Below are positions 1 to 64,000 of a DNA stretch of 64,000 nt, in pieces. The stretch comes from Nitrosophilus alvini. GTDB lineage: Bacteria; Campylobacterota; Campylobacteria; Campylobacterales; Nitratiruptoraceae. The number at the start of each line of letters is the position of its first letter. Position 1 is the first letter of the stretch. A model generated the notes under the pieces. The model made no database searches. It was not told the DNA's origin and was given only the letters and a program-made list of their open reading frames with translations. Location: contig NZ_AP022847.1 in the NCBI RefSeq assembly GCF_015100395.1, forward strand, positions 932,501 through 996,500. Direction: 5' to 3'. The position numbers were made by a program, and so were the translations under genes.

Positions 1-148
1 TCAATTCAAGTCCGCCACAATCATCAAACGACATTTCATCATGAAACTGTTTTTTTGTCAAGTCCGGTTTAAAACCGCACCTTTTATATAAAGCAACAAT
101 TTACTTCATGTTACCAGAAGAAACCGACTATACGTTAAAATGATTCAC
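1..148 (-). pseudogene. Decayed GNAT acetyltransferase C-terminal remnant (runs off the window)
   Basis: Read on the minus strand, one frame gives a GNAT-like ending: an ALYKRCGFKPDLTKKQ stretch, preceded by SVSSGNMK. This matches the acceptor-loop and final strand pattern of the family (N-x-x-A-I-x-L-Y-x-x-x-G-F). Two in-frame stops interrupt it: a TAA just before the IVALYKRC segment and a TAG about ten codons further upstream. No start codon with a ribosome binding site lies nearby. The frame stays open to position 1, so the rest of the gene, or what remains of it, lies to the left of the window. It may be a relic, or it may reflect sequencing errors. The acetyltransferase identification is by pattern only. 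Confidence 0.5.
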
Positions 149-256
149 CGTAGAAGAAAAAATATAAAAAAAGTTGGGTTTTTATATAAAGGCTAAAAGT
201 TTTATGTTAATATTGTCTATTAATTTTATATATCAATATGTTATAAAGGATAAAAT

Positions 257-1342
257 ATTTATAACAAATTTGTAAATATATACAGAAATCTTTACAAAAC
301 TAAAAACGAAGAGTTTTCCCAGGCAATTGCAAGAATCCTATATTCATTATTGGTAATTATATATTTATCAATTCTTAGCTATTTGGAATTATTGAAAGAA
401 AAATACATATTTGTCTTCTCTCTTGCAACTCTCTATTTCATATACTCTATTATTCATGCAATTTGGATATACAAAAAACCTCAAAGCAGTTTTTATAGAC
501 AACTTGCAGTTATAATTTCTGATATAGCCGCAGTTTCAATAGGAATGATTGCAGCCGGCGAGGTTGGAAGTTTTTTCTATTTTTTATATTTATGGATCAT
601 TTTAGGCAACGGCTTAAGATTTGGAGAAAAACATCTTTATATAGCCACAATTACAGGCATATTGGGATTTTGCACAGTTTTTTATTTTAGCGATTATTGG
701 CGTAGCCAACCATTTTTAAGTTCAGGCTTTCTGTTTTCCCTGTTTGTTCTGCCTCTTTTTTATTTTATTCTTGTTCGCAGGCTGCATAAACAAAACAACA
801 AATTGATAGAAGATCTTAAAAAAACAGAATTTTTTGCGCTCCATGACTCTTTGACAATGCTGCCGAACAGAGCGTTTCTGCTTACAAAAATCGATAAAAT
901 GATAAACAATAACAAAACATTTGCATTTCTTTTTATTGATCTGGATAATTTCAAACAGGCCAACGACAAATATGGACACGATTTTGGCGATCAGATACTG
1001 AAAGAAGTCGGGAAAAGATTGAAAATATTCGAAAAACAGGGATTTTTTCTGGCACGACTCGGCGGTGATGAATTTGCGATAATTATAAATAGCTGTAATA
1101 AAAGTTTTTTAGAAAAAGTAGCAACTGAAATAATCAAAGAGCTGGAAAAACCATACAACCTTACACATAAAATCTCTTTTTTATCAGCAAGTATCGGAAT
1201 CTATTGTAAAAAGAATAATGAAAAAATCAAAATTTCAGATACTTTGAAAAATGCAGATGAAGCTATGTATATTGCCAAAATAAACAAATTGGGATTCGCT
1301 TTTTATGACAAACAAAACAGTTTGGCACTCCAGACAGCTTGA
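257..1342 (+). CDS. Membrane-bound diguanylate cyclase (GGDEF domain)
   Basis: This protein probably makes cyclic di-GMP from two GTP at the inner membrane. The N-terminal half holds about five or six hydrophobic segments, and the C-terminal half is a GGDEF domain with LDNFKQANDKYGHDFGD and an intact RLGGDEF active-site loop. The allosteric I-site (RxxD just before GGDEF) is absent, so product inhibition is probably lost. The first canonical start in frame is TTG at 350, but the frame stays open back to 254 and encodes EEFSQAIARILYSLL, which resembles the N-terminus of RpfC-type and GGDEF membrane sensors. An AAAGGA at 245-250 sits six bases before an ATT codon at 257, so I place the start there tentatively. 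It is monocistronic and converges on purH. Confidence 0.8.
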   Translation: MYNKFVNIYRNLYKTKNEEFSQAIARILYSLLVIIYLSILSYLELLKEKYIFVFSLATLYFIYSIIHAIWIYKKPQSSFYRQLAVIISDIAAVSIGMIAAGEVGSFFYFLYLWIILGNGLRFGEKHLYIATITGILGFCTVFYFSDYWRSQPFLSSGFLFSLFVLPLFYFILVRRLHKQNNKLIEDLKKTEFFALHDSLTMLPNRAFLLTKIDKMINNNKTFAFLFIDLDNFKQANDKYGHDFGDQILKEVGKRLKIFEKQGFFLARLGGDEFAIIINSCNKSFLEKVATEIIKELEKPYNLTHKISFLSASIGIYCKKNNEKIKISDTLKNADEAMYIAKINKLGFAFYDKQNSLALQTA

Positions 1343-1362
1343 AAAGGGTATTTGATTTTTAC

Positions 1363-1396
1363 AGAGTGGACCAAATTTTTGTTTATGGCCCACTCT
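1363..1396. terminator. Bidirectional hairpin between the diguanylate cyclase and purH
   Basis: AGAGTGG-A-CCA (1363-1373) pairs with TGG-C-CCACTCT (1386-1396) around a T-rich loop, with one internal mismatch. It lies between two convergent genes. The T-run after the stem is poor on both strands, so terminator function is inferred from position. Confidence 0.55.
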
Positions 1397-1405
1397 TTGC
1401 GACAA

Positions 1406-2938
1406 TTAATGCAAAAAGTGTCTCACACCGGTAAAATAGAGAGCTATGCCATGTTCGTCAGCTGCTTCTATAACCTCCTCGTCTCTGATGCTGCCTCCCG
1501 GCTCTATCACCGCTTTTACGCCTGCTTTTGCCGCTGCATCTATCGAATCTCTGAAAGGGAAAAACGCCTCGCTTGCCATCGCCGAACCACTCACATCAAG
1601 TCCCACTTCCTCGGCTTTTTTAAGAGCACATTTTGCTGCATCTACCCTGCTTGTCATTCCCATTCCGACTGCTACCATAGCAGAATTTTTAACATATACC
1701 ACACAGTTTGATTTTGTGAGAGCCGCAACTTTATATGCGATTTCCAGGTCTTTCATCTCCTGCTCTGTTGCGGCTCTTTTGCTGACCTGTTTCGCATTTT
1801 TTATCTCTTCATCTGTAACTTTGTCGGCATTTTGATAAACAAAACCGCCTTCTATATGCTTGAAATCGTACTTGTCGTTTGCAAGTGTCAGATAATCCGT
1901 TCCCTGCTCGAAAATCTTGATTCTTTTTTTGTTTTCAAAAACTTTCAGTGCATCAGGCTCTACACGTGCAGCGATAACAACTTCAATAAAAATTTTGTTT
2001 ATCTCTTCAGCCAGCTCTTTATCAAGCGTTCCGTTTATAGCAACCACACCACCGAAAGCAGATACCGGATCGCATTTGAGAGCTTCCGTATAGCTCTCTT
2101 TGAGTGTCTCTTTTATGGCAAATCCGCAAGGATTTCCGTGTTTTACAATACAAACAGCCGGCTCTTTCCCGAATGCCGCAGCTATTTTTGCCGCCCCGTT
2201 TATATCTGTAAGGTTATTGAAACTCGCTTCGCCTTTGAGAGGTTTGAAATATTTTGAAAAAAAATCTTCAAACTGATAAAGAGCCCCTTTTTGATGAGGA
2301 TTTTCTCCATACCTTGTATCAAAAACCTTCTCTCCAACGATAAATTGTCTGTTTCCGAATCCTTTATTGAATCTTTCATTCATGTAGTTTGCTATCATCG
2401 AATCGTAAGCGGCCGTGTGTTCGAAAGCTTTTATCATAAGATCTCTTCTGAACTCTAGACTGTTTTTTCTGTTTTTCAGGGCATCCACAACTTTATCATA
2501 ATCCTTTGGATCGGTTACAATAATCACACTTTCAAAGTTTTTTGCGGCGCTTCTGACCATTGTAGGTCCGCCGATGTCTATATTTTCTATAATCTCTTCA
2601 AAATCATCGGTTTTATTGATGGTCTCTTTAAATGGATAGAGGTTTACACAGACAATATCTATAGGCTCTATTCCCAGTCTTTTAGCCTCCTGTAAATGGT
2701 CAATCTTATCTCTTCTATATAAAATACCTCCGTGAACGTATGGATTGAGCGTTTTTACTCTCCCTTCGAAACATTCCGGAAAATCCGTAATTTCACTGAT
2801 TTCGGTAACTTCCAGACCCGCATCTTTTAAAGTTCTCCATGTACCGCCGGTACTTATTATCTCATAGCCAAGATCTATCAGCTCTTTTGCAAATTTGACA
2901 ATTCCGCTCTTATCGCTAACACTAAGCAGCGCTCTCAT
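1406..2938 (-). CDS. purH: Bifunctional AICAR transformylase / IMP cyclohydrolase
   Basis: PurH catalyses the last two steps of IMP synthesis. It formylates AICAR with 10-formyl-tetrahydrofolate and then closes the ring to IMP. The N-terminal MGS-like cyclohydrolase domain (about residues 1-190, starting [12 protein letters not shown]) is followed by the transformylase domain. That domain carries KHGNPCG near residue 265, the catalytic Lys-His pair. The length (510 aa) is normal. I chose the ATG at 2938 because AAGGATAGTT precedes it and the protein then begins as in homologues. An in-frame ATG eight codons upstream lacks a ribosome binding site. purL, purC, purS and purQ are elsewhere in the window, so the pathway genes are dispersed. 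Confidence 0.97.
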
Positions 2939-3043
2939 AACTATCCTTTTTCTGTTTTTCATCTACCCTTATGTATGGGCTTTAAAATATATTTTTGGAA
3001 TTTTAGCTAAAATTTGTTTTAGCGGTGCTAAAAAGGAGCCCAC

Positions 3044-4003
3044 ATGAATATAGCTGTTATGTGTTCTGGCGGAGACTGTTCCGGAATGAATCCGGCTATT
3101 AAAAGATTTGTAGAATACTCTTTTGAAAAAAATATAAAACCCTTTTTTATCTACGATGGCCTTGAAGGAATGATAGACGGTCATATAAAAGAAGCAGAGT
3201 ATACGGATGTTTCCGGTATCATTCACAGAGGCGGAACAATTATCAGATCTTCAAGATCAAAAAGATTTTATGAAAAAAAATATAGAAAACAGGCATTTGA
3301 AAATCTCAAAAAAAAAGAGATAGAAGCTGTTGTTGTACTTGGCGGAGACGGATCGTTTAAAGCCTGTCAGATTCTAAAAGAAGAATTTGAAATCAATTTT
3401 GCAGGAATTCCGGCAACGATCGATAATGATGTATATGGTACAGACTATTGTCTTGGTACTGATACGGCGCTGAATGTTATAAGGCATTCTATTGACAATA
3501 TCAGGGATACTGCGGCATCTTTCAGCAGAGCGTTTGTTATAGAGACAATGGGAAGAGAATGCGGATATCTTGCCCTTATAAGTGCTCTTACAAGCGGTGC
3601 CGAAATGTGTCTGATACCGGAAGCGTCATATGATCTGAATTCTTTGGAAAAAAAATTCAAAAAAGAGATCAAAAAAGGTAGAAACTATTTTATTGCCATA
3701 GTTTCCGAAGCTTTGAAAATATCGGAAGATATAAAAAATTGGTTTGAAGAAAAAATCGGTTTTGAAAGCAGGCTCACAATTCTGGGACATATACAAAGAG
3801 GTGGAAGCCCTACAATTTTCGACAGACTTATGGCATATGAATTTATGTCTTTTGCACTAGACGGTATTCTCAATAAAAACGAAGATACAATAGTAGTTTA
3901 TAAAAACAGAAAATTCGGCTATATCAATTCAAAAGAGGTGAGTGAAAACAGATACCAGTTGGATAAAAATATGATTTTGCTTGCGAAAAATATGATGAAA
4001 TAA
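3044..4003 (+). CDS. pfkA: ATP-dependent 6-phosphofructokinase
   Basis: This enzyme phosphorylates fructose 6-phosphate to fructose 1,6-bisphosphate. It has the family motifs in order: SGGDCSGMNPAI (residues 8-19), GGDGS (100-104), IPATIDND (122-129, with Asp127 as in the E. coli enzyme), MGRECGYLA and LGHIQRGGSP. A Gly rather than Asp in the GGDGS motif points to ATP and not pyrophosphate as donor. The length (319 aa) is that of bacterial PfkA. The start has a strong AAAAGGAG site nine to twelve bases upstream. acs follows 21 bases downstream with its own ribosome binding site, so the two are probably cotranscribed. Host-associated Campylobacter and Helicobacter lack this enzyme. Confidence 0.95.
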   Translation: MNIAVMCSGGDCSGMNPAIKRFVEYSFEKNIKPFFIYDGLEGMIDGHIKEAEYTDVSGIIHRGGTIIRSSRSKRFYEKKYRKQAFENLKKKEIEAVVVLGGDGSFKACQILKEEFEINFAGIPATIDNDVYGTDYCLGTDTALNVIRHSIDNIRDTAASFSRAFVIETMGRECGYLALISALTSGAEMCLIPEASYDLNSLEKKFKKEIKKGRNYFIAIVSEALKISEDIKNWFEEKIGFESRLTILGHIQRGGSPTIFDRLMAYEFMSFALDGILNKNEDTIVVYKNRKFGYINSKEVSENRYQLDKNMILLAKNMMK

Positions 4004-4024
4004 AGATGCCCTAAAGGAGATATC

Positions 4025-5974
4025 ATGATCGAATCAGTCCTGCGTGAAGAGAGGATATTTTATCCAAATCCGGAAATAACGGCCAAATCCAATATAAAAA
4101 GTATGGAAGAGTATGAAAAACTGGTCGCCTGGGCAGAAAAGGATTTCGAAGGCTTTTGGGATTATTTTGCAAAAGAGAAAATAAATTGGCTTAAACCTTA
4201 TGAAAAAGTTCTCGATGATTCCGAAGCACCCCATTACAAATGGTTTATAAACGGAAAACTCAATATTACAGAGCAGTGTCTAGATAGACATCTTGAAAAA
4301 AGAGGAGAGAAAACGGCTATTCTTTTTGAAGGTGAGCCGGGAGATATAAGAAAAATAACATACAAAGAACTATACGGCGAAGTTAACAGAGTCGCCAATC
4401 TCCTGAAACATAAATTCGGTATAAAAAAAGGCGACCGTATCGTCATCTATATGCCTATGATACCCGAAGCTGCCATAGCTATGTTGGCTTGTGCCAGAAT
4501 CGGTGCAATACATTCCGTTGTTTTCGGAGGTTTTTCAGCTGAAGCTTTAAAAGACAGGATAGAAGATGCAGGTGCCAAAATGGTCATAACTGCAGACGGT
4601 GGATATAGAAGAGGAAAACCTTATATGCTCAAACCCCTTGTTGATAAAGCTTTGGCAAACGGCTGTAAGACTATAGAATCCGTTCTTGTTGTAAAAAGAA
4701 ACAACGAATCCATAAATATGGCAAAGGGCAGAGACTATTTTTACCATGAGCTTGTTCCTAATATGCCGGATATCTGCGAAGCCGAAATCATGGACAGCGA
4801 AGATATAGCATTTATTCTTTATACATCCGGCAGTACAGGAAAACCTAAAGGTGTACAGCATGCTATAGGAGGATTTATACTATGGGCACAAATGACTATG
4901 GAGTGGGTATTCGATATAAATGAGGAAGATATATACTGGTGTACAGCCGATATAGGCTGGATAACCGGACATACATATATCGTTTACGGACCTCTTGCTT
5001 GCGGTGCAACAACAGTGATGTACGAAGGAGTGCCTACATATCCCGACGCCGGAAGATGGTGGCAAATGGCAGAAAAACACAGAGTTACAAAATTTTATAC
5101 AGCACCTACCGCTATCAGAATTTTGAAAAAACTGGCTCCTGACGAACCAAAAAAATATGACCTCTCATCTTTTGAAATACTTGGAACTGTGGGAGAACCG
5201 ATAAATCCGGATGCATGGATATGGTACTACGAAACAGTAGGAGGCGGCAGATGCTCTATAGTAGATACCTGGTGGCAGACTGAAACCGGAGGGCATATGA
5301 TAAGTCCTCTTCCGGGAGCGACTCCTATGAAACCGGGGTCTGCTACAAAACCTCTTCCCGGAATCTTTGCGGAAGTTTTCCTGGAAGACGGCACAAAAGC
5401 AAAAGTCAACGAAGGGGGATTCTTGTGCATAACAAAACCGTGGCCCAGTATGATCAGAAACATCTGGAGGGATCCTGAGAGATACAAAAAAACCTATTTC
5501 AGTTTCAAGGACAATATTTATCTCACAGGCGACGATGCCAGAATCGACGAAGACGGATACATTTGGATAATGGGAAGAGCGGACGATGTCATAAATGTTT
5601 CCGGACACAGGCTTGGAACTATGGAGATAGAATCAGCCATAGCAAAATATGAAAAAATAGCGGAAGTTGCTGTTGTTGGAAAACCTGATGAAATAAAAGG
5701 AGAAGCTATATTTGCATTTATCGTTCCCAAAGAAAAAATAACCGATCCGGAAAAATTCAAAAAAGAGACACAAGAAGTCGTAACTAAGGAGATAGGACCA
5801 ATAGCCAAACCGGACTATATCGTTATTACCGAAGGGTTGCCTAAAACAAGAAGCGGGAAGATAATGAGAAGGATACTCAAAGCCATAGCTGCAGGCAAAG
5901 AGATAACTCAGGATATTTCCACACTAGAAAATCCTGAAATTGTAAAAAAACTCCAGTCTTCCAAACCGATTTGA
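4025..5974 (+). CDS. acs: Acetyl-CoA synthetase (AMP-forming)
   Basis: Acs activates acetate to acetyl-CoA through an acetyl-adenylate. The 649-residue protein has the N-terminal extension of Acs, the adenylate-forming P-loop [11 protein letters not shown], the [10 protein letters not shown] region that binds the acetyl group, and the C-terminal [11 protein letters not shown]. The Lys of that last motif is the regulated, acetylatable catalytic residue. The start is well supported by AAAGGAGATATC directly upstream. It lies 21 bases after pfkA, and a strong hairpin terminator follows. Together with ppsA and pycA in this window it would feed acetate into central metabolism. Confidence 0.97.
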
Positions 5975-5988
5975 GAAAGGATATCTCT

Positions 5989-6009
5989 AAAGAGGGGAAC
6001 CCCCTCTTT
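5989..6009. terminator. Strong bidirectional terminator between acs and purL
   Basis: AAAGAGGGG (5989-5997) pairs perfectly with CCCCTCTTT (6001-6009) around a three-base loop and is followed by T residues. On the other strand the stem is likewise followed by a T-rich stretch. It serves convergent acs and purL; the purL stop codon overlaps its right edge. Confidence 0.9.
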
Positions 6010-8216
6010 TACAGATCCCTTTCTATCTCTTTTTTGAATGTATTGAAATAGATATCTTTCAGTTTTTCCATATCCATTTCTATATCGCAAAGAGTGAATC
6101 TGTTTCCGCCTATCGTACCGAGTGGAACGGCATGAATTCCTATTTCTGCTGCCAACTCTTCTAAAGCGTGCATATTTTTCGGATCAATTTCAACGAGAGC
6201 CCGGCTAAATGTTTCACTGAATATCAATCTACTATCTTCAAAACAGAAGTTACCCAAAAACCCCTTATCTCCAACAGCCGCCATCTTTGCAAGACTGATC
6301 GCTATACCGCCGACTCCCACATCTTTTGCAGCTTTCAAAAGCCCTCTTTTGTTTCCTTCGATTACAAATTTCCAGAGTTTCAGCTCTTTTTCGTAATCGA
6401 TTTTCGGAAGTTCACCGGCAACAATATCAAAAAGCTCTTTGAAATAGAGACTTCCGCCAAACTCTTTTTCGGTATCGCCTATAAGATATACCACATCATT
6501 CTCATCCTGAAAAGATGAAGGCAAAACCTTTTCCTGAGATTCGTTCACTCCTACCATTGCGATTGTAGGTGTAGGGTATACGCTTACTCCGTTTGTTTCG
6601 TTATACAAAGATACGTTCCCGCTCACGACAGGAGTGTTAAGAGCGCTGCAGGCCTCTTTTATACCTTCGCATCCCTGTGCAAACTGCCACATCACCTCAG
6701 GATTTTCAGGGTTTCCGTAATTCAGACAGTCCGTTATCGCCAAAGGCTGGGCACCGCTCATTGCCACGTTTCTTCCGCTCTCCATCACTGCCGCCGCAGC
6801 TCCACCTTTCGGGTCTATGTAGCAATATCTCGGATTGCAGTCACTGCTGAGAGCTATAGCTTTTTTGTTCTCTTTTACTCTTATTACAGATGCGTCGTTG
6901 GAACCGGCATTTTTGACGGTGTTAGTCTGTACCATGGAGTCATACTGCTCATATATCCATGATTTGTCAACAACCTCTAAAGAGTGGATAAGTTTTTCGA
7001 AGGCTTCCTGATTTTCAACTCTCCTTACAGTATCGATACTTACCTCTTTTATTTCGTCAAGATAAGCAGGTCTTTTGACCGGTCTGTCAAGAACCGGCGC
7101 CTCTTCGCTGACAGGATCAACAGGAATTTCGGCAACTTTTTCCCCATGCCAGTAAAGTTCCATTACCCCTGTATCGGTAACTTCTCCTATCACCTCTGCA
7201 TCGAGCTCCCATTTTTTGAAAATCTCTATAACTTTATCTTCGGTACCTTTTTTGGCACATATCAGCATTCTCTCCTGTGACTCGGAAAGCATAAGCTCAT
7301 ATGGTGTCATCCCCTCTTCTCTCATAGGCACCTTGTCCAGGTACATCTTCATACCACTCCCGGATCTACCGGCCATCTCAAATGAACTTGATGTAAGTCC
7401 TGCAGCACCCATATCCTGAATACCTACAACATAATCGGTTTTAAAAAGTTCAAGACATGCTTCCAGAAGAAGTTTTTCAGTAAAAGGGTCTCCCACTTGA
7501 ACGGTAGGTCTTAATGATTTACTCTCTTCGGTAAAACTGTCAGAGCTCATTACGGCTCCGCCAAGCCCGTCGCGACCTGTTTTGCTCCCCACGTATATGA
7601 CAGGGTTTCCTATACCTTCGGCACGCCCGTAAAAAATTTCATCTTTTTTACAGATACCGAGTGTAAAAGCATTTACGAGAATATTTCCGTTATAGCACTT
7701 GTCAAAGGTTGTCTCTCCTCCTACTGTCGGAACTCCCATACAGTTTCCATATCCACCTATTCCGGCTACGACACCTCTGACAAGATATCTTTGATGTGCT
7801 CCGATTTCATCATCTCTTTTGACTTCTCCGAATCTCAAAGCGTTCAGGTTTGCAACAGGCCTTGCTCCCATGGTAAAGATGTCTCTAAGTATTCCTCCAA
7901 CCCCGGTTGCGGCTCCCTGATACGGTTCTATAAAACTTGGATGGTTATGGCTCTCCATTTTGAAAACCGCGGCAATTCCGTCACCGATATCTATAACACC
8001 TGCATTTTCACCGGGACCTTGTATAACCCAAGGCGCTTTAGTGGGAAAGCCTCTAAGATATTTTTTACTAGATTTATAGCTGCAGTGCTCGCTCCACATC
8101 GCACTGAAAATTCCAATTTCTACAAGATTGGGTTCTCTTCCAAGTATTTTTTTTATATGTTCATAATCTTCAAGTGAGAGTTTATGAGCTTTCAGAATAT
8201 CCTGTAAATCCTCCAT
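6009..8216 (-). CDS. purL: Phosphoribosylformylglycinamidine synthase subunit PurL (small type)
   Basis: This is the synthetase subunit that makes FGAM from FGAR, ATP and ammonia. The protein is 735 aa, the length of the small PurL that needs separate PurS and PurQ partners. Both are encoded at 26.3-27.3 kb in this window. Recognisable features are the [12 protein letters not shown] motif near the N-terminus, KMESHNHPS (ATP and Mg binding), and the duplicated PurM-like fold. The start was set at the ATG at 8216, which is preceded by GAAGGGATTTTT and begins with MEDLQDIL. The open frame extends 30 codons further upstream, but without a ribosome binding site or family similarity. It is divergent from ppsA. 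Confidence 0.97.
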
Positions 8217-8293
8217 AAAAATCCCTTCGCAAAAATCTTTGAAGAATTTTACAAAAAAAGTGCTAAATAAGATATAAATTATTTTTGTTTGAG

Positions 8294-8299
8294 TATAAT
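8294..8299 (+). promoter_or_regulatory. Probable -10 box for ppsA
   Basis: A perfect TATAAT preceded by TTTGAG lies 32 bases before the ppsA start in an AT-rich stretch with no clear -35 box. That is the usual form of sigma-70 promoters in Campylobacterota. Confidence 0.6.
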
Positions 8300-8331
8300 T
8301 AGCCAACTAAAATCGATGGGAGTTTTCAGCA

Positions 8332-10755
8332 ATGAAGTATATCAAATTCTTCAAAGAGCTTAGCAATAAAGATGTACCGCTTGTGGGCGGAAAAAATGCC
8401 AGCCTTGGTGAGATGTATCAGGAACTTGTTCCTATGGGCATAAAAGTACCGAACGGTTTTGCAATTACAAGCGATGCATACTGGTATCTGCTTGACAGTG
8501 CGGGTCTTAGAGAAAAAATCAAAGAGCTTTTGCAAGATGTTGATACAACAGACATTGGTGTTTTACGAATCAGAGCAAAAGAGATAAGAGAGATGATATT
8601 CGGAACACCTCTTCCAAAAGACCTGATGGATGAGATACTCGAAGCATACAGAAAACTGAGCCAGGAATATGGAATGGAAGAGGCGGATGTGGCAGTCAGG
8701 AGTTCTGCAACAGCAGAAGACCTTCCTGATGCCTCTTTTGCAGGACAGCAGGACACTTATCTGAATGTTCAGGGAAAATCACAGCTTATACACTATGTCA
8801 AATCTTGTTTTGCATCACTTTTTACCGACAGAGCTATTAGCTACAGAGCCTCAAGAGGATTTGACCATTTTCAGGTTGCGCTCTCTGTGGGTGTACAGAA
8901 AATGGTAAGAAGTGACAAAGCTTCAAGCGGTGTAATGTTCAGTATCGACACAGAAACCGGATTTAAAAATGCAGTATTTATCACTTCTAGCTGGGGGCTT
9001 GGCGAGAATGTTGTCGGAGGTACAGTAAATCCTGATGAATTTTACGTATTCAAACCCACTTTGGAAGAAGGCAAGAAACCGATACTAAAAAGACAGCTGG
9101 GACACAAACATATAAAAATGGTCTACTCTGCTCCCGGAAGCGAACATCCTACACATAACGTACCTACAAGCGAAGAGGAATTTAAAAGTTTCTCTCTTAC
9201 CGATGAGGAGGTTTTGGAACTTGCAAAATACGCAGTTATTATAGAAAAACACTACTCCGCAGAAGCCGGTGAATACAGACCTATGGATATGGAGTGGGCA
9301 AAAGACGGCGTAAGCGGGGACCTTTTTATAGTTCAGGCAAGACCCGAAACAGTTCAGAGCCAAAAGATGAAACATGAAGCCCAGGTACTTGAAAAATATA
9401 TTTTAAAAGCCGATCCGAAAGATAAAAAAGTGCTTGTATCTGGAAAAGCGGTCGGCGGTAAGATAGGAGCCGGAAAAGTAAGAGTAATAGAATCGCTCGA
9501 AAGAATAAACGAATTCCAGGAAGGTGAAATCCTTGTGACTGACAATACCGATCCTGACTGGGAACCTGCTATGAAAAAAGCCGCAGCGGTTGTTACCAAC
9601 AGAGGGGGAAGAACCTGCCATGCTGCAATCGTCGCCAGAGAAATAGGCGTTCCGGCGATTGTGGGTGCAGTCGGAGCGACTGAAGTTTTAAAAGACGGTA
9701 TGGAAGTAACTGTCAGTTGTGCCGAAGGAGAAGAAGGTTATGTATATGAAGGCAGACTCCCGTTTGAAGTAGAAACTATCGACCTGAGTTCTCTTGAAAA
9801 ACCTAAAACAAAAATATATATGAATGTGGGTAATCCAGAGCGCGCTTTCGCTTTTGCCCAGATTCCAAGTGACGGTGTGGGTCTTGCAAGAATGGAATTT
9901 ATCATAAACAATTATATCAAAGCCCATCCTCTTGCTCTTGTGGATATGTATAACGGCAAAGAAGATGTGTTGGACAAAGAGGCCATCGAAAATATTATGA
10001 GCGGATATGAAAATCCTAAAGATTTCTTTATAAAAAAGATAACAGAAGGTGTCGGTATGATAGCGGCAGCTTTCTATCCAGATCCAGTCATCGTCAGGAC
10101 CAGCGATTTTAAATCAAATGAATATAAAAGAATGGTCGGCGGCGCAGAGTATGAACCACATGAAGAAAACCCCATGATTGGATACAGGGGCGCAAGCAGA
10201 TACTACAGCGAGACTTACAGACCCGCTTTTGAATGGGAATGCGAAGCGCTCAAAATTGTCAGAGACGAGATGGGCCTTACAAATATGAAACTTATGCTAC
10301 CGTTTGTAAGGACTCCTGAAGAAGGAAGAAAAGTCCTTGAAATAATGAGAGAAAAAGGACTCATTCAGGGAGAAAACGGACTTGAAATCTATGTCATGTG
10401 TGAACTTCCGAGCAATGTTATACTTGCAGACGAATTCCTTAAAGATTTTGACGGATTTAGCATAGGTTCAAACGACCTTACACAGCTGACTCTCGGTGTA
10501 GACAGAGACGGCGAGCTCGTAAGCCATATATTTGACGAAAGAAATGAAGCAGTAAAAAGAATGTTAGAGATGGCTATAAGTTCATGTAAAAAAGCGGGTA
10601 AATATGTAGGAATATGCGGGCAGGCACCTTCTGATTATCCGGAAATTGCAGAGTTTTTGGTAGAAAACGGCATAACATCAATATCTTTGAACCCTGACTC
10701 CGTACTTTCAACATGGCCTACAATTTTGAAAATCGAAGAAAAGTTGGGCAGATAA
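8332..10755 (+). CDS. ppsA: Phosphoenolpyruvate synthase
   Basis: PpsA converts pyruvate and ATP to phosphoenolpyruvate, AMP and phosphate, the gluconeogenic entry step. The 807 residues show the N-terminal ATP-grasp domain (KNASLGEM near residue 20, [16 protein letters not shown]), the swivelling phosphohistidine domain with [13 protein letters not shown] (catalytic His near residue 429), and the C-terminal TIM barrel with CELPSN and the reactive Cys in [10 protein letters not shown]. The length matches PpsA. It has a GGGAG ribosome binding site and a TATAAT upstream. It lies divergent from purL. Confidence 0.97.
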
Positions 10756-10792
10756 CCGGTCGCTTCTTTGCGGCCGCTGTAAAAGGATTTAT

Positions 10793-11320
10793 ATGAAAAA
10801 GTTTTTTGCTATATTGATTATGACCCTCTCTATGATTTATGCATCCGAAAATTTTCCTATAGCTGTACTCGAAACAAACCAGGGTACGATTGAAATCGAA
10901 CTAAGACCTGATATTGCTCCGAAAGCTGTTGAAAATTTCTCAACTCATATAAAGAACGGCTACTATAACGGTATCATTTTTCACAGAGTTATAAAAAACT
11001 TTATGATACAGGGCGGTGACCCTACAGGAACCGGTAGAGGTGGAGAATCTATATGGGGCAAACCCTTTGAAGATGAGTTTGCACCCAATGTTATATTTGA
11101 CAAACCTGGAATAGTAGCAATGGCAAACAGAGGACCAAATACAAATGGAAGCCAGTTTTTTATAACAACAAAACCGACTCCATGGCTTAATGGCGGATAT
11201 ACAATATTTGGCTATGTAAAAAATGGAATGGATGTGGTAAGAAAAATAGAATTTGCCGAAACTGACAGATGGGACAGGCCTATTGAAGATCAGAAAATTT
11301 TAAAAGCATACATAAAATAA
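10793..11320 (+). CDS. Periplasmic peptidyl-prolyl cis-trans isomerase, cyclophilin type
   Basis: This is a cyclophilin fold isomerase exported to the periplasm. A signal peptide with a Lys-Lys start and a hydrophobic core occupies about residues 1-17. The catalytic domain follows, with FHRVIKNFMIQGGD (catalytic Arg), GSQFFIT and a Trp in the PWLNGGYTIFG loop. The length (175 aa) is that of a single-domain enzyme. AAAAGGATTTAT precedes the ATG. A short GC-rich inverted repeat (GCGGCCGC area) sits between ppsA and this gene, so the two may be partly separated transcriptionally. It most resembles PpiA-type proteins, but I give no symbol. Confidence 0.93.
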   Translation: MKKFFAILIMTLSMIYASENFPIAVLETNQGTIEIELRPDIAPKAVENFSTHIKNGYYNGIIFHRVIKNFMIQGGDPTGTGRGGESIWGKPFEDEFAPNVIFDKPGIVAMANRGPNTNGSQFFITTKPTPWLNGGYTIFGYVKNGMDVVRKIEFAETDRWDRPIEDQKILKAYIK

Positions 11321-11327
11321 TATATAC

Positions 11328-11360
11328 AGTCAAAATCATCTGTTTCTGATGGTTTTGACT
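11328..11360. terminator. Bidirectional terminator hairpin
   Basis: AGTCAAAATCATC (11328-11340) pairs with GATGGTTTTGACT (11348-11360), with one G-T pair and a seven-base loop. It sits between the convergent cyclophilin gene and a small membrane protein gene, overlapping the last codons of the latter. Confidence 0.75.
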
Positions 11361-11611
11361 CTCTCATCTTTCTTTTCAAAACATCTGCTTTCAATAACAA
11401 CTATAAAGCGATAGAAAAAGTAAATCATACCCATTATAAAAACTGTTTTGCCGATTATATTCCATTCACTCCAGTACCATGAGAGACTCAAAATAGAAGA
11501 TATCTCATAAAGAAAAATTGTCTGAAGAAAAAGAAAAACAACAGGTGCTATATATCTGCATTCTCTTCTCTCTTTTCCCTCAAATTTTCTGTCAATATTT
11601 TTGTTCGTCAT
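11336..11611 (-). CDS. Small two-span membrane protein of unknown function
   Basis: I do not recognise the family. The protein is 91 aa. It has a charged N-terminus (about residues 1-20, rich in Lys, Arg and Glu), two hydrophobic segments (about 23-43 and 54-72) separated by a short loop with several Trp residues, and a basic C-terminal tail. I use the ATG at 11611. The upstream AGAAAG is only a weak ribosome binding site, and a TTG codon directly before it is an alternative. It is alone on its strand between a terminator and dodecin. Coding is supported by the membrane-protein pattern rather than by homology. Confidence 0.6.
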   Translation of the reverse strand: MTNKNIDRKFEGKERRECRYIAPVVFLFLQTIFLYEISSILSLSWYWSEWNIIGKTVFIMGMIYFFYRFIVVIESRCFEKKDERVKTIRNR

Positions 11612-11749
11612 CAACTTTCTTCATAATTTAAGAATATAAGGTTTAATTATTTTATTGAAAAAAAGTAAATTTAATTCTTAAATAGAAAAGTTTCGTTATA
11701 AAAGATCTTACAGAGAAAAACAGTCAAAAAAGCAAAACGAACAGCACTA

Positions 11750-11956
11750 TTAGTGTTTGACTACAAAAGATATTTTTGCCACTACTCTATATTGTGTTAT
11801 CTTGTTGTCCTCTACTTTTGCACTCATATCTTTTATATAGATCGATTTAATGTCATGGATACTTTTCGATGCTTCATCTATCGCATTTTGAGCCGCATCT
11901 TCCCAACTTTTTTCAGACTGGGAGATGACTTCAATCACCTTTACTACATTAGACAT
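11750..11956 (-). CDS. Dodecin, flavin-storage protein
   Basis: The protein is 68 aa with the dodecin pattern: KVIEVISQSEKSWEDAAQNA, then a strand and helix ending in YRVVAKISFVV. Dodecins assemble into hollow dodecamers that bind riboflavin or FMN and buffer free flavin. The conserved Trp that stacks on the isoalloxazine ring is present (near residue 18). The start has a very strong AAAAGGAGGAAA ribosome binding site, suggesting high expression. It has no operon partner; the genes on either side are on the same strand but separated by more than 100 bases or by a hairpin. Confidence 0.92.
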   Translation of the reverse strand: MSNVVKVIEVISQSEKSWEDAAQNAIDEASKSIHDIKSIYIKDMSAKVEDNKITQYRVVAKISFVVKH

Positions 11957-12025
11957 CTTTTCCTCCTTTTAATTTTTTGTAACAAATACATTATATCATA
12001 TAATAGAACTCTTTAAGTGATAATG

Positions 12026-12050
12026 GACGGAGTAGCATAGCTACTCCGTC
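12026..12050. terminator. Terminator hairpin between dodecin and metE
   Basis: An 11-base perfect stem, GACGGAGTAGC (12026-12036) with GCTACTCCGTC (12040-12050), has a three-base loop. It lies four bases past the metE stop codon on the minus strand, so it most likely ends metE transcripts. Confidence 0.8.
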
Positions 12051-12054
12051 AAAT

Positions 12055-14325
12055 CTAAAGAGTCACGATTTTGGCTCTTATGTTTCTCGTTGCTTTTACC
12101 ATATTTTCAAGTGAAGGGATAACCTCTTCCCATTTTCTGGTCTTAAGGCCACAATCAGGATTTACCCAGAGTTTGGAAGCAGGAAAGACGGATAGTCTAT
12201 CCGCTATCTCTTTTTCCAACTCTTCTACACTAGGGATCCTAGGCGAGTGAATATCATAAACTCCCGCCCCTACCTCTTTTTGGTAGTTGTAGTTTTTAAA
12301 AGCTTCAAGAAGTCTGTTGCCGTTTCTGGCAGTCTCTATTGTTATCACATCGGCATCCATAGCATCAATAGTAGGCATAATATCATTGAAATCACTGTAA
12401 CACATATGCGTATGAATCTGGGTCTCGGGTTTTGCCACAGCAGTAGAGATTTTAAATGCTTCGACTGCAACTCTTTCATATTGAGCTCTGTTTTCGCTTC
12501 TTAACGGATAGCCCTCTTTGAAAGCGGCCTCGTCCACCTGAATAATTTTTATACCGGCATCCTGTAGGTCAGCAACTTCATCCGCAATAGCTAAAGCCAT
12601 CTGTTTATAAACTGTCTCTTTTGGTAAATCATCCCTTACAAATGACCAGTTGAGCATAGTGACAGGGCCTGTGAGCATCCCTTTCATAATTTTTTCGGTC
12701 CTGCTTTGTGCATATGTTATCCACTCCACTGTCATCGGCTTGGGACGGCTAATGTCGCCGAATATGATGGGAGGTTTTACGCATCTGCTGCCATAGCTTT
12801 GAACCCATCCGTTCTGGCTAAACGTTACACCTTCAAGCATCTCGCCGAAATACTCAACCATATCGTTACGTTCGAATTCTCCGTGAACAAGAACATCAAG
12901 TCCCGCCTCTTCCTGGACTTTTACACAGTAGTCTATAAACTCTTTGATTTTCGATTTATATTCCTTTTCACCGATTGCGCCCTCTTTGAAATCTTTTCGG
13001 AGTTTCCTAACTTCTGCAGTCTGCGGAAAACTTCCGATAGTAGTTGTAGGGAGAATCGGATATTTCAAAACTTCGTGCTGAATTTTCAAACGCTGGGGCG
13101 CCGGCATTTGACGCTCTTTTTGAGTATATGTAAGACTCTCCAATCTCTCTTTGACACTCAAAGAGTGAATTTGAACGGAGCTTTTTCTGGTTTTGTTCAC
13201 TTTTCTGTTTTTTAAGTACGGTTCTTCGTCGATACCTAGTGTTTCGCCTCTGTAGAGCTTGTCTATAATACGAAGCTCATCCAGTTTTTCCAGAGCGAAA
13301 CTCAGCCAAGATTTTACATTCTTATCCATCTTCTCTTCATATCTGAGAGTATAGGGGACATGAAGCAAAGAACAACTGCTTGAAACTATCACCTGCTCTT
13401 TTTCAATAGGCAACTTATTTAAAAACTCCACTTTGCCGTCGATATCGCTTACCCATATATTTCTTCCGTCAACAACTCCGGCAATCAACAATTTCCCGCT
13501 TTTTGCGATTTTTTCCACACTGTCAAGATTTTTAGGACCGTATACAAAGTCGAGTCCTATTCCTTTTATATCAGTATTTACCAGAACATCGACCGCTTCG
13601 TTTGCATGTTCGAAATAGGTAGAAACGAATATATCGATATTTCCGGCAATATTTGATAGCTTTGAGTATGCTGATTCCAAAGCTTTCAACATCTTTTTCG
13701 AAGGGTCTTTGACAAGAGCGGGTTCATCAAACTGAACAGTTATATTTTTATCGAGTCTGGAAATCGTTCTTAAAATTTCTGCATAGATTTCTACCGCACT
13801 CTCAAGCTCGTCCAAAGGATCATTCCCTTTTGTACCTCTTGCAAAATCTAAAAAAGTTACAGGTCCTATCAGGTTTATTTTTGTCTTTATACCGTTCTCT
13901 TTTGCTTCCGTATATTCAGAAACTATTTTTTCCGTATTAGGGCTGAATTTTTGTCCAGGCTCAATTTCAGGCACAAAATAGTGATAGTTGGTATTGAGCC
14001 ATTTTGTCATTGCCAGAGCTTTATGCTTACTGTCTCCTCTTGCCATTGCAAAATACCTCTCAAAGGAATCTTCGATATCTCTGTATCTTGCAGGTTCGGC
14101 TCCCATCATAACAATAGTATCTATCATCAGATCGTAAAAACTGAAATCATTGCTCGATATATAGTCGATACCGGCATCTTTTTGATAGTTCCAGTGTCTT
14201 ATTCTAAGCTCTTTTGCCGTTTTTTGAAGCTCATCTCTGTTTATATTTTTATTCCAGTAGTTTTCAAGCGCTTTTTTAAGTTCTCTTTGTTCTCCTATTC
14301 TTGGAAAACCGTGAATATATCTCAT
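12055..14325 (-). CDS. metE: Cobalamin-independent methionine synthase
   Basis: MetE transfers the methyl group from methyl-tetrahydrofolate (polyglutamate) to homocysteine without B12. At 756 aa it has the duplicated barrel structure. The C-terminal catalytic half carries TTIGSFPQT, the zinc ligands in HTHMCYSDF (His and Cys) and the final Cys in NPDCGLKTR. The start at 14325 follows AATGGAGGAGAAT. Longer in-frame extensions run into the neighbouring gene and are unlikely. It ends at a strong hairpin. No SAM or B12 riboswitch is visible in the 16-base gap upstream. The gene follows a ruvX-linked ORF and could be read from it. Confidence 0.97.
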   Translation of the reverse strand: MRYIHGFPRIGEQRELKKALENYWNKNINRDELQKTAKELRIRHWNYQKDAGIDYISSNDFSFYDLMIDTIVMMGAEPARYRDIEDSFERYFAMARGDSKHKALAMTKWLNTNYHYFVPEIEPGQKFSPNTEKIVSEYTEAKENGIKTKINLIGPVTFLDFARGTKGNDPLDELESAVEIYAEILRTISRLDKNITVQFDEPALVKDPSKKMLKALESAYSKLSNIAGNIDIFVSTYFEHANEAVDVLVNTDIKGIGLDFVYGPKNLDSVEKIAKSGKLLIAGVVDGRNIWVSDIDGKVEFLNKLPIEKEQVIVSSSCSLLHVPYTLRYEEKMDKNVKSWLSFALEKLDELRIIDKLYRGETLGIDEEPYLKNRKVNKTRKSSVQIHSLSVKERLESLTYTQKERQMPAPQRLKIQHEVLKYPILPTTTIGSFPQTAEVRKLRKDFKEGAIGEKEYKSKIKEFIDYCVKVQEEAGLDVLVHGEFERNDMVEYFGEMLEGVTFSQNGWVQSYGSRCVKPPIIFGDISRPKPMTVEWITYAQSRTEKIMKGMLTGPVTMLNWSFVRDDLPKETVYKQMALAIADEVADLQDAGIKIIQVDEAAFKEGYPLRSENRAQYERVAVEAFKISTAVAKPETQIHTHMCYSDFNDIMPTIDAMDADVITIETARNGNRLLEAFKNYNYQKEVGAGVYDIHSPRIPSVEELEKEIADRLSVFPASKLWVNPDCGLKTRKWEEVIPSLENMVKATRNIRAKIVTL

Positions 14326-14341
14326 ATTCTCCTCCATTATT

Positions 14342-14701
14342 TTAATTTTTAACAAGTGAAAAAGTGAAAAGAAAAAATTTTAATGGAGGTGCAAGTCCTG
14401 TTTTTGTTTTTCTGCAGGGACAGATAGGGGGTTTTTTGATTTTAGAGAGTTTTAAAGCACGGTGGGCTTTACAGGTAAAAAAAAGATTGCAATAACAAGG
14501 TTTTCTTGAGACAAATGAAAAAAGCCCGGGCGGATCGTTTAGAAGCTCTTCAATATCTTCTTCGCCGCTTTTGCAGTAGTTTTGCAATATATAAATATAT
14601 CTTCTTGCTTTTGAAAAAAGTGCAGCAATTTTCTTTTCGCTTACCGTAGCCTGAATGGCAGCAAGTGAAAAATATTTTCCTTTAAATCCGCGTGCAATCA
14701 T
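14342..14701 (-). CDS. Unknown Cys-rich 119-aa protein coupled to ruvX
   Basis: I do not recognise this protein. Its ATG overlaps the ruvX stop codon (ATGA), a typical sign of translational coupling, so I start it at 14701 rather than at upstream codons in the same frame. The N-terminal half (about residues 1-60) is predicted helical and basic. The second half contains CYCNLFFTC and CPC, which could bind a metal. The last 20 residues are encoded by a simple, A-rich sequence containing GTGAAAAAGTGAAAAG and may not be functional. The reading frame may therefore be real only in its first part. Confidence 0.5.
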   Translation of the reverse strand: MIARGFKGKYFSLAAIQATVSEKKIAALFSKARRYIYILQNYCKSGEEDIEELLNDPPGLFSFVSRKPCYCNLFFTCKAHRALKLSKIKKPPICPCRKTKTGLAPPLKFFLFTFSLVKN

Positions 14702-15093
14702 TTTCTGTTTTCTTCCAGCCATCTCTCAAGTATAATCTGTGCAGCAAGAGAATCGATCCTGCCGTCTCTTTTTTGTTTAATTATACCGCGTGTACGCTCC
14801 AGCGCCTCTTTGCTTGAAAAGCTCTCATCTTGATAATAGACTTTTCCGTCAAAATCAAGCAATGATGCAAAATGGTGAGCTCTTTTTCTCATCTCCTCCT
14901 CGCTGCTCCCTCCAACAGGTACTCCTACAATCAGTATATCAATTTCGTACTCTTTTAAAATTCGGCTCACATCGGCTGCAGCCTGCTTTCTGTTCTTTCT
15001 TAATACCGCTTTTAGAGGTAGTACAATCTTTCCGTCAGGTGATATAGCTATGCCTATCCTTTTAAGACCTATATCGATTGCCGCTGCCTTCAC
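14698..15093 (-). CDS. ruvX: Holliday junction resolvase-like / pre-16S rRNA nuclease RuvX (YqgF)
   Basis: This is a RNase H-fold nuclease of the YqgF family, thought to finish the 5' end of 16S rRNA. At 131 aa it is the normal size. It has the N-terminal AIDIGLKRIGIAISPDG motif (first catalytic Asp), VGVPVGGSS, the DESFSSKEA segment and the C-terminal D-S-L-A-A-Q-I-I-L motif with the last acidic residue. It lies 42 bases downstream of mnmE and overlaps the next ORF by four bases, so it probably belongs to the long rpmH-mnmE transcription unit. Confidence 0.93.
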   Translation of the reverse strand: MKAAAIDIGLKRIGIAISPDGKIVLPLKAVLRKNRKQAAADVSRILKEYEIDILIVGVPVGGSSEEEMRKRAHHFASLLDFDGKVYYQDESFSSKEALERTRGIIKQKRDGRIDSLAAQIILERWLEENRK

Positions 15094-15135
15094 TTTTAAA
15101 ATCTCCTCGAAAAGGCCGTATAAACACGGTTTGAT

Positions 15136-16485
15136 CTATTTGCCAAGACAAAATTCACCGAACATTTTGTCCAGAAGCTCACTTGAAGCCATGGGTCTGG
15201 TTATGGATGCAATAGCTTTTATAGCATCGTTTATATGATATGCAAATATCTCCAGCTCCTGACGCGAAAGAGGTTCTATTGCATCCAAAACCGCTTTTGA
15301 AGCCTCTTCGACCGCTTTTATCTGTCTGCTCGATACCAAAAGTATCTCTTCTGTCGAAGAATAGGTGCTAAGTATCTTTTCCATTTTTTCAACAAGAGGT
15401 TTTATATCTTTTTTCGCACTAATTTTTAGAGGTTCAAATTTTTCTATCAATCTCTCATCAAATTTCTGCTTAAGATCACATTTGTTTATAACTGCGATTA
15501 TATCTTTTTTATCTTCGTATTTTTCCAAAAGCTCAATTATTTTCATATCTTCGCTAGAAGCCTTACTGCTGCCATCAAACATGGCTATAACGATATCTGA
15601 CTCTTCAATTGCTCTGATGCTTCGTTCTATTCCGATTTTTTCTATTTCGTCTTTGGCTTCTCTGATGCCGGCAGTATCAACTATTCGTGCAAGATGCGTG
15701 CCTATTTTTATACTTTCTTCTATTGTATCTCTGGTAGTTCCTGCAATTTCGCTTACAATTGCTCTCTCGTAACTGAGCAATGCATTTAGAAGCGAGCTTT
15801 TGCCGGCATTGGGCTTTCCTATTATGGAGACTTTGAAACCTTCAAGCAGCCCTGCTCTTCTTCTGCTTGCTTCAACTGTTTTTTCTAATTTTTCGCCTAT
15901 ATCTTTCAACTGACTCTCTATACGCTCAATCATATCTTCAGGAAGATCCTCTTCAGCATAGTCGATATTTACTTCCGTATATGCCAATATTCTGATAAGA
16001 TCTTCTCTTATATTTTCTACAAAATCTTTAAGCTCACCTTTAAGCTGCCTTGCAAGAATTTTTGCGGCATCTTCGCTTCTGGCCTCTATAATCTTTGCAA
16101 TAGCTTCCGCTTCGGTCAGATCTATTCTGCCGCCTAAAAACGCTCTTTTAGAAAATTCTCCTGGATTTGCAAGTCTCGCTCCGAGATTCAGCACTTCGTT
16201 TAAAATCCTATTTGCAACGACAACTCCTCCGTGACACTGAAACTCAACAACATCTTCGGTTGTAAAAGAGTGCGGGGCTTTGAAGTAGATAATGATGGCT
16301 TCGTCTATTATTTCATCATGACTGTCATAAAGAGTGGCTAGCGTAGCAAATCTAGGCTTGAAATCTCTCTTTTTCGATAATTTTTCTGCAATCGGAAGTG
16401 CGTTACTGCCGCTGACTCTTACAATAGCTATAGATCCGATACCGTGTGCAGTCGCAATAGCGGCTATTGTATCATTGCTGTCCAT
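15136..16485 (-). CDS. mnmE: tRNA uridine-5-carboxymethylaminomethyl modification GTPase MnmE
   Basis: With MnmG, MnmE modifies the wobble U34 of certain tRNAs. It has an N-terminal formyl-tetrahydrofolate binding domain, helices flanking an inserted G domain (about residues 210-370, with GKPNAGKSS, GTTRDT, DTAGI and NKCD), and the C-terminal FCLGK whose Cys is conserved. The length (449 aa) is normal. I start at the ATG at 16485, giving MDSNDTIAAIAT. A GTG six codons earlier is possible. The start overlaps the end of jag by 14 bases, as part of the conserved rpmH-rnpA-yidD-yidC-jag-mnmE cluster. Confidence 0.97.
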   Translation of the reverse strand: MDSNDTIAAIATAHGIGSIAIVRVSGSNALPIAEKLSKKRDFKPRFATLATLYDSHDEIIDEAIIIYFKAPHSFTTEDVVEFQCHGGVVVANRILNEVLNLGARLANPGEFSKRAFLGGRIDLTEAEAIAKIIEARSEDAAKILARQLKGELKDFVENIREDLIRILAYTEVNIDYAEEDLPEDMIERIESQLKDIGEKLEKTVEASRRRAGLLEGFKVSIIGKPNAGKSSLLNALLSYERAIVSEIAGTTRDTIEESIKIGTHLARIVDTAGIREAKDEIEKIGIERSIRAIEESDIVIAMFDGSSKASSEDMKIIELLEKYEDKKDIIAVINKCDLKQKFDERLIEKFEPLKISAKKDIKPLVEKMEKILSTYSSTEEILLVSSRQIKAVEEASKAVLDAIEPLSRQELEIFAYHINDAIKAIASITRPMASSELLDKMFGEFCLGK

Positions 16486-17389
16486 TCTTTTTGTTAAATT
16501 CACTTACAAGAATGAATTTATCTCCGTTTCTGTTTGTTCTTATAGCCACATATTTTTCCGGAAATTCACTTCTAAGCTCTCTTAATGCTATCTGTACAAG
16601 TACACCGTCAAGAGGCTTTGTCTGACCTTTACCCTCTTTTTTGATATTTTCTATAAGAGGTTTGAGATAGTTTCTTATCATCTCTTCCTGCGTTTTTAGA
16701 AACTCTGCGATTTCAAGTCTTATTTGAAGGTCATATTTTGAATTTATCCAATTAAAAAGAATATAAGAGAGTGCTTTGTATCTGTACCCCTCTTTTCCTA
16801 TAAGCAATGCGGCATCTTTTCCGTTAAATTCTATTAAAACCGTTTTTTCATCATATGGAGTTACGGTGATTTTATCTATCTCAAAACAGGCTTGTTTAAA
16901 TAGTGAATTTATATCATCTTCTATCTCTTGCGCAATATCATTTATAGTTTTTGTCTCTTTGTAAAAATCTTCAAACATATCATTTTTTATCACGGGTGGT
17001 TGTCTCTTTATCTCTTTTTTCTCAATAAGAGGTTTTTCACCTTCGGCTTTAAGACTTTTAGCAGGCTTTTGGATTTTCTCGGCAGCTCTTTTTACTTCTG
17101 CCACTCTTTTTTCAGTCTTTGGTTTTTGTTCACTTTTACGAATCTCCTCTGCTGTTTTGGCTTTTATCTCTTCTTTTTTCAAAACAGGAGATTCTTCGCT
17201 CTTTTGCTCTTCTTTCTTTTCGGTTTTACATTTTGCAAGAATTATTGCATTCTTTTTGCCAAAGCCCAAAAAACCTTTTGAAGGATTCTGTATTATCTCT
17301 ACTTCAAGTTCCATAATGGAGCAACCTAATTCCTGAGCTGCTTTTGAATACGCTTCTTTTAAAGTTGGTGCCTCTATTTTTTTAGTCAT
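16472..17389 (-). CDS. jag: Jag / KhpB-like RNA-binding protein
   Basis: This is a cytoplasmic RNA-binding protein encoded next to yidC in many bacteria. The Jag N-terminal domain (about residues 1-50, with LGCSIMELE and GFLGFGKK) is followed by a long Lys/Glu-rich linker (about 60-150). A KH domain (AALLIGKEGYRYKAL near 205) and a C-terminal R3H-like region come last. The start at 17389 has an AAAGGAAAGCC ribosome binding site and overlaps the yidC stop by eight bases. The linker is low-complexity and probably disordered. The family is linked to cell elongation and envelope regulation in other bacteria; the role here is inferred. Confidence 0.9.
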   Translation of the reverse strand: MTKKIEAPTLKEAYSKAAQELGCSIMELEVEIIQNPSKGFLGFGKKNAIILAKCKTEKKEEQKSEESPVLKKEEIKAKTAEEIRKSEQKPKTEKRVAEVKRAAEKIQKPAKSLKAEGEKPLIEKKEIKRQPPVIKNDMFEDFYKETKTINDIAQEIEDDINSLFKQACFEIDKITVTPYDEKTVLIEFNGKDAALLIGKEGYRYKALSYILFNWINSKYDLQIRLEIAEFLKTQEEMIRNYLKPLIENIKKEGKGQTKPLDGVLVQIALRELRSEFPEKYVAIRTNRNGDKFILVSEFNKKNGQQ

Positions 17390-18968
17390 GGCTTTCCTTT
17401 GAAACCTTCTTCCTCGCTTCAAACATCTTGTTGACAATGATCTGCTGTATAATTGAAAGTACATTATTAACAAACCAATACAGCGTCAAACCAGCAGGGA
17501 ATGTTACAAAGAAGAATGTAAATATCAACGGAAGATATTTAAATATTTTCTCCTGCATCGGGTCTGTAAAGTTGGTCGGTGTTATTCTTTGGTGTATATA
17601 CATACTTGCACCCATCAGTATCGGCAGGATGAAATATGGATCCATTACCGACAAATCATGTATCCAGAGTATCCAAGGTGCACCTTTGAGCTCTATAGCG
17701 TTTAATAAAACTCTATATATCGCAAAGAAAACTGGGATCTGAAGCAAAAGAGGCAGACATCCGCCCATAGGATTTGCGCCGTGCTTTTTGTATAGCTGCA
17801 TCATATGGGCATTCATTTTCTGCGGATCGCCTTTATATTTTTGCTGAATCTCTTTTATCTTCGGTGAAAGTTCTTTAAGCTTTTGCATAGAGATCATTCC
17901 CTTGAACGTTAAAGGGAAAAGAACTATTCTAATAAGAATAGTAATAACAACAATTGCCCATCCCCAGTTCCCAACCGCATTATAGATATAAAGTAGTATT
18001 TTGAAAATCGGTTTTGCTATGAAAGTGAAAAATCCGTACTCTATAACAGAGGTAAGTTCTGGATTTATACTCTTTAGAAGATTGTACTCTTTGGGACCTA
18101 TAAAACCACCGGCTTTAAAATCTTTACCACCTTCCACAAAAATAATGGGATTTTCTTCTTCATCTTTTGAAATAATCACATTGAGTCCGTTTTTCAAATC
18201 ATAGAAAAAAGTCGTATAATATCTATCAACTGCAGCAGCGATTTTGGCTTTTCTAAAACTCTCAGTTCCTTTTGCATCTCCGTCATCTATCATTGTGATG
18301 GTGTCATCAGCTTCTTTTATAAGAGCGCCGTGAAAAGTATATCCGTCAACTCTTACATTTGGTCTAAAGCCCGGAGATATAAAGTATTTGCTGTTATTTT
18401 GAAGTTCTACATATAGATCATAGTGACCGTCAGGATATATTTTTATCCTCTTTCTTACCTCTTCGCCGGAGAGTTTTTGAACAAGAGTAACTTCCACAGG
18501 CTCGTCTTTTATGGTAACACTCTTTTTATCGGCAGAGTAATGTACTTTAAAAGCTTCGCTGTTTAGATTCTCATCTACAAATCTTATCTCTAACGGTTTA
18601 GGAAGTTTTTTCTGATCAAAAAGTTTTATAAATTCGCCGTTTTCTGTTTTGAATTTTTTATCTTTCAAAATAACCTGAGAAACTCTTCCCAACGAATCGA
18701 TTTCCATCTTAAAATGTTTTGAATCAATTTCTACAAGCTTTTTGGCTGAGGATGAAGAGGATTTATTGGAAATATTTGTATTTTCCGTACTTTTAGACAC
18801 TGTTTTGCTGATATTTTGATTTGGAGCTTCTATCTGTTTTGTCTGTTCGGTTTTCGTTTCGTTTTTGGAACTGGAAAGATTTTCTTTTGGCATGAAAAAA
18901 TAGTCATATGCCAAAAATACCCCCAAAGATAAAACTGTAGCCAAAACAACTCTTTGATTAGCACTCAT
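17382..18968 (-). CDS. yidC: Membrane protein insertase YidC
   Basis: YidC inserts and folds inner-membrane proteins, with or without SecYEG. At 528 aa it is the long Gram-negative form. It has an N-terminal anchor (about residues 6-22), a Ser/Asn/Lys-rich linker, the large periplasmic beta domain (about 70-310), and five C-terminal membrane segments. These include LFPLTFKGMISMQKL, whose positively charged groove follows, and GGCLPLLLQIPVF. The ATG at 18968 begins two bases after the yidD stop. The upstream frame overlaps yidD and is not used. jag follows with an eight-base overlap. Confidence 0.97.
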   Translation of the reverse strand: MSANQRVVLATVLSLGVFLAYDYFFMPKENLSSSKNETKTEQTKQIEAPNQNISKTVSKSTENTNISNKSSSSSAKKLVEIDSKHFKMEIDSLGRVSQVILKDKKFKTENGEFIKLFDQKKLPKPLEIRFVDENLNSEAFKVHYSADKKSVTIKDEPVEVTLVQKLSGEEVRKRIKIYPDGHYDLYVELQNNSKYFISPGFRPNVRVDGYTFHGALIKEADDTITMIDDGDAKGTESFRKAKIAAAVDRYYTTFFYDLKNGLNVIISKDEEENPIIFVEGGKDFKAGGFIGPKEYNLLKSINPELTSVIEYGFFTFIAKPIFKILLYIYNAVGNWGWAIVVITILIRIVLFPLTFKGMISMQKLKELSPKIKEIQQKYKGDPQKMNAHMMQLYKKHGANPMGGCLPLLLQIPVFFAIYRVLLNAIELKGAPWILWIHDLSVMDPYFILPILMGASMYIHQRITPTNFTDPMQEKIFKYLPLIFTFFFVTFPAGLTLYWFVNNVLSIIQQIIVNKMFEARKKVSKESHD

Positions 18969-18972
18969 TTTT

Positions 18973-19332
18973 TCAAACACGTTGCTGCCTTTGATCTTTA
19001 GTTTCAAATTCTTTAAAATTTTTTATCACAAAAAAAAGGTTTTTACTCCTCTTTTTGGGAACCAGCCAGTAAAGAATTTTCATCTCTTTGTTATATTTTG
19101 AAATCTTATCAATTTTTCTGTATACAACCGGATAGTCTATTCCTCCGGGAAACAGCTGGTTGCATCTAAGTATCCTGAGTACAATTGCAACAACTGCAAA
19201 AACAGGATTATTGGTTTCTATCTCCCATTTGGCATACTCCGAACATGTCGGATAATATCTGCAGCTTCCGGGAGAGATAAGAGAAAAAAATCTCTGATAA
19301 ATTTTTATCAAAGATATGAAAACTCTTCTCAT
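18973..19332 (-). CDS. yidD: Membrane protein insertion efficiency factor YidD
   Basis: YidD is a small membrane-associated protein that assists YidC-dependent insertion. The family signature SPGSCRYYPTCSEYA and the later CNQLFPGGIDYP are both present, with the conserved Cys residues. An amphipathic N-terminal helix (residues 1-18) would bind the membrane. At 119 aa it is longer than the typical 70-85, with a basic C-terminal extension reaching into the yidC leader. The ATG overlaps the rnpA stop codon by four bases (ATGA). Confidence 0.95.
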   Translation of the reverse strand: MRRVFISLIKIYQRFFSLISPGSCRYYPTCSEYAKWEIETNNPVFAVVAIVLRILRCNQLFPGGIDYPVVYRKIDKISKYNKEMKILYWLVPKKRSKNLFFVIKNFKEFETKDQRQQRV

Positions 19333-19661
19333 ATCTTTTCCAAAAGTTTTTCTCGTTTTAAGATATTTTCAAAGCTTTGTCTGAGCTTTGAAAAATCTGC
19401 TTCCAAAAGTGCGCTTTTGGCGACAAGTATATACATACCGTTTTTGAGATTGTCACTATATTGGGCAAAAAGGGCTCTTAGTCTTCTTTTTGCCCGATTC
19501 CTTTTTACTGCGCTTCCAACCTTTTTACTCGCTACAAAACCGACTTTTTTCTTTCCGTTCTCTTTATAAAAGAGAACGAAATAGCGAGTATGGCAGCTTT
19601 TACCTTTTTTATAGATAAAGTTAAATTCACCGCTTGTTTTAAGCGGTTCGTACTCTTTTAT
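19329..19661 (-). CDS. rnpA: Ribonuclease P protein component
   Basis: RnpA is the protein cofactor of RNase P, which trims the 5' ends of tRNAs. The frame encodes about 110 aa with the expected [14 protein letters not shown] start region, [21 protein letters not shown] (the RNR signature) and a typical C-terminal helix. No ATG, GTG or TTG occurs in frame anywhere upstream of the conserved domain. The coordinates given begin at an ATA that overlaps the rpmH stop (ATAA). A better alternative is ATT at 19670, nine bases after AAAAGG. It sits between rpmH and yidD in the usual order, overlapping yidD by ATGA. Confidence 0.9.
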
Positions 19662-19792
19662 ACCGCCAATCTTTTTCTGCCTTTTCTTCTTCTGGCATTG
19701 ATGATCTTTCTGCCGTTTTTTGTCTTCATTCGGGCTCTGAAACCGTGTGTTCTTTTTCTTCTTGTATTATGAGGCTGATATGTTCTTTTCAT
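19658..19792 (-). CDS. rpmH: 50S ribosomal protein L34
   Basis: This 44-residue, highly basic ribosomal protein begins [17 protein letters not shown] and ends [11 protein letters not shown], the standard L34 sequence. It was translated directly from the minus strand. AGAAAGGATTGTTTAG provides the ribosome binding site. It heads the conserved rpmH-rnpA-yidD-yidC-jag-mnmE cluster. In many bacteria this cluster lies beside dnaA and the origin, but no dnaA or origin-like boxes are seen here. Confidence 0.97.
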
Positions 19793-19858
19793 CTAAACAA
19801 TCCTTTCTTAATATTTTAATTTGAGGGCTAAGTTTACTAAAATCTTGCTTAAATGGCA

Positions 19859-21274
19859 CTAAAAACCATATTTCGCAGCAATCGCCGCTGCAATGGCAGC
19901 AGCAAGATCTTTGGGGTCTTTTTCGATTTCAGGCAACAAAGACTCTATCTTGTTTTCAAGATAGGAAGTATCGAAATCACCCTTTTTAAAATCTTTATCA
20001 TTGGTAATATTTTTCAAAAACTCTATAGTTGTTTTCACTCCCCTTATCGTAAACTCGTTCAGTGCGCGTCTGAGTTTTCTTACGGCAAGGTCATAGCTTG
20101 CTCCCCTTACGATAAGTTTTGCTATCATCGAGTCATAATGTGGAGGTATCGTATAGTCTTTGAAAACCGCGCTGTCTACTCTTACATTCGGCCCCAAAGC
20201 GGGATAATATGCTGTTATTTTTCCGGGATTGGGTTTAAAGTCGTTAAAAACATCTTCGGCATTTATCCTCGCTTCTATAGAAAAACCTCTGAAGTTGATA
20301 TCTGTCTGATCCAGTTCCAGAATTTCGCCGGCAGCAATCCTTATCTGGCGAACAACAAGGTCAACACCTGTAACCTCTTCTGTTATACAGTGTTCAACCT
20401 GTATTCTGGTGTTCATTTCCATAAAGTAGAAATTTTTCTCTTCGTCGACCAGAAACTCCACAGTCCCTGCATTTGTATATTTTGCTGCTTTGGCGGCAGC
20501 AACGGCTACCGCGCCCATTCTTTTTCTTAGATCATCACTCATAGAAGGACTTGGCGCAATCTCCAAAAGTTTTTGATGCCTTCTTTGAATTGAGCAGTCT
20601 CTTTCCCCTAGATGTATTATATTTCCGTAATTGTCGGCCAGTATCTGAAACTCTATATGTTTTGGGTTTTCCACATATTTTTCGACAAAAACGCTGTCAT
20701 CTTTGAAAAAAGCCATAGCTTCTCGTCTACAGGCATCGACCCCTTCAACGAGCTCCTTTTCGTTATATGCAACTCTCAGCCCTCTTCCTCCGCCGCCGCT
20801 TGTAGCTTTTACAATTACCGGGTATCCATATTTCTGGGCAAACTGTATAGCTTCTTGAACATCGGCTATATTTTCCGTTCCCGGAACTACCGGTATACCG
20901 TTTTTTATCATTAGTTTTCTTGCTTCGTTCTTGTCGCCCATTTTAGCTATGACTTCGCTTTTGGGACCTATCCACGTAAGTCCGGCCTCTTCGACCATCT
21001 TGGCAAAATCCGCATTTTCTGCAAGAAAGCCGTATCCGGGATGTATAGCTTCTGCTCTGCTCGCAAGCGCGATATCAATGATTTTTTGCGGATTTAGATA
21101 TCCCTGAAGCGGGTCATCACTGACTTTATAAGCTTCATCAGCCATTTTTACATGAAGTGAGTCCCTGTCGGCTTTAGAATAAATAGCAACAGATTTTATA
21201 CCAAGATCATTGCATGCTCTGATAATTCTTACGGCTATTTCACCTCTGTTGGCTATCAATAATTTATGAAACAT
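19859..21274 (-). CDS. pycA: Biotin carboxylase, probably pyruvate carboxylase subunit A
   Basis: This subunit carboxylates biotin with ATP and bicarbonate. It has the three biotin-carboxylase subdomains: LIANRGEIAVRIIRAC, KATSGGGGRGLR (the Gly-rich ATP loop), and EMNTRIQVEH with the catalytic Arg. The 471-residue length and the Ala-rich end AAAIAAAIAAKYGF favour the PycA subunit of two-subunit pyruvate carboxylase, which Campylobacterota have besides AccC (about 445 aa). AccC remains possible, and the biotin-bearing partner is not in this window. AAAAGGTCGCAGCT precedes the ATG. It lies 66 bases upstream of rpmH on the same strand. Confidence 0.85.
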   Translation of the reverse strand: MFHKLLIANRGEIAVRIIRACNDLGIKSVAIYSKADRDSLHVKMADEAYKVSDDPLQGYLNPQKIIDIALASRAEAIHPGYGFLAENADFAKMVEEAGLTWIGPKSEVIAKMGDKNEARKLMIKNGIPVVPGTENIADVQEAIQFAQKYGYPVIVKATSGGGGRGLRVAYNEKELVEGVDACRREAMAFFKDDSVFVEKYVENPKHIEFQILADNYGNIIHLGERDCSIQRRHQKLLEIAPSPSMSDDLRKRMGAVAVAAAKAAKYTNAGTVEFLVDEEKNFYFMEMNTRIQVEHCITEEVTGVDLVVRQIRIAAGEILELDQTDINFRGFSIEARINAEDVFNDFKPNPGKITAYYPALGPNVRVDSAVFKDYTIPPHYDSMIAKLIVRGASYDLAVRKLRRALNEFTIRGVKTTIEFLKNITNDKDFKKGDFDTSYLENKIESLLPEIEKDPKDLAAAIAAAIAAKYGF

Positions 21275-21408
21275 AGCTGCGACCTTTTATTATATTTAAA
21301 TAAGTTTGAGACAATTTTATCATAGAGGGGCTTAATAAATTTTATGGAAAGAAAAGCAAGAGAGAAGAAAGATTAATATTATTTAGTATGACAAATAGGT
21401 GCGGAACA

Positions 21409-21432
21409 AAAAGAGGGCATCAGCCCTCTTTT
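21409..21432 (-). terminator. Rho-independent terminator of clpB
   Basis: AAAAGAGGGC (21409-21418) pairs with GCCCTCTTTT (21423-21432) around a four-base loop. Read on the minus strand, it begins two bases after the clpB stop codon and is followed by a T-run (TTTTTGTT). Confidence 0.92.
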
Positions 21433-21433
21433 A

Positions 21434-24019
21434 TCATACTCTCTGTCCGTTTACAAGAACAAATACCTCTTCGTTTTCAGCATCGAAAACTACACTGTCG
21501 CCTTCTTTTACTTTATCTTCAAGTATAAGTTCTGCAAGTCTGTCCTCTACAAGCTCGTATAGTGCGCGCTTAAGAGGTCTTGCACCGTATACTGGGTCGA
21601 ATCCGGCTTTTGCGACGATTTTTTTGGCAAGATCAGTCAATTCTACTTTTATATCTCTTTCTTTAAGTTTTTCCTGAATTCCTTTAAACATAATATCTAC
21701 AATTTTAACTATCGCTTTTTCGTCAAGCGGATTGAAAATCACTATGTCATCAAGTCTGTTCAGGAATTCGGGCTTGAAATATCTTTTGAGTTCGTCTTTA
21801 ACCGCTTTTTCCCTGTCTTCCGGATCTCTGAATTCCATAATTTTATCGCTGGCGATATTTGATGTCATGATAATTATTGTATTCCTGAAATCAACTGTAA
21901 CACCTTTGTTATCTGTCAATCTTCCATCGTCTAGAACCTGCAACAGGATATTGAAAACATCAGGATGCGCTTTTTCTATCTCATCAAACAAAATTACACT
22001 ATAAGGCTTTCTTCTAACAGCTTCTGTAAGTTGTCCGCCCTCTTCATATCCAACATATCCCGGAGGGGCACCCACAAGTCTGGATACTGCATGTTTTTCC
22101 ATATATTCGCTCATATCTATTCTGATAAGAGCTTTTTCGGTATCAAAAAGAAATTTCGCCAATGTTTTTGCGGTTTGGGTTTTACCTACTCCTGTAGGTC
22201 CAAGGAACATAAAACTTCCTATAGGTCTGTTTGGTTCGCTCAGACCTGCTTTATTTCTTTTTATAGCCCTTGCAACTGCTTTTATAGCTTCATCCTGTCC
22301 CACAACCTCACGTCTTAGTTCATCTTCAACATGAAGTATCTTCTCTTTTTCACTCTGAAGCATTTTTGTTACAGGAATACCTGTCCATTTGCTTACAATT
22401 GCCGCAATCATCTCTTCATCAACGCTGTTTTTGAGAAGAGTTCCGGCTTCTTGCATTCTTTCCCACTGTTCATTAAGATCTTTGAGCTTTTGTTCAAGCT
22501 GTGGAATCTGACCATATTCAATTTCGGCAGCTTTATTGAAATTGCCCTCTCTTTTTGCCAACTCGGCTTCTCTTTTTAAAGCATCGATTTTTTCTTTGAT
22601 TTCAGCTATATCTTTGAATACTTTCTTTTCATTCTCAAACTGGGCTTCAAGTTGTCTCTTTTTCTCTTCAAGATTAGCTATCTCTTTTTCTATCTCTTTT
22701 AGACGCTCTTCATTTTTTTTACTCTTTTCCATCAAAAGAGCCTCTTTTTCAACCAACAGCTGTTCAATCTCTCTTTTAACCTTGCTAAGTTCAAAAGGCT
22801 CACTCTCTATCTGCATTTTGAGTTCAGCCGCTGCTTCGTCTATAAGATCGATTGCCTTATCGGGCAGGTATCTGTCTGTTATATATCGTGCACTCAATTT
22901 TGCCGCTGCAACAAGTGCACTGTCCAAAATCTGCACATTATGATGGGCTTCTAGTCTTTCTTTAAGACCTCTTAAAATCTGCAGCGCCTCATTTATACTT
23001 GGCTCTTCAACTTTTACAGGCTGAAATCTTCTTTGAAGAGCGGCATCTTTTTCAAAATATTTTCTATACTCTTTAAGAGTAGTGGCACCTATTGTGTGCA
23101 ATTCGCCCCTTGCCAATGCGGGTTTGAGAATGTTTGCGGCATCCATACTCCCTTCGGTTGCCCCTGCTCCTACGATAGTGTGTATCTCATCGATAAAAAG
23201 TATAATATTTCCGCTGCTTTTAACCTCTTCTACAACTGCTTTGAGCCTATCCTCAAACTCTCCTCTATATTTTGCACCGGCTATCAGTGCACTCATATCA
23301 AGAGAAACAACTCTTTTATTCTGAAGGCTCAAAGGCACTTCTTTGTTTACGATTCTTTGTGCAAGACCTTCTACAATAGCTGTTTTACCAACTCCCGGTT
23401 CACCAAGAAGAATAGGATTGTTCTTTGTTTTCCTTATCAGAATCTGCATAACCCTGTGAATCTCCTCATCTCTTCCGATTACCGGGTCAAGCTCGCCTTC
23501 TATTGCTTTTTTTGTAAGATCTATACCGTATTTTTCCAAAGCTTCTAAAGTTTCGTCTGCGGTAGGTTTGTCTATCTTTTTTCCACCTCTTATAGCTTCC
23601 AGATTTTTTTTCAAATCCATCAAATCAACATATTTGCCCAAAATATTTTTAAACGGTTCCGTATCAAGGTTGGCGATTATCCAGGTATCTACCGCCAGAA
23701 ACTGATCTCCGCTTTTAACCATAAGCCCTTCGGCTTTTTGCAGACTTTCGGCAAGATTTCTGGAAAGTTTTATACTCTCTTTTGTTATTTGGGAAACTTT
23801 AGGAAGTTTATCAGCTTCGCTTTTTGCTTCAAGCTCGATTGCAGCTTTGTCTATGCCCATCTTATTCAAAGCCTGATTCAGAATGGAACTGCTATCGGTC
23901 AGCAATGCCCATATAACATGAACCACATCAACTTCCGGGTTTTTATTGTGCAGAGCAAGGCTGATTCCTGATTCGATTGTTTCAGTCATCTTATGCGTCA
24001 GCTTTTCAAAAATACTCAT
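21434..24019 (-). CDS. clpB: ATP-dependent disaggregase ClpB
   Basis: ClpB is a hexameric AAA+ chaperone that threads aggregated proteins, working with DnaK. It has the N-terminal Clp domain, AAA-1 with Walker [13 protein letters not shown] (about residue 200), a long coiled-coil middle domain (about 400-520, strongly charged, MD type), and AAA-2 with [12 protein letters not shown] (about 605). The length (861 aa) is normal. AAGGAGCTGTC precedes the ATG. It has its own consensus promoter with an overlapping HspR-like palindrome and a strong terminator, so it is a single-gene heat-shock unit. Confidence 0.97.
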
Positions 24020-24050
24020 GACAGCTCCTTAATTAATTTAGTTTAATGGT

Positions 24051-24080
24051 ATTATACAACTTTAGTCAATTGATGTCAAG
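24051..24080 (-). promoter_or_regulatory. clpB promoter with overlapping HspR (HAIR-like) operator
   Basis: On the minus strand, TTGACA (24079-24074), a 17-base spacer and TATAAT (24056-24051) form a perfect sigma-70 consensus promoter ending about 30 bases before the clpB ATG. On the plus strand, CTTTAGT-7-TGTCAAG (24060-24080) matches the HspR element CTTGAGT-7-ACTCAAG at 11 of 14 positions and covers the -35 box and spacer. HspR control of clpB is known in Campylobacter; its use here is inferred. Confidence 0.75.
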
Positions 24081-24163
24081 TTATTTTAGTCTATAAAACT
24101 CTTTGTTTTTCTGCATAAAACCCGCTTTGTAAAAAGTTTAGCCAATTTTTAGTATATTTTAAT

Positions 24164-24169
24164 TATAAT
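24164..24169 (+). promoter_or_regulatory. Probable -10 box for the ctpA-purCSQ operon
   Basis: TATAAT in a strongly AT-rich stretch, 40 bases before the ctpA start, facing away from the clpB promoter. No clear -35 box is present. Confidence 0.5.
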
Positions 24170-24208
24170 TTACTCCATCTTTATATCTGATTTTACAAGG
24201 TCTAAAAT

Positions 24209-25576
24209 ATGAAAAAAATGAAAATTTTAACTCTCAGTTTCATTGCTGCCTCCGTAATGGGATACGGTTTTATACAAACTGATCTTTTTGCTAAAAGCGA
24301 AGAATCAAATCTTACTACAAGGTTGCATTCGATTGCCAAATTTACTAAAGTCGTAGGTACCGTTGAAAAATATTACGTAGATGAACTTACTATTGAAGAG
24401 ATCATAAATAAAGCAATAGCTGGACTTTTAAGTAATCTTGACGCCCACTCCTCCTATCTTGACAAAAAACACTTCAAAGAGCTAAAAATTCAAACGGAAG
24501 GAGAGTTCGGAGGCCTTGGTATCACTGTCGGAATAAGAGACGGTGCACTTACCGTAATAGCTCCGATAGAAGGCACTCCTGCAGATAAAGCGGGACTGAA
24601 ATCAGGAGACATTATCCTAAAAATAAATGACAAATCAACTCTGGACATGACGCTCGACGAAGCGGTAAATCTCATGAGAGGAAAACCGGGAACAAAAATA
24701 AAACTGACTATTGTAAGAAAAAATGAACCAAAACCAATTATTGTTGAAATTACAAGAGATATTATAAAAATACAGTCTGTATATGCAAAACATATTCTTA
24801 ATGAGGATATTCTTTACTTAAGAGTTACATCTTTTGACAAGAAAGTAAAAAGTGATGTAGAAAAATTTATAAAAGAGAACGAAGATAAAACTAAAGGGAT
24901 AATATTAGATCTAAGAAACAATCCGGGCGGACTTCTAGATCAGGCAGTAGAGTTGGTAGATCTTTTTGTAGATGAAGGGGTTATTGTCTCACAAAAGGGA
25001 CGTGTAAAAGATGAAAACAGAGAGTATCTCGCAACAAAACCCGGAACATACAAAAATATCCCTATCGTTGTATTGGTGAACGAAGGAAGTGCAAGTGCAA
25101 GTGAAATTGTAAGCGGCTCACTCCAGGATCATAAAAGAGCGATCATAGTCGGAGAAAAGACTTTTGGTAAAGGAAGCGTACAGGTAATACTTCCTATCGA
25201 TAAAGAAGAAGCCGTAAAACTGACTATAGCAAGATACTATCTGCCAAGCGGAAGAACTATCCAGGCATTGGGCGTAACACCTGACATCATTGTACATCCG
25301 GGAAAAATTCCAATAGAAGAAAACGGATTTGCAATCAAAGAAGCAGAACTTAAAAAACATCTCAAAAGTGAACTAGAAAAGATAGAAGAAGAAAAGGGTA
25401 CATCCGAAAAACTGCAAAATGAAGAAGAGAAAAACAAAAAAGATGAAAAAGAGAAGAGTGAGAAAGAAAAAGATCTTATTGATGAAAAAGCTCTTTATGA
25501 AGACGCTCAACTCAAATCTGCCGTAGATATATTAAAAGCATTGATAATAGTCAAAAACGTATCTAAAAACAATTAA
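24209..25576 (+). CDS. ctpA: C-terminal processing protease, S41 family
   Basis: This is an exported serine protease that trims protein C-termini in the periplasm. A signal peptide or anchor spans about residues 1-28. A PDZ domain (about 95-170, with GGLGITVG and GDIILKIN) precedes the S41 catalytic domain. Its nucleophile lies in GSASASEI (residues 293-300) and the general-base Lys in GEKTFGKGSVQ (Lys321). The C-terminal 80 residues are very rich in Lys and Glu and probably disordered. ACAAGG lies upstream of the ATG. It leads a plus-strand operon with purC nine bases downstream; the same order is recalled in Campylobacter jejuni. Confidence 0.93.
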   Translation: MKKMKILTLSFIAASVMGYGFIQTDLFAKSEESNLTTRLHSIAKFTKVVGTVEKYYVDELTIEEIINKAIAGLLSNLDAHSSYLDKKHFKELKIQTEGEFGGLGITVGIRDGALTVIAPIEGTPADKAGLKSGDIILKINDKSTLDMTLDEAVNLMRGKPGTKIKLTIVRKNEPKPIIVEITRDIIKIQSVYAKHILNEDILYLRVTSFDKKVKSDVEKFIKENEDKTKGIILDLRNNPGGLLDQAVELVDLFVDEGVIVSQKGRVKDENREYLATKPGTYKNIPIVVLVNEGSASASEIVSGSLQDHKRAIIVGEKTFGKGSVQVILPIDKEEAVKLTIARYYLPSGRTIQALGVTPDIIVHPGKIPIEENGFAIKEAELKKHLKSELEKIEEEKGTSEKLQNEEEKNKKDEKEKSEKEKDLIDEKALYEDAQLKSAVDILKALIIVKNVSKNN

Positions 25577-25585
25577 AGGAAGGGA

Positions 25586-26296
25586 ATGGAAAAAAAAGAG
25601 TTATTATATGAGGGAAAAGCAAAAAGAATATATGCTACAGATGATGAAAATCTGTATATAGCCGAATTCAAAGATGATCTCACAGCTTTCGATGCACAAA
25701 AAAAAGGAAGCGAAGCCGGAAAGGGCGCACTAAATTGCCAAATCAGCAGTCTGCTTTTTGAACTGCTAGAAGAAAACGGCATACCTACACACTATGTCAA
25801 AAGATTGAACGAAAATGAGATGCTTATCAAAAGAGCAGAAATGATACCTATTGAAGTTGTCGTAAGAAATATCGCAACAGGCTCATTGACAAGAAGACTC
25901 GGAATTCCTGACGGAAAAGTTCTTCCTTTTTCACTTGTTGAGTTCTATTATAAAAACGATGAACTTCATGATCCAATTATAAATGACGAACATGCCCTTA
26001 TACTTGATTTGGCAAGAAGTGAAAGTGAACTTGAAGAACTGAAAAGACTTGGACGAGAGATAAATGTCATTTTAAAATCTTTTTTTGACAAAAGAGAACT
26101 AAATCTTGTGGATTTCAAAGTAGAATTTGGTCGTGACAAAGACGGAAATATAATTTTAGGAGATGAGATAAGCCCTGACAGCTGCAAATTTTGGGATAAA
26201 AAAACAGGCGAGAAACTTGATAAAGATGTTTTCAGACAGGATCTTGGTAATGTAAAAGTTGCCTATGAAGAGGTTTTAAGAAGAATATTGAAATAA
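25586..26296 (+). CDS. purC: SAICAR synthetase
   Basis: PurC joins CAIR and aspartate with ATP to form SAICAR, the eighth step of IMP synthesis. At 236 aa it is the standard bacterial length. Motifs seen are YEGKAKRIY near the N-terminus, [12 protein letters not shown] in the middle, and LVDFKVEFG followed by [20 protein letters not shown] is the ribosome binding site. It lies nine bases after ctpA and 49 bases before purS in one operon. Confidence 0.97.
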
Positions 26297-26345
26297 AAGC
26301 AAAATCTACGCATTTTTTCATTAAGCACAATCGAAAAGGATTTAA

Positions 26346-26588
26346 ATGAAAGCTATAGTCGATATATATTTAAAACAAGGAGTTCTCGATCCTCAGGGAA
26401 AAGCGGTTCATCATGCATTACACTCTCTCGGATTTAATGAGGTAACTGATGTGAGGGTCGGCAAACAGATAGTTTTGCAGCTTGACGAAAGCGATGAAGA
26501 GAAAGCTACCCAAAGAGTAAAAGAGATGTGTGAGACACTGCTTGCAAATACCGTAATAGAAGACTATAAGATAGAGATTGTAAAATGA
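26346..26588 (+). CDS. purS: Phosphoribosylformylglycinamidine synthase subunit PurS
   Basis: PurS is the small bridging subunit that brings PurL and PurQ together in the three-part FGAM synthase. The 80-residue protein has the family pattern KQGVLDPQGKAVHHALHSLGF and a final two-strand segment. GAAAAGGATTTAA precedes the ATG. It overlaps purQ by four bases (ATGA). Its presence agrees with the small PurL at 6.0-8.2 kb. Confidence 0.96.
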   Translation: MKAIVDIYLKQGVLDPQGKAVHHALHSLGFNEVTDVRVGKQIVLQLDESDEEKATQRVKEMCETLLANTVIEDYKIEIVK

Positions 26589-27256
26589 ATGTAGCAATTA
26601 TCAGATTTCCCGGAACAAACTGCGAATTTGATACAGATTATGCATTTAATCTTTTGGGATGCAAAAACAGCATAGTATGGCATAAGAAAGTCTCATTACC
26701 AAAAAATACAGATCTTGTTGTAATCCCAGGCGGTTTTAGTTACGGCGATTATTTAAGAAGCGGTGCAATTGCAAGATTTAGCCCCATTATGCAGGCTGTA
26801 AAAGAGTTTGCTGCAAAGGGGGGTTACGTTTTGGGTATCTGCAACGGATTTCAGATACTTTTGGAGTCTCACCTGCTTCCAGGAGCTATGAAAAGAAATG
26901 AAAATCTCCATTTTATATCCAAATATCAACATCTTAAAGTTATTAACTGCAACAACAGATTTCTATCCAAGTTAAAAAAAGGCGATATCCTGAATATCCC
27001 TATCGCCCATGCAGAGGGTAATTACTACATAGACGATGATGGCTTAAAATCACTTTATGACAATGAACAGGTTTTGTTACAGTATTGTGATAAAGATGGA
27101 AATTATGAGAATCCAAACGGTTCGGTCAATGCAATAGCAGGTATTTGCAACAGAGAAAAAAATGTTTTTGGACTTATGCCACATCCAGAAAGAGCTTGTG
27201 AAAAAATACTCGGTAGCGAAGACGGAATAAAAATGATAGAAGGATTTGTCAATTAG
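26585..27256 (+). CDS. purQ: Phosphoribosylformylglycinamidine synthase subunit PurQ
   Basis: PurQ is the class I glutamine amidotransferase that supplies ammonia to PurL. The catalytic triad is visible as [10 protein letters not shown] (nucleophile Cys) and MPHPERA (His and Glu). [10 protein letters not shown] and [10 protein letters not shown] match the family. The length (223 aa) is normal. The start overlaps the purS stop. The next gene appears to overlap its last ten bases. Confidence 0.97.
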
Positions 27257-28346
27257 AGTTTCAAAAATATTGGGGATATTATCAATCTTTTTGTTTTTCT
27301 CTTTTACTCACGTTCACGCCCAAACAGAAGGAGAAGAGATATATCAAAAATATCTCTATCTCTCTTTTGAAAAGATACCCAAAACAATCTATAAAAATGA
27401 AGTTTTCCCAGTAACTCTTAAAATAGTCGTTGCAGGCGACGGATATGAAAGTATCGAATATGACTTTGAAAACGGAAAAAATATTGAAGAAGTTTTTATA
27501 GATGAACCGATAAAATCCGAAGGTATATATCTATATAAGACACTCTATTTTAAAGCTAAAAGTACTGAGATACGAATTCCTGATATCACTGTAACATTGA
27601 TATTCGAAGGCTACAGCAGAATAGAGAGCGAGAGACTAAACGGAATTACGCTTAAAACAATAGAATTAAACCCCCCTACAGATTTCTGCGGTGTTTTAGC
27701 AAAAAATATGCAAATCATCAAATATAAGGCAACTCCATACGATGATGAAAACAACCTTCTGGTAATGAATGTTGAGGCAAACCTCTCAAATATAGAGAAC
27801 TTTCATGTTAATAAAGCCGCAAAACAAGGGTTTGAATCTCGCCAAATCAACTTCCCACTCAGCAATATTGTCTATTATGCAATTATTCCAAGCCAAATTG
27901 ACAGATTTAAAATAGTATATTTCAATACAGATGAGAACCGTTTCAAGTCCCTGTTGCTTCCTATAGAGGTCAAAGATGACAGAGTAAGCACACAATCAGA
28001 CATAAATCCGGGCAAAACAAGTCATCAGATGATAAAAATGATCACCGCTTTTTCTCTCTCAGCACTTTTTTTACTGGGATTTATTTACAAAAAAAAGATT
28101 ATTTATCTCTTATTGGCCCTTGTTTTCGGTTCATATGGAGTGTATATCACAGTTCCGGTTAAAAAAGTCTGCATAAAAAAAATGAGCAATATATATCTAT
28201 TGCCAACACAAAACAGCACCATTTTTTATAAAAATGAGAAAACTTTAGAAGTTAAAAAATTAAACCATAAAAACGGCTATACAAAAATTATTCTTCCCGA
28301 TAATAAAATAGGATGGGTCAAAGATGAAGATATTTGCAAAAATTAG
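27246..28346 (+). CDS. Membrane protein with C-terminal SH3-type domain
   Basis: This is a conserved unknown protein of Campylobacterota, located between purQ and plsC as recalled for C. jejuni. An N-terminal signal or anchor (about residues 7-24) is followed by a periplasmic beta-rich region of about 230 residues. Two close membrane segments come next (about 262-276 and 280-298). The C-terminal 60 residues read as a bacterial SH3 fold ([11 protein letters not shown], then [16 protein letters not shown]). The domain order resembles BatD-like proteins but without clear identity. The start is TTG at 27246 with AAGGA too close upstream; TTG at 27270 is an alternative. It overlaps plsC by 23 bases. 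Confidence 0.8.
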
Positions 28347-29022
28347 AGGAATATATGCAGCTGTCATAATAATTCTTTTCGTTCTTCTTAATATTCTTCT
28401 TTTTACACTTTTTGATAAAAAATATTACAAAAAAATAAAACAGTTCATTTCAAAGAGCATACTAAAACTGCTTGGAATAGATATAAAAACTGAAGGTAAA
28501 ATTGATGAAAATGCAGATATGTTGGTAATGAATCACAAAAGCATGCTTGATATCATTATTATGGAAGCTTTTTATCCAAAAGATTTATGCTGGATCGCAA
28601 AAAAAGAGCTTTTTGACATGCCACTATTTGGTCTTATGCTCAAGCTTCCCGATAATATAGCTATAGACCGTCAGGACAAAAAAGGAATTCTACACCTTCT
28701 CAAAGAGACAAAGAAAAAAGTAAAAAACTCACATAAGGTACTGGCAATTTTTCCCGAAGGTACAAGAGCTAAAGGAGACAGACTTCTCCCTTTCAAACCC
28801 GGTGCTTCTGTAATAGCCGACAAGTTGGATATGAGAGTGCAACCGATTGTTATTATAAACAGCAGAGAAATTTTTGATTCAAAAAAATTGGAACTAAATC
28901 CAGGTACAGTAAAAATAAAGTTCCTGCCATCTTTCAAGGCAAAGGAAAACCCAGACTGGCTAAAAAACTTAAGAGATGAGATGCAAAAGATACTTGACAG
29001 TGAAAAAAACTGTGATAAATAA
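28324..29022 (+). CDS. plsC: 1-acyl-sn-glycerol-3-phosphate acyltransferase
   Basis: PlsC adds the second acyl chain to lysophosphatidic acid at the inner membrane, making phosphatidic acid. A membrane segment lies at about residues 10-30. The acyltransferase motifs NHKSMLD (residues 70-76, with His71 and Asp76) and FPEGTR (143-148) are intact. The length (232 aa) is typical. The start overlaps the preceding gene by 23 bases, and it is probably the last gene of the ctpA-purCSQ operon. gpsA, which supplies the glycerol backbone, is also in this window. Confidence 0.95.
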   Translation: MKIFAKIRGIYAAVIIILFVLLNILLFTLFDKKYYKKIKQFISKSILKLLGIDIKTEGKIDENADMLVMNHKSMLDIIIMEAFYPKDLCWIAKKELFDMPLFGLMLKLPDNIAIDRQDKKGILHLLKETKKKVKNSHKVLAIFPEGTRAKGDRLLPFKPGASVIADKLDMRVQPIVIINSREIFDSKKLELNPGTVKIKFLPSFKAKENPDWLKNLRDEMQKILDSEKNCDK

Positions 29023-29048
29023 ACTTCTGTCCACTTTATATTAACTTG

Positions 29049-29513
29049 TTATATTTTTTTTGAAATAAGCCAATAAGTTATTCCCAGAGCAAATACAACC
29101 ACTCCTGTTGCAACTATCAACGGCGGCGTAATCTTCTCAAAATCAAAAATAATTACTTTCCGAGAAATAGCCATAAGAGCCGTTGCTACTACAAGTCTTA
29201 CCGGAATAACGTCTGTTTTCAGATACATTGTAATATTTATAAAAATTTCTATAGCTATCAATACAGCAAGAAAAGCACCAAATGTCGCAAGAATATCATT
29301 GATACTCAGGAGTAAAAACGGCGGAGAATTTATTCTTTGATATAAAACATAAACAACATCCCCTATTCCCCAAACAATTACAAGCACCATAAGTATAGCT
29401 AAAACTTTTACAGCAAATCGTATTATACGATGCAAAAAATCAATAAAAGGATCCTCATGCTTTTTAGTTAAATCATGACCAGGCTCGACCAGATGCTCTT
29501 TTCCATTTTCCAT
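29049..29513 (-). CDS. PsiE-family membrane protein
   Basis: A four-span inner-membrane protein of 154 aa whose last part (ISRKVIIFDFEKITPP) matches the phosphate-starvation-inducible PsiE family. Hydrophobic segments lie at about residues 35-58, 78-97, 103-118 and 130-148, after a soluble, acidic N-terminus with several His residues. The biochemical role of PsiE is unknown. AAGAGGAAACCAA precedes the ATG. It is convergent with plsC and has no operon partner. Confidence 0.85.
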   Translation of the reverse strand: MENGKEHLVEPGHDLTKKHEDPFIDFLHRIIRFAVKVLAILMVLVIVWGIGDVVYVLYQRINSPPFLLLSINDILATFGAFLAVLIAIEIFINITMYLKTDVIPVRLVVATALMAISRKVIIFDFEKITPPLIVATGVVVFALGITYWLISKKI

Positions 29514-29635
29514 TTGGTTTCCTCTTATTATTAAAAACAGATACTCACTTAAAACCGTTAGAACTCACCTCTACCACACATTCTACCTCATTAACAGGAT
29601 ATTATCAAGAAATACCGATTTTTATTTTAGATATT

Positions 29636-29830
29636 TTATATGCATATCTCTTTGACCCGTCCCACTCTTCCACAGGTCAGTCTTACTTTTATACCGTGAG
29701 GATGTAAAGGAGAATTTGTCAAAATATCTTTGACCACACCTTCTGTCAGTTTTCCGCTTTTTTGGTCTTGCTTCAATACAATCCTGACTTTAATGCCCCG
29801 TCTGATATTCGATCTTTTCTTATAGTCCAT
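29636..29830 (-). CDS. YwbE-family small protein (DUF2196)
   Basis: This 64-residue basic protein matches the YwbE / DUF2196 family by its pattern: NIRRGIKVRIVLKQDQKSGKLTEGVV, then ILTNSPLHPHGIKVRL and GRVGRVKEI. It is probably a small beta-barrel protein of unknown function. The start at 29830 follows AAAGGAGATAGAATT; codons further upstream in frame have no ribosome binding site. TATGAT at 29862-29857 on the minus strand may be its -10 box. Confidence 0.88.
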   Translation of the reverse strand: MDYKKRSNIRRGIKVRIVLKQDQKSGKLTEGVVKDILTNSPLHPHGIKVRLTCGRVGRVKEICI

Positions 29831-29883
29831 AATTCTATCTCCTTTTATTGACAATTATCATATAATACTACCCTCTTTTTTGG

Positions 29884-29889
29884 TATTAT
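29884..29889 (+). promoter_or_regulatory. Possible extended -10 box for the pentaheme cytochrome gene
   Basis: TGG-TATTAT, an extended -10 pattern, lies 30 bases before the start of the cytochrome gene, after a T-rich stretch. Confidence 0.4.
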
Positions 29890-29918
29890 CAGAAAAAATT
29901 TAATTATAAGAGGAAAAA

Positions 29919-31061
29919 ATGAAGAAATATTTAATACTCATTCTGTTTTTGAATTTGAGCCTTTTTGGAGAAAATTTTACACCTAGCAAAGTATGCAAAG
30001 CGTGCCATCCGCTGGTATACAAAGAATATGTGGAATCAATGCACTACAACTCTTCAATCTTCAGAGACAAAATTCATAAAAAGATTTTTTCCATTCATCC
30101 TTTATCAAAAAAAGAGAAATACCAGTGTGCAAAATGCCATACTCCTACAGACGAAAAATTGCTAAAAGATCTAAACAGTACCGATCCCGCTTTGCCCAAA
30201 ATAGATAGCCAGGGCCAAAAAGAAGCGATATCATGCGCCTACTGCCACAGAATAAAAGATATAAAAAAACACGCCAAAATGAACGAAAACATTATCAATA
30301 GCAACCAAAAATACTTTTTTGCTGAAGATGAAAACATAAAAGGTGTCAAAAAATATACTTTGAAAAAAGGACTGTTTGCAAAACAGAGCGGCTCACCCTA
30401 TCATACTATCGATGCCACAAATCCCCTGTATAAAAACGCAAAGGTTTGTATGGGATGTCACTCTCATAAGCAGAATAAAAATGGATTTACCGTATGCAAA
30501 ACAGAATTTTCAAAAGATGCTAAACAAAATTGTATCACATGCCATATGCCAAAAGTCAGTGGAAGTTTTGCAAACCATATTGATTCCAAAACACATAGAT
30601 ATCACGGGTTTGCAGGTGTTTTTAACAAACCCGAATTTCTTGAAAAATATATAGAGTTGACTTTGAAAACAGATAAAAATATAGAAATTGAGATTACAAA
30701 CCTGGCACCTCATAAACTCTTTCTTCATCCGCTAAGAGCGGCTGCCATAAAGATAAGTGTGACCAATGCGGGTAGAAAAGTGTTAGAAGATGAAAAGATG
30801 TTTTCTAAAATTTTTGGCAAAAATGGAACTCCCGCACCAGTATGGGAAGCTACTGAAGTACTACAAGATACCATTTTAAATGCAAAAGAAAGTACAAAAA
30901 TATCATTAAACTATATGCCTAAAAAAGGAGACAATATAAAAATAGAATTTGGGTATTACATAGTAAATCCCGGCATAGCAAAAAAGTTAAATCTGGAAGA
31001 GTTTTCAAAATTTAAAGTTTTAAAAACGATTGAGAATAAAATTTATACAAATTCCGACTAA
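29919..31061 (+). CDS. Periplasmic pentaheme c-type cytochrome
   Basis: An exported electron-transfer or multiheme enzyme. A signal peptide covers about residues 1-17. Five CXXCH heme sites are present: CKACH (26-30), CAKCH (70-74), CAYCH (106-110), CMGCH (177-181) and CITCH (205-209). The heme part resembles cytochrome c554 / hydroxylamine-reductase-like and NrfA-related modules. The C-terminal 160 residues (about 220-380) contain no heme site and look like a beta-sandwich. No catalytic identity can be assigned, and partner genes for quinol oxidation are absent nearby. ATAAGAGGAAAAA precedes the ATG. It ends 12 bases from a convergent gene. Confidence 0.88.
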   Translation: MKKYLILILFLNLSLFGENFTPSKVCKACHPLVYKEYVESMHYNSSIFRDKIHKKIFSIHPLSKKEKYQCAKCHTPTDEKLLKDLNSTDPALPKIDSQGQKEAISCAYCHRIKDIKKHAKMNENIINSNQKYFFAEDENIKGVKKYTLKKGLFAKQSGSPYHTIDATNPLYKNAKVCMGCHSHKQNKNGFTVCKTEFSKDAKQNCITCHMPKVSGSFANHIDSKTHRYHGFAGVFNKPEFLEKYIELTLKTDKNIEIEITNLAPHKLFLHPLRAAAIKISVTNAGRKVLEDEKMFSKIFGKNGTPAPVWEATEVLQDTILNAKESTKISLNYMPKKGDNIKIEFGYYIVNPGIAKKLNLEEFSKFKVLKTIENKIYTNSD

Positions 31062-31073
31062 AATGTGCCTGCT

Positions 31074-31832
31074 TTATAGTTTATATAAAACCGACGGCAA
31101 ACAGGTTATATCCTCTATAATAAAATCGGGCTTTATACCTTTATCCAAAACCTCAGGTTTATATTTGCCTGTTTTTACCAAAACAGCTTTGATACCTATA
31201 TCCTGAGCGCCCTTTATATCTGATTCTATATCGTCTCCCACCATTATTACTTCATCCTTTCCCAATCCCATTGATTTTATAGCATTTTCGAAAAACAGAG
31301 GGCTCGGTTTGCCAACTATTGTGGCTTTTGTTTCGGCTGCATATTCCAAAGCTTTGACAAAACCTCCGGCATCCATGGAAAGTTTGCCGTCTTTGTCTTT
31401 AAAATATCTGTTTTTCGCGACAGCCAAGAGTTCGGCACCTTCCAGTAGTTTTCTGAAGGCCTTGTTTAAACGCTCATATGTAAAGTTATTGTATGCATCC
31501 GCAACGATTACATATTTTATATCTTCTTTGATAATATCTTTAAAAAACTCCTCGGCTTCGTCAGTCATCACCATATAAGCACCCTTACCGCTTTCTGCTA
31601 CGACTCTTCTTGCCGCATCAAGGGCTGTGAATATCTCGTCTCTTTTTACTCCAAAACCCATATTTACAAGTTTTTTGTAGACACTCTCAGGTGTGTTTCT
31701 GCTTGTATTGGTTACCAATCTTACCTGATAACTCTTTTTCAGTTTTTCAAGTATCCCTGCCGCTCCCTTTATCTCTCTGTCTCCCTCATATAAAACACCG
31801 GCGATATCCAGCAAAACACCTTTTACTTTCAT
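31074..31832 (-). CDS. HAD-superfamily IIA hydrolase lacking the second catalytic Asp
   Basis: A 252-residue haloacid-dehalogenase-type protein of the IIA group (NagD / HDHD2-like). Motif I reads DIAGVL: the nucleophile Asp9 is present, but the acid/base position two residues on is Ala11 instead of Asp. HDHD2-like members also deviate at this position (DLSG). Motif II (VTNTSRN), the GKPSP Lys and motif IV (MVGDDIESDIKGAQ) are intact. Phosphatase activity may be weak or changed. The start overlaps the ABC ATPase stop by four bases, so it is the last gene of a proA-tautomerase-ABC-HAD run. Confidence 0.88.
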   Translation of the reverse strand: MKVKGVLLDIAGVLYEGDREIKGAAGILEKLKKSYQVRLVTNTSRNTPESVYKKLVNMGFGVKRDEIFTALDAARRVVAESGKGAYMVMTDEAEEFFKDIIKEDIKYVIVADAYNNFTYERLNKAFRKLLEGAELLAVAKNRYFKDKDGKLSMDAGGFVKALEYAAETKATIVGKPSPLFFENAIKSMGLGKDEVIMVGDDIESDIKGAQDIGIKAVLVKTGKYKPEVLDKGIKPDFIIEDITCLPSVLYKL

Positions 31833-32431
31833 ACTGGCATCTCCTTGAGCATATTGGGGCTGATCTTGATAATTTTGTCACTACACCACTTTGCAAGGTC
31901 CATATCGTGAGTTATTATAAGCAGCCCTACCCTATCCAGAAATCCCATTAATAATTTCATAACTTCAAGCTGAATTATATTGTCAAGAGCAGACGTGGGT
32001 TCGTCAGCAAGAAGAAGTTCTGGCTTCATAAGAAGTGCTCGAAGAATAGAACATCTCTGAAGCTGTCCGCCGGATAACTGATGAGGTCTCTTTTCAAGCA
32101 GAGCAAGATCGATATTCATTTTCTTTGCCAGCTCTTCAAGCCCGTCTAAAGAGGCAACATCTCTTATCTGTTCAATGATCGAGTATGTAGGATGAAATGA
32201 GGTATAAGGATCCTGGAATATTTGGGAAAACCTGGCAACTTTTACGCTTCCTTTCATTGGCTTCAAAAAGCCTGTTATAAGTTCAAAAAGAGTGCTTTTG
32301 CCAACTCCGCTGGGACCGACAATAGTTACAACTTCCCCTTTTTTCACTTCAAGAGAAAAATCTTTAAATAGCAGATTATCTCGTGTATAACCGAAAGTAA
32401 GATCTTTTATCTCAAGAACAGTTTCAGCCAT
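31829..32431 (-). CDS. ABC transporter ATP-binding protein without a nearby permease
   Basis: A 200-residue ATPase with Walker A GPSGVGKST, Q-loop IFQDPYTSFHPTYSI, signature LSGGQLQRC, Walker B LLLADEPTSALD and the switch His in ITHDMD. The DPYTS segment after the Q-loop is typical of the oligopeptide/nickel (DppF, NikE) group. It is shorter than those proteins (about 260-330 aa) because the C-terminal oligopeptide-binding extension is missing. No permease or binding protein is encoded nearby. It overlaps its upstream neighbour, a tautomerase gene, by eight bases. Confidence 0.85.
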   Translation of the reverse strand: MAETVLEIKDLTFGYTRDNLLFKDFSLEVKKGEVVTIVGPSGVGKSTLFELITGFLKPMKGSVKVARFSQIFQDPYTSFHPTYSIIEQIRDVASLDGLEELAKKMNIDLALLEKRPHQLSGGQLQRCSILRALLMKPELLLADEPTSALDNIIQLEVMKLLMGFLDRVGLLIITHDMDLAKWCSDKIIKISPNMLKEMPV

Positions 32432-32621
32432 CTTTCTTTTTCTCGCTCAACAGCATATCGCCTACAGCCCAGTTTTCTCTCTCAACCTCGTCAAAAACTA
32501 TATAACAGCTTTTTTTTGATTTGCCCAGAACTCTTTGGATAGAGTCACTTATATCTTTTGCTATCTCTTTTTTCTGTTCGACACTTATCTTTCCGGCTAC
32601 TTTTATGTTTATATAAGGCAT
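32424..32621 (-). CDS. 4-oxalocrotonate tautomerase-family protein
   Basis: A small enzyme subunit of 65 aa. Pro at position 2, directly after the initiator Met, would be the catalytic N-terminal proline after Met removal (MPYINIKVAGKIS). The helix and the second strand (KSCYIVFDEVERENW) fit the family, which forms hexamers. The natural substrate is unknown. AAAGGAGAGCAG precedes the ATG, ten bases after proA. It overlaps the ABC ATPase by eight bases. Confidence 0.88.
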   Translation of the reverse strand: MPYINIKVAGKISVEQKKEIAKDISDSIQRVLGKSKKSCYIVFDEVERENWAVGDMLLSEKKKDG

Positions 32622-32631
32622 CTGCTCTCCT

Positions 32632-33867
32632 TTATTCTCTAATCTGCCCCTGTCCGTATATCTTGTATTTATATGTTGTAAGATCGTTTATACCCATAGG
32701 CCCTCTTGCATGCAGCTTGTTTGTGCTTATACCCACTTCAGCACCGAAACCAAACTCTCCTCCGTCGGTAAATCTTGTGGAAGCATTCACATAAACGCAG
32801 GCTGCATCAATAGAGTTCATAAATTTTTCCGCATTTGAATAGTTTTCCGTAACAATCGCTTCGCTGTGTCCCGAACCGTATTTTTGTATATGAGATATGG
32901 CTTCGTCTATATTTTCGACAACTTTCAAAGATAAAATATTTGCAAGATATTCAGTTTCAAAATCCTTCTCATCAGCTTCCGCAACATTTATAATCTCTCT
33001 TGTAAGAGCGCAGCCTTTGAGCTCGGTTGAGTATAGTTTAAACTCCTCAAAAAGTTTGGGCAGTATCTCGTTTGCAATATCTTTATGAACGAGCAGAGTC
33101 TCCATTGCATTGCAGACACCGGGTCTTTGGACTTTTGCATTGACTGCTATAGCGATCGCCTTGTCAAAATCTGCAAAACTGTCTATATATGTATGGCAAA
33201 GTCCCTTGTCGTGCTTGACTACAGGAACTGTTGCATTTTCACTGACATATCTTATAAGTGCCTCCCCGCCTCTCGGGATGATAAGATCCACATACTTGTC
33301 CATTTTTATCAGTTTCGCAACACCCTCTCTGCTGCTGTCGGGAAGCAGGGATATTAGCTCTTTTGGAAGCGAATTTTTTTCTAAAACCTCCTGAAGTATC
33401 TGTGCAATTATTTTATTGCTATATGCGGCTTCTTTTCCACCTTTGAGTATGCATACATTGGAGCTTTTAAAGCATAAAGCAGCAGTATCACTTGTAACAT
33501 TGGGCCTTGATTCGTATATTATACCGATTACGCCTATGGGAATCGATACTTTTTCTATTTTGAGTCCGTTATCCAAAACCCAGCCATCAAGAACTCTTCC
33601 AACGGGATCTTTGAGTGCAGCAATCTCTCTTACCGCCTTTGCCATCGAGAAAATTCTTTTGTCATCCAACAAAAGCCTGTCCATCATTGCAGGGCTCAGA
33701 TTCATCTCCCGTGCATTTGCCATATCTATCTCATTGTGCTCTTTTATTCTGTTTGTATTTGCCTCTATTGCATCGGCCATCTGGTTAAGCACTCTTTTTT
33801 TGATATCGCCGTTGAGTGTTGAAAGTATACTTGCAGACTCTTTTGCTCTTTTTAGAAACTCTTCCAT
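32632..33867 (-). CDS. proA: Gamma-glutamyl phosphate reductase
   Basis: ProA reduces gamma-glutamyl phosphate to glutamate semialdehyde with NADPH, the second step of proline synthesis. The 411-residue protein has the aldehyde-dehydrogenase fold, IYESRPNVTSD, PRGGEALIRYV and the catalytic Cys in VQRPGVCNAMETLLVH. I start at the ATG at 33867, which has GGTGGAGA eight bases upstream; an earlier in-frame start has no such support. proB is not in this window. Confidence 0.96.
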   Translation of the reverse strand: MEEFLKRAKESASILSTLNGDIKKRVLNQMADAIEANTNRIKEHNEIDMANAREMNLSPAMMDRLLLDDKRIFSMAKAVREIAALKDPVGRVLDGWVLDNGLKIEKVSIPIGVIGIIYESRPNVTSDTAALCFKSSNVCILKGGKEAAYSNKIIAQILQEVLEKNSLPKELISLLPDSSREGVAKLIKMDKYVDLIIPRGGEALIRYVSENATVPVVKHDKGLCHTYIDSFADFDKAIAIAVNAKVQRPGVCNAMETLLVHKDIANEILPKLFEEFKLYSTELKGCALTREIINVAEADEKDFETEYLANILSLKVVENIDEAISHIQKYGSGHSEAIVTENYSNAEKFMNSIDAACVYVNASTRFTDGGEFGFGAEVGISTNKLHARGPMGINDLTTYKYKIYGQGQIRE

Positions 33868-33980
33868 ATCTATATCTCCACCTTCAGTTATCATATTTTT
33901 ACATGATTTTACACATATTATGCTTTTTAGCCAATAAAATTTTATTTTTATTCGACTTTAAGCCAAATAATAATTTAATA

Positions 33981-33986
33981 TATAAT
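33981..33986 (+). promoter_or_regulatory. Probable -10 box for the TrxB-like flavoprotein gene
   Basis: TATAAT in an almost pure A/T stretch, 24 bases before the ATG at 34011. No -35 box is visible. Confidence 0.5.
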
Positions 33987-34010
33987 ATTTTTTTATAAAA
34001 GAGGTTTGTT

Positions 34011-34964
34011 ATGGAAAAAGTTTATGATATTGCCATTATTGGTGCAGGACCCGCAGGAATAGGCACAGCTATTGAAGCCTTCATATTTGGCATCAAAGAT
34101 ATACTATTGATTGAAAAAGCAGATAACCACTCTTCGACCATAAGGAAATTTTATAAAGATAACAAACGGGTTGACAAAGACTGGATGGGACAGAAAGTTG
34201 AATGTGAAGGAAATATCATCTTTATGGATGGAACTAAAGAGACTACACTTGATCTTTTTGACAGACTTCTTGATAAACATAAAATTGATACCGAATTCAA
34301 TACTGAAATAGAAAAAATTGAAAAAAAAGGCGATATTTTTGATATAGAGACTACGGACAACAGGCAGTTTAAAGCAAAAAATGTAGTAATTTCGATAGGT
34401 AAAATGGGTAAACCAAATAAACCTACATATAAAATCCCACCCTCAATAAAACAAAAAGTCAACTTCAATCTCGACAGCTGTTCTCAGGGCGAAAAAATAC
34501 TTGTTGTTGGTGGAGGAAATTCTGCAGCGGAATATGCCTATTTTTTAGCAGATTCCAATGATGTTACGCTTAATTACAGAAGAGCAAGATTTACAAGACT
34601 AAACCCGGAAAACGATAAAATAGTGGAAAGATATGCCGATGAAGGAAAACTTAGATTGAAACTTGGCATAGATATAGAATCTTTGGAAAGCGAACATGGG
34701 AAAGTGAAAGTCAATTTCAGCAATAATAAAAGCGAGATTTTTGATAGAGTAATATATGCGATAGGAGGGACAACTCCCACAGAATTCTTAAGAAAATGCG
34801 GTCTTAATATCGTGGGTAAAAAAGTCGAAGTAGATGATAATTTTGAAACCGAAATACCTGGACTCTTCGCTGCAGGTGATATCGTGACTGATACGGGAGG
34901 TTCTATAGCAATAGCTTTAAACCATGGATACAGAATAGCCAAATATATCAAAGAGAATCGATAG
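34011..34964 (+). CDS. Thioredoxin-reductase-like FAD/NAD(P) oxidoreductase without redox cysteines
   Basis: A 317-residue flavoprotein with two dinucleotide folds: GAGPAGIGTA (residues 11-20) for FAD and VGGGNSAAE (about 166-174) for NAD(P)H. GLFAAGDIV near residue 285 is also FAD-binding. The CxxC that defines thioredoxin reductase is absent, so it does not act as TrxB. It could be a ferredoxin/flavodoxin-NADP reductase, a YpdA-like low-molecular-weight disulfide reductase, or another oxidoreductase. AAAGAGGTTTGTT precedes the ATG. Its last 17 bases overlap the convergent HDOD gene. Confidence 0.85.
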   Translation: MEKVYDIAIIGAGPAGIGTAIEAFIFGIKDILLIEKADNHSSTIRKFYKDNKRVDKDWMGQKVECEGNIIFMDGTKETTLDLFDRLLDKHKIDTEFNTEIEKIEKKGDIFDIETTDNRQFKAKNVVISIGKMGKPNKPTYKIPPSIKQKVNFNLDSCSQGEKILVVGGGNSAAEYAYFLADSNDVTLNYRRARFTRLNPENDKIVERYADEGKLRLKLGIDIESLESEHGKVKVNFSNNKSEIFDRVIYAIGGTTPTEFLRKCGLNIVGKKVEVDDNFETEIPGLFAAGDIVTDTGGSIAIALNHGYRIAKYIKENR

Positions 34965-35757
34965 AACCCTCTGAACAGATATTGCAGTTTAGGGCTTTTG
35001 CAAATGAGTCAACGTCAAGGGAAAATCTTTCAAGAATAGGAAGAGCTTTTTCCTTTGCGTCTGGCTCTATTTCACCTTTGAGGTCAACAACAGCTCTTAT
35101 GACTTTTAAAGAGGCAGCATCTTTTTGATACTCATTTGGCGCATCTTCGGGATTTTTCGAATATCTGATAATCTTTACAAGTTTGGAAGAAAAATTCCAT
35201 CTCTCAAATATAGCAGCGGTTACTTCCGGAGTAGTTATGCTGCATATCTCCTCTTCGGCATCGTCACATTCGATATTTTTTTCTACCATATATTCATAGA
35301 TGTTTTTTCCTCTTTTTTTGGCACACTTTGCAATAAGAACCTTTCCTATCTCGCTTAAAAAGGCCGCTGTCGGCAAAACAGACTCTTTATGAGTCCATAT
35401 ATAAGCAATTTTGCTCTGTATGACAGATTTTTTTAAAAAATCATCCGATGTAATTGCATATGCAGAAAAATCAACATCAAAATCTCTGTTTAGAGTGCAA
35501 TAAAGGGCAAAACCCGTTACCATATCCATACCAAGCAAAACAACAGCTTTTTCTATATCTTTCACTTCATGCACAAAGCCGTAATATGGAGAATTTGCAA
35601 TTTTCAAAATATCGGCAACAAGAAGAGGATCCTCTTCGATAACCTCTATCATCTCTTTGAAAGAGAGCTCATCTTTATTGTATAGCTCTTTTATTTTTAT
35701 AGCAGTTTCGGGCATTGGAGGAAGATTCTCTATCTCTTCAAAAATAAATTTTCTCAT
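34948..35757 (-). CDS. HDOD-domain signalling protein
   Basis: A 269-residue cytoplasmic protein whose first 200 residues form an HDOD domain (LPPMPETAIKIKELY, then VIEEDPLLVADILKIANSPYYG). HDOD domains resemble HD-type phosphodiesterases without the metal-binding His-Asp pair and usually act as signalling or scaffolding modules, often in motility or c-di-GMP pathways. No output domain is attached; the C-terminal 60 residues are unassigned. It lies 11 bases after gpsA on the same strand and is probably cotranscribed. Confidence 0.88.
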   Translation of the reverse strand: MRKFIFEEIENLPPMPETAIKIKELYNKDELSFKEMIEVIEEDPLLVADILKIANSPYYGFVHEVKDIEKAVVLLGMDMVTGFALYCTLNRDFDVDFSAYAITSDDFLKKSVIQSKIAYIWTHKESVLPTAAFLSEIGKVLIAKCAKKRGKNIYEYMVEKNIECDDAEEEICSITTPEVTAAIFERWNFSSKLVKIIRYSKNPEDAPNEYQKDAASLKVIRAVVDLKGEIEPDAKEKALPILERFSLDVDSFAKALNCNICSEGSIDSL

Positions 35758-35768
35758 ACATAGCCCTC

Positions 35769-36656
35769 TTAACTTTTTAAAAGGTCTTCGAGACTCTTTC
35801 TGGGATCTTTTCCGTCCAGTACTTTTTTTACTTCCGATGCTATCGGTATGTAAATATCTTTTTGCCGTGCAATTTTTTCTATAGCCGCAGCAGTGTAAAC
35901 TCCTTCTGCTACTTCTCCCAGCTCTTCCAAAATTTCATCAATCTTTTTTCCAAGTGCCAGACCAAGTCCCACACGATAATTTCTTGAAAGAGTACTGCTT
36001 GCCGTCAAAAAAAGATCTCCCGCACCGCTCAGCCCCAGAAAAGTCTCTTCCTTGGCGCCGAAATATTTTCCAAATCTCTCCATCTCAACCAGCCCTCTTG
36101 CCAAAAGGGAGGCTCTGGCATTGTTTCCAAGCCCCAAACCGTCGCATATGCCAGATGCTATCGCTATTACGTTTTTATAGGCTCCAGCTGTTTCTGCTCC
36201 TATTATATCATCACTTATATATGTTTTGATAAAATCCGGAAAAAATGAGGAAAAGCTGCGTGCAAGTTCAAGATTGGTTGAATTTACAACTAAAGCCGTC
36301 GGCAGGGACTTCAAAACCTCTGCTGCGAATGATGGCCCTGAAAGATATGAAAGATTTCCTTTAGGTAGATACTCTTCGTAAATTTCGTTTAAAAATCTTC
36401 CTGTTTTTGCATCTATGCCTTTGGAAGCAACAAGAACTTTTTGGTTTTTGAAAGAAAAATTATTTTTAAGCCATTCATCGGTTATCTGTGCCGGAAGTGC
36501 AAAAACCAGATATTCGAATTCAAGAATGTCCCTTAAAGGAAGGAAATTTTTCAACTCTTTTTTAGATCTGGAAGTAATATAAACTTTACATTTTTGGGAA
36601 AGGGCGAATGCCAGCGCCTGTCCCCATTTTCCTCCGCCTATAATTCCAATCTTCAT
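35769..36656 (-). CDS. gpsA: Glycerol-3-phosphate dehydrogenase [NAD(P)+]
   Basis: GpsA reduces dihydroxyacetone phosphate to sn-glycerol 3-phosphate for phospholipids. The N-terminal Rossmann motif GIIGGGKWGQALA is followed by SGPSFAAEV and the catalytic Lys region GAYKNVIAIASGICDGLGLGNN. At 295 aa it is slightly shorter than the E. coli enzyme (339) but complete. It overlaps the upstream RCK-domain gene by four bases. Confidence 0.96.
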   Translation of the reverse strand: MKIGIIGGGKWGQALAFALSQKCKVYITSRSKKELKNFLPLRDILEFEYLVFALPAQITDEWLKNNFSFKNQKVLVASKGIDAKTGRFLNEIYEEYLPKGNLSYLSGPSFAAEVLKSLPTALVVNSTNLELARSFSSFFPDFIKTYISDDIIGAETAGAYKNVIAIASGICDGLGLGNNARASLLARGLVEMERFGKYFGAKEETFLGLSGAGDLFLTASSTLSRNYRVGLGLALGKKIDEILEELGEVAEGVYTAAAIEKIARQKDIYIPIASEVKKVLDGKDPRKSLEDLLKS

Positions 36657-37363
36657 TGTGCACTCTTTTTAAGTTCGGTTTTGAATTTCTCTATATCGTT
36701 TTTTTTGCCTATAACAACAAGAATATCACCTGCATCAAGTTTATGATTTATTCCTCTGGTTATAAACACAAACTTGTTTCCCATCTCCTTGTCAACTACG
36801 CCAACAAGAATCAGATTGAAACTTTTTTTCAGATCGATCTGTTTTATATATTTTCCATCCAAAAAAGAGTTTTTTCGTATCTCAATCTCATAAAAGCCTA
36901 TATCAGAATCCATATATAGCATATCTTCTATCGCCTCAAACATAGCAGGTTTTTCAAGAAGATGAAATATCTTGTTCGCACTTGCCTCCATCGTGTCTAT
37001 TATCTTATCTGCACCTGCTAGTTTCAGTTTTCTTTCACTCTCTTTGGATTCGCATATTGCTATAGTCTCTATTTTTACAAACAGAGCTTTGAATGTAATT
37101 GCCAGATATACATTCTCCTCTTCATTATCCATCGCACAGAAAATTTTTACGAAATTTTTTTCCCTTAAAAGCGAAACAAGCTCTTCGTCACTCTCTATAT
37201 CAACAAAAAACAGTTTTTCATAACCGTCTGTTTTGGCTTTTTTAAGCCTTTTTCTGTCGTTTTCGGCAATATAAAGAGAATAGTCTCCCGCTAAATATTT
37301 AGCGATTTTTTCGCCATATCTTCCATATCCGAATAGAAGTATATTATCTTTTTTTTCTGACAT
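36653..37363 (-). CDS. Soluble RCK (TrkA-type) potassium-regulatory protein
   Basis: A 236-residue cytoplasmic protein with an RCK/TrkA-N domain ([18 protein letters not shown] nucleotide-binding loop, about residues 6-23) and a TrkA-C-like domain in the last 85 residues. Such proteins gate potassium channels or Trk/Ktr transporters in response to nucleotide or ion binding. The neighbour upstream is a channel with its own RCK domains, and the two genes overlap by 20 bases. The product may therefore assemble with that channel. The ATG at 37363 was chosen; its ribosome binding site (TTGGA) is weak. Confidence 0.85.
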   Translation of the reverse strand: MSEKKDNILLFGYGRYGEKIAKYLAGDYSLYIAENDRKRLKKAKTDGYEKLFFVDIESDEELVSLLREKNFVKIFCAMDNEEENVYLAITFKALFVKIETIAICESKESERKLKLAGADKIIDTMEASANKIFHLLEKPAMFEAIEDMLYMDSDIGFYEIEIRKNSFLDGKYIKQIDLKKSFNLILVGVVDKEMGNKFVFITRGINHKLDAGDILVVIGKKNDIEKFKTELKKSAQ

Positions 37364-38939
37364 GTTCCAAACTGCTTTCAGTAACAATTGATTTAAAATT
37401 TGAAATGCTTATATTGTATCCCATGATTATTAATATATCATTTTGCCTCAAAATAAAATCATCGTCGGGATTGAAAAAAAATTTCTTCTTGTGTGGAATT
37501 CTGTTCTTTTCATCCTCTCTCACAATACCAAGAAGAAGTATCTTATATCTGTCAAAATTTATTTCGCCAACTTTTCTGTTTTCCAGAAGCGATCCTTTTA
37601 GTACTTCCACCTGATCGCAGACTGCATTTTTCTTTTCAGAGAGTATATTAGTAATAGCCTCGATAGCAATCGGCTGTTCTATAATTTTCGATGCGATAAG
37701 TCCAGCAACATCATATGGCGAAATAATATAGTCGGCTCCTGCCAACTTCAGTTTTTTATACGCATTTTTATCAAAAGTTCTTACGATAATCGGCACACTC
37801 TTACTAATGCTTCTTACATTCAAAGTTATAAAAATATTATGCATATCTTCGCTCGTAAGAGAGATTACAGCTGAAACTTTTTTTTCAATTCCCAATTTCA
37901 TCAGGAATTCTCTATCTGATGCGTCTCCCTTAATGGCAAGATACTCTTTTTGCAATGCGTTATTTACTCTTTTACCGTCATTATCCACAATGACAAAACT
38001 CTTTTTTTCCCTTTTTAATCTGTTTGCTAGAAGTTCACACAGATGACTGTATCCGCAAAGAAGATAGTAGCTTTCAAGTTTCTCTATATTTGACAAAATT
38101 CTATGCTCTTTGATTTCACTCATTTTTTCACTAAATGCAGAAACTATGATAGAGGTTGCAAATGATATAAGCCCTATTCCAGTTAAAATTACTATAAGTG
38201 TTATACTTCTGCCCTCTGTCGTAACAGGAGTAATATCACCGTAACCCACAGTTGATATAGTTACCAAGGACCAATAAAAGGCGTCAAATAAAGAGTTGAT
38301 GGAAGGATTTTTATGCTCCTCAAAAACGTATATGCTTATACCGGATATCAATACGATAAAGGCTACAAGAAAGAGTAGCGTGATAAGTTCTATCTTTTTG
38401 GATGAAAGAACCTGTAGAAACTGTGTTATGCTTCTGGAGTATCTAAGAAGTTTGAAAACCCTGAAAAGCACAAATATTCTTAAAATTCTCAGCTCCCTGT
38501 AACTTGGCAGAATTGCAAGCAAGTCGATAATTGCCAAAGGGGAAATTATGTATTCAAATTTCTTTTTGATAATCTCCTTTAAAACCTTTTTTGTATCAAA
38601 CTCTTTTTCGAGGAAGATAGACTGTTCAAACTCTTCTATAATGATTTTTCTGGAATCGTTATATACCCATAACCGAAGAAGATATTCCACAATAAAAATT
38701 GCTGTTACTATATAGACATCATATATTACAAGCCATTTGTCAACAGGATGAGTAACTTCCTCTATAATGATAGCTACACTGGAAAGAACCAGAAATATCA
38801 TAAAATAGTCAAAATATTTTTTATATTTATACTCTTCATTTTCCAGCAGATTATAAAAAAAAGCTTTTGCTTTTTTATAACGGGGGGAGCCCTCAAGAAA
38901 GAAGGCCAGGTCAATCAAAAGTTTTGAAATTCTTTTCAA
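37344..38939 (-). CDS. Voltage-gated-type potassium channel with fused RCK/TrkA domains
   Basis: A 531-residue membrane protein. Six membrane segments span about residues 40-265. The fourth carries repeated Arg residues ([21 protein letters not shown], a voltage-sensor-like S4), and the selectivity filter TVGYGD lies near residue 233. A cytoplasmic RCK domain ([18 protein letters not shown], about 290 on) and a TrkA-C domain (about 440-525) follow. It probably conducts K+ and is ligand-gated. An unusual N-terminal soluble stretch of about 40 residues precedes S1. The start overlaps the gatB stop by four bases. Confidence 0.9.
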
Positions 38940-40369
38940 GTGCCGAGTCTCTTTTTAAGTAATTCGTTTACTTTTTTTGGATCCGCCTTACCTTTGCTTG
39001 CTTTCATTACCTGTCCTACGAAAAAGCCGAAAAGTTTCTCTTTACCGGATCTGTACTCTTCCACTTTTGCTTCGTTTTTTGCAAGTATATCATCTATCAT
39101 AGAAAGAATGGCGGAATCGTCGCTTATCTGTCTTAAGCCCAACTTCTCAATTGTCTCATCAACAGAAATATCATTCTCCATAAGATAATCAAGGACATCT
39201 TTTGCGGCTTTTCCGCTTATCGTTTTATCTTCTATTCTCATAACAAGCTGTGCCAGTTTATCAGCGTTTACAGGGGATTTTTCGATACTTTGACCTATTT
39301 TGTTAAGTCTTGCTGAAAGTTCAACTGTCAGCCACGTAACTGCATTTTTGGCTGATATTCCGTGTCTTAGCATCTCCTCAAAAAATTGAGCCGTCTCCAT
39401 TGATGAGGTTATCAGTGCCGCATCGTAAGGTCTGATACCATACTCTTCAATAAAACGCTCTTTTTTCTGATCCGGAAGTTCGGGAATGTTTTTTGTCTCA
39501 TCAAAAAAGCTGTCAGGAATAATGACCGGCAGAAGATCAGGATCGGGAAAATATCTATAATCAGCACTCTCTTCTTTGCCTCTCATACTTTTCGTGATGC
39601 CCTTATTTGAATCAAAAAGTCTGGTTTCCTGGACAACTTCTTCTTCATATACCCCGTCTTCCCACGCCTCTATCTGTCTTTCTACTTCATATTCGATAGC
39701 TTTTTGAATAAACCTGAAGCTATTTAGGTTCTTTATTTCAACTCTTGTGTAGAGTTTTTCATCCCCTTTGGGTCTTATAGAAACGTTAGCATCACATCTG
39801 AAAGAGCCTTCCTGCATATTTGCATCGCTTATTCCCAGATATCTTACAATCGCATGCAGTTTCTTAAGATATAAAACGGCTTCTTCACTGCTTCTTATAT
39901 CAGGTTCGCTTACAATTTCTAGCAAGGGTGTTCCGGCTCTGTTAAGGTCAACTTTACTGTAATTGCCTTCATGAATATTTTTCCCAGCATCTTCTTCAAG
40001 ATGGGCTCTTGTGATACCTATCTCTTTCTTGCTTCCGTCTTCAAAATCGATAACAAGAGTTCCCTTTTCTACGATAGGTATTTCAAACTGACTTATCTGA
40101 TAACCTTTAGGAAGATCGGGATAAAAATAGTTTTTTCTATTGAAAATCGATTTTTTGTTTATTTGTGCATTGACGGCATATCCAAACATCATAGCTTTTT
40201 TTACCGCTTCTTCATTTATGACAGGCAGAGCACCAGGCAGTGCAAGACATGTGGGACAGGTGTTTTTATTCTGTCTTTCGGCAAAACTTGTCGGACAGGA
40301 ACAAAACATTTTTGTTTTTGTATTCAACTGCACATGAACTTCTAGACCTATGACTACTTCAAATTCCAT
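38936..40369 (-). CDS. gatB: Aspartyl/glutamyl-tRNA amidotransferase subunit B
   Basis: GatB is the kinase/tRNA-binding subunit of GatCAB, which converts Glu-tRNA(Gln) and Asp-tRNA(Asn) to the amidated forms. It begins [14 protein letters not shown]. Zinc-type Cys pairs are seen in CSCPTSF and CPTCLALPG, followed by [13 protein letters not shown] and the C-terminal YqeY-like tail domain (about residues 330-477). The length (477 aa) is normal. AATAAGGAATAGT precedes the ATG. gatA and gatC are not in this window. Confidence 0.97.
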
Positions 40370-40460
40370 ACTATTCCTTATTTTCTTGATTGGATCATCT
40401 GATTAGAACGATAGTAGACTGATTGCAAAAATATAATGAGTTTTTCAGTCCACTAACATG

Positions 40461-41015
40461 CTAACTAACAAAATATCTTATAGAGGCGAAACCGAAACAT
40501 CCTGTTTTGGCAACTTTTTTTACCTCTTTATCGGTAATTATCCCGCCAAGTGCAATAACATCGATAGGTATTTTATCAACAATTTCTTTTAACTTCTCTA
40601 AACCTTGGGGGCGGCCTTTTAAAGGAGTATAAAAAACAGGACTGAAAGTTACGGCATCGGCACCCATTTTGTAAGCTTCCTGTGCCTCTTCCAAAGAATG
40701 GGTGCTTGCTATTACATATAAACCTTTTGACTTTGCAATTGGTATTTTGAAAAAGTCGGAAGTTGAAAGATGAACTCCGTATGCTTCAAGAGCCAGAGCA
40801 GTCTCTATATCGCTGTGAATGATGATTTTTTCTATACCTGCTTTGCGAGCCGTATCGGTAAAAGCAGATGCAAGGGCTTGGAATTTTGAAGTTTTTTTAT
40901 CTCTAAAACAGACAAAGTCTGGTTCTTTTTGCAAAAATATTTTATATGCTTTCTCTTTGACACTTTTAGGAGTTTTTCCGTAGTATTCAGGATCAGATAT
41001 CAGATAGCTTTTCAT
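40461..41015 (-). CDS. Thiamine-phosphate synthase-like protein (ThiE/TenI family)
   Basis: A 184-residue TIM-barrel protein. It shows the ThiE/TenI pattern: VCFRDKKTS in place of the QYRxK pyrophosphate-binding motif, IIHSD, GVHLSTSDF, DAVTFSPVFYTPLKGRPQG and VIALGGI. It is shorter than ThiE of E. coli (211 aa), so either thiamine-phosphate synthesis or a TenI-like role is possible. No TPP riboswitch or other thi gene is near. It overlaps the small membrane protein gene upstream by 23 bases. Confidence 0.85.
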   Translation of the reverse strand: MKSYLISDPEYYGKTPKSVKEKAYKIFLQKEPDFVCFRDKKTSKFQALASAFTDTARKAGIEKIIIHSDIETALALEAYGVHLSTSDFFKIPIAKSKGLYVIASTHSLEEAQEAYKMGADAVTFSPVFYTPLKGRPQGLEKLKEIVDKIPIDVIALGGIITDKEVKKVAKTGCFGFASIRYFVS

Positions 41016-41274
41016 TTGAAAGCCTGTCTTTTATTTCAGACAGCAGCTTAGTCTGTTGCTTTAACTCTCTGTATTTGTCTATCTGCAGACTTGCTATCTC
41101 AAGGAATATTATAAGCACAAGCCAGAAAAATGCTCCGAATATTGCACCTGCGATAGCTGTAAATAGTCCGAAAGGATAAAAAAAGTCAAATGCAAAAAGG
41201 GCGCTTAGAAGCGCCAGCGCCCAGGAAATGCCGAGCAGAAAACTGATAAGTACTTCTACAGCACTTCTACGCAC
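40993..41274 (-). CDS. Small two-span membrane protein downstream of atpB
   Basis: A 93-residue protein with two hydrophobic hairpin segments (about residues 8-28 and 32-56) and a charged C-terminal coiled-coil-like tail. I start it at GTG (41274), which has AAGG seven bases upstream. The longer frame runs backwards through atpB and is not credible. It begins nine bases after atpB and overlaps the thiE-like gene by 23 bases. A small membrane protein at this place is also recalled next to atpB in C. jejuni. Function unknown. Confidence 0.8.
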   Translation of the reverse strand: MRRSAVEVLISFLLGISWALALLSALFAFDFFYPFGLFTAIAGAIFGAFFWLVLIIFLEIASLQIDKYRELKQQTKLLSEIKDRLSNEKLSDI

Positions 41275-41282
41275 AAAGAACC

Positions 41283-41963
41283 TTACAGGGACTCTTCGTG
41301 AAGCATTATCGCTCCTGCAAGATATACATATGTAAGTATCATAAATATAAACGTTTGTAAAAAAGCCATAAATAGAAGAATAGCAAATGCAGGAAGAGGC
41401 ACAAGCCACGGCGCAAGCATCAGAAGAACCCACAAGAACAGGTCGTCACCTTTGATATTACCAAAAAGCCTGAAAGAAAGAGAGATTATTCTTGATATGT
41501 GAGAAACTATCTCTATAGGAAACATTAAAGGAGCAAGCCATTTTACCGGTCCGGCGAAGTGCGCGAAATAGTGTACAAAACCATTTTTCTTTATACCTTC
41601 ATAGTTGTAATAGACAAAAACTATCAAAGCAAGTGTAAGTGTAAAATTGATATTCCCTGTAGGGGACTCAAAGCCTGGTATTATCCCTATTATATTGGAA
41701 ACGAATATAAAAAGACCAAGAGTTGCAATCAGCGGAAGATATTTTTTCGCATTTGTTTCGCCTATTACATCTCTTCCCATTGAGATTACACCTTCGAGAT
41801 AGGTCTCCATAACGTTTTGCATACCTTGAGGAACGACTCTTAGCGACTTTGTAGCTGCCTTCGCCAAAATCAGCACAATCAGCGCCGCTAGAATAGTGTG
41901 TGCCACAAATACAAACGAGTGATCATGGGAAATCATACCAACAAACGTAAATATTCCTTCCAT
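41283..41963 (-). CDS. atpB: F0F1 ATP synthase subunit a
   Basis: Subunit a forms the proton half-channels of the F0 motor next to the c-ring. At 226 aa it has five or six membrane segments and the conserved Arg in [15 protein letters not shown], needed for proton transfer. The other ATP synthase genes are absent, as is usual in Campylobacterota where atpB stands alone. TTACAGGAGAAAAT provides the ribosome binding site. A small membrane protein follows nine bases later. Confidence 0.96.
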
Positions 41964-42050
41964 ATTTTCTCCTGTAATTAATTAAACTTTGCGAATTTTA
42001 CCTAATTTTTAATTAATGGTAACTAAATTTATGCACTGGATAAAAGATAT

Positions 42051-42815
42051 TTATATCTTTTTCTCCTGCCCTATCCTGTAGAGTGCAAAGTCATACTTGA
42101 CAGGATCGTTTTTGTCAAACTCTTTCAGTTTCTCGGTCAACTCTATGGCAGCTTTGAGATCACAGCTTTTTCTTTTCAAAAGGCCAAGTTTCCCAGAAAC
42201 TTTAAATGTATGGGTATCAAGAGGTATTATCAGATCTTTTTTTTCCACCCTCTTCCATAGACCAAAGTCTATATTGTCCTCCCGAACCATCCATCTTAGA
42301 TACATATTCCATCTTTTCAGAGCTGATGAGCCCGATATTTTCAGAGGGGCTTTTCCTATCAAAAAACGGTATCCGTAAGAATCATATCTGTTGACTTTTT
42401 CAAGTGCCGATATCAAAGATACTAGGCCGTCAACACAGCTTTGCTCTTTCTTATATCCTTTTAAAAAGATGTTTTCGAGGCTATCTTCTGAGGCTACTCT
42501 TTTAAGCGTTATAAATATATTTGCAATATCATCCGGACTTTGGAACCTGTAATAGCTGTTTTTAAGAGATTTTTTTATTTTTTCTTCACTGCTTTCAAGA
42601 AGAGAAAAATCAAGCGAATCAAGAAACCTCACTATCAAAGAGGCTTTACCATAGGCAAAAAGAGAGCAGATAAGTGAAATTTTTTCATCTTTATACCTTC
42701 TAGCAACCAAAATAGGATCGGGATTTTCATAACTGATTTCAAAAAAATTGTCTCTTTTTTTAACCTCTTCATCCAGCAGTTTTTTTATATCTTCACTTTC
42801 ACCTTCCACCTTCAC
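42051..42815 (-). CDS. TIGR02757 / DUF2400 family protein
   Basis: A conserved protein of 254 aa. It matches the TIGR02757 family in length and pattern (ICSLFAYGKASLIVRFLDSL, ALKRWNMYLRWMVRED, IPLDTHTFKVSGKLGLL). The fold is helical and resembles DNA-glycosylase-type helix-hairpin-helix proteins, but the function is unknown. The start is GTG at 42815, within a simple GTGAAGGTGGAAGGTGAAAG repeat. A second GTG two codons later is equally possible. The true N-terminal similarity begins at about residue 9. It lies 89 bases downstream of lptB on the same strand. Confidence 0.85.
   Translation of the reverse strand: MKVEGESEDIKKLLDEEVKKRDNFFEISYENPDPILVARRYKDEKISLICSLFAYGKASLIVRFLDSLDFSLLESSEEKIKKSLKNSYYRFQSPDDIANIFITLKRVASEDSLENIFLKGYKKEQSCVDGLVSLISALEKVNRYDSYGYRFLIGKAPLKISGSSALKRWNMYLRWMVREDNIDFGLWKRVEKKDLIIPLDTHTFKVSGKLGLLKRKSCDLKAAIELTEKLKEFDKNDPVKYDFALYRIGQEKKI
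42791..42815 (-). repeat. Simple GGTGAA-type repeat at the start of the TIGR02757 gene
   Basis: Read on the minus strand, the sequence alternates GTGAAG, GTGGAAG, GTGAAAG, GTGAAG over 25 bases. It forms the start codon and first eight codons of the gene, which lie outside the conserved part of the protein. Confidence 0.6.
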
Positions 42816-42896
42816 CCCTTTATCAATCCGTTCGCTTCATTCACTGTTTCGTTAAACCGGCGGAGGCTATCAAGCTCCCTGCGCTTGACGCGTTCT

Positions 42897-42915
42897 CTTC
42901 AAATTTAAAATTTGA
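42897..42915. repeat. Perfect 19-base palindrome at the lptB 3' end
   Basis: Nine bases (TTCAAATTT) pair exactly with nine (AAATTTGAA) around one A. It spans the last lptB codons and stop. On the minus strand a further small hairpin (TCAAGC with GCTTGA, 42887-42869) follows, but without a T-run. Confidence 0.55.
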
Positions 42916-43627
42916 AATGCTCACCCAGATAATGAGCTCTTACATCAGGATTTTTGGCTATCTCTTCACTGCTGCCTTTAGCAAGAAGTTTTCCGCTTCT
43001 TATAACGTATGCCCTGTCACAGGTACTCAGAGTTTCGCGTACGTTATGATCAGTTATAAGAACTCCTATACCGATATCAACAAGCTGTTTTATAATATTT
43101 TGGATATCGACTACCGCAATCGGGTCGACTCCGGCAAAAGGCTCATCAAGCAACAAAAATTTGGGGCTGTTTACAAGCGCTCTTGCAATTTCAGCTCTTC
43201 TTCTCTCGCCGCCGCTGAGGCTTATCCCTTTTCTATGTCTGATAGGCTCGATATTGAACAGCTCCAGAAGCTCATCCACCCGTTTTATACGCTCTTTTCT
43301 GCTTTCAATTCCCACTTCGGCTGCGAGCATGAGATTGTCCTCTACGGTCAAATCTTTAAAAATACTCGATTCCTGGGGAAGATATCCTATGCCGATATGC
43401 GCTCTTTTATGAAGAGGAAGAGTTGAAATATCTTTGTCGTCAAAAAACACTTCACCCTCGGTCATATCGATAAGACCGCATATCATATAAAAAGTCGTAG
43501 TCTTTCCGGCACCGTTTGGCCCCAGAAGTCCTACAACCTCCCTGCTTTTCACTTCAAGGGATATATTTTCTACTATTGTCGTACCTTTTATCACTTTTTT
43601 CAGGTTTTTGGCTGTCAGTTTATGCAT
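42905..43627 (-). CDS. lptB: Lipopolysaccharide export ABC ATPase
   Basis: LptB powers extraction of LPS from the inner membrane with LptF and LptG. The 240-residue ATPase has Walker A GPNGAGKTT, the LptB-type Q-loop GYLPQESSIF, signature SLSGGERRR, Walker B FLLLDEPFAGVDP and the switch ITDHNVRETL, all characteristic of LptB. It overlaps tsaE by eight bases. The other lpt genes are not in this window. Confidence 0.95.
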   Translation of the reverse strand: MHKLTAKNLKKVIKGTTIVENISLEVKSREVVGLLGPNGAGKTTTFYMICGLIDMTEGEVFFDDKDISTLPLHKRAHIGIGYLPQESSIFKDLTVEDNLMLAAEVGIESRKERIKRVDELLELFNIEPIRHRKGISLSGGERRRAEIARALVNSPKFLLLDEPFAGVDPIAVVDIQNIIKQLVDIGIGVLITDHNVRETLSTCDRAYVIRSGKLLAKGSSEEIAKNPDVRAHYLGEHFKF

Positions 43628-44030
43628 TATAAACCCTGTATACTCTTTTTTCGTTTTTTGGTTCTATCTCTACAACAACAGTTTTAAAACCGGCGTTTTT
43701 CAAAAAATTCTCCAGTTTTTCATCTCCCCATTCTACAAAATGGATACCCGGTCTGGCCAACTCTTCCAAAAGACCGAGTTCCATAAATTTTTTCAGGTCC
43801 GTTCTGTAGAGGTCATAATGATAGATATCTTTATCATATATCTGCTGTATGGAAAATGTGGGAGAGGTTACATTTTCAACACCGCAGCTTTTGGCAAACT
43901 CTTTTACCAGAGTCGTTTTTCCGCTGCCGAGATCTCCTCTTAAAATCACTACCCCTCCCTCTTTGAGCAACTCTTTCAAATAATCGACAACTTTTGTGAG
44001 GGAGTCAAGGCCTGATTCGAATGTTTCCAT
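43620..44030 (-). CDS. tsaE: tRNA threonylcarbamoyladenosine biosynthesis ATPase TsaE
   Basis: TsaE is the small ATPase that helps TsaB and TsaD complete the t6A37 modification of tRNAs. The 136-residue protein has Walker A LRGDLGSGKTTLVKEF, SPTFSIQQIY and the acidic region HYDLYRTD, and ends in a basic tail. The start overlaps the trpD stop (TAATG). It lies in a compact run trpD-tsaE-lptB. Confidence 0.95.
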   Translation of the reverse strand: METFESGLDSLTKVVDYLKELLKEGGVVILRGDLGSGKTTLVKEFAKSCGVENVTSPTFSIQQIYDKDIYHYDLYRTDLKKFMELGLLEELARPGIHFVEWGDEKLENFLKNAGFKTVVVEIEPKNEKRVYRVYNA

Positions 44031-45019
44031 TATTTGCCCAATCTTTTGGATGTCTCTATTATCTGGGCCAGTTTCTCCGAAGCAGCACCGCTTTTTACAG
44101 CCTCTCTTGCTATCTCTATCCCCTCTTTGATATTTTCTGTTTTGCCGTCAACTACGAGAGCGGCTCCTGCATTGAGAAGAACGATATCGAGCTTGGGGCC
44201 TGTAAGTCTTCCATCAAGAATATCTTTTGTTATTTGGGCATTTTCAATGGCATCGCCGCCTTTTACCGCATCAAACGGCGCTCTTTCCAAACCATAATCT
44301 TCCGGCTTTATCACAAAATCCTCAATTTTCGCATTTTCAAGCCTGGAACAGTATGTTATATCGCTAATGCTTATTTCATCCATGCCATCTTTACTGCTTA
44401 CTACCATCGCACTTTTGGTTCCTATCAGTTTCAAAGCCTGGGCTATTTTATCTATATACGAAGGAGAAAAGACACCGATAAGCTGTTTTTTTACTCCTGC
44501 CGGATTTGTTATTGGACCCAGTATATTGAATATCGTTCTGTGAGGAAGAGATTTTCTGATAGGCATTATAAATTTCATTGCAGGATGGTGATTTATTGCA
44601 AAAATGAAGCAAAAACCGGTCTTCTCCAGCATTTCAACCTGTTTTTCGGGTGATAGATTTAGATTGATTCCCAAGGCCTCGAGCATATCAGCACTGCCCG
44701 ATTTGCTTGTTATACTTCTGTTCCCGTGCTTGGCAACATAGCAACCGCAGGCGGCCAGAAGCAAAGAGACCGTGGTGGATATATTGAAACTTCCGCTTTT
44801 ATCTCCGCCCGTGCCGCAGTTGTCGATAAGTTTGCCTCTAAGCTCTTCACTGACAGGAAGTTTTACGGAGTGCTCTCTCATAACTTCTGCAGCGGCCGCT
44901 ATCTCTTCGGCACTCTCGCCTCTTTTATATAACTCTACCAAAAAAGACCTTGCTTCATCTTCGCTCATCTGATTACTAAATAGTCTCTCAAACTGCTCTT
45001 TTGCTTCTTGAAAAGTCAT
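44030..45019 (-). CDS. trpD: Anthranilate phosphoribosyltransferase
   Basis: TrpD transfers phosphoribose from PRPP to anthranilate in tryptophan synthesis. It has the family motifs DNCGTGGDKSGSFNIST (PRPP loop) and AKHGNRSITSKSGSAD. The length (329 aa) is normal and there is no fused TrpG. CAGGAAGAAGAC precedes the ATG. No other trp gene is near, so the pathway is dispersed. It is followed directly by tsaE. Confidence 0.96.
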   Translation of the reverse strand: MTFQEAKEQFERLFSNQMSEDEARSFLVELYKRGESAEEIAAAAEVMREHSVKLPVSEELRGKLIDNCGTGGDKSGSFNISTTVSLLLAACGCYVAKHGNRSITSKSGSADMLEALGINLNLSPEKQVEMLEKTGFCFIFAINHHPAMKFIMPIRKSLPHRTIFNILGPITNPAGVKKQLIGVFSPSYIDKIAQALKLIGTKSAMVVSSKDGMDEISISDITYCSRLENAKIEDFVIKPEDYGLERAPFDAVKGGDAIENAQITKDILDGRLTGPKLDIVLLNAGAALVVDGKTENIKEGIEIAREAVKSGAASEKLAQIIETSKRLGK

Positions 45020-45085
45020 GTCTTCTTCCTGAAAATTTTTAAAATTATACCATCAACCCTTTAACTTTTTCAGTTTTTTGCCTCG

Positions 45086-45337
45086 TTACTTTGTAACCTC
45101 TTGAATATATTCATCTTTTTTGCTTTTGGGAATCGTTTTTGTTTCAGGTATTTTCAACACCTGATATCTTTTTTCTCCGCTTAGATATTTTATGGTTATA
45201 ATATCACCCACTTTAACCTCTTTGGATGCTTTTGTTAAAACATCATTTAAAAAAACGACTCTGTTTTCAATCATATCCTGGGCAATCGCCCTTCTTTTTA
45301 CGATATTTACCGCATTCATAAATTTATCGATGCGCAC
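45086..45337 (-). CDS. S4-domain RNA-binding protein (RqcP/HslR-like)
   Basis: A small 83-residue basic protein whose first 60 residues form an S4 RNA-binding domain (MRIDKFMNAVNIVKRRAIA, then NRVVFLNDVLTKASKEVKVGDIITI). Related proteins (HslR, RqcP) bind 50S subunits carrying stalled nascent chains. The exact subgroup cannot be fixed. Its start overlaps the 3' end of the ogt gene by 22 bases. Confidence 0.88.
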   Translation of the reverse strand: MRIDKFMNAVNIVKRRAIAQDMIENRVVFLNDVLTKASKEVKVGDIITIKYLSGEKRYQVLKIPETKTIPKSKKDEYIQEVTK

Positions 45338-45780
45338 TTTTCAAACTCCAAAAGTTTTTTCTTAATGTGAATACCTCCGTTATATCCACCTATCCCATAC
45401 TTTGATACAACTCTGTGACACGGCACAATAATCATAAAAGGATTGCTTTTCATCACCTGCGCTACTGCCCTGTAAGCCCTGGGTTTTCCTATATTTTGGG
45501 CTATTTCCCCGTAACTTTTACATTTTGAAAAAGAGATTTTAAGAACTTCCTCGGTTACAATCCGTGAAAAATCCGTTTTTCTATTTGCCAAAGGGGGTAA
45601 AAAACCGGGCTCTTTCCCCGCAAAATAGAGTTCAAACCACTCCTTTGCCAGTCCGGTAACATAGTTGGCATTTACATTTCCGGGTTTTGTAACCAGATCG
45701 ATTCTGAGAATCTCTTTATTGTCTGCTACAATCTCAAGACAACCTATAAAACATTTGAAATAGTCTTTGAAAACATGCAT
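45316..45780 (-). CDS. ogt: Methylated-DNA--protein-cysteine methyltransferase
   Basis: A suicide DNA-repair protein that takes methyl groups from O6-methylguanine. The acceptor Cys lies in the exact motif IIVPCHRVV. SYGEIAQNIGKPRAYRAV forms the helix-turn-helix with the Arg finger, and GYNGG follows. At 154 aa it is Ogt-like with a short N-terminal domain and no Ada regulatory part. It starts directly after the ubiD stop codon, in the same run. Confidence 0.93.
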   Translation of the reverse strand: MHVFKDYFKCFIGCLEIVADNKEILRIDLVTKPGNVNANYVTGLAKEWFELYFAGKEPGFLPPLANRKTDFSRIVTEEVLKISFSKCKSYGEIAQNIGKPRAYRAVAQVMKSNPFMIIVPCHRVVSKYGIGGYNGGIHIKKKLLEFEKCASINL

Positions 45781-47592
45781 TTAAACTATCTGAAACCTTC
45801 TCAAAAACTCTTCATCAACATCGATAAGAACTCTCTTTTTTAGATTTTCTATTACATCTTTGTCACATACCGTATCAGGCGGCCACTCTCTTTCAAAACC
45901 GTCAAGTCTGTTTTTATTGGTTCCATCGATCATGATAAAAGGCTCTAACAGCACATCTCTTTTGGCATCTATATTATTTACAACACGCCAAATCAACATA
46001 TACGGATTGTTCAAATCATTTTCATCATAATCTACTACAACCAGAATTTTTATATGATATTTAAGAGCTTCAATATCTTCAAAAAGTTTTTTGACACATC
46101 TTTGTTTGTTATAGCTTATGAGGGTTATCGGATTTTTGGTATCCTGTTTGTACTGTCTGAGCCCTATTACATTTGGATCTATCTTTCTGAACTTCTCCAA
46201 AAGCTCTTCATCGCTTAAAAGTTCTATTCCAAGTTCATCTATCTCTTCACCGGTTGCATCGACCCCAAGTTTCCCGCCAACAAATTGAACATCGCTTGAA
46301 TGATCAAGATGGTCTACCACCCCTTCGCTTATCAAAATATTTTTAGGTGAAATACGGTTCAAGATATAGGATGAAATATTTTCATAATCGCTTAGCTTAG
46401 GAGCATCTTCTCCCGTAAATATCGCATGTTTTACAAAACTCATCTGACCAACACCCCAGAATGCATGCATAAACTGTTTGGCATGTCCCGGATACATAGT
46501 TTTCATTTTTGCCAAAATGAGATTGTGAAAAACTCCGTTTTCAGGCATATGGTAGTCAATCAGATCACTAGCAGTAGTTTTTAATAGAGGCAGAAATATC
46601 CTCTCAGTCCCCCATCCCATATATTTATCTTCCAGCGGCGGTTTTCCTACTACAGTAGCAGTAAACACAGGATTTGCTTTGGATGTTATTTTTGTAACTT
46701 CCATTACGGGAAAAGGTTCGGGAAGGGTATAGTATCCCGTATGATCCCCAAAGGGACCCTCTATCTCAAATTTCTGGGGATCTACAAAACCTTCTATCAC
46801 CACATCAACATCTTCCGGAATCCAAATATCGTTGGTCAAAGATTTAACAAGTTTCGGATTTTCGCCTCTTATAAAGCCATATAGAAGTAGCTCGAACAGT
46901 TTTGGAGGCATTGGTGCCTGTCCGCACCAGATATACAGCGGATCGCCTCCCACGGCGACAGTAACAGGCATCTTTTGTCCTGCTTCTCTATACTCATGAA
47001 AAAAGTGAGCACCATCTTTGTGTATCTGCCAGTGCATACCAAGTCTATGCCTGTCATACATCTGCAGTCTGTACATTCCCACATTTTGAATATCGCCATT
47101 GAGCGTTTTGGTATATACCTGTCCTGTGGTGATAAACTTACCCCCATCCATAGGCCAGGTTTTAAGTATGGGAAGCTTTGTCAAATCTTCGATCTCTTTT
47201 TGTTGACATACCCCCCGACCTTTGACTCTTTTTGGAAAAACGTTTTTGATTTTGAAAAGTTTGGTCAAAAGGTCGATTTTTTCCCCAAAACTTCTCGGTG
47301 GTTTCATGTGTAGAAGCTCTTCAATCTCTTTGGCAATCAAATCGGGATGTTTTCCGAGTATTTTTGTAGTCAGATCGAAGTTTGCAAATATATTCATAAG
47401 AACAGGCATTTTATATTTAATATTCAGTTTTCTATCGATAGGGTTTGTGAAAAGAAGCGGTTTTGAATCGGTTTTTTTTACCTCTATATAGGCAATATGA
47501 GGAATTTCCAGATTTACATCCAACTCTTCATCTATGACTCTCAATCCACCCTGCTCTTTTAAAAACTCTATTACATTATCTATCCTCATCAT
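45781..47592 (-). CDS. UbiD-family decarboxylase, probable menaquinone-pathway enzyme
   Basis: A 603-residue prenylated-FMN-dependent decarboxylase of the UbiD family, with MHWQIHKDG, the EGPFGDHTGYYT region (the catalytic Glu area) and the C-terminal domain. Campylobacterota make menaquinone by the futalosine route, in which a UbiD-like enzyme (MqnL) decarboxylates dihydroxynaphthoate, so that role is likely. The shared locus with polyprenyl synthase and heme genes supports it. A UbiX-type partner is not in this window. AGGAACATCG precedes tandem ATG codons. A hairpin and a short TAGTGAC repeat separate it from hemC. Confidence 0.88.
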   Translation of the reverse strand: MMRIDNVIEFLKEQGGLRVIDEELDVNLEIPHIAYIEVKKTDSKPLLFTNPIDRKLNIKYKMPVLMNIFANFDLTTKILGKHPDLIAKEIEELLHMKPPRSFGEKIDLLTKLFKIKNVFPKRVKGRGVCQQKEIEDLTKLPILKTWPMDGGKFITTGQVYTKTLNGDIQNVGMYRLQMYDRHRLGMHWQIHKDGAHFFHEYREAGQKMPVTVAVGGDPLYIWCGQAPMPPKLFELLLYGFIRGENPKLVKSLTNDIWIPEDVDVVIEGFVDPQKFEIEGPFGDHTGYYTLPEPFPVMEVTKITSKANPVFTATVVGKPPLEDKYMGWGTERIFLPLLKTTASDLIDYHMPENGVFHNLILAKMKTMYPGHAKQFMHAFWGVGQMSFVKHAIFTGEDAPKLSDYENISSYILNRISPKNILISEGVVDHLDHSSDVQFVGGKLGVDATGEEIDELGIELLSDEELLEKFRKIDPNVIGLRQYKQDTKNPITLISYNKQRCVKKLFEDIEALKYHIKILVVVDYDENDLNNPYMLIWRVVNNIDAKRDVLLEPFIMIDGTNKNRLDGFEREWPPDTVCDKDVIENLKKRVLIDVDEEFLRRFQIV

Positions 47593-47621
47593 CGATGTTC
47601 CTCATGATTTTAACTCGTAAT

Positions 47622-47635
47622 TAGTGACTAGTGAC
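47622..47635. repeat. Short direct repeat TAGTGAC x2 in the hemC-ubiD gap
   Basis: Two exact copies of TAGTGAC lie head to tail, followed by a partial copy. It is the only simple repeat in the 117-base gap besides the terminator hairpin. Confidence 0.5.
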
Positions 47636-47658
47636 TGGCGATAAATAAAAATTCCAAA

Positions 47659-47692
47659 GGGAAAGAGGCACACAGGGATTTGCCTCTTTCCC
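47659..47692 (-). terminator. Hairpin after hemC
   Basis: A perfect 12-base stem, GGGAAAGAGGCA (47659-47670) with TGCCTCTTTCCC (47681-47692), with a ten-base loop, lies just after the hemC stop. The T-run on the minus strand is short, so it may only reduce read-through into ubiD. Confidence 0.75.
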
Positions 47693-47709
47693 AAATTGCC
47701 TAATCGAAT

Positions 47710-48648
47710 TTATTTAAAAGCAATCTCTTCAGCCCGCTTTAGAAGCTCTTTAGCTCCGTTTTCTATCATAGAGTCTGCAAGTATATTTCCAAGCTCTTTA
47801 TAGTTCTCTTTTGTTCCTATCACTTTATCTTTCAAAAGCTCTCTGCCGTTTGGAAGACCTATAACGGCTTTAGCTATTACATCACCGTTCTCAAGAAGCT
47901 CAGCCCTCACGCCTATCGGCACCTGACAGCCTCCTTGAAGCCTGTCTACAAACGTCCTCTCCACCGTTGTCTCTATCATAGATTTCTCGTCATTCAGCAC
48001 AGATACGATTTTAAGAACATCAGGGTCACTGACACTCTCTATACCGAGCGCAGCCTGTCCCATAGCGGGAATCATCTTCTCTGTATCGATCGGAGAAAAG
48101 TATCTGACCTCACCGGTAAGTCCCAATCTGTTCAGACCAGCAGCAGCAAGTATGATGGCATCAAACTCTCCGTTTTTGAGTTTTCTTATCCTGGTATCAA
48201 CATTTCCTCTCAAATCTTTGATATTGAGATCTGGTCTCAGATGAAGAAGCTGCATTCTTCTTCTGAGACTAGTAGTCCCTACAACAGCACCTCCGGGTAG
48301 CTCTTCTACAGAAGAGTATTTTTCGCTGAGCATCGCATCTCTTACGTCTTCGCGCTTCGTTATTGCACTGAGCACCAGACCCTCAGGCAGTTCGGTAGGC
48401 ACATCTTTTAGACTATGAACGGCCATATGGGCATCGCCTTTTAGCATGGCATCTTCAAGTTCTTTAGTAAAAAGCCCTTTCCCACCGATAAGAGCTAAAG
48501 GAGTATCCAATATTTTGTCACCTTTTGTCTTGAAGATACGAAGTTCTATCTCCATTTCGGGAAAATGGTTTTTCAGTTCTGCTTTTATATGTTCCGACTG
48601 CCACAGGGCAAGTTTACTTCCTCTTGTTGCAATTACCAGTTTTTTCAC
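47710..48648 (-). CDS. hemC: Porphobilinogen deaminase
   Basis: HemC joins four porphobilinogen units into hydroxymethylbilane. It begins [14 protein letters not shown]. It has [11 protein letters not shown] with the Cys that carries the dipyrromethane cofactor, and [13 protein letters not shown] for substrate Arg contacts. The length (312 aa) is normal. It is followed by a strong hairpin. hemA lies four genes upstream in the same run. Confidence 0.97.
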
Positions 48649-48659
48649 CTATCTCTCCA

Positions 48660-49502
48660 TTATTTGATATATTTTTTGTATTCGTCTTTGTCCAAAGATA
48701 TATCTTTTTTTCCGTCAAGGAAAATTGTCGGCGTTCCTTTAACCATCAGTTTTTGTGCCGACTCCATATCATGTTTGAGATGTTCTAGAACCCATTTTTG
48801 GTTTATATCATTTACACTAAGCTTTGTCCCGAGTTTTTTGTTAAGCTCCTGAAGAATATCTTTTTCATCAGTCAAAGTGGGATCAAAGTCTGTTTCGTAT
48901 ATTTTTTTTATAAGATCTTTTCTGCCCTCTTTTTGAAAAATTATCATCGCTTTTGCAATAGTTGGAGCAGCCGGATGAAGCTGTGCTAACGGAAGATGAT
49001 AATAGTAAAGTGCAAATTTGTCAGGGTATTTTTTCACATCTTCTATAATTACAGGAACTATATCTTTACAGAAAGGGCACAAAGGATCGCTGAAAACGAC
49101 TATTTTATGCTCTGCATCTTTTTTCCCGTATAAAAGCCTCTTATTATCATAGAACTCCTGTTTCAAAGTTGGAGATATTGATTTTTTCAGACTTCTGTTG
49201 GTTTTAAGGTCTATGAAATCCGGAGACACCATATCACCTTTTACAAAAATAACATCACCGCCTGCTATCTCTCTTTTCTCTTTTCCTCTTTTGAGAACTA
49301 GATCAAATCTTATTATATAAGCATCCCATCCAGCAGGTTTTTCTACCGGCTGTTTTTCAACTATCTCCACTTTTTTTACCTCAATCGAAGGATTTTTGCC
49401 AAGACCTTTTTTTACAAATTTGATTATCTGGGCATCTGTTGCGCCAAAAAGTGCGGTTGCAGCTATAATACTAACGCTCAATAATTTCAACATCGATGAC
49501 AT
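48660..49502 (-). CDS. Periplasmic thiol-disulfide protein (DsbC/DsbG-like)
   Basis: An exported thioredoxin-fold protein of about 280 aa. A signal peptide (about residues 1-20, ending near ATALFGA) is followed by a small N-terminal domain of about 110 residues. A thioredoxin domain comes next, with the active site SDPLCPFCKD and the cis-Pro in KGTPTIF. The domain order and CPFC fit DsbC/DsbG-type isomerases or DsbA-like oxidases. The start at 49502 has GAAGGAGACGACA. It lies 32 bases inside the 3' end of fxsA. From memory the related C. jejuni locus lacks this gene between fxsA and hemC. Confidence 0.87.
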   Translation of the reverse strand: MSSMLKLLSVSIIAATALFGATDAQIIKFVKKGLGKNPSIEVKKVEIVEKQPVEKPAGWDAYIIRFDLVLKRGKEKREIAGGDVIFVKGDMVSPDFIDLKTNRSLKKSISPTLKQEFYDNKRLLYGKKDAEHKIVVFSDPLCPFCKDIVPVIIEDVKKYPDKFALYYYHLPLAQLHPAAPTIAKAMIIFQKEGRKDLIKKIYETDFDPTLTDEKDILQELNKKLGTKLSVNDINQKWVLEHLKHDMESAQKLMVKGTPTIFLDGKKDISLDKDEYKKYIK

Positions 49503-49866
49503 TGTCGTCTCCTTCATCTTTGGGTGGTTTTTTTCTCAAATGCAGTATTTTGCTGGCAAAAAATTTGGCAAAAACTCCAAACTGTAAAAGTATTCCTATG
49601 ATATCCGTAAAAAATCCTGGAATTATCAGCAAAAAAGCTCCAAGAAGTGTATAAAGATTCAATGACTCAAACTCTTCAATTGTAATCTCTTTCCTTGCAA
49701 GAGCCATAAGATACTCGCTGGATTTATATTGAAATCTTGCCAATATAAAAAAACCGAGCATAGCAGATGCAATAATCTCTACAAATGTCCATATCGGACC
49801 TATGACACTTGCTATATTGACAGAAACAAAAACTTCAATAAAAAGGTAGAGAAGAAAATAGATCAT
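49471..49866 (-). CDS. fxsA: FxsA-family membrane protein
   Basis: A 131-residue inner-membrane protein with the FxsA pattern: an N-terminal pair of segments (about residues 1-18 and 26-44), [18 protein letters not shown], and [21 protein letters not shown]. FxsA of E. coli affects phage F exclusion; its normal role is unclear. The ATG overlaps the proS stop (ATGA), and its 3' end overlaps the next gene by 32 bases. Confidence 0.88.
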
Positions 49867-51560
49867 TTGAGTATATCCGTCAAATATTCGAAAACTTTAT
49901 CTTTTTCAACTTCAGTTTTTTCAAGAGTTTTTCTATCAACTATCTCTATTTTTCCCTCTTTCAGAGATTTTCCGACGATAACTGCATATGGAAAACCTAT
50001 AAGTTCAAAATCTTTCATCTTAAATCCGAATCTCTCATTTCTGTCATCGAGTATAACTTCTACCGAAGCTGATCTAAGCCTATCATACAACTCTTCGGCA
50101 AAATTTTTCTGCTCTTCATCTTTTATATTCGATACAACGATATCAACTTCAAAAGGGGCTACGCTTTTTGGCCATATGCACCCTTTTTCATCATGATTCT
50201 GTTCGATTATAGCGGCAATAAGGCGACTTACGCCGATACCGTATGTCCCCATAACAAACGGTTTTGACTTTCCGTTCTCATCAAGAAAATTTGCCTCCAG
50301 AGGTTCAGAATATCTTGTTCCAAGCTGAAAAATATGTCCGACTTCTATCCCTTTTGTCAATAGCAGCTTTCCTCCGCAACCAGGACACTTATCTCCCTCT
50401 TTTACCTCTATAATATCTGCAAATTCCGCTTCTATATTGCCAAGATCGGCACCTACCATATGATACTCTTTCTCATTTGCTCCGCATATCATATTTGCCG
50501 CATTTTTTAAAGAGCTGTCAAATAAAACTCTCACTTCTGTTTCAAAAGGCCCTATATATCCTGGTACAAGGCCTGCATTTTCAAGTTCTTCCTCGCTTAC
50601 ATCAACAAGATCGTTTGCACCTATAGCAGAGAGTGCTTTGGTTTCCTGAAGTTCATCGCTGCCTCTTAAGAAAAATACCACTATCTCTTCATGGTCGTCA
50701 TATATCGCTTTTTTTGCCACGGCTTTAACAAGATAGTAGGGATTTACTTTGAAAAAGTCGCTAAGTTCCCCAATAGTTTTAACCCCTGGGGTAAAAAATT
50801 TGCAAAACTCCGCTTCAGGAGGCTCACAAGGAGCCTCTGGTTGAGCCCTTTTTGCCGCTTCTATATTTGCAGCATATCCACAAGAATCACATACTACTAT
50901 AGTATCTTCACCGCTGTTTGCAAGAACCATAAACTCTTTGCTTCCGCTTCCCCCAATAGCCCCGCTGTGAGCTTCCACAACTCTGAAATCTAGCCCCATT
51001 TTTTCAAAAATTTTTCTATATGTCTCTTCCATAAGTTTAAATTCTCTAACCATGTCTTCATGGTCGGCATGAAAACTGTATCCGTCTTTCATTATAAATT
51101 CACGACCTCTTAAGAGTCCAAATCTTGGTCTAGCCTCATCTCTGAATTTCAGATTTATCTGATAGAGATTCAAAGGAAGGTCTTTATAGCTGTTTGCTCT
51201 GTTTTTGACAAGTTCGACCATCATCTCCTCATGAGTAGGTCCTAAGACAAAACAGTTCTCACGCCTGTCTTTAAATCTCAACAACTCTTTTCCGTATTTA
51301 GCCAACCTTCCGCTCTTTTCCCAAAGTTCGCATGGAGTAACAAAACCCAGTTGAACCTCCTGACATCCTGCATTGTCAAGCTCATTTTTTATAATATTTT
51401 CTATTTTTTCAAGTACCTTTTTACCAAGTGGCAGAAAATTATAGATTCCGCTTGCTACCTGATTTATAAAAGCTCCTCTTACCAGAAAAATATGGCTTGG
51501 AAGCAGAGCATCTTTAGGTGCCTCTTTTTGTGTCGGTATAAATGCTTTGCCAAACCTCAC
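49863..51560 (-). CDS. proS: Prolyl-tRNA synthetase
   Basis: A class II synthetase of the bacterial type (565 aa) that contains the inserted YbaK-like editing domain (about residues 230-380). Motif 2 is seen at [22 protein letters not shown] and motif 3 at [13 protein letters not shown], followed by an anticodon-binding domain. It starts with GTG overlapping the hemA stop (GTGA), with GGAGTGAAGC as ribosome binding site. The hemA-proS pairing is also seen in Campylobacter. Confidence 0.97.
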
Positions 51561-52867
51561 GCTTCACTCCTGACATCCATATGATATTCGCATTTGTATC
51601 TGTTAAGAGAGGTCTCTTTGCCTCCGTTTATATCAAAAAAGTATTTTATTGACTCTACTATCGTATCGCCTGATGGCTCTTCCGCAACTTTTTTGAGATT
51701 GACAGTGGGTCTATGTAGAAAAGTATTGAAAGCGTTATGAAGTATTTTTGTCACTTCTTCTTCGTATTCTGCCGGAAGATAACCCTTCTTTATCGCTTTT
51801 TTCAACTCCTTAAGACTCGCTTCTCTAGCTCTGTTCCTTATCTCTTTTATAATTGGGTCTACAGATAGCGACTGTAGCCATTTAAAAAACTCCATAGTAA
51901 ATCTGCCGACTATCTTATAAGCAATTGACGCCTGCTCTTCTCTCAAAGCGAGGTTTTGATTGACAATATCCTGCAGATCATCGACACTATATATATTTAC
52001 ATTTTTACATGAACACTCTTCTATATCTCTTGGAACCGCCATATCAAACCAGTGCCTTTCAAACTCTCTGGGTTCAATCATGTCCGGTGTAATTATTGGG
52101 TGTGGCGCACCTGTAGCGGTAAAAAGCAGCCTGTATCTGTTGAGAAGGTCTTTGATATTTGAAAAGGGTTCCGCCTGAGCCTGAGAACCGAGCTCTTTTA
52201 CAATCTCTTTCGTTTTTTTGAGATCTCTTCCTATTAGGATAATGTTGCATCCGTTCGATATAAGATGTTTTGCTGCTAAAAGGCCCATTTCGCCTGTCCC
52301 CAAAATCAAAGCGGTATATCCGCCAAGCGAACCGAGTATAGACTTTGCTTTTGCTACTGCGGCACTTGCAACGGAAACGGGATTTTTGGAAATATCCGTA
52401 CTGTTTCTTACGGCCGCCGCACACTTAAATGCATAGTGCATAACACGACTCAGTTTTTGTGAACAATATCCTTTTTCAAAAGACTCTTTGTAAGCGTCTT
52501 TGAGCTGTCCCGATATCTGCGTCTCGCCAATAACAAGACTGTCAAGAGCGGAAGCAACGCTGAATATATGGTGTATAGCGCCGTTGTCTTCGTATATATC
52601 GGCTCTTCCTTCAAGCTCTTCAAGAGAAATCCCTGAATTTGAACTCAGAAGAGAGAGTATATATTCGGTTGCTTTATAAGGGTCTTTTACACTAGCAATT
52701 ACTTCCACTCTGTTACATGTAGAGAGAATTATAACTTCGTTTATTGCCCTGTGTTCCATAAGTTTTTTATAGGTTTTTTCTCTGATTTCGGGTTCACTTA
52801 ATGCCAATTTCTCTCTAACGGTTACATCGGAGTTTTTGTGTGAAAAACTTATAACTAAGTACTGCAT
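51557..52867 (-). CDS. hemA: Glutamyl-tRNA reductase
   Basis: HemA reduces glutamyl-tRNA to glutamate-1-semialdehyde, the first committed step of heme synthesis in bacteria using the C5 route. It has the catalytic Cys in [10 protein letters not shown], the His-rich SHK near the start, [15 protein letters not shown] and an NADPH domain ([14 protein letters not shown]). The length (436 aa) is normal. The ATG overlaps the polyprenyl synthase stop (TGATG), with AGAGG upstream. hemC follows later in the same run. Confidence 0.97.
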
Positions 52868-53769
52868 CAATAAGACCTCTCTATTAGATTTTTCATAATT
52901 GCTGTCAAATCGCCACCTCTATCATCACTCTCTATGCTTTTAAGCGCTTCGAGTCCAAGTTTTTTGGCAAAATTATGTGATTTCTGAACTGAATCATATT
53001 TTTCAAACATCTCTTTTATCCACTTCGACTCATCTACATTTAACTCTTTTCCATGATATGAAACAAGTTTCTGTTTTTCCTCTTCGGTCATATCATTGTA
53101 AAGATATATGTACGGTAAGGTAGTTTTGCCCTCTTTATAATCGTTTAAAGCCGGTTTACCAAGAGTTTTTTCATCTGAAACAATATCCAAAATATCATCA
53201 ACAATCTGAAAAGCAATCCCCAGATTTTTACCGTATAGACCATAATTTTCAGGATTTTTGTTTGCAATGACTGCAGCTGAGGCTGCGCTTGCCTCTATCA
53301 AAGAGGCTGTCTTTTTGTAAATCATATCAAAATAGAGATCAAAATCCGGATTGAATCTTTTGGAAAGTTCAACATCCATCATCTCACCGATACTCAGAAG
53401 AGTAACAGCATTTGAAACTCTTTTTGCTATCTCCTCTCCCATCGAGACCAGCTCATAGAAAGCTTTTGAATAAAGTATATCTCCAAGCATAATGGAAGTT
53501 TTATTGCCGAATAGCGCATTTAAAGAGGGAGCTCCTCTTCTTGTAAGTGCATCGTCGATAACATCATCATGCAACAGACTTGCAGCATGTATAAGCTCTA
53601 TAATGGCAGAAAGTTTGACCGCTTCTTTGCTCTGTGGCGCAATTTTGAGTATAAGTTTCGATCTTAACCTCTTTCCTTTTGGTAATTTTTCAAAAAGTTT
53701 TACACTTGTTTCATCATCAAGATCTTTTACAAGAGAAACAAGTTCCGTCTCTACAGCCTCAAGATTCAA
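52867..53769 (-). CDS. Polyprenyl diphosphate synthase
   Basis: A trans-prenyltransferase of about 300 aa that builds the long side chain, probably for menaquinone. Both Asp-rich motifs are present: DDVIDDAL (first) and DDILD (second), with GKRLRSKLILK upstream. Chain length cannot be read from the sequence. The start is TTG at 53769, with AAAAGGAACAGT upstream; no better start is in frame. It overlaps hemA, and the upstream DUF2018 gene leads the run. Confidence 0.93.
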   Translation of the reverse strand: MNLEAVETELVSLVKDLDDETSVKLFEKLPKGKRLRSKLILKIAPQSKEAVKLSAIIELIHAASLLHDDVIDDALTRRGAPSLNALFGNKTSIMLGDILYSKAFYELVSMGEEIAKRVSNAVTLLSIGEMMDVELSKRFNPDFDLYFDMIYKKTASLIEASAASAAVIANKNPENYGLYGKNLGIAFQIVDDILDIVSDEKTLGKPALNDYKEGKTTLPYIYLYNDMTEEEKQKLVSYHGKELNVDESKWIKEMFEKYDSVQKSHNFAKKLGLEALKSIESDDRGGDLTAIMKNLIERSY

Positions 53770-53795
53770 ACTGTTCCTTTTTCAGATTTTAAGTT

Positions 53796-54074
53796 TTATT
53801 CGCTTTCGCTTAGAATATTTCCCATAGATTCTATATATAAAGAGTTTGTTCTGTTCTCAATCTCTTCTGTATTTTCAGGTTCAAATGATGCAATTTTCTT
53901 TTCTACATCTTCGATTCCCAACTCTTTTTCAACTATGAGCTCAAGTGCAGCCATTCTACGCATCAATCTTTCAAGTTCATTATGTACAATGTTTCTGTTT
54001 GCGTGAAAAACTATATCAAAAAATTTGCTTTTTGGCGTCCCCATCAAAAAATCATCTTCATCATTGAACAACAT
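53796..54074 (-). CDS. DUF2018 family protein
   Basis: A 92-residue acidic protein, largely helical, matching the DUF2018 family found in Campylobacterota (NDEDDFLMGTPKSKFFDIVFH, NIVHNELERLMRRMAALE). Function unknown. AAGAGGGGGTAAAA precedes the ATG. It leads the polyprenyl synthase-hemA-proS-fxsA run, with a TATGAT box about 34 bases upstream. Confidence 0.88.
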   Translation of the reverse strand: MLFNDEDDFLMGTPKSKFFDIVFHANRNIVHNELERLMRRMAALELIVEKELGIEDVEKKIASFEPENTEEIENRTNSLYIESMGNILSESE

Positions 54075-54107
54075 TTTTACCCCCTCTTAATTTTAGAGAT
54101 TTAGTAT

Positions 54108-54113
54108 ATCATA
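54108..54113 (-). promoter_or_regulatory. Probable -10 box for the DUF2018-hemA-hemC transcription unit
   Basis: On the minus strand, TGG-TATGAT forms an extended -10 pattern about 34 bases before the DUF2018 start. No clear -35 box is present. Confidence 0.5.
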
Positions 54114-54167
54114 CCAACAATGAAAATTATCAAAAAAACGATAATAAAAATTTATAAAGTTGCTCAG

Positions 54168-57100
54168 TTATTTTTTTGTGTTTCTATTATACCCGATTTT
54201 ATCCTCTATTTTATATACAATACTGAAAAAAAGCGGAACAAAATATAGGTTTAAAATAGTCGCCCATGCAATTCCAAAACCAAGCGTCAGAGCCATTGGC
54301 TGAAGTATCAAAGACTGTCCTGACGCAAAAAACATCAATGTGGAAAGTCCCAGAACAGTTGTCAAAGATGTTAGCAAAATAGGTCTTAACCTCATTTTGG
54401 CCTTTTTAAGCAGACACTCTGTATCTTTGCATCTTTTGATAAAGTCAAGCATAATAAGGCCGTCATTTACAACAACCCCTGCAAGTCCTACAATCCCAAT
54501 CATACTCGGCAATGTAAGATTGATACCCATGATTTTGTGACCTATCAGAACACCCAGTAACGAAAGAGGAATAGAACTTATAACTATAAGTGGCAGCACC
54601 ACGCTGTCAAACATCCATACAAGAGCAAGAAAAATAAGGAAAATAGCGATTATTGCCGCTTCTGCAATTTCAAGTTGCACTTTTTTATTTTCTTTCTCTT
54701 CGCCTTTTATAATTATTTTCACACCCTCTTTTTTTATCTCATCCAAAACCGATGAAACCTGTTTATAAAAATCTCCCGAAGTAAGAATTTTTTTATCCAA
54801 AGAGGCATAAACTGTTCTTATTTTTTCGCCGTTCTCTTTAAAGTATATATCAAATCTTTTTATAAACTCAAAATCGGCGACATCCGTCAACTTTACCTTT
54901 TCTGGGCCTCCTGGAACTGAAATTTCAAGATTTTTCAAAGTATCAAACCTGTCTTTGTCAATGGAAGCAAATTTTATTTTGAGAAGATTGCCCTCTTTGA
55001 ACATTTTGGCGTATTCACCTTTTAAAAAAAGCGGCTTTAGTGCGGTATATAGGTACTGCTCTGTAATTCCTAATTTTTCTCCGTAATCATTTATCAGAAA
55101 TTTAAGCTCTTTTTTGCCCTCCTTCGCGTCATCGTTTATATTGTAAACCCCATTTATCTTTTTCATTTTCTCTTCCATCTTTTTGACAGCCCACAAAATC
55201 TTTTCATCATCTGAAGCGCTGAAAGATACCTCTATATCGCTTTTTACTATTCCGGCCTGCGGGACTATGATATTGAACTCTTCAAAACGCCGGTCTGTGA
55301 TAAATTTTTCTGTTATCTTTTTGATTTCATCGGCAATCTCTCTGGCTGAGCGCTCTCTTATCATATCCGAATCATCATACTCAAAAGAGAGATAGGGATT
55401 TATATATTTGTCAACAAAATTTTTTGGCTTTGGTTCATGCAAATTGATAAATATATGAAAATAGTTGTCTCCCATTTCCGGCTGGTTTTTTGCATCAAGT
55501 TTCATTCCTATAACGGAAGTTACGGATGAGATCTCATTTTTTTTGATATGTCGGAGTATCACTTTTTCAACTTCCGTTACTATTTTTTCGGTATCGAAAA
55601 TGTCATTGTTTATATTTACCCTTCCCGACACATATATCTGCGTTGTGTCAAATTCAGGAAAGAGTTGAAACTTGGACTGTTTGAAGAGATATATCGTAGA
55701 AAGAATTATTATCAAAGCCATAGAAATAAAAGAGATATACTTTCTTTTCAAAAGCCGGTTCAAAACAGATACGTATATATCTCCCATTTTGTCCCAAAAT
55801 CTTTTGCTTCTCTCTTTTTTTTCGGAAACCTTGAGTATATCCTTTGCATGCAGAGGAAGAAAATAAAAGGCTTCGAAAAGCGAGCTTACAAGAAGTATCG
55901 AAATCATTATGGGAAGAATCTTCAGAAACATTCCCATTTCGCCACTGAGAATCAACAAAGGCAAAAAAGCAAAAACTGTGGTAGCCGTGGCCGTAAGTAC
56001 CGCTGGAAACATCTCAACTGCACCGTCAATAGCAGCTTGTCTTCTCTCTTTTCCCATCTCAAGATGGCGGTAAATATTTTCTGCAACCACAATCGCTTCA
56101 TCAACAAGCATACCAAGGGCTATCAGCGCACCTAGCAAAGAGAGCATATTGAGACTGAATCCCATCATTTTTGCCGCAATAATGCCTATCATGAAACTAA
56201 GAGGTATTCCCATGCCTACAACTGCCGCTATCCTTGCATTTACACTTAGAAGCAGCGATGAAAATACAAGAAAAAGTCCGAATATAAGATTGGAAGTTAC
56301 TGTATTTAGTCTGTTTCTTATCCATATTGAGGTATCGGTATATATCTCAAATGTAAATTCGGGATATTTTTCACCAAACTCTGCCAAAAGTTTTTTTATC
56401 TCTTTTACAAGCTCTATAGCATTACCTTCTTTCGATTTGTTTATATTTATGGAAACATTTGGCTTTCCGTTGAAATGGGAAAGCTGATCGGGATCGCTCA
56501 GAGTAAAATCGACTCTGGCTATATCTTTTAGATATATCTTTTTGCCGTTTACATTAATAATTGTATTTTCAAGTTCGGATTTTGTCTTTTTTCCGTTTTG
56601 GGTGCTTAAAAAAAGATGATTGCCCTTTTCTTTGATATCCCCTATAGGAAATATTGACGAAAGTGAGCGGACCGCATTTACAACCGAGTCGATTGCAAGG
56701 CCGTAGGCATCTATCTTTTTTTCGTCAAAAGCTATGAAGAGCTCTTCATCCGCATCGCCTCTTATAATGATGTCGCTGAGATTTTTTATATTGGAAAGTT
56801 CTGACTTAAGTCTATCTGCAACTTCAAGCAGCTCTTTTTTTCCTTTCTCTGTTGCAATAGCCACAAGAACAAGTGGGAATGTCTGTTGCGCAATTTTTGC
56901 AACAGGCTCGTTCATATCGGAGGGAAGATTTGGTTTTACTTTTGCAATCTCATCTTTTACGTCATTGAGTAGAAGAATTTTGTCAGCCCCGGGCTTTATA
57001 TCGGCTGTTATGGAAAACATACCGTTTTTTACAACCGAATCCAGCTCTTTTATATCACTGAGATTTTTTAGATTCTCTTCTATCTCTTTGACAGCCATCT

Positions 57101-57287
57101 TGTCCAGTATATCGGCACTTGCACCTGGATATGAGCCGGTTATGGTAATTTTGTCCAGAGAGGAAGGGGGAAATATCTCTTTTGGGATATTTATATATGA
57201 AAAAATTGACAGAATAAATATAAACAGCAGAAAAATATGATTGAGTATCGGTTTGTCTATAGCAAATTCAATAAATTTTCTTATCAC
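54168..57287 (-). CDS. RND-family efflux transporter, AcrB-type
   Basis: A 1039-residue inner-membrane pump of the resistance-nodulation-division type with twelve membrane segments and two large periplasmic loops. TM4 carries GMLVDEAIVVAENI, where AcrB has two Asp; here the second is Glu. TM10 has VVVNDGLIMLDFIKRC with Asn-Asp in place of the AcrB Lys, a variant common in non-AcrB RND subgroups. The substrate is unknown. The membrane-fusion and outer-membrane partners are absent on either side, so it must use proteins encoded elsewhere or act alone. Confidence 0.93.
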   Translation of the reverse strand: MIRKFIEFAIDKPILNHIFLLFIFILSIFSYINIPKEIFPPSSLDKITITGSYPGASADILDKMAVKEIEENLKNLSDIKELDSVVKNGMFSITADIKPGADKILLLNDVKDEIAKVKPNLPSDMNEPVAKIAQQTFPLVLVAIATEKGKKELLEVADRLKSELSNIKNLSDIIIRGDADEELFIAFDEKKIDAYGLAIDSVVNAVRSLSSIFPIGDIKEKGNHLFLSTQNGKKTKSELENTIINVNGKKIYLKDIARVDFTLSDPDQLSHFNGKPNVSININKSKEGNAIELVKEIKKLLAEFGEKYPEFTFEIYTDTSIWIRNRLNTVTSNLIFGLFLVFSSLLLSVNARIAAVVGMGIPLSFMIGIIAAKMMGFSLNMLSLLGALIALGMLVDEAIVVAENIYRHLEMGKERRQAAIDGAVEMFPAVLTATATTVFAFLPLLILSGEMGMFLKILPIMISILLVSSLFEAFYFLPLHAKDILKVSEKKERSKRFWDKMGDIYVSVLNRLLKRKYISFISMALIIILSTIYLFKQSKFQLFPEFDTTQIYVSGRVNINNDIFDTEKIVTEVEKVILRHIKKNEISSVTSVIGMKLDAKNQPEMGDNYFHIFINLHEPKPKNFVDKYINPYLSFEYDDSDMIRERSAREIADEIKKITEKFITDRRFEEFNIIVPQAGIVKSDIEVSFSASDDEKILWAVKKMEEKMKKINGVYNINDDAKEGKKELKFLINDYGEKLGITEQYLYTALKPLFLKGEYAKMFKEGNLLKIKFASIDKDRFDTLKNLEISVPGGPEKVKLTDVADFEFIKRFDIYFKENGEKIRTVYASLDKKILTSGDFYKQVSSVLDEIKKEGVKIIIKGEEKENKKVQLEIAEAAIIAIFLIFLALVWMFDSVVLPLIVISSIPLSLLGVLIGHKIMGINLTLPSMIGIVGLAGVVVNDGLIMLDFIKRCKDTECLLKKAKMRLRPILLTSLTTVLGLSTLMFFASGQSLILQPMALTLGFGIAWATILNLYFVPLFFSIVYKIEDKIGYNRNTKK

Positions 57288-57389
57288 TATCCGCCTTTTT
57301 TATCCTATAGGTAAAGTACTTTATTTGTAAAAACAATTATAAAAACTGTCTGCTTTACATCGGGGTCTCTTTATACTTTAAAAAAGAGA

Positions 57390-57677
57390 TTAAAACATAG
57401 TATCAAGTATTTGATTTTTAAACTTCAACGACTCAAGCTGTTGTCTAAGAAGCCTGTTTTCCTCTTTGAGCGAATCATACTGCCTCAAAAGCCTGTTTAA
57501 ATCCCGACTTTTGTAGTATATATGGTTTCTAAGATAGATTTTCGGAAAGGAAAAAGCAAATACTATTACCATTGCCAGCAGAACAGTTATCAAAAATTTC
57601 GCATCCAGATTTTGATAACTCTCTTTTGTTTCTTCAAAACCGCTTAACAGCTCCTTTTTTTCACTGTTGCCAATCAT
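57390..57677 (-). CDS. FtsL-like division protein
   Basis: A 95-residue bitopic membrane protein: a short cytoplasmic part, one membrane segment (about residues 28-48), and a periplasmic coiled coil with heptad Leu residues (LNRLLRQYDSLKEENRLLRQ). Size, topology and position eight bases after rsmH fit FtsL, which joins FtsB and FtsQ in the divisome. Sequence conservation in this family is low, so the name is inferred. AAGGATTGAA precedes the ATG. Confidence 0.78.
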   Translation of the reverse strand: MIGNSEKKELLSGFEETKESYQNLDAKFLITVLLAMVIVFAFSFPKIYLRNHIYYKSRDLNRLLRQYDSLKEENRLLRQQLESLKFKNQILDTMF

Positions 57678-57685
57678 TTCAATCC

Positions 57686-58603
57686 TTAAACCCTAAACCT
57701 GAAAACTCTCATTTTTGCACTTCTGCTTCTGGGATTTGCTCTTATCTCCTCTTTTGTGGCTGTTATGGGCTTTTTTGTGAGTATCTCACCCAAAGCATTA
57801 TCTTTGCCACATTCGCACCTTAAGCTTTCCGGAGGGCATATACATCTTTTTGCCCACTTTTTAAATCGGTTTTTTACCATTCTATCTTCAAGGGAATGAA
57901 AAGTTATGATTGCGAGTTTCGCTCCGGCTGGTCTTGCTTCTTCACAGGCATCCAAAAGTCTTTTCAATTCGCCCAATTCATCATTTACTTCTATCCTCAC
58001 TGCCTGAAAAGGCAAAGTAGCCGGGTGTATTTTTCCGCTTTTTGGAAAATGGCGGGAAATTATCTGTGCAAACTCTCTGGCACTTTCTATCGGTTTTTTG
58101 CTTCTTGTCTTTATTATTATGTCGGCCAGTTTTTTATAATATGGAACTTCCGCATACTCTTTGAAAATCTGCTCCAGTTTTTCTCTTTCATAAAAATTAA
58201 GCACATCATATGCGGTAAGTTCCGAACTTTTGTCCATTCTCATATCCAAAACCGGACTCTCGAAAGAAAATCCTCTCTCAATCTTGTCAAGCTGTAAAGA
58301 AGATACGCCGATATCGGCAAGTATGCCACAAAGAGGCAGATGAAGATACTCTCTGATTTTCTGTGAAAATTTTCCCCTAACCAGTCTTACTCTCTCTTTA
58401 TATTCAAAAAGTCGCTTGCGTGAAAACTCAAGAGCCTCTTCGTCACGGTCGATTCCAATGATTTTTATATTTTCATTGCTTTTTAAAAGTGCTTCGCTGT
58501 GTCCGCCATATCCCACTGTACAATCTATGAAATATCCATCTTTACAATCACTGAAAATTTCTACAACTTCGTCTCGAAGCACCGGAATATGCGGTATATG
58601 CAA
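57686..58603 (-). CDS. rsmH: 16S rRNA (cytosine(1402)-N(4))-methyltransferase
   Basis: RsmH (MraW) methylates C1402 of 16S rRNA. SAM-binding motifs are seen at DCTVGYGGHSEALL and GIDRDEEAL, with ILADIGVSSLQLD and ITFHSLEDRMVK further on. I start at TTG (58603), because GAAAGGGTCAGA lies directly upstream and the protein then begins HIPHIPVLRDEV, like homologues. An ATG eight codons upstream has no ribosome binding site and lies next to the divergent promoter region. It is followed by the FtsL-like gene. Confidence 0.94.
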   Translation of the reverse strand: MHIPHIPVLRDEVVEIFSDCKDGYFIDCTVGYGGHSEALLKSNENIKIIGIDRDEEALEFSRKRLFEYKERVRLVRGKFSQKIREYLHLPLCGILADIGVSSLQLDKIERGFSFESPVLDMRMDKSSELTAYDVLNFYEREKLEQIFKEYAEVPYYKKLADIIIKTRSKKPIESAREFAQIISRHFPKSGKIHPATLPFQAVRIEVNDELGELKRLLDACEEARPAGAKLAIITFHSLEDRMVKNRFKKWAKRCICPPESLRCECGKDNALGEILTKKPITATKEEIRANPRSRSAKMRVFRFRV

Positions 58604-58648
58604 TCTGACCCTTTCTTTTGACTTCATATATTAGAGTATAATTACAGG

Positions 58649-58654
58649 TATAAT
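58649..58654 (+). promoter_or_regulatory. Tandem TATAAT boxes in the rsmH / aldolase-like divergent region
   Basis: Two TATAAT boxes (58637-58642 and 58649-58654) lie upstream of the plus-strand gene at 58684. The second is well placed, about 30 bases before its GTG. The minus strand carries TATTAT over the same bases, which may serve rsmH. Confidence 0.5.
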
Positions 58655-58683
58655 ATCAAAAACATACTTTCAAAAGGGTTATT

Positions 58684-59253
58684 GTGAACAGTGCTACAGT
58701 AGAACTTTTAAGAAAAATATCGCTGTCTTTGTTTAGAAAAAACTTTTTCGGTGTCTATCACGGTTCAATTTCCGCCAAAATCGAAGCCAACAAATTCATA
58801 ATAAATAAAAAAGAAGCAATATTTGACGAAATAGACGAAAACTCTCTTGTTGAACTATATTTCAAAAAAGATTATAGATGGCATGACGCAAGCATTGATG
58901 CAGAAATTCATAAATATATTTATGACCATATAAACGAGGCAAAATTTATCTCATATTCAATGCCGCCTTTTATAACATCATATTCATTGAACTACAACAA
59001 AATTTCTCCCAAAGATTTTTTCGGAAAGACAAGATTTGGAGAGATTACAGTATATGACCCCAAAAATTATGATGACTGGTACGAAAGAGCTCCTGCTGAA
59101 ATAGTACACCATTTTCAAAAAAACAGGTGTTCTATTATGGTGATAAAAGGTTACGGAATCTATACATATGACAGAGATGTTTTCCAGATGGCCAAAAAGA
59201 TAGCAATTTTGGAAAACAGTTGCAAAATTCTGCTATACTCCTCAATTCTTTAA
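58684..59253 (+). CDS. Class II aldolase/adducin-like protein of unknown function
   Basis: A 189-residue protein that resembles the class II aldolase/adducin fold (FFGVYHGSISAKIEANKFIINK near the N-terminus, DYRWHDASIDAEIHKYIYD in the middle). The cluster of metal-binding His residues of true aldolases is only partly present, so enzymatic activity is doubtful. The start is GTG with AAAAGGGTTATT upstream. It converges on bioA and overlaps its 3' end by four bases. Confidence 0.75.
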   Translation: MNSATVELLRKISLSLFRKNFFGVYHGSISAKIEANKFIINKKEAIFDEIDENSLVELYFKKDYRWHDASIDAEIHKYIYDHINEAKFISYSMPPFITSYSLNYNKISPKDFFGKTRFGEITVYDPKNYDDWYERAPAEIVHHFQKNRCSIMVIKGYGIYTYDRDVFQMAKKIAILENSCKILLYSSIL

Positions 59254-60554
59254 CTCCTTATTACATTTTTTATCCCCTGATAAGCTGTCTCCAACATCTT
59301 GTCAATCTCTTCATGATTTATCACATACGGAGGCATAAAATATATCACATGTCCCAGAGGCCTTAAAATTACGCCGTTTTTCAGCCCATATTCATAAATT
59401 CTGAGACCTATCCTCTCCTTCGGACTGTATCCTTTCAACTCTACGGCTGCTATCATCCCTGTCTGCCTTACCTCTTTTACATTGGGAAGCTTTTTGAAAT
59501 CATCCAGTTTTTTTGAAATATACTCTATTTTTTCAAGGTTTTTTTCCAGCACGTTTTCTTTTTCAAAAATATCCAGGACCGCATTGGCAGCAGCACATCC
59601 AAGCGGGTTTCCCGTATAACTGTGCGAATGAAGAAAGGCTTTATACTCATTATAGTCACAGTAAAAAGCATCATATATCTCATCTTTTGTCAGAACAACA
59701 GCCAGAGGCAGATATCCTCCGGTAAGTCCTTTTGAGAGGCACATAAAATCTGGACTGACGTTTGCCTGTTCGCATGCAAACATAGTTCCCGTTCTGCCAA
59801 ACCCAACCGCTATCTCGTCGGCTATCAGATGTATATCATATCTGTCGCAAAGTTCCCTCGCCTTTTTGATAAAAACGGGATGATACATATGCATATATCC
59901 TGCACACTGAACGAGCGGCTCTATGATGAGTGCCGATATCTCTTCATTTCTCTTTTCAAAAAGCTCTTCCATTTTTTCGGCAGCCTCAAATGCCGCATCT
60001 TCACTGGTATCTTTTGGCACGGGAGTCTGAATGGAGCGTATCAGGATCTCTTCATAAGTGTCCTTATAAAGCTCCACATCTCCAACCGAAAGAGCCCCTA
60101 TAGTCTCCCCGTGATAGCTGTTGGTCAAGGATACAAACAGCGGCTTTGTTCTGCCTCTGTTTTTATGACAGTGAAAACTCATTTTCAAAGCTACTTCCAC
60201 AGCACTTGAACCGTTGTCGGCATAAAAGCACCTATTCAACCCTGAAGGTGTTATTTTTGTAAGTCTTTCGCTCAACTTTATAATAGGTTCATGTGTGAAA
60301 CCTGCAAATATGACGTGTTCAAGGTTTTTGAGCTGTTCTTCTATCTTTTTATTTATTTTTTCATTGGAATGTCCGAACAGATTTACCCACCAACTGCTTA
60401 TAGCATCAATATAACCGTTGCCCTCATAGTCATACAGATAGACGCCTTTGCCTTTTTTTATAGGAATAAGAGGCAAAAACTCGTGGTCTTTCATCTGGGT
60501 GCATGGATGCCAGATATGCGCAAGGTCTCGATACATCAACTCTCTGTTTCCCAT
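59250..60554 (-). CDS. bioA: Adenosylmethionine-8-amino-7-oxononanoate aminotransferase
   Basis: BioA is the PLP enzyme that makes diaminopelargonic acid in biotin synthesis. Motifs are HIWHPCTQM, AISSWWVNLFGH, SYHGETIGALS, DEIAVGFGRTG and the PLP Lys in SKGLTGGYLPLA. The length (434 aa) is normal. I use the ATG at 60554, with AAGGATGGAAA upstream; earlier in-frame ATG codons have no ribosome binding site. bioB, bioD and bioF are not in this window. Biotin is needed by the PycA-type carboxylase at 20 kb. Confidence 0.95.
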   Translation of the reverse strand: MGNRELMYRDLAHIWHPCTQMKDHEFLPLIPIKKGKGVYLYDYEGNGYIDAISSWWVNLFGHSNEKINKKIEEQLKNLEHVIFAGFTHEPIIKLSERLTKITPSGLNRCFYADNGSSAVEVALKMSFHCHKNRGRTKPLFVSLTNSYHGETIGALSVGDVELYKDTYEEILIRSIQTPVPKDTSEDAAFEAAEKMEELFEKRNEEISALIIEPLVQCAGYMHMYHPVFIKKARELCDRYDIHLIADEIAVGFGRTGTMFACEQANVSPDFMCLSKGLTGGYLPLAVVLTKDEIYDAFYCDYNEYKAFLHSHSYTGNPLGCAAANAVLDIFEKENVLEKNLEKIEYISKKLDDFKKLPNVKEVRQTGMIAAVELKGYSPKERIGLRIYEYGLKNGVILRPLGHVIYFMPPYVINHEEIDKMLETAYQGIKNVIRS

Positions 60555-60705
60555 TTTCCATCCTTGTGACATCTTTGGACATTTTGTCATATACTGCCAT
60601 TATATTCCGAAAATCACCAATTTATAGTAAATTAATAACATTTTTCATACAATTTAAAAAATTTTTGATATTGGACCGTAGTTCAAATTATACGAAGGAA
60701 ATCTT

Positions 60706-62175
60706 ATGATAAGCTGGATGCAAAAACACAGAAAATATCTTGTGATTACAATCTGGATAAGTACTATAGCGTTTGTAGGTGCCGGTTTTGTCGGTTGGGG
60801 AGCATACCAATACGGAAGTGCGTCAGGAAAAGCAGCCCAGGTGGGAGATGTAAAAATAACAATTAAAGAGCTGCAAAACAGATATTCGAATCTTTACAAC
60901 TACTACAACAAAATTCTAAATGGAGAACTTGACCAGAAAAAAGCCAAAGAGATAGGTCTGGAACAAGAAGCAATAAGTTCTTTGGTTACTGAAGCTCTAA
61001 TGATCAATCTGGCAAAAGATCTTGGATTGACTGTGCTTGATGAAGAGATACAAAAAGAGATAGTTTCTATGAAAGAGTTTCAAAAAGACGGAAAATTCGA
61101 CAAAAAAATCTATCTCTCCGTTTTAAAAAGTGCGGGACTCAAACCGAAGGATTTCGAAAAAAATATAAAAAAGCAGATACTTCTTCAAAAACTGCAAAAC
61201 ATCATAAAACCAGTACTTGTGCCACTTGAAAGCGAAACAGCAGGAGCCGCTTTGTTTATGGGCGACAAAATAAAGTATAAAGTATTGTCATCTGACGATA
61301 TCAATGTATCGATATCAGAAAAAGAGGTAAAAGAGTTTTGGGAAAAAAACAAAGAAAGATATATGACCGAACCTATATTTGAACTCTCTTTGATATGGGT
61401 GACACCCGATACTGTCACCGTTTCGGAAGATAAAATAAAAAAATTTTATGAAGAGAACAAAAGCAGATTTAAAGGTAAAGACGGAAAAGTACTCTCTTTT
61501 GAAAAGGCAAAAGTGCTTGCCGAGAAAGAGCTGAAACTTAAACTGGCAAAAAAAGAGGCACTGAAAAAGTATATAGCTTTCAAAAAAGGAGAGATCGAAC
61601 CTGTAGAAAAACTCTTCTTGAAAATGCAAAACAATATAATACCGGGTAACATTATGGCCAAAATAGCACAAAAAAATGAAAAAAGTTACTTAAAACCCAA
61701 ACTAATTGACGAAAAATATGCTATCATAAGATTAGACAAAAAAGTACCATCCCGTCCAAAGAGCTTCGAGGATGCTAAAGCCGAGGCTTCAAGGGATCTT
61801 TTAACAGAGAAAAAAAGAGCGGCATTGATTGAGACGGCCAAAAAGTTGTACGCCTCTTTTGATGGAAAAGAGACAGACTTTATAGCCAGAGACGATATAG
61901 ACAAGCTCAAACCTCTGAACAGTTACGAAGCTGCAGAGTTTTTAAATGAGCTTTTCGCAAGCGTAAAAGAACAAGGTTATGTCATGGTTGGAGATAATAA
62001 AGCGGTTGTTTATCAAATACTTGGCCAAAAGCTCCTTCTTCCGAAAAAACTCGAAAAAAATAAAAATTTTATAGAAGAGAATACTCTTAAACTAAAAGAC
62101 ACCCTTTTAAATACAAACCTTGTCAACTATCTAAGAACAAAATATCCTATTGAAATATATTACAAAGGACAGTAA
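60706..62175 (+). CDS. SurA/PpiD-like membrane-anchored foldase
   Basis: A 489-residue protein with one N-terminal membrane segment (about residues 13-32), then a SurA-N-type chaperone region rich in helices (GDVKITIKELQNRY, EALMINLAKDLGL). The layout follows PpiD: anchor, chaperone region, central parvulin position, C-terminal region. The central part (about 220-330) is charged and lacks an obvious parvulin active site, so isomerase activity is uncertain. GAAGGAAATCTT precedes the ATG. ftsA begins at its stop codon (TAATTG). Confidence 0.85.
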   Translation: MISWMQKHRKYLVITIWISTIAFVGAGFVGWGAYQYGSASGKAAQVGDVKITIKELQNRYSNLYNYYNKILNGELDQKKAKEIGLEQEAISSLVTEALMINLAKDLGLTVLDEEIQKEIVSMKEFQKDGKFDKKIYLSVLKSAGLKPKDFEKNIKKQILLQKLQNIIKPVLVPLESETAGAALFMGDKIKYKVLSSDDINVSISEKEVKEFWEKNKERYMTEPIFELSLIWVTPDTVTVSEDKIKKFYEENKSRFKGKDGKVLSFEKAKVLAEKELKLKLAKKEALKKYIAFKKGEIEPVEKLFLKMQNNIIPGNIMAKIAQKNEKSYLKPKLIDEKYAIIRLDKKVPSRPKSFEDAKAEASRDLLTEKKRAALIETAKKLYASFDGKETDFIARDDIDKLKPLNSYEAAEFLNELFASVKEQGYVMVGDNKAVVYQILGQKLLLPKKLEKNKNFIEENTLKLKDTLLNTNLVNYLRTKYPIEIYYKGQ

Positions 62176-63534
62176 TTGCAAAACTCCGTTTTAGCTATTG
62201 ATATTGGCTCCACAAAAATTTGTGCCATTATAGCCGAAAAGAAAGAGAACGACGAGCTTGAGATAATAGGTACAGGAATAACAAAATCACAGGGACTAAA
62301 AAAAGGCACGATTACAAATATCGACCTTGCATCAAAATCAATAAAAGCAGCTCTTAACGATGCAAAAAGAGTTGCAGGCAAAAATATTCAAAAAGCGGTT
62401 GTTTCAATTTCAGGCGCCTACACTAAAAGTATCAATAGCAACGGTATTGTAAATATTCCAAATAAAGAGATAACTATAAAAGAGATAAACAGAGTTATGC
62501 AGACAGCTCTGTACAATGCAAATATCCCTCACGAATATGAAGTTCTTCATGTATTGCCATATAACTTTAAAGTAGATGATCAGGAGTTTGTGGAAGATCC
62601 TTTGGGTATGAATGCGGGGCGTCTTGAAGTGGACGTTCATATCATAACCACACAAAAATCGAATTTGTACAATCTGAAAAAAGCAGTAAAAAATGCCGGC
62701 GTAGAAGTAGGAAACGTTGTTCTAAGCGGATATGCTTCTTCAATAGCCGTTTTAAACAATGACGAAAAGGAACTCGGAGTTGCTGTAATAGACATGGGGG
62801 GTTCAACCAGCAATCTTGTTATCCATATAGGAAACTCCATAATATACAACGATTTTTTGGGCGTCGGCTCAAATCATATAACAAATGATCTTTCTATGGC
62901 TCTGCATACACCTCTTTCAGTTGCGGAAAAAATAAAAATAGAACAGGGAAGTTTGAAGTCCTCAGAAAGCGGAACGATAGAGATTCCCGTTATAGGTGAT
63001 GAAAACACGACGCACGAAGTCTCTTTGGAAATAGTTTATAATGTTATTTTCGCCAGAGTCGAAGAGACTTTGATGATACTTGCAAAATCAATAGAAAAAA
63101 GCGGTCTAAAGGAACAGATCGGCGCCGGTGTTGTTCTTACAGGCGGAATGACGAATATGGACGGAATGAGAGAGCTAGCTGTAGCTATATTTGACAACAT
63201 ACCTGTAAGGATAGCCAGACCCCGTGAACTTGAAGGCATGTTCGACGAACTGAAAAATCCTGCGTTTTCCACTGCTATAGGTCTTGTTTTGTACGGTGCC
63301 GGCAAATTTACACCTTATGAGATTGATTCAAACAAAAAACTCAGACACAAAAGTGAAAACATATCCAAAGAAGAGATAACTTCTACAAATATTTCAAAAG
63401 ATGAAAGTCAAAAAACAGATGATACATCAGAGATAACCGAACAGTTGACAAATCTTGAAAATATAAAAAACGAAAGCGAAAGCGTTAAAGAAAAAGCTTC
63501 AAAATTTTGGAGATGGATTACACAACTATTTTAA
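62176..63534 (+). CDS. ftsA: Cell division protein FtsA
   Basis: FtsA is an actin-like ATPase that tethers FtsZ to the membrane. It has the phosphate-binding loop AIDIGSTKICAII, GVAVIDMGGSTSNLVIH and GAGVVLTGGMTNMDG. The extreme C-terminus, KFWRWITQLF, is the amphipathic membrane-targeting helix. The preceding 60 residues are a low-complexity linker. It starts with TTG directly after the previous stop, with AAAGGA six bases upstream. ftsZ follows 23 bases downstream. Confidence 0.96.
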   Translation: MQNSVLAIDIGSTKICAIIAEKKENDELEIIGTGITKSQGLKKGTITNIDLASKSIKAALNDAKRVAGKNIQKAVVSISGAYTKSINSNGIVNIPNKEITIKEINRVMQTALYNANIPHEYEVLHVLPYNFKVDDQEFVEDPLGMNAGRLEVDVHIITTQKSNLYNLKKAVKNAGVEVGNVVLSGYASSIAVLNNDEKELGVAVIDMGGSTSNLVIHIGNSIIYNDFLGVGSNHITNDLSMALHTPLSVAEKIKIEQGSLKSSESGTIEIPVIGDENTTHEVSLEIVYNVIFARVEETLMILAKSIEKSGLKEQIGAGVVLTGGMTNMDGMRELAVAIFDNIPVRIARPRELEGMFDELKNPAFSTAIGLVLYGAGKFTPYEIDSNKKLRHKSENISKEEITSTNISKDESQKTDDTSEITEQLTNLENIKNESESVKEKASKFWRWITQLF

Positions 63535-63557
63535 ATACTACAGGAAGGAGTTTTTAG

Positions 63558-64000
63558 ATGGAGCAGCCCTACAGCGTAGAAGAGACAAAAAACATTACGG
63601 GTGCCAATATAAAAGCCATTGGCATAGGCGGCGGCGGTGGCAATATGATCGGGCATATGATAAACCAGGGAGTAAAAGGTATTGAGCTCTTAGTTGCAAA
63701 CACCGATGCTCAGGCTCTTGCTTCTTCAGAAGCACATGTAAAAATCCAGCTTGGAGAGAAAACTACAAGAGGACTAGGTGCCGGAATGATTCCAGATAAA
63801 GGAAAAGAAGCGGCACTTGAAAGTTATGATGAGATAAAAGAGAGACTAGTGGGTGCAGATATAGTATTTATAGCTTCAGGTATGGGCGGTGGGACCGGAA
63901 CCGGTGCAGCTCCTATTATAGCTCAGGCTGCAAAGGAGGTAGGCGCTCTTACCATATCCGTTGTTACAAAACCTTTTAAATTTGAAGGAAGAAAGAGAGC
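63558..64000 (+). CDS. ftsZ: Cell division protein FtsZ (5' part, runs off the window)
   Basis: The first 147 residues of FtsZ, the tubulin-like GTPase that forms the division ring. It has [16 protein letters not shown] and the tubulin signature [10 protein letters not shown] (about residue 110) that binds GTP. Both were translated directly from the plus strand. CAGGAAGGAGTTTTTAG precedes the ATG. The gene is cut by the right end of the window. Confidence 0.97.

Follow-up and report, generated by a model that had tools for sequence, protein, structure and literature searches.

Promoter and probable operator upstream of clpB

The question raised by this locus is whether clpB simply has a very strong promoter or whether it has a strong promoter that a repressor holds shut until heat shock. 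The gene lies on the minus strand at 21434..24019 of the window, by which we mean the whole stretch of 64,000 nucleotides that was analysed. It is an open reading frame for an ATP-dependent disaggregase of 861 aa with the Pfam domains AAA_2, ClpB_D2-small and Clp_N. The product scores 1218.7 bits against TIGR03346 ClpB, just under the cut-off of 1232.1. Its promoter, TTGACA-17-TATAAT at 24079-24051 (-), stands 31 nt upstream of clpB and agrees with the sigma-70 consensus at 12/12 positions, exactly where a first-pass annotation of this DNA had put it. The -35 hexamer TTGACA is at 24074..24079 (-) and the -10 hexamer TATAAT is at 24051..24056 (-), with a spacer of 17. A ribosome-binding site, AAGGAG, can be picked out by eye at 24025..24030 (-). 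The minus-strand sequence 5' of clpB is ACTAAAataaCTTGACAtcaattgACTAAAGttgTATAATaccattaaACTAAAt. When up to 2 mismatches are allowed at a spacer of 17 the window has 16 promoter-like sites against 13.0 expected, and the clpB site is the sole perfect one. The intergenic region is common to clpB and a divergent S41/PDZ carboxyl-terminal protease gene at 24209-25576 (+).

A HAIR-like inverted repeat, CTTGACA-N7-ACTAAAG, lies over this promoter at 24080-24060 (-). Read on the plus strand the same palindrome is CTTTAGT-CAATTGA-TGTCAAG (24060-24080). The predicted left HspR half-site, CTTGACA at 24074..24080 (-), contains the -35 hexamer as its positions 2-7, and the predicted right half-site, ACTAAAG, is at 24060..24066 (-). 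The annotation had claimed an 11/14 match to the HspR element, lying over the -35 and the spacer, and the sequence bears out this match when it is set against CTTGAGT-N7-ACTCAAG, the Streptomyces HspR/HAIR as quoted in PMC6102357 (this and the other papers are cited here from extracts of their text). By itself the score is at chance level, with 3.42 such matches expected in the shuffled window, so the weight of the operator has to come from its position and its conservation.

Pattern searches of the genome lead to the same place. A loose HAIR search with 3 mismatches was uninformative: it gave 1504 matches, and the reversed control gave 1356. Because the pattern is palindromic, each site is counted twice. 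The tighter TTGAYW-N7-ACTMAA has 10 matches against 7 in the reversed control, which is barely above it, so again we rely on context and conservation. Four of the ten are the cbpA, clpB, hrcA and hsp20 promoters, five are in coding regions and one is just 5' of another gene.

hspR and the other chaperone operons

The annotation had tied its proposal to an hspR gene and to similar elements at other chaperone genes, and both were found. The genome encodes a 125-aa MerR protein with a score of 126.5 bits to NF047375, the HspR equivalog of NCBIfam (cut-off 105). This hspR sits behind a DnaJ/CbpA-type gene, cbpA, about 6.9 kb to the left of the window, and HspR is the single match when the genome is searched with MerR_1 at E <= 0.001. 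Elements of the same kind stand at cbpA-hspR (ATTGATT-GATTTTG-ACTAAAC), at hrcA-grpE-dnaK (CTTGACA-ATAATAA-ACTCAAT), at groES (ATTTAGT-CATAAAG-ACTAAAG, plus a CIRCE-like element) and at hsp20 (ATTGACA-AATATCG-ACTAAAG). On this evidence hsp20 is likely an additional target of HspR. Among the matches listed in literature searches, no title reports control of hsp20 by HspR for Campylobacterota, which is not proof of absence. The hsp20 gene here is L211:1026-1460, and the HspR-type promoter pattern occurs in 21/21 hsp20 upstream regions from 20 genomes.

Conservation in relatives

The family set consists of 22 genomes in 3 genera. These genomes are related, so the counts below are not independent. 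The family pattern was NTTGNNN-N7-[AG]CT[AC]ANN-N2..5-TANNNT, which asks for a pair of half-sites with N7 between them, followed by a -10. It matches the upstream regions of clpB in 17/21 cases, of hrcA in 20/20 and of hsp20 in 21/21; the strict form (CTTGACA plus TATAAT) is found in 13, 18 and 19 of them respectively. Shuffled copies of the same upstream regions match in 14/3100 trials. Among the 17 matching clpB promoters (21 examined) the -35 is TTGACA at the same place in 15, the exact left half CTTGACA is kept in 13, and all 17 have TATAAT with a spacer of 17.

Four clpB upstream regions have no pattern match (L029, L030, L037 and L038). By eye L037 is an 18th clpB with the element, its right half being GCTTAAA. 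No recognisable HspR box was seen at the clpB of L029 (genome G008), L030 (G007) or L038 (G010), and hspR is present in all three. The gene may have left the HspR regulon in G007, G008 and G010. One more genome, G004, had no close clpB match, its single match being at paralogue level (E 3.4e-36).

A like pattern with a -10 matches 86/94 cbpA upstream regions (shuffles 16/4700), with 8/94 unmatched. The 94 comprise 21 from the family and 73 named records, mostly Campylobacterota with a few from other phyla. The family contributes 21/22 since L146 has too little upstream sequence, and 7/80 named hspR loci were left out for want of a usable cbpA upstream region. We took L058 and L135 to be the same genome, as their cbpA promoters are identical, and L058 was left out of the word-rank, spelling, RCTNA and shuffle counts. 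At groES, where the partial L197 was left out, the half-site pattern matches 15/21 upstream regions and misses 6/21; one of the groES regions, L195, matches by eye with ACTTAAA. In another phylum, three Aquificales/Aquificaceae records (L126, L129 and L133) have the clpB-like spelling [AC]TTGACA-N7-ACT[AC]AA[AT] 5' of a DnaJ-like gene near hspR.

Consensus promoters elsewhere in the genome

A consensus -35 had been called unusual for this phylum. TTGACA-16/18-TATAAT occurs at 16 sites in the genome, the clpB site being the only one within the window, against 1 site for the reversed pattern and 1.7 predicted by a dinucleotide model of the window. The claim has to be modified, since the consensus -35 is not peculiar to clpB. 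Four of the 16 sites belong to rRNA operons, seven are at tRNA genes, and clpB, hrcA and hsp20 have one each. The remaining 2 are at a sulfhydrylase-like gene (named by eye) and inside a coding region. Because the consensus -35 is found at stable RNA genes and heat-shock genes alike, it is no oddity of clpB. We suggest that consensus -35 boxes are used here where high output is needed, at stable RNA genes and derepressed chaperones. In the same phylum, by contrast, the promoters of C. jejuni are said to have no -35 box; Petersen in 2003, to go by the title, is said to have found a periodic signal in place of the -35 box in C. jejuni RpoD promoters. Several of the tRNA/rRNA perfect promoters (L198, L201, L202, L204, L207, L208, L203, L210, L212 and L213) have start regions that are alike, reading TATAATTTCA or like TATAATTCC, and in L212 and L213 two perfect promoters stand in tandem ahead of an rRNA operon.

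Operator or coincidence

One could argue that the palindrome is a coincidence. In that case clpB would just have a constitutive strong sigma-70 promoter, and the likeness to HAIR would be due to the TTGACA in its left half. About half of the match is indeed the -35 itself, 11/14 matches are expected 3.4 times per window, and the box is missing from three family clpB promoters. However, the right half [AG]CT[AC]A is kept at exactly N7 in clpB, hrcA, hsp20 and cbpA, which shuffles rarely reproduce (the 14/3100 above), and we know of no sigma factor that needs it. Among the genome's 16 perfect promoters the right half-site is found at the operator position only in clpB, hrcA and hsp20, and hspR is present. 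Conservation of the right half largely refutes coincidence, and we consider it very improbable.

It is also worth considering whether the box is bound by a repressor other than HspR, such as HrcA. A diverged HrcA-like protein is present and there are CIRCE-like elements at groES. The CIRCE of HrcA is TTAGCACTC-N9-GAGTGCTAA, which differs in sequence from the box; by eye no such element was seen in the clpB upstream region, and what is CIRCE-like is a separate element at groES and a half-site at hrcA. No second MerR_1 protein was found in the genome, and footprints in C. jejuni assign this type of motif to HspR (PMC7464140). That another repressor reads the box is scarcely credible to us.

We argue that the clpB promoter of this Campylobacterota bacterium very probably belongs to the HspR heat-shock circuit, in which HspR would bind, repress and give way on heating. 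The presence of hspR, the elements at chaperone genes and their conservation all support a strong promoter that can be repressed, as the annotation had proposed from the sequence. In this scenario RNA polymerase with the vegetative sigma factor would recognise the consensus TTGACA-17-TATAAT. By occupying CTTGACA-N7-ACTAAAG, and with it the -35 and the greater part of the spacer, HspR would block the polymerase, and with flanking dimers it would also cover the start site. Under stress HspR would be inactivated, which would release a promoter of the rRNA/tRNA-promoter sequence class.

Spelling of the left half-site

Operator and -35 are tied together, since the left HAIR half-site is the -35. 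A left half shaped by the operator only would be expected to read AGT at positions 5-7, mirroring the ACT of the right half. It does so at groES, where the box begins 112-141 nt ahead of the start codon and is off the core promoter: 15 of the 21 upstream regions match, with AGT in 13/15 and AGC in 2/15. Where the left half serves as the -35 these positions read ACA: 15/17 in clpB, 20/20 in hrcA and 21/21 in hsp20. In the cbpA promoters of the family they read ATT in 21/21, and the -35 begins 4 nt further on (TTGATTGACA). In this +4 register, 42 of the 86 matching cbpA regions have the hexamer TTGACA and 26 have TTGACT; a spacer of 17-18 is found in 82/86.

Set beside groES, the spelling TTGACA seems to serve RNA polymerase and not the symmetry of the repeat. 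Most simply, TTGACA would be a genuine sigma-70 element which the operator tolerates. The spelling of the left half-site would then follow the register of the promoter, which suggests two superimposed codes, operator and -35. The comparison also offers a natural experiment that, within a single 21-bp element, sets the needs of the repressor against those of RNA polymerase.

Candidate half-sites 24 nt away

Two further ACTAAA sites flank the clpB operator. The downstream candidate is at 24037..24042 (-), 24 nt after the start of the right half-site, and the upstream candidate is at 24085..24090 (-), 24 nt before it. Both are putative HspR contacts. At the +24 position RCTNA occurs in 11/17 family clpB promoters, and any other offset from +7 to +45 has <=1. 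When the clpB, hsp20 and cbpA promoters, 123 in all, are pooled and lined up by their right half-sites, 32 have RCTNA at +24 and 6 have it at +23, and every other offset between +7 and +45 has 1 or none. One cbpA record, L121, is a false anchor that is counted in the totals of 86, 64 and 123 and among the 32 at +24; it was dropped from the analysis of distance between half-site and -10. Taken separately, RCTNA is at +24 in 4/21 hsp20, 17/64 named cbpA (the false anchor included), 0/21 family cbpA and 0/20 hrcA promoters. Many of the named cbpA matches are Sulfurimonas-like records that are not independent.

The upstream position has its own distribution. RCTNA is at -24 in 9/20 hrcA and 6/17 clpB promoters, and no other offset between -60 and -17 has more than 2 in either set. 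It is at -24 in 2/64 named cbpA, 0/21 hsp20 and 0/21 family cbpA promoters. For hsp20 the upstream maximum of RCTNA is at offset -47, in 4 promoters. The absence from family cbpA at +24 (0/21) and the presence in hrcA at -24 (9/20) pull the idea of 24-nt half-sites in opposite directions. In this genome there is a strict +24 site at clpB and ACTAAA stands at -24 in both hrcA and clpB by eye; the strict +24 site is absent at cbpA and hrcA, and by eye there is none at hsp20.

We also ranked ACTAAA at +24 among 2490 combinations (30 permuted words at 83 offsets). It ranks 2 in clpB, 11 in hsp20, 12 in family cbpA, 28 in named cbpA and 92 in hrcA, so there are other words above it. As an offset for ACTAAA, +24 is the top one in every set except hrcA, where it ranks 4/83. 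A peak of similarity to ACTAAA at -20 was discounted as the A-rich AATAAA stretch beside the left half-site, and a peak at +43 in hrcA is a CIRCE-like GTGCTAA.

The +24 site could instead be a feature of transcription initiation, such as start-site context, and not a contact of HspR. It does lie near the expected start, and its poor showing elsewhere (none in hrcA, 4/21 in hsp20, 0/21 in family cbpA) would fit. However, it keeps its distance to the right half-site, 24 nt (23 in a minority), and not to the -10, from which its gap varies from 8 nt in clpB to 7-8 in hsp20 and 2-3 in cbpA. There is also the matching peak at -24 in clpB and hrcA, far from the start, and only 1/13 perfect promoters outside the heat-shock genes have RCTNA 0-10 nt after the -10. 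We take the initiation feature seriously as a possibility and think it somewhat improbable.

As candidates, then, RCTNA half-sites 24 nt downstream and upstream would help flanking HspR dimers to bind. This leads to a broader proposal to which we give an even chance. HspR operators of the Campylobacterota would be arrays of RCTNA phased at 24 bp over the promoter. The register would set the spelling of the left half (ACA, ATT or AGT), and the +24 and -24 sites would seat flanking dimers. In the family, clpB, hrcA and hsp20 would thus have promoters of the rRNA class, kept off by a repressor that reads the -35 itself. The point left open in the HspR literature, which sequence the flanking dimers read, would be narrowed to specific sites that can be mutated.

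Comparison with known systems

The core of the switch is already known from the HspR-bound clpB promoter of C. jejuni, and the additions made here are the register rule, the 24-nt half-sites and hsp20. As at C. jejuni PclpB, a HAIR-like operator lies over the core promoter of clpB; binding there was footprinted and here it is predicted (PMC7464140). The C. jejuni footprint on Pclp runs from -63 to +18, and its HAIR-like sites differ in affinity (PMC7464140). The likeness extends to cbpA, groESL and hrcA-grpE-dnaK being in one circuit, and to a groES operator that is upstream with CIRCE at the start site (PMC7464140). The HspR sites on Pgro and Phrc of C. jejuni are upstream, however, and at hrcA the operator there is upstream of the core promoter, at -111 to -16 (PMC7464140). 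Here the left half-site is the -35 in 20/20 family hrcA promoters. The legend of Figure 2 in the C. jejuni paper marks only the -10 (PMC7464140), whereas the -35 is consensus here.

The HspR operators of H. pylori are 70-80 bp long with one central HAIR and are explained by a model of three dimers (PMC6102357). The promoter studied here is like Pcbp in having one central HAIR-like repeat over it (PMC6102357). At 70-80 bp, an extended operator would have room for three units of about 24 bp. For H. pylori the extract reports no further HAIR-like sequence and calls the flanking determinants "still unknown"; unlike Pcbp, the promoters here have +24 and -24 half-sites as candidates for that role (PMC6102357). 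How H. pylori HspR senses stress is described as unresolved in the extract of PMC6032397. Streptomyces HspR/HAIR shares the spacing of the repeat and the repressor family, but the match here is 11/14, the phylum is another, and elements are also present at hrcA, groES and hsp20. In Deinococcus radiodurans hsp20 is reported as an HspR target (cited in PMC2687793), so that regulon resembles the one predicted here. We saw no description of the register rule, or of half-sites 24 nt away, in the extracts of PMC7464140, PMC6102357, PMC6032397, PMC3847290, PMC2687793 and PMC10696704, which came from general searches.

HrcA and CIRCE

The lack of a match to Pfam PF01628 had suggested that this genome has no HrcA. 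That was overturned by a 265-aa HrcA-like ORF at the grpE locus (L023:2028-2825, G000:C1), whose best NCBIfam match is NF003033 at 238.7 bits, below the cut-off of 248. The protein is strongly diverged inside the family, with 29-58% identity in 19 other genomes. Upstream of groES (L176-L196) this genome and five relatives have GAGTGCTAA as the right arm of CIRCE, and in many other relatives the arm is like TTGGCACT-...-GAGTGAYAA. Perhaps this variation in the right arm parallels the divergence of HrcA.
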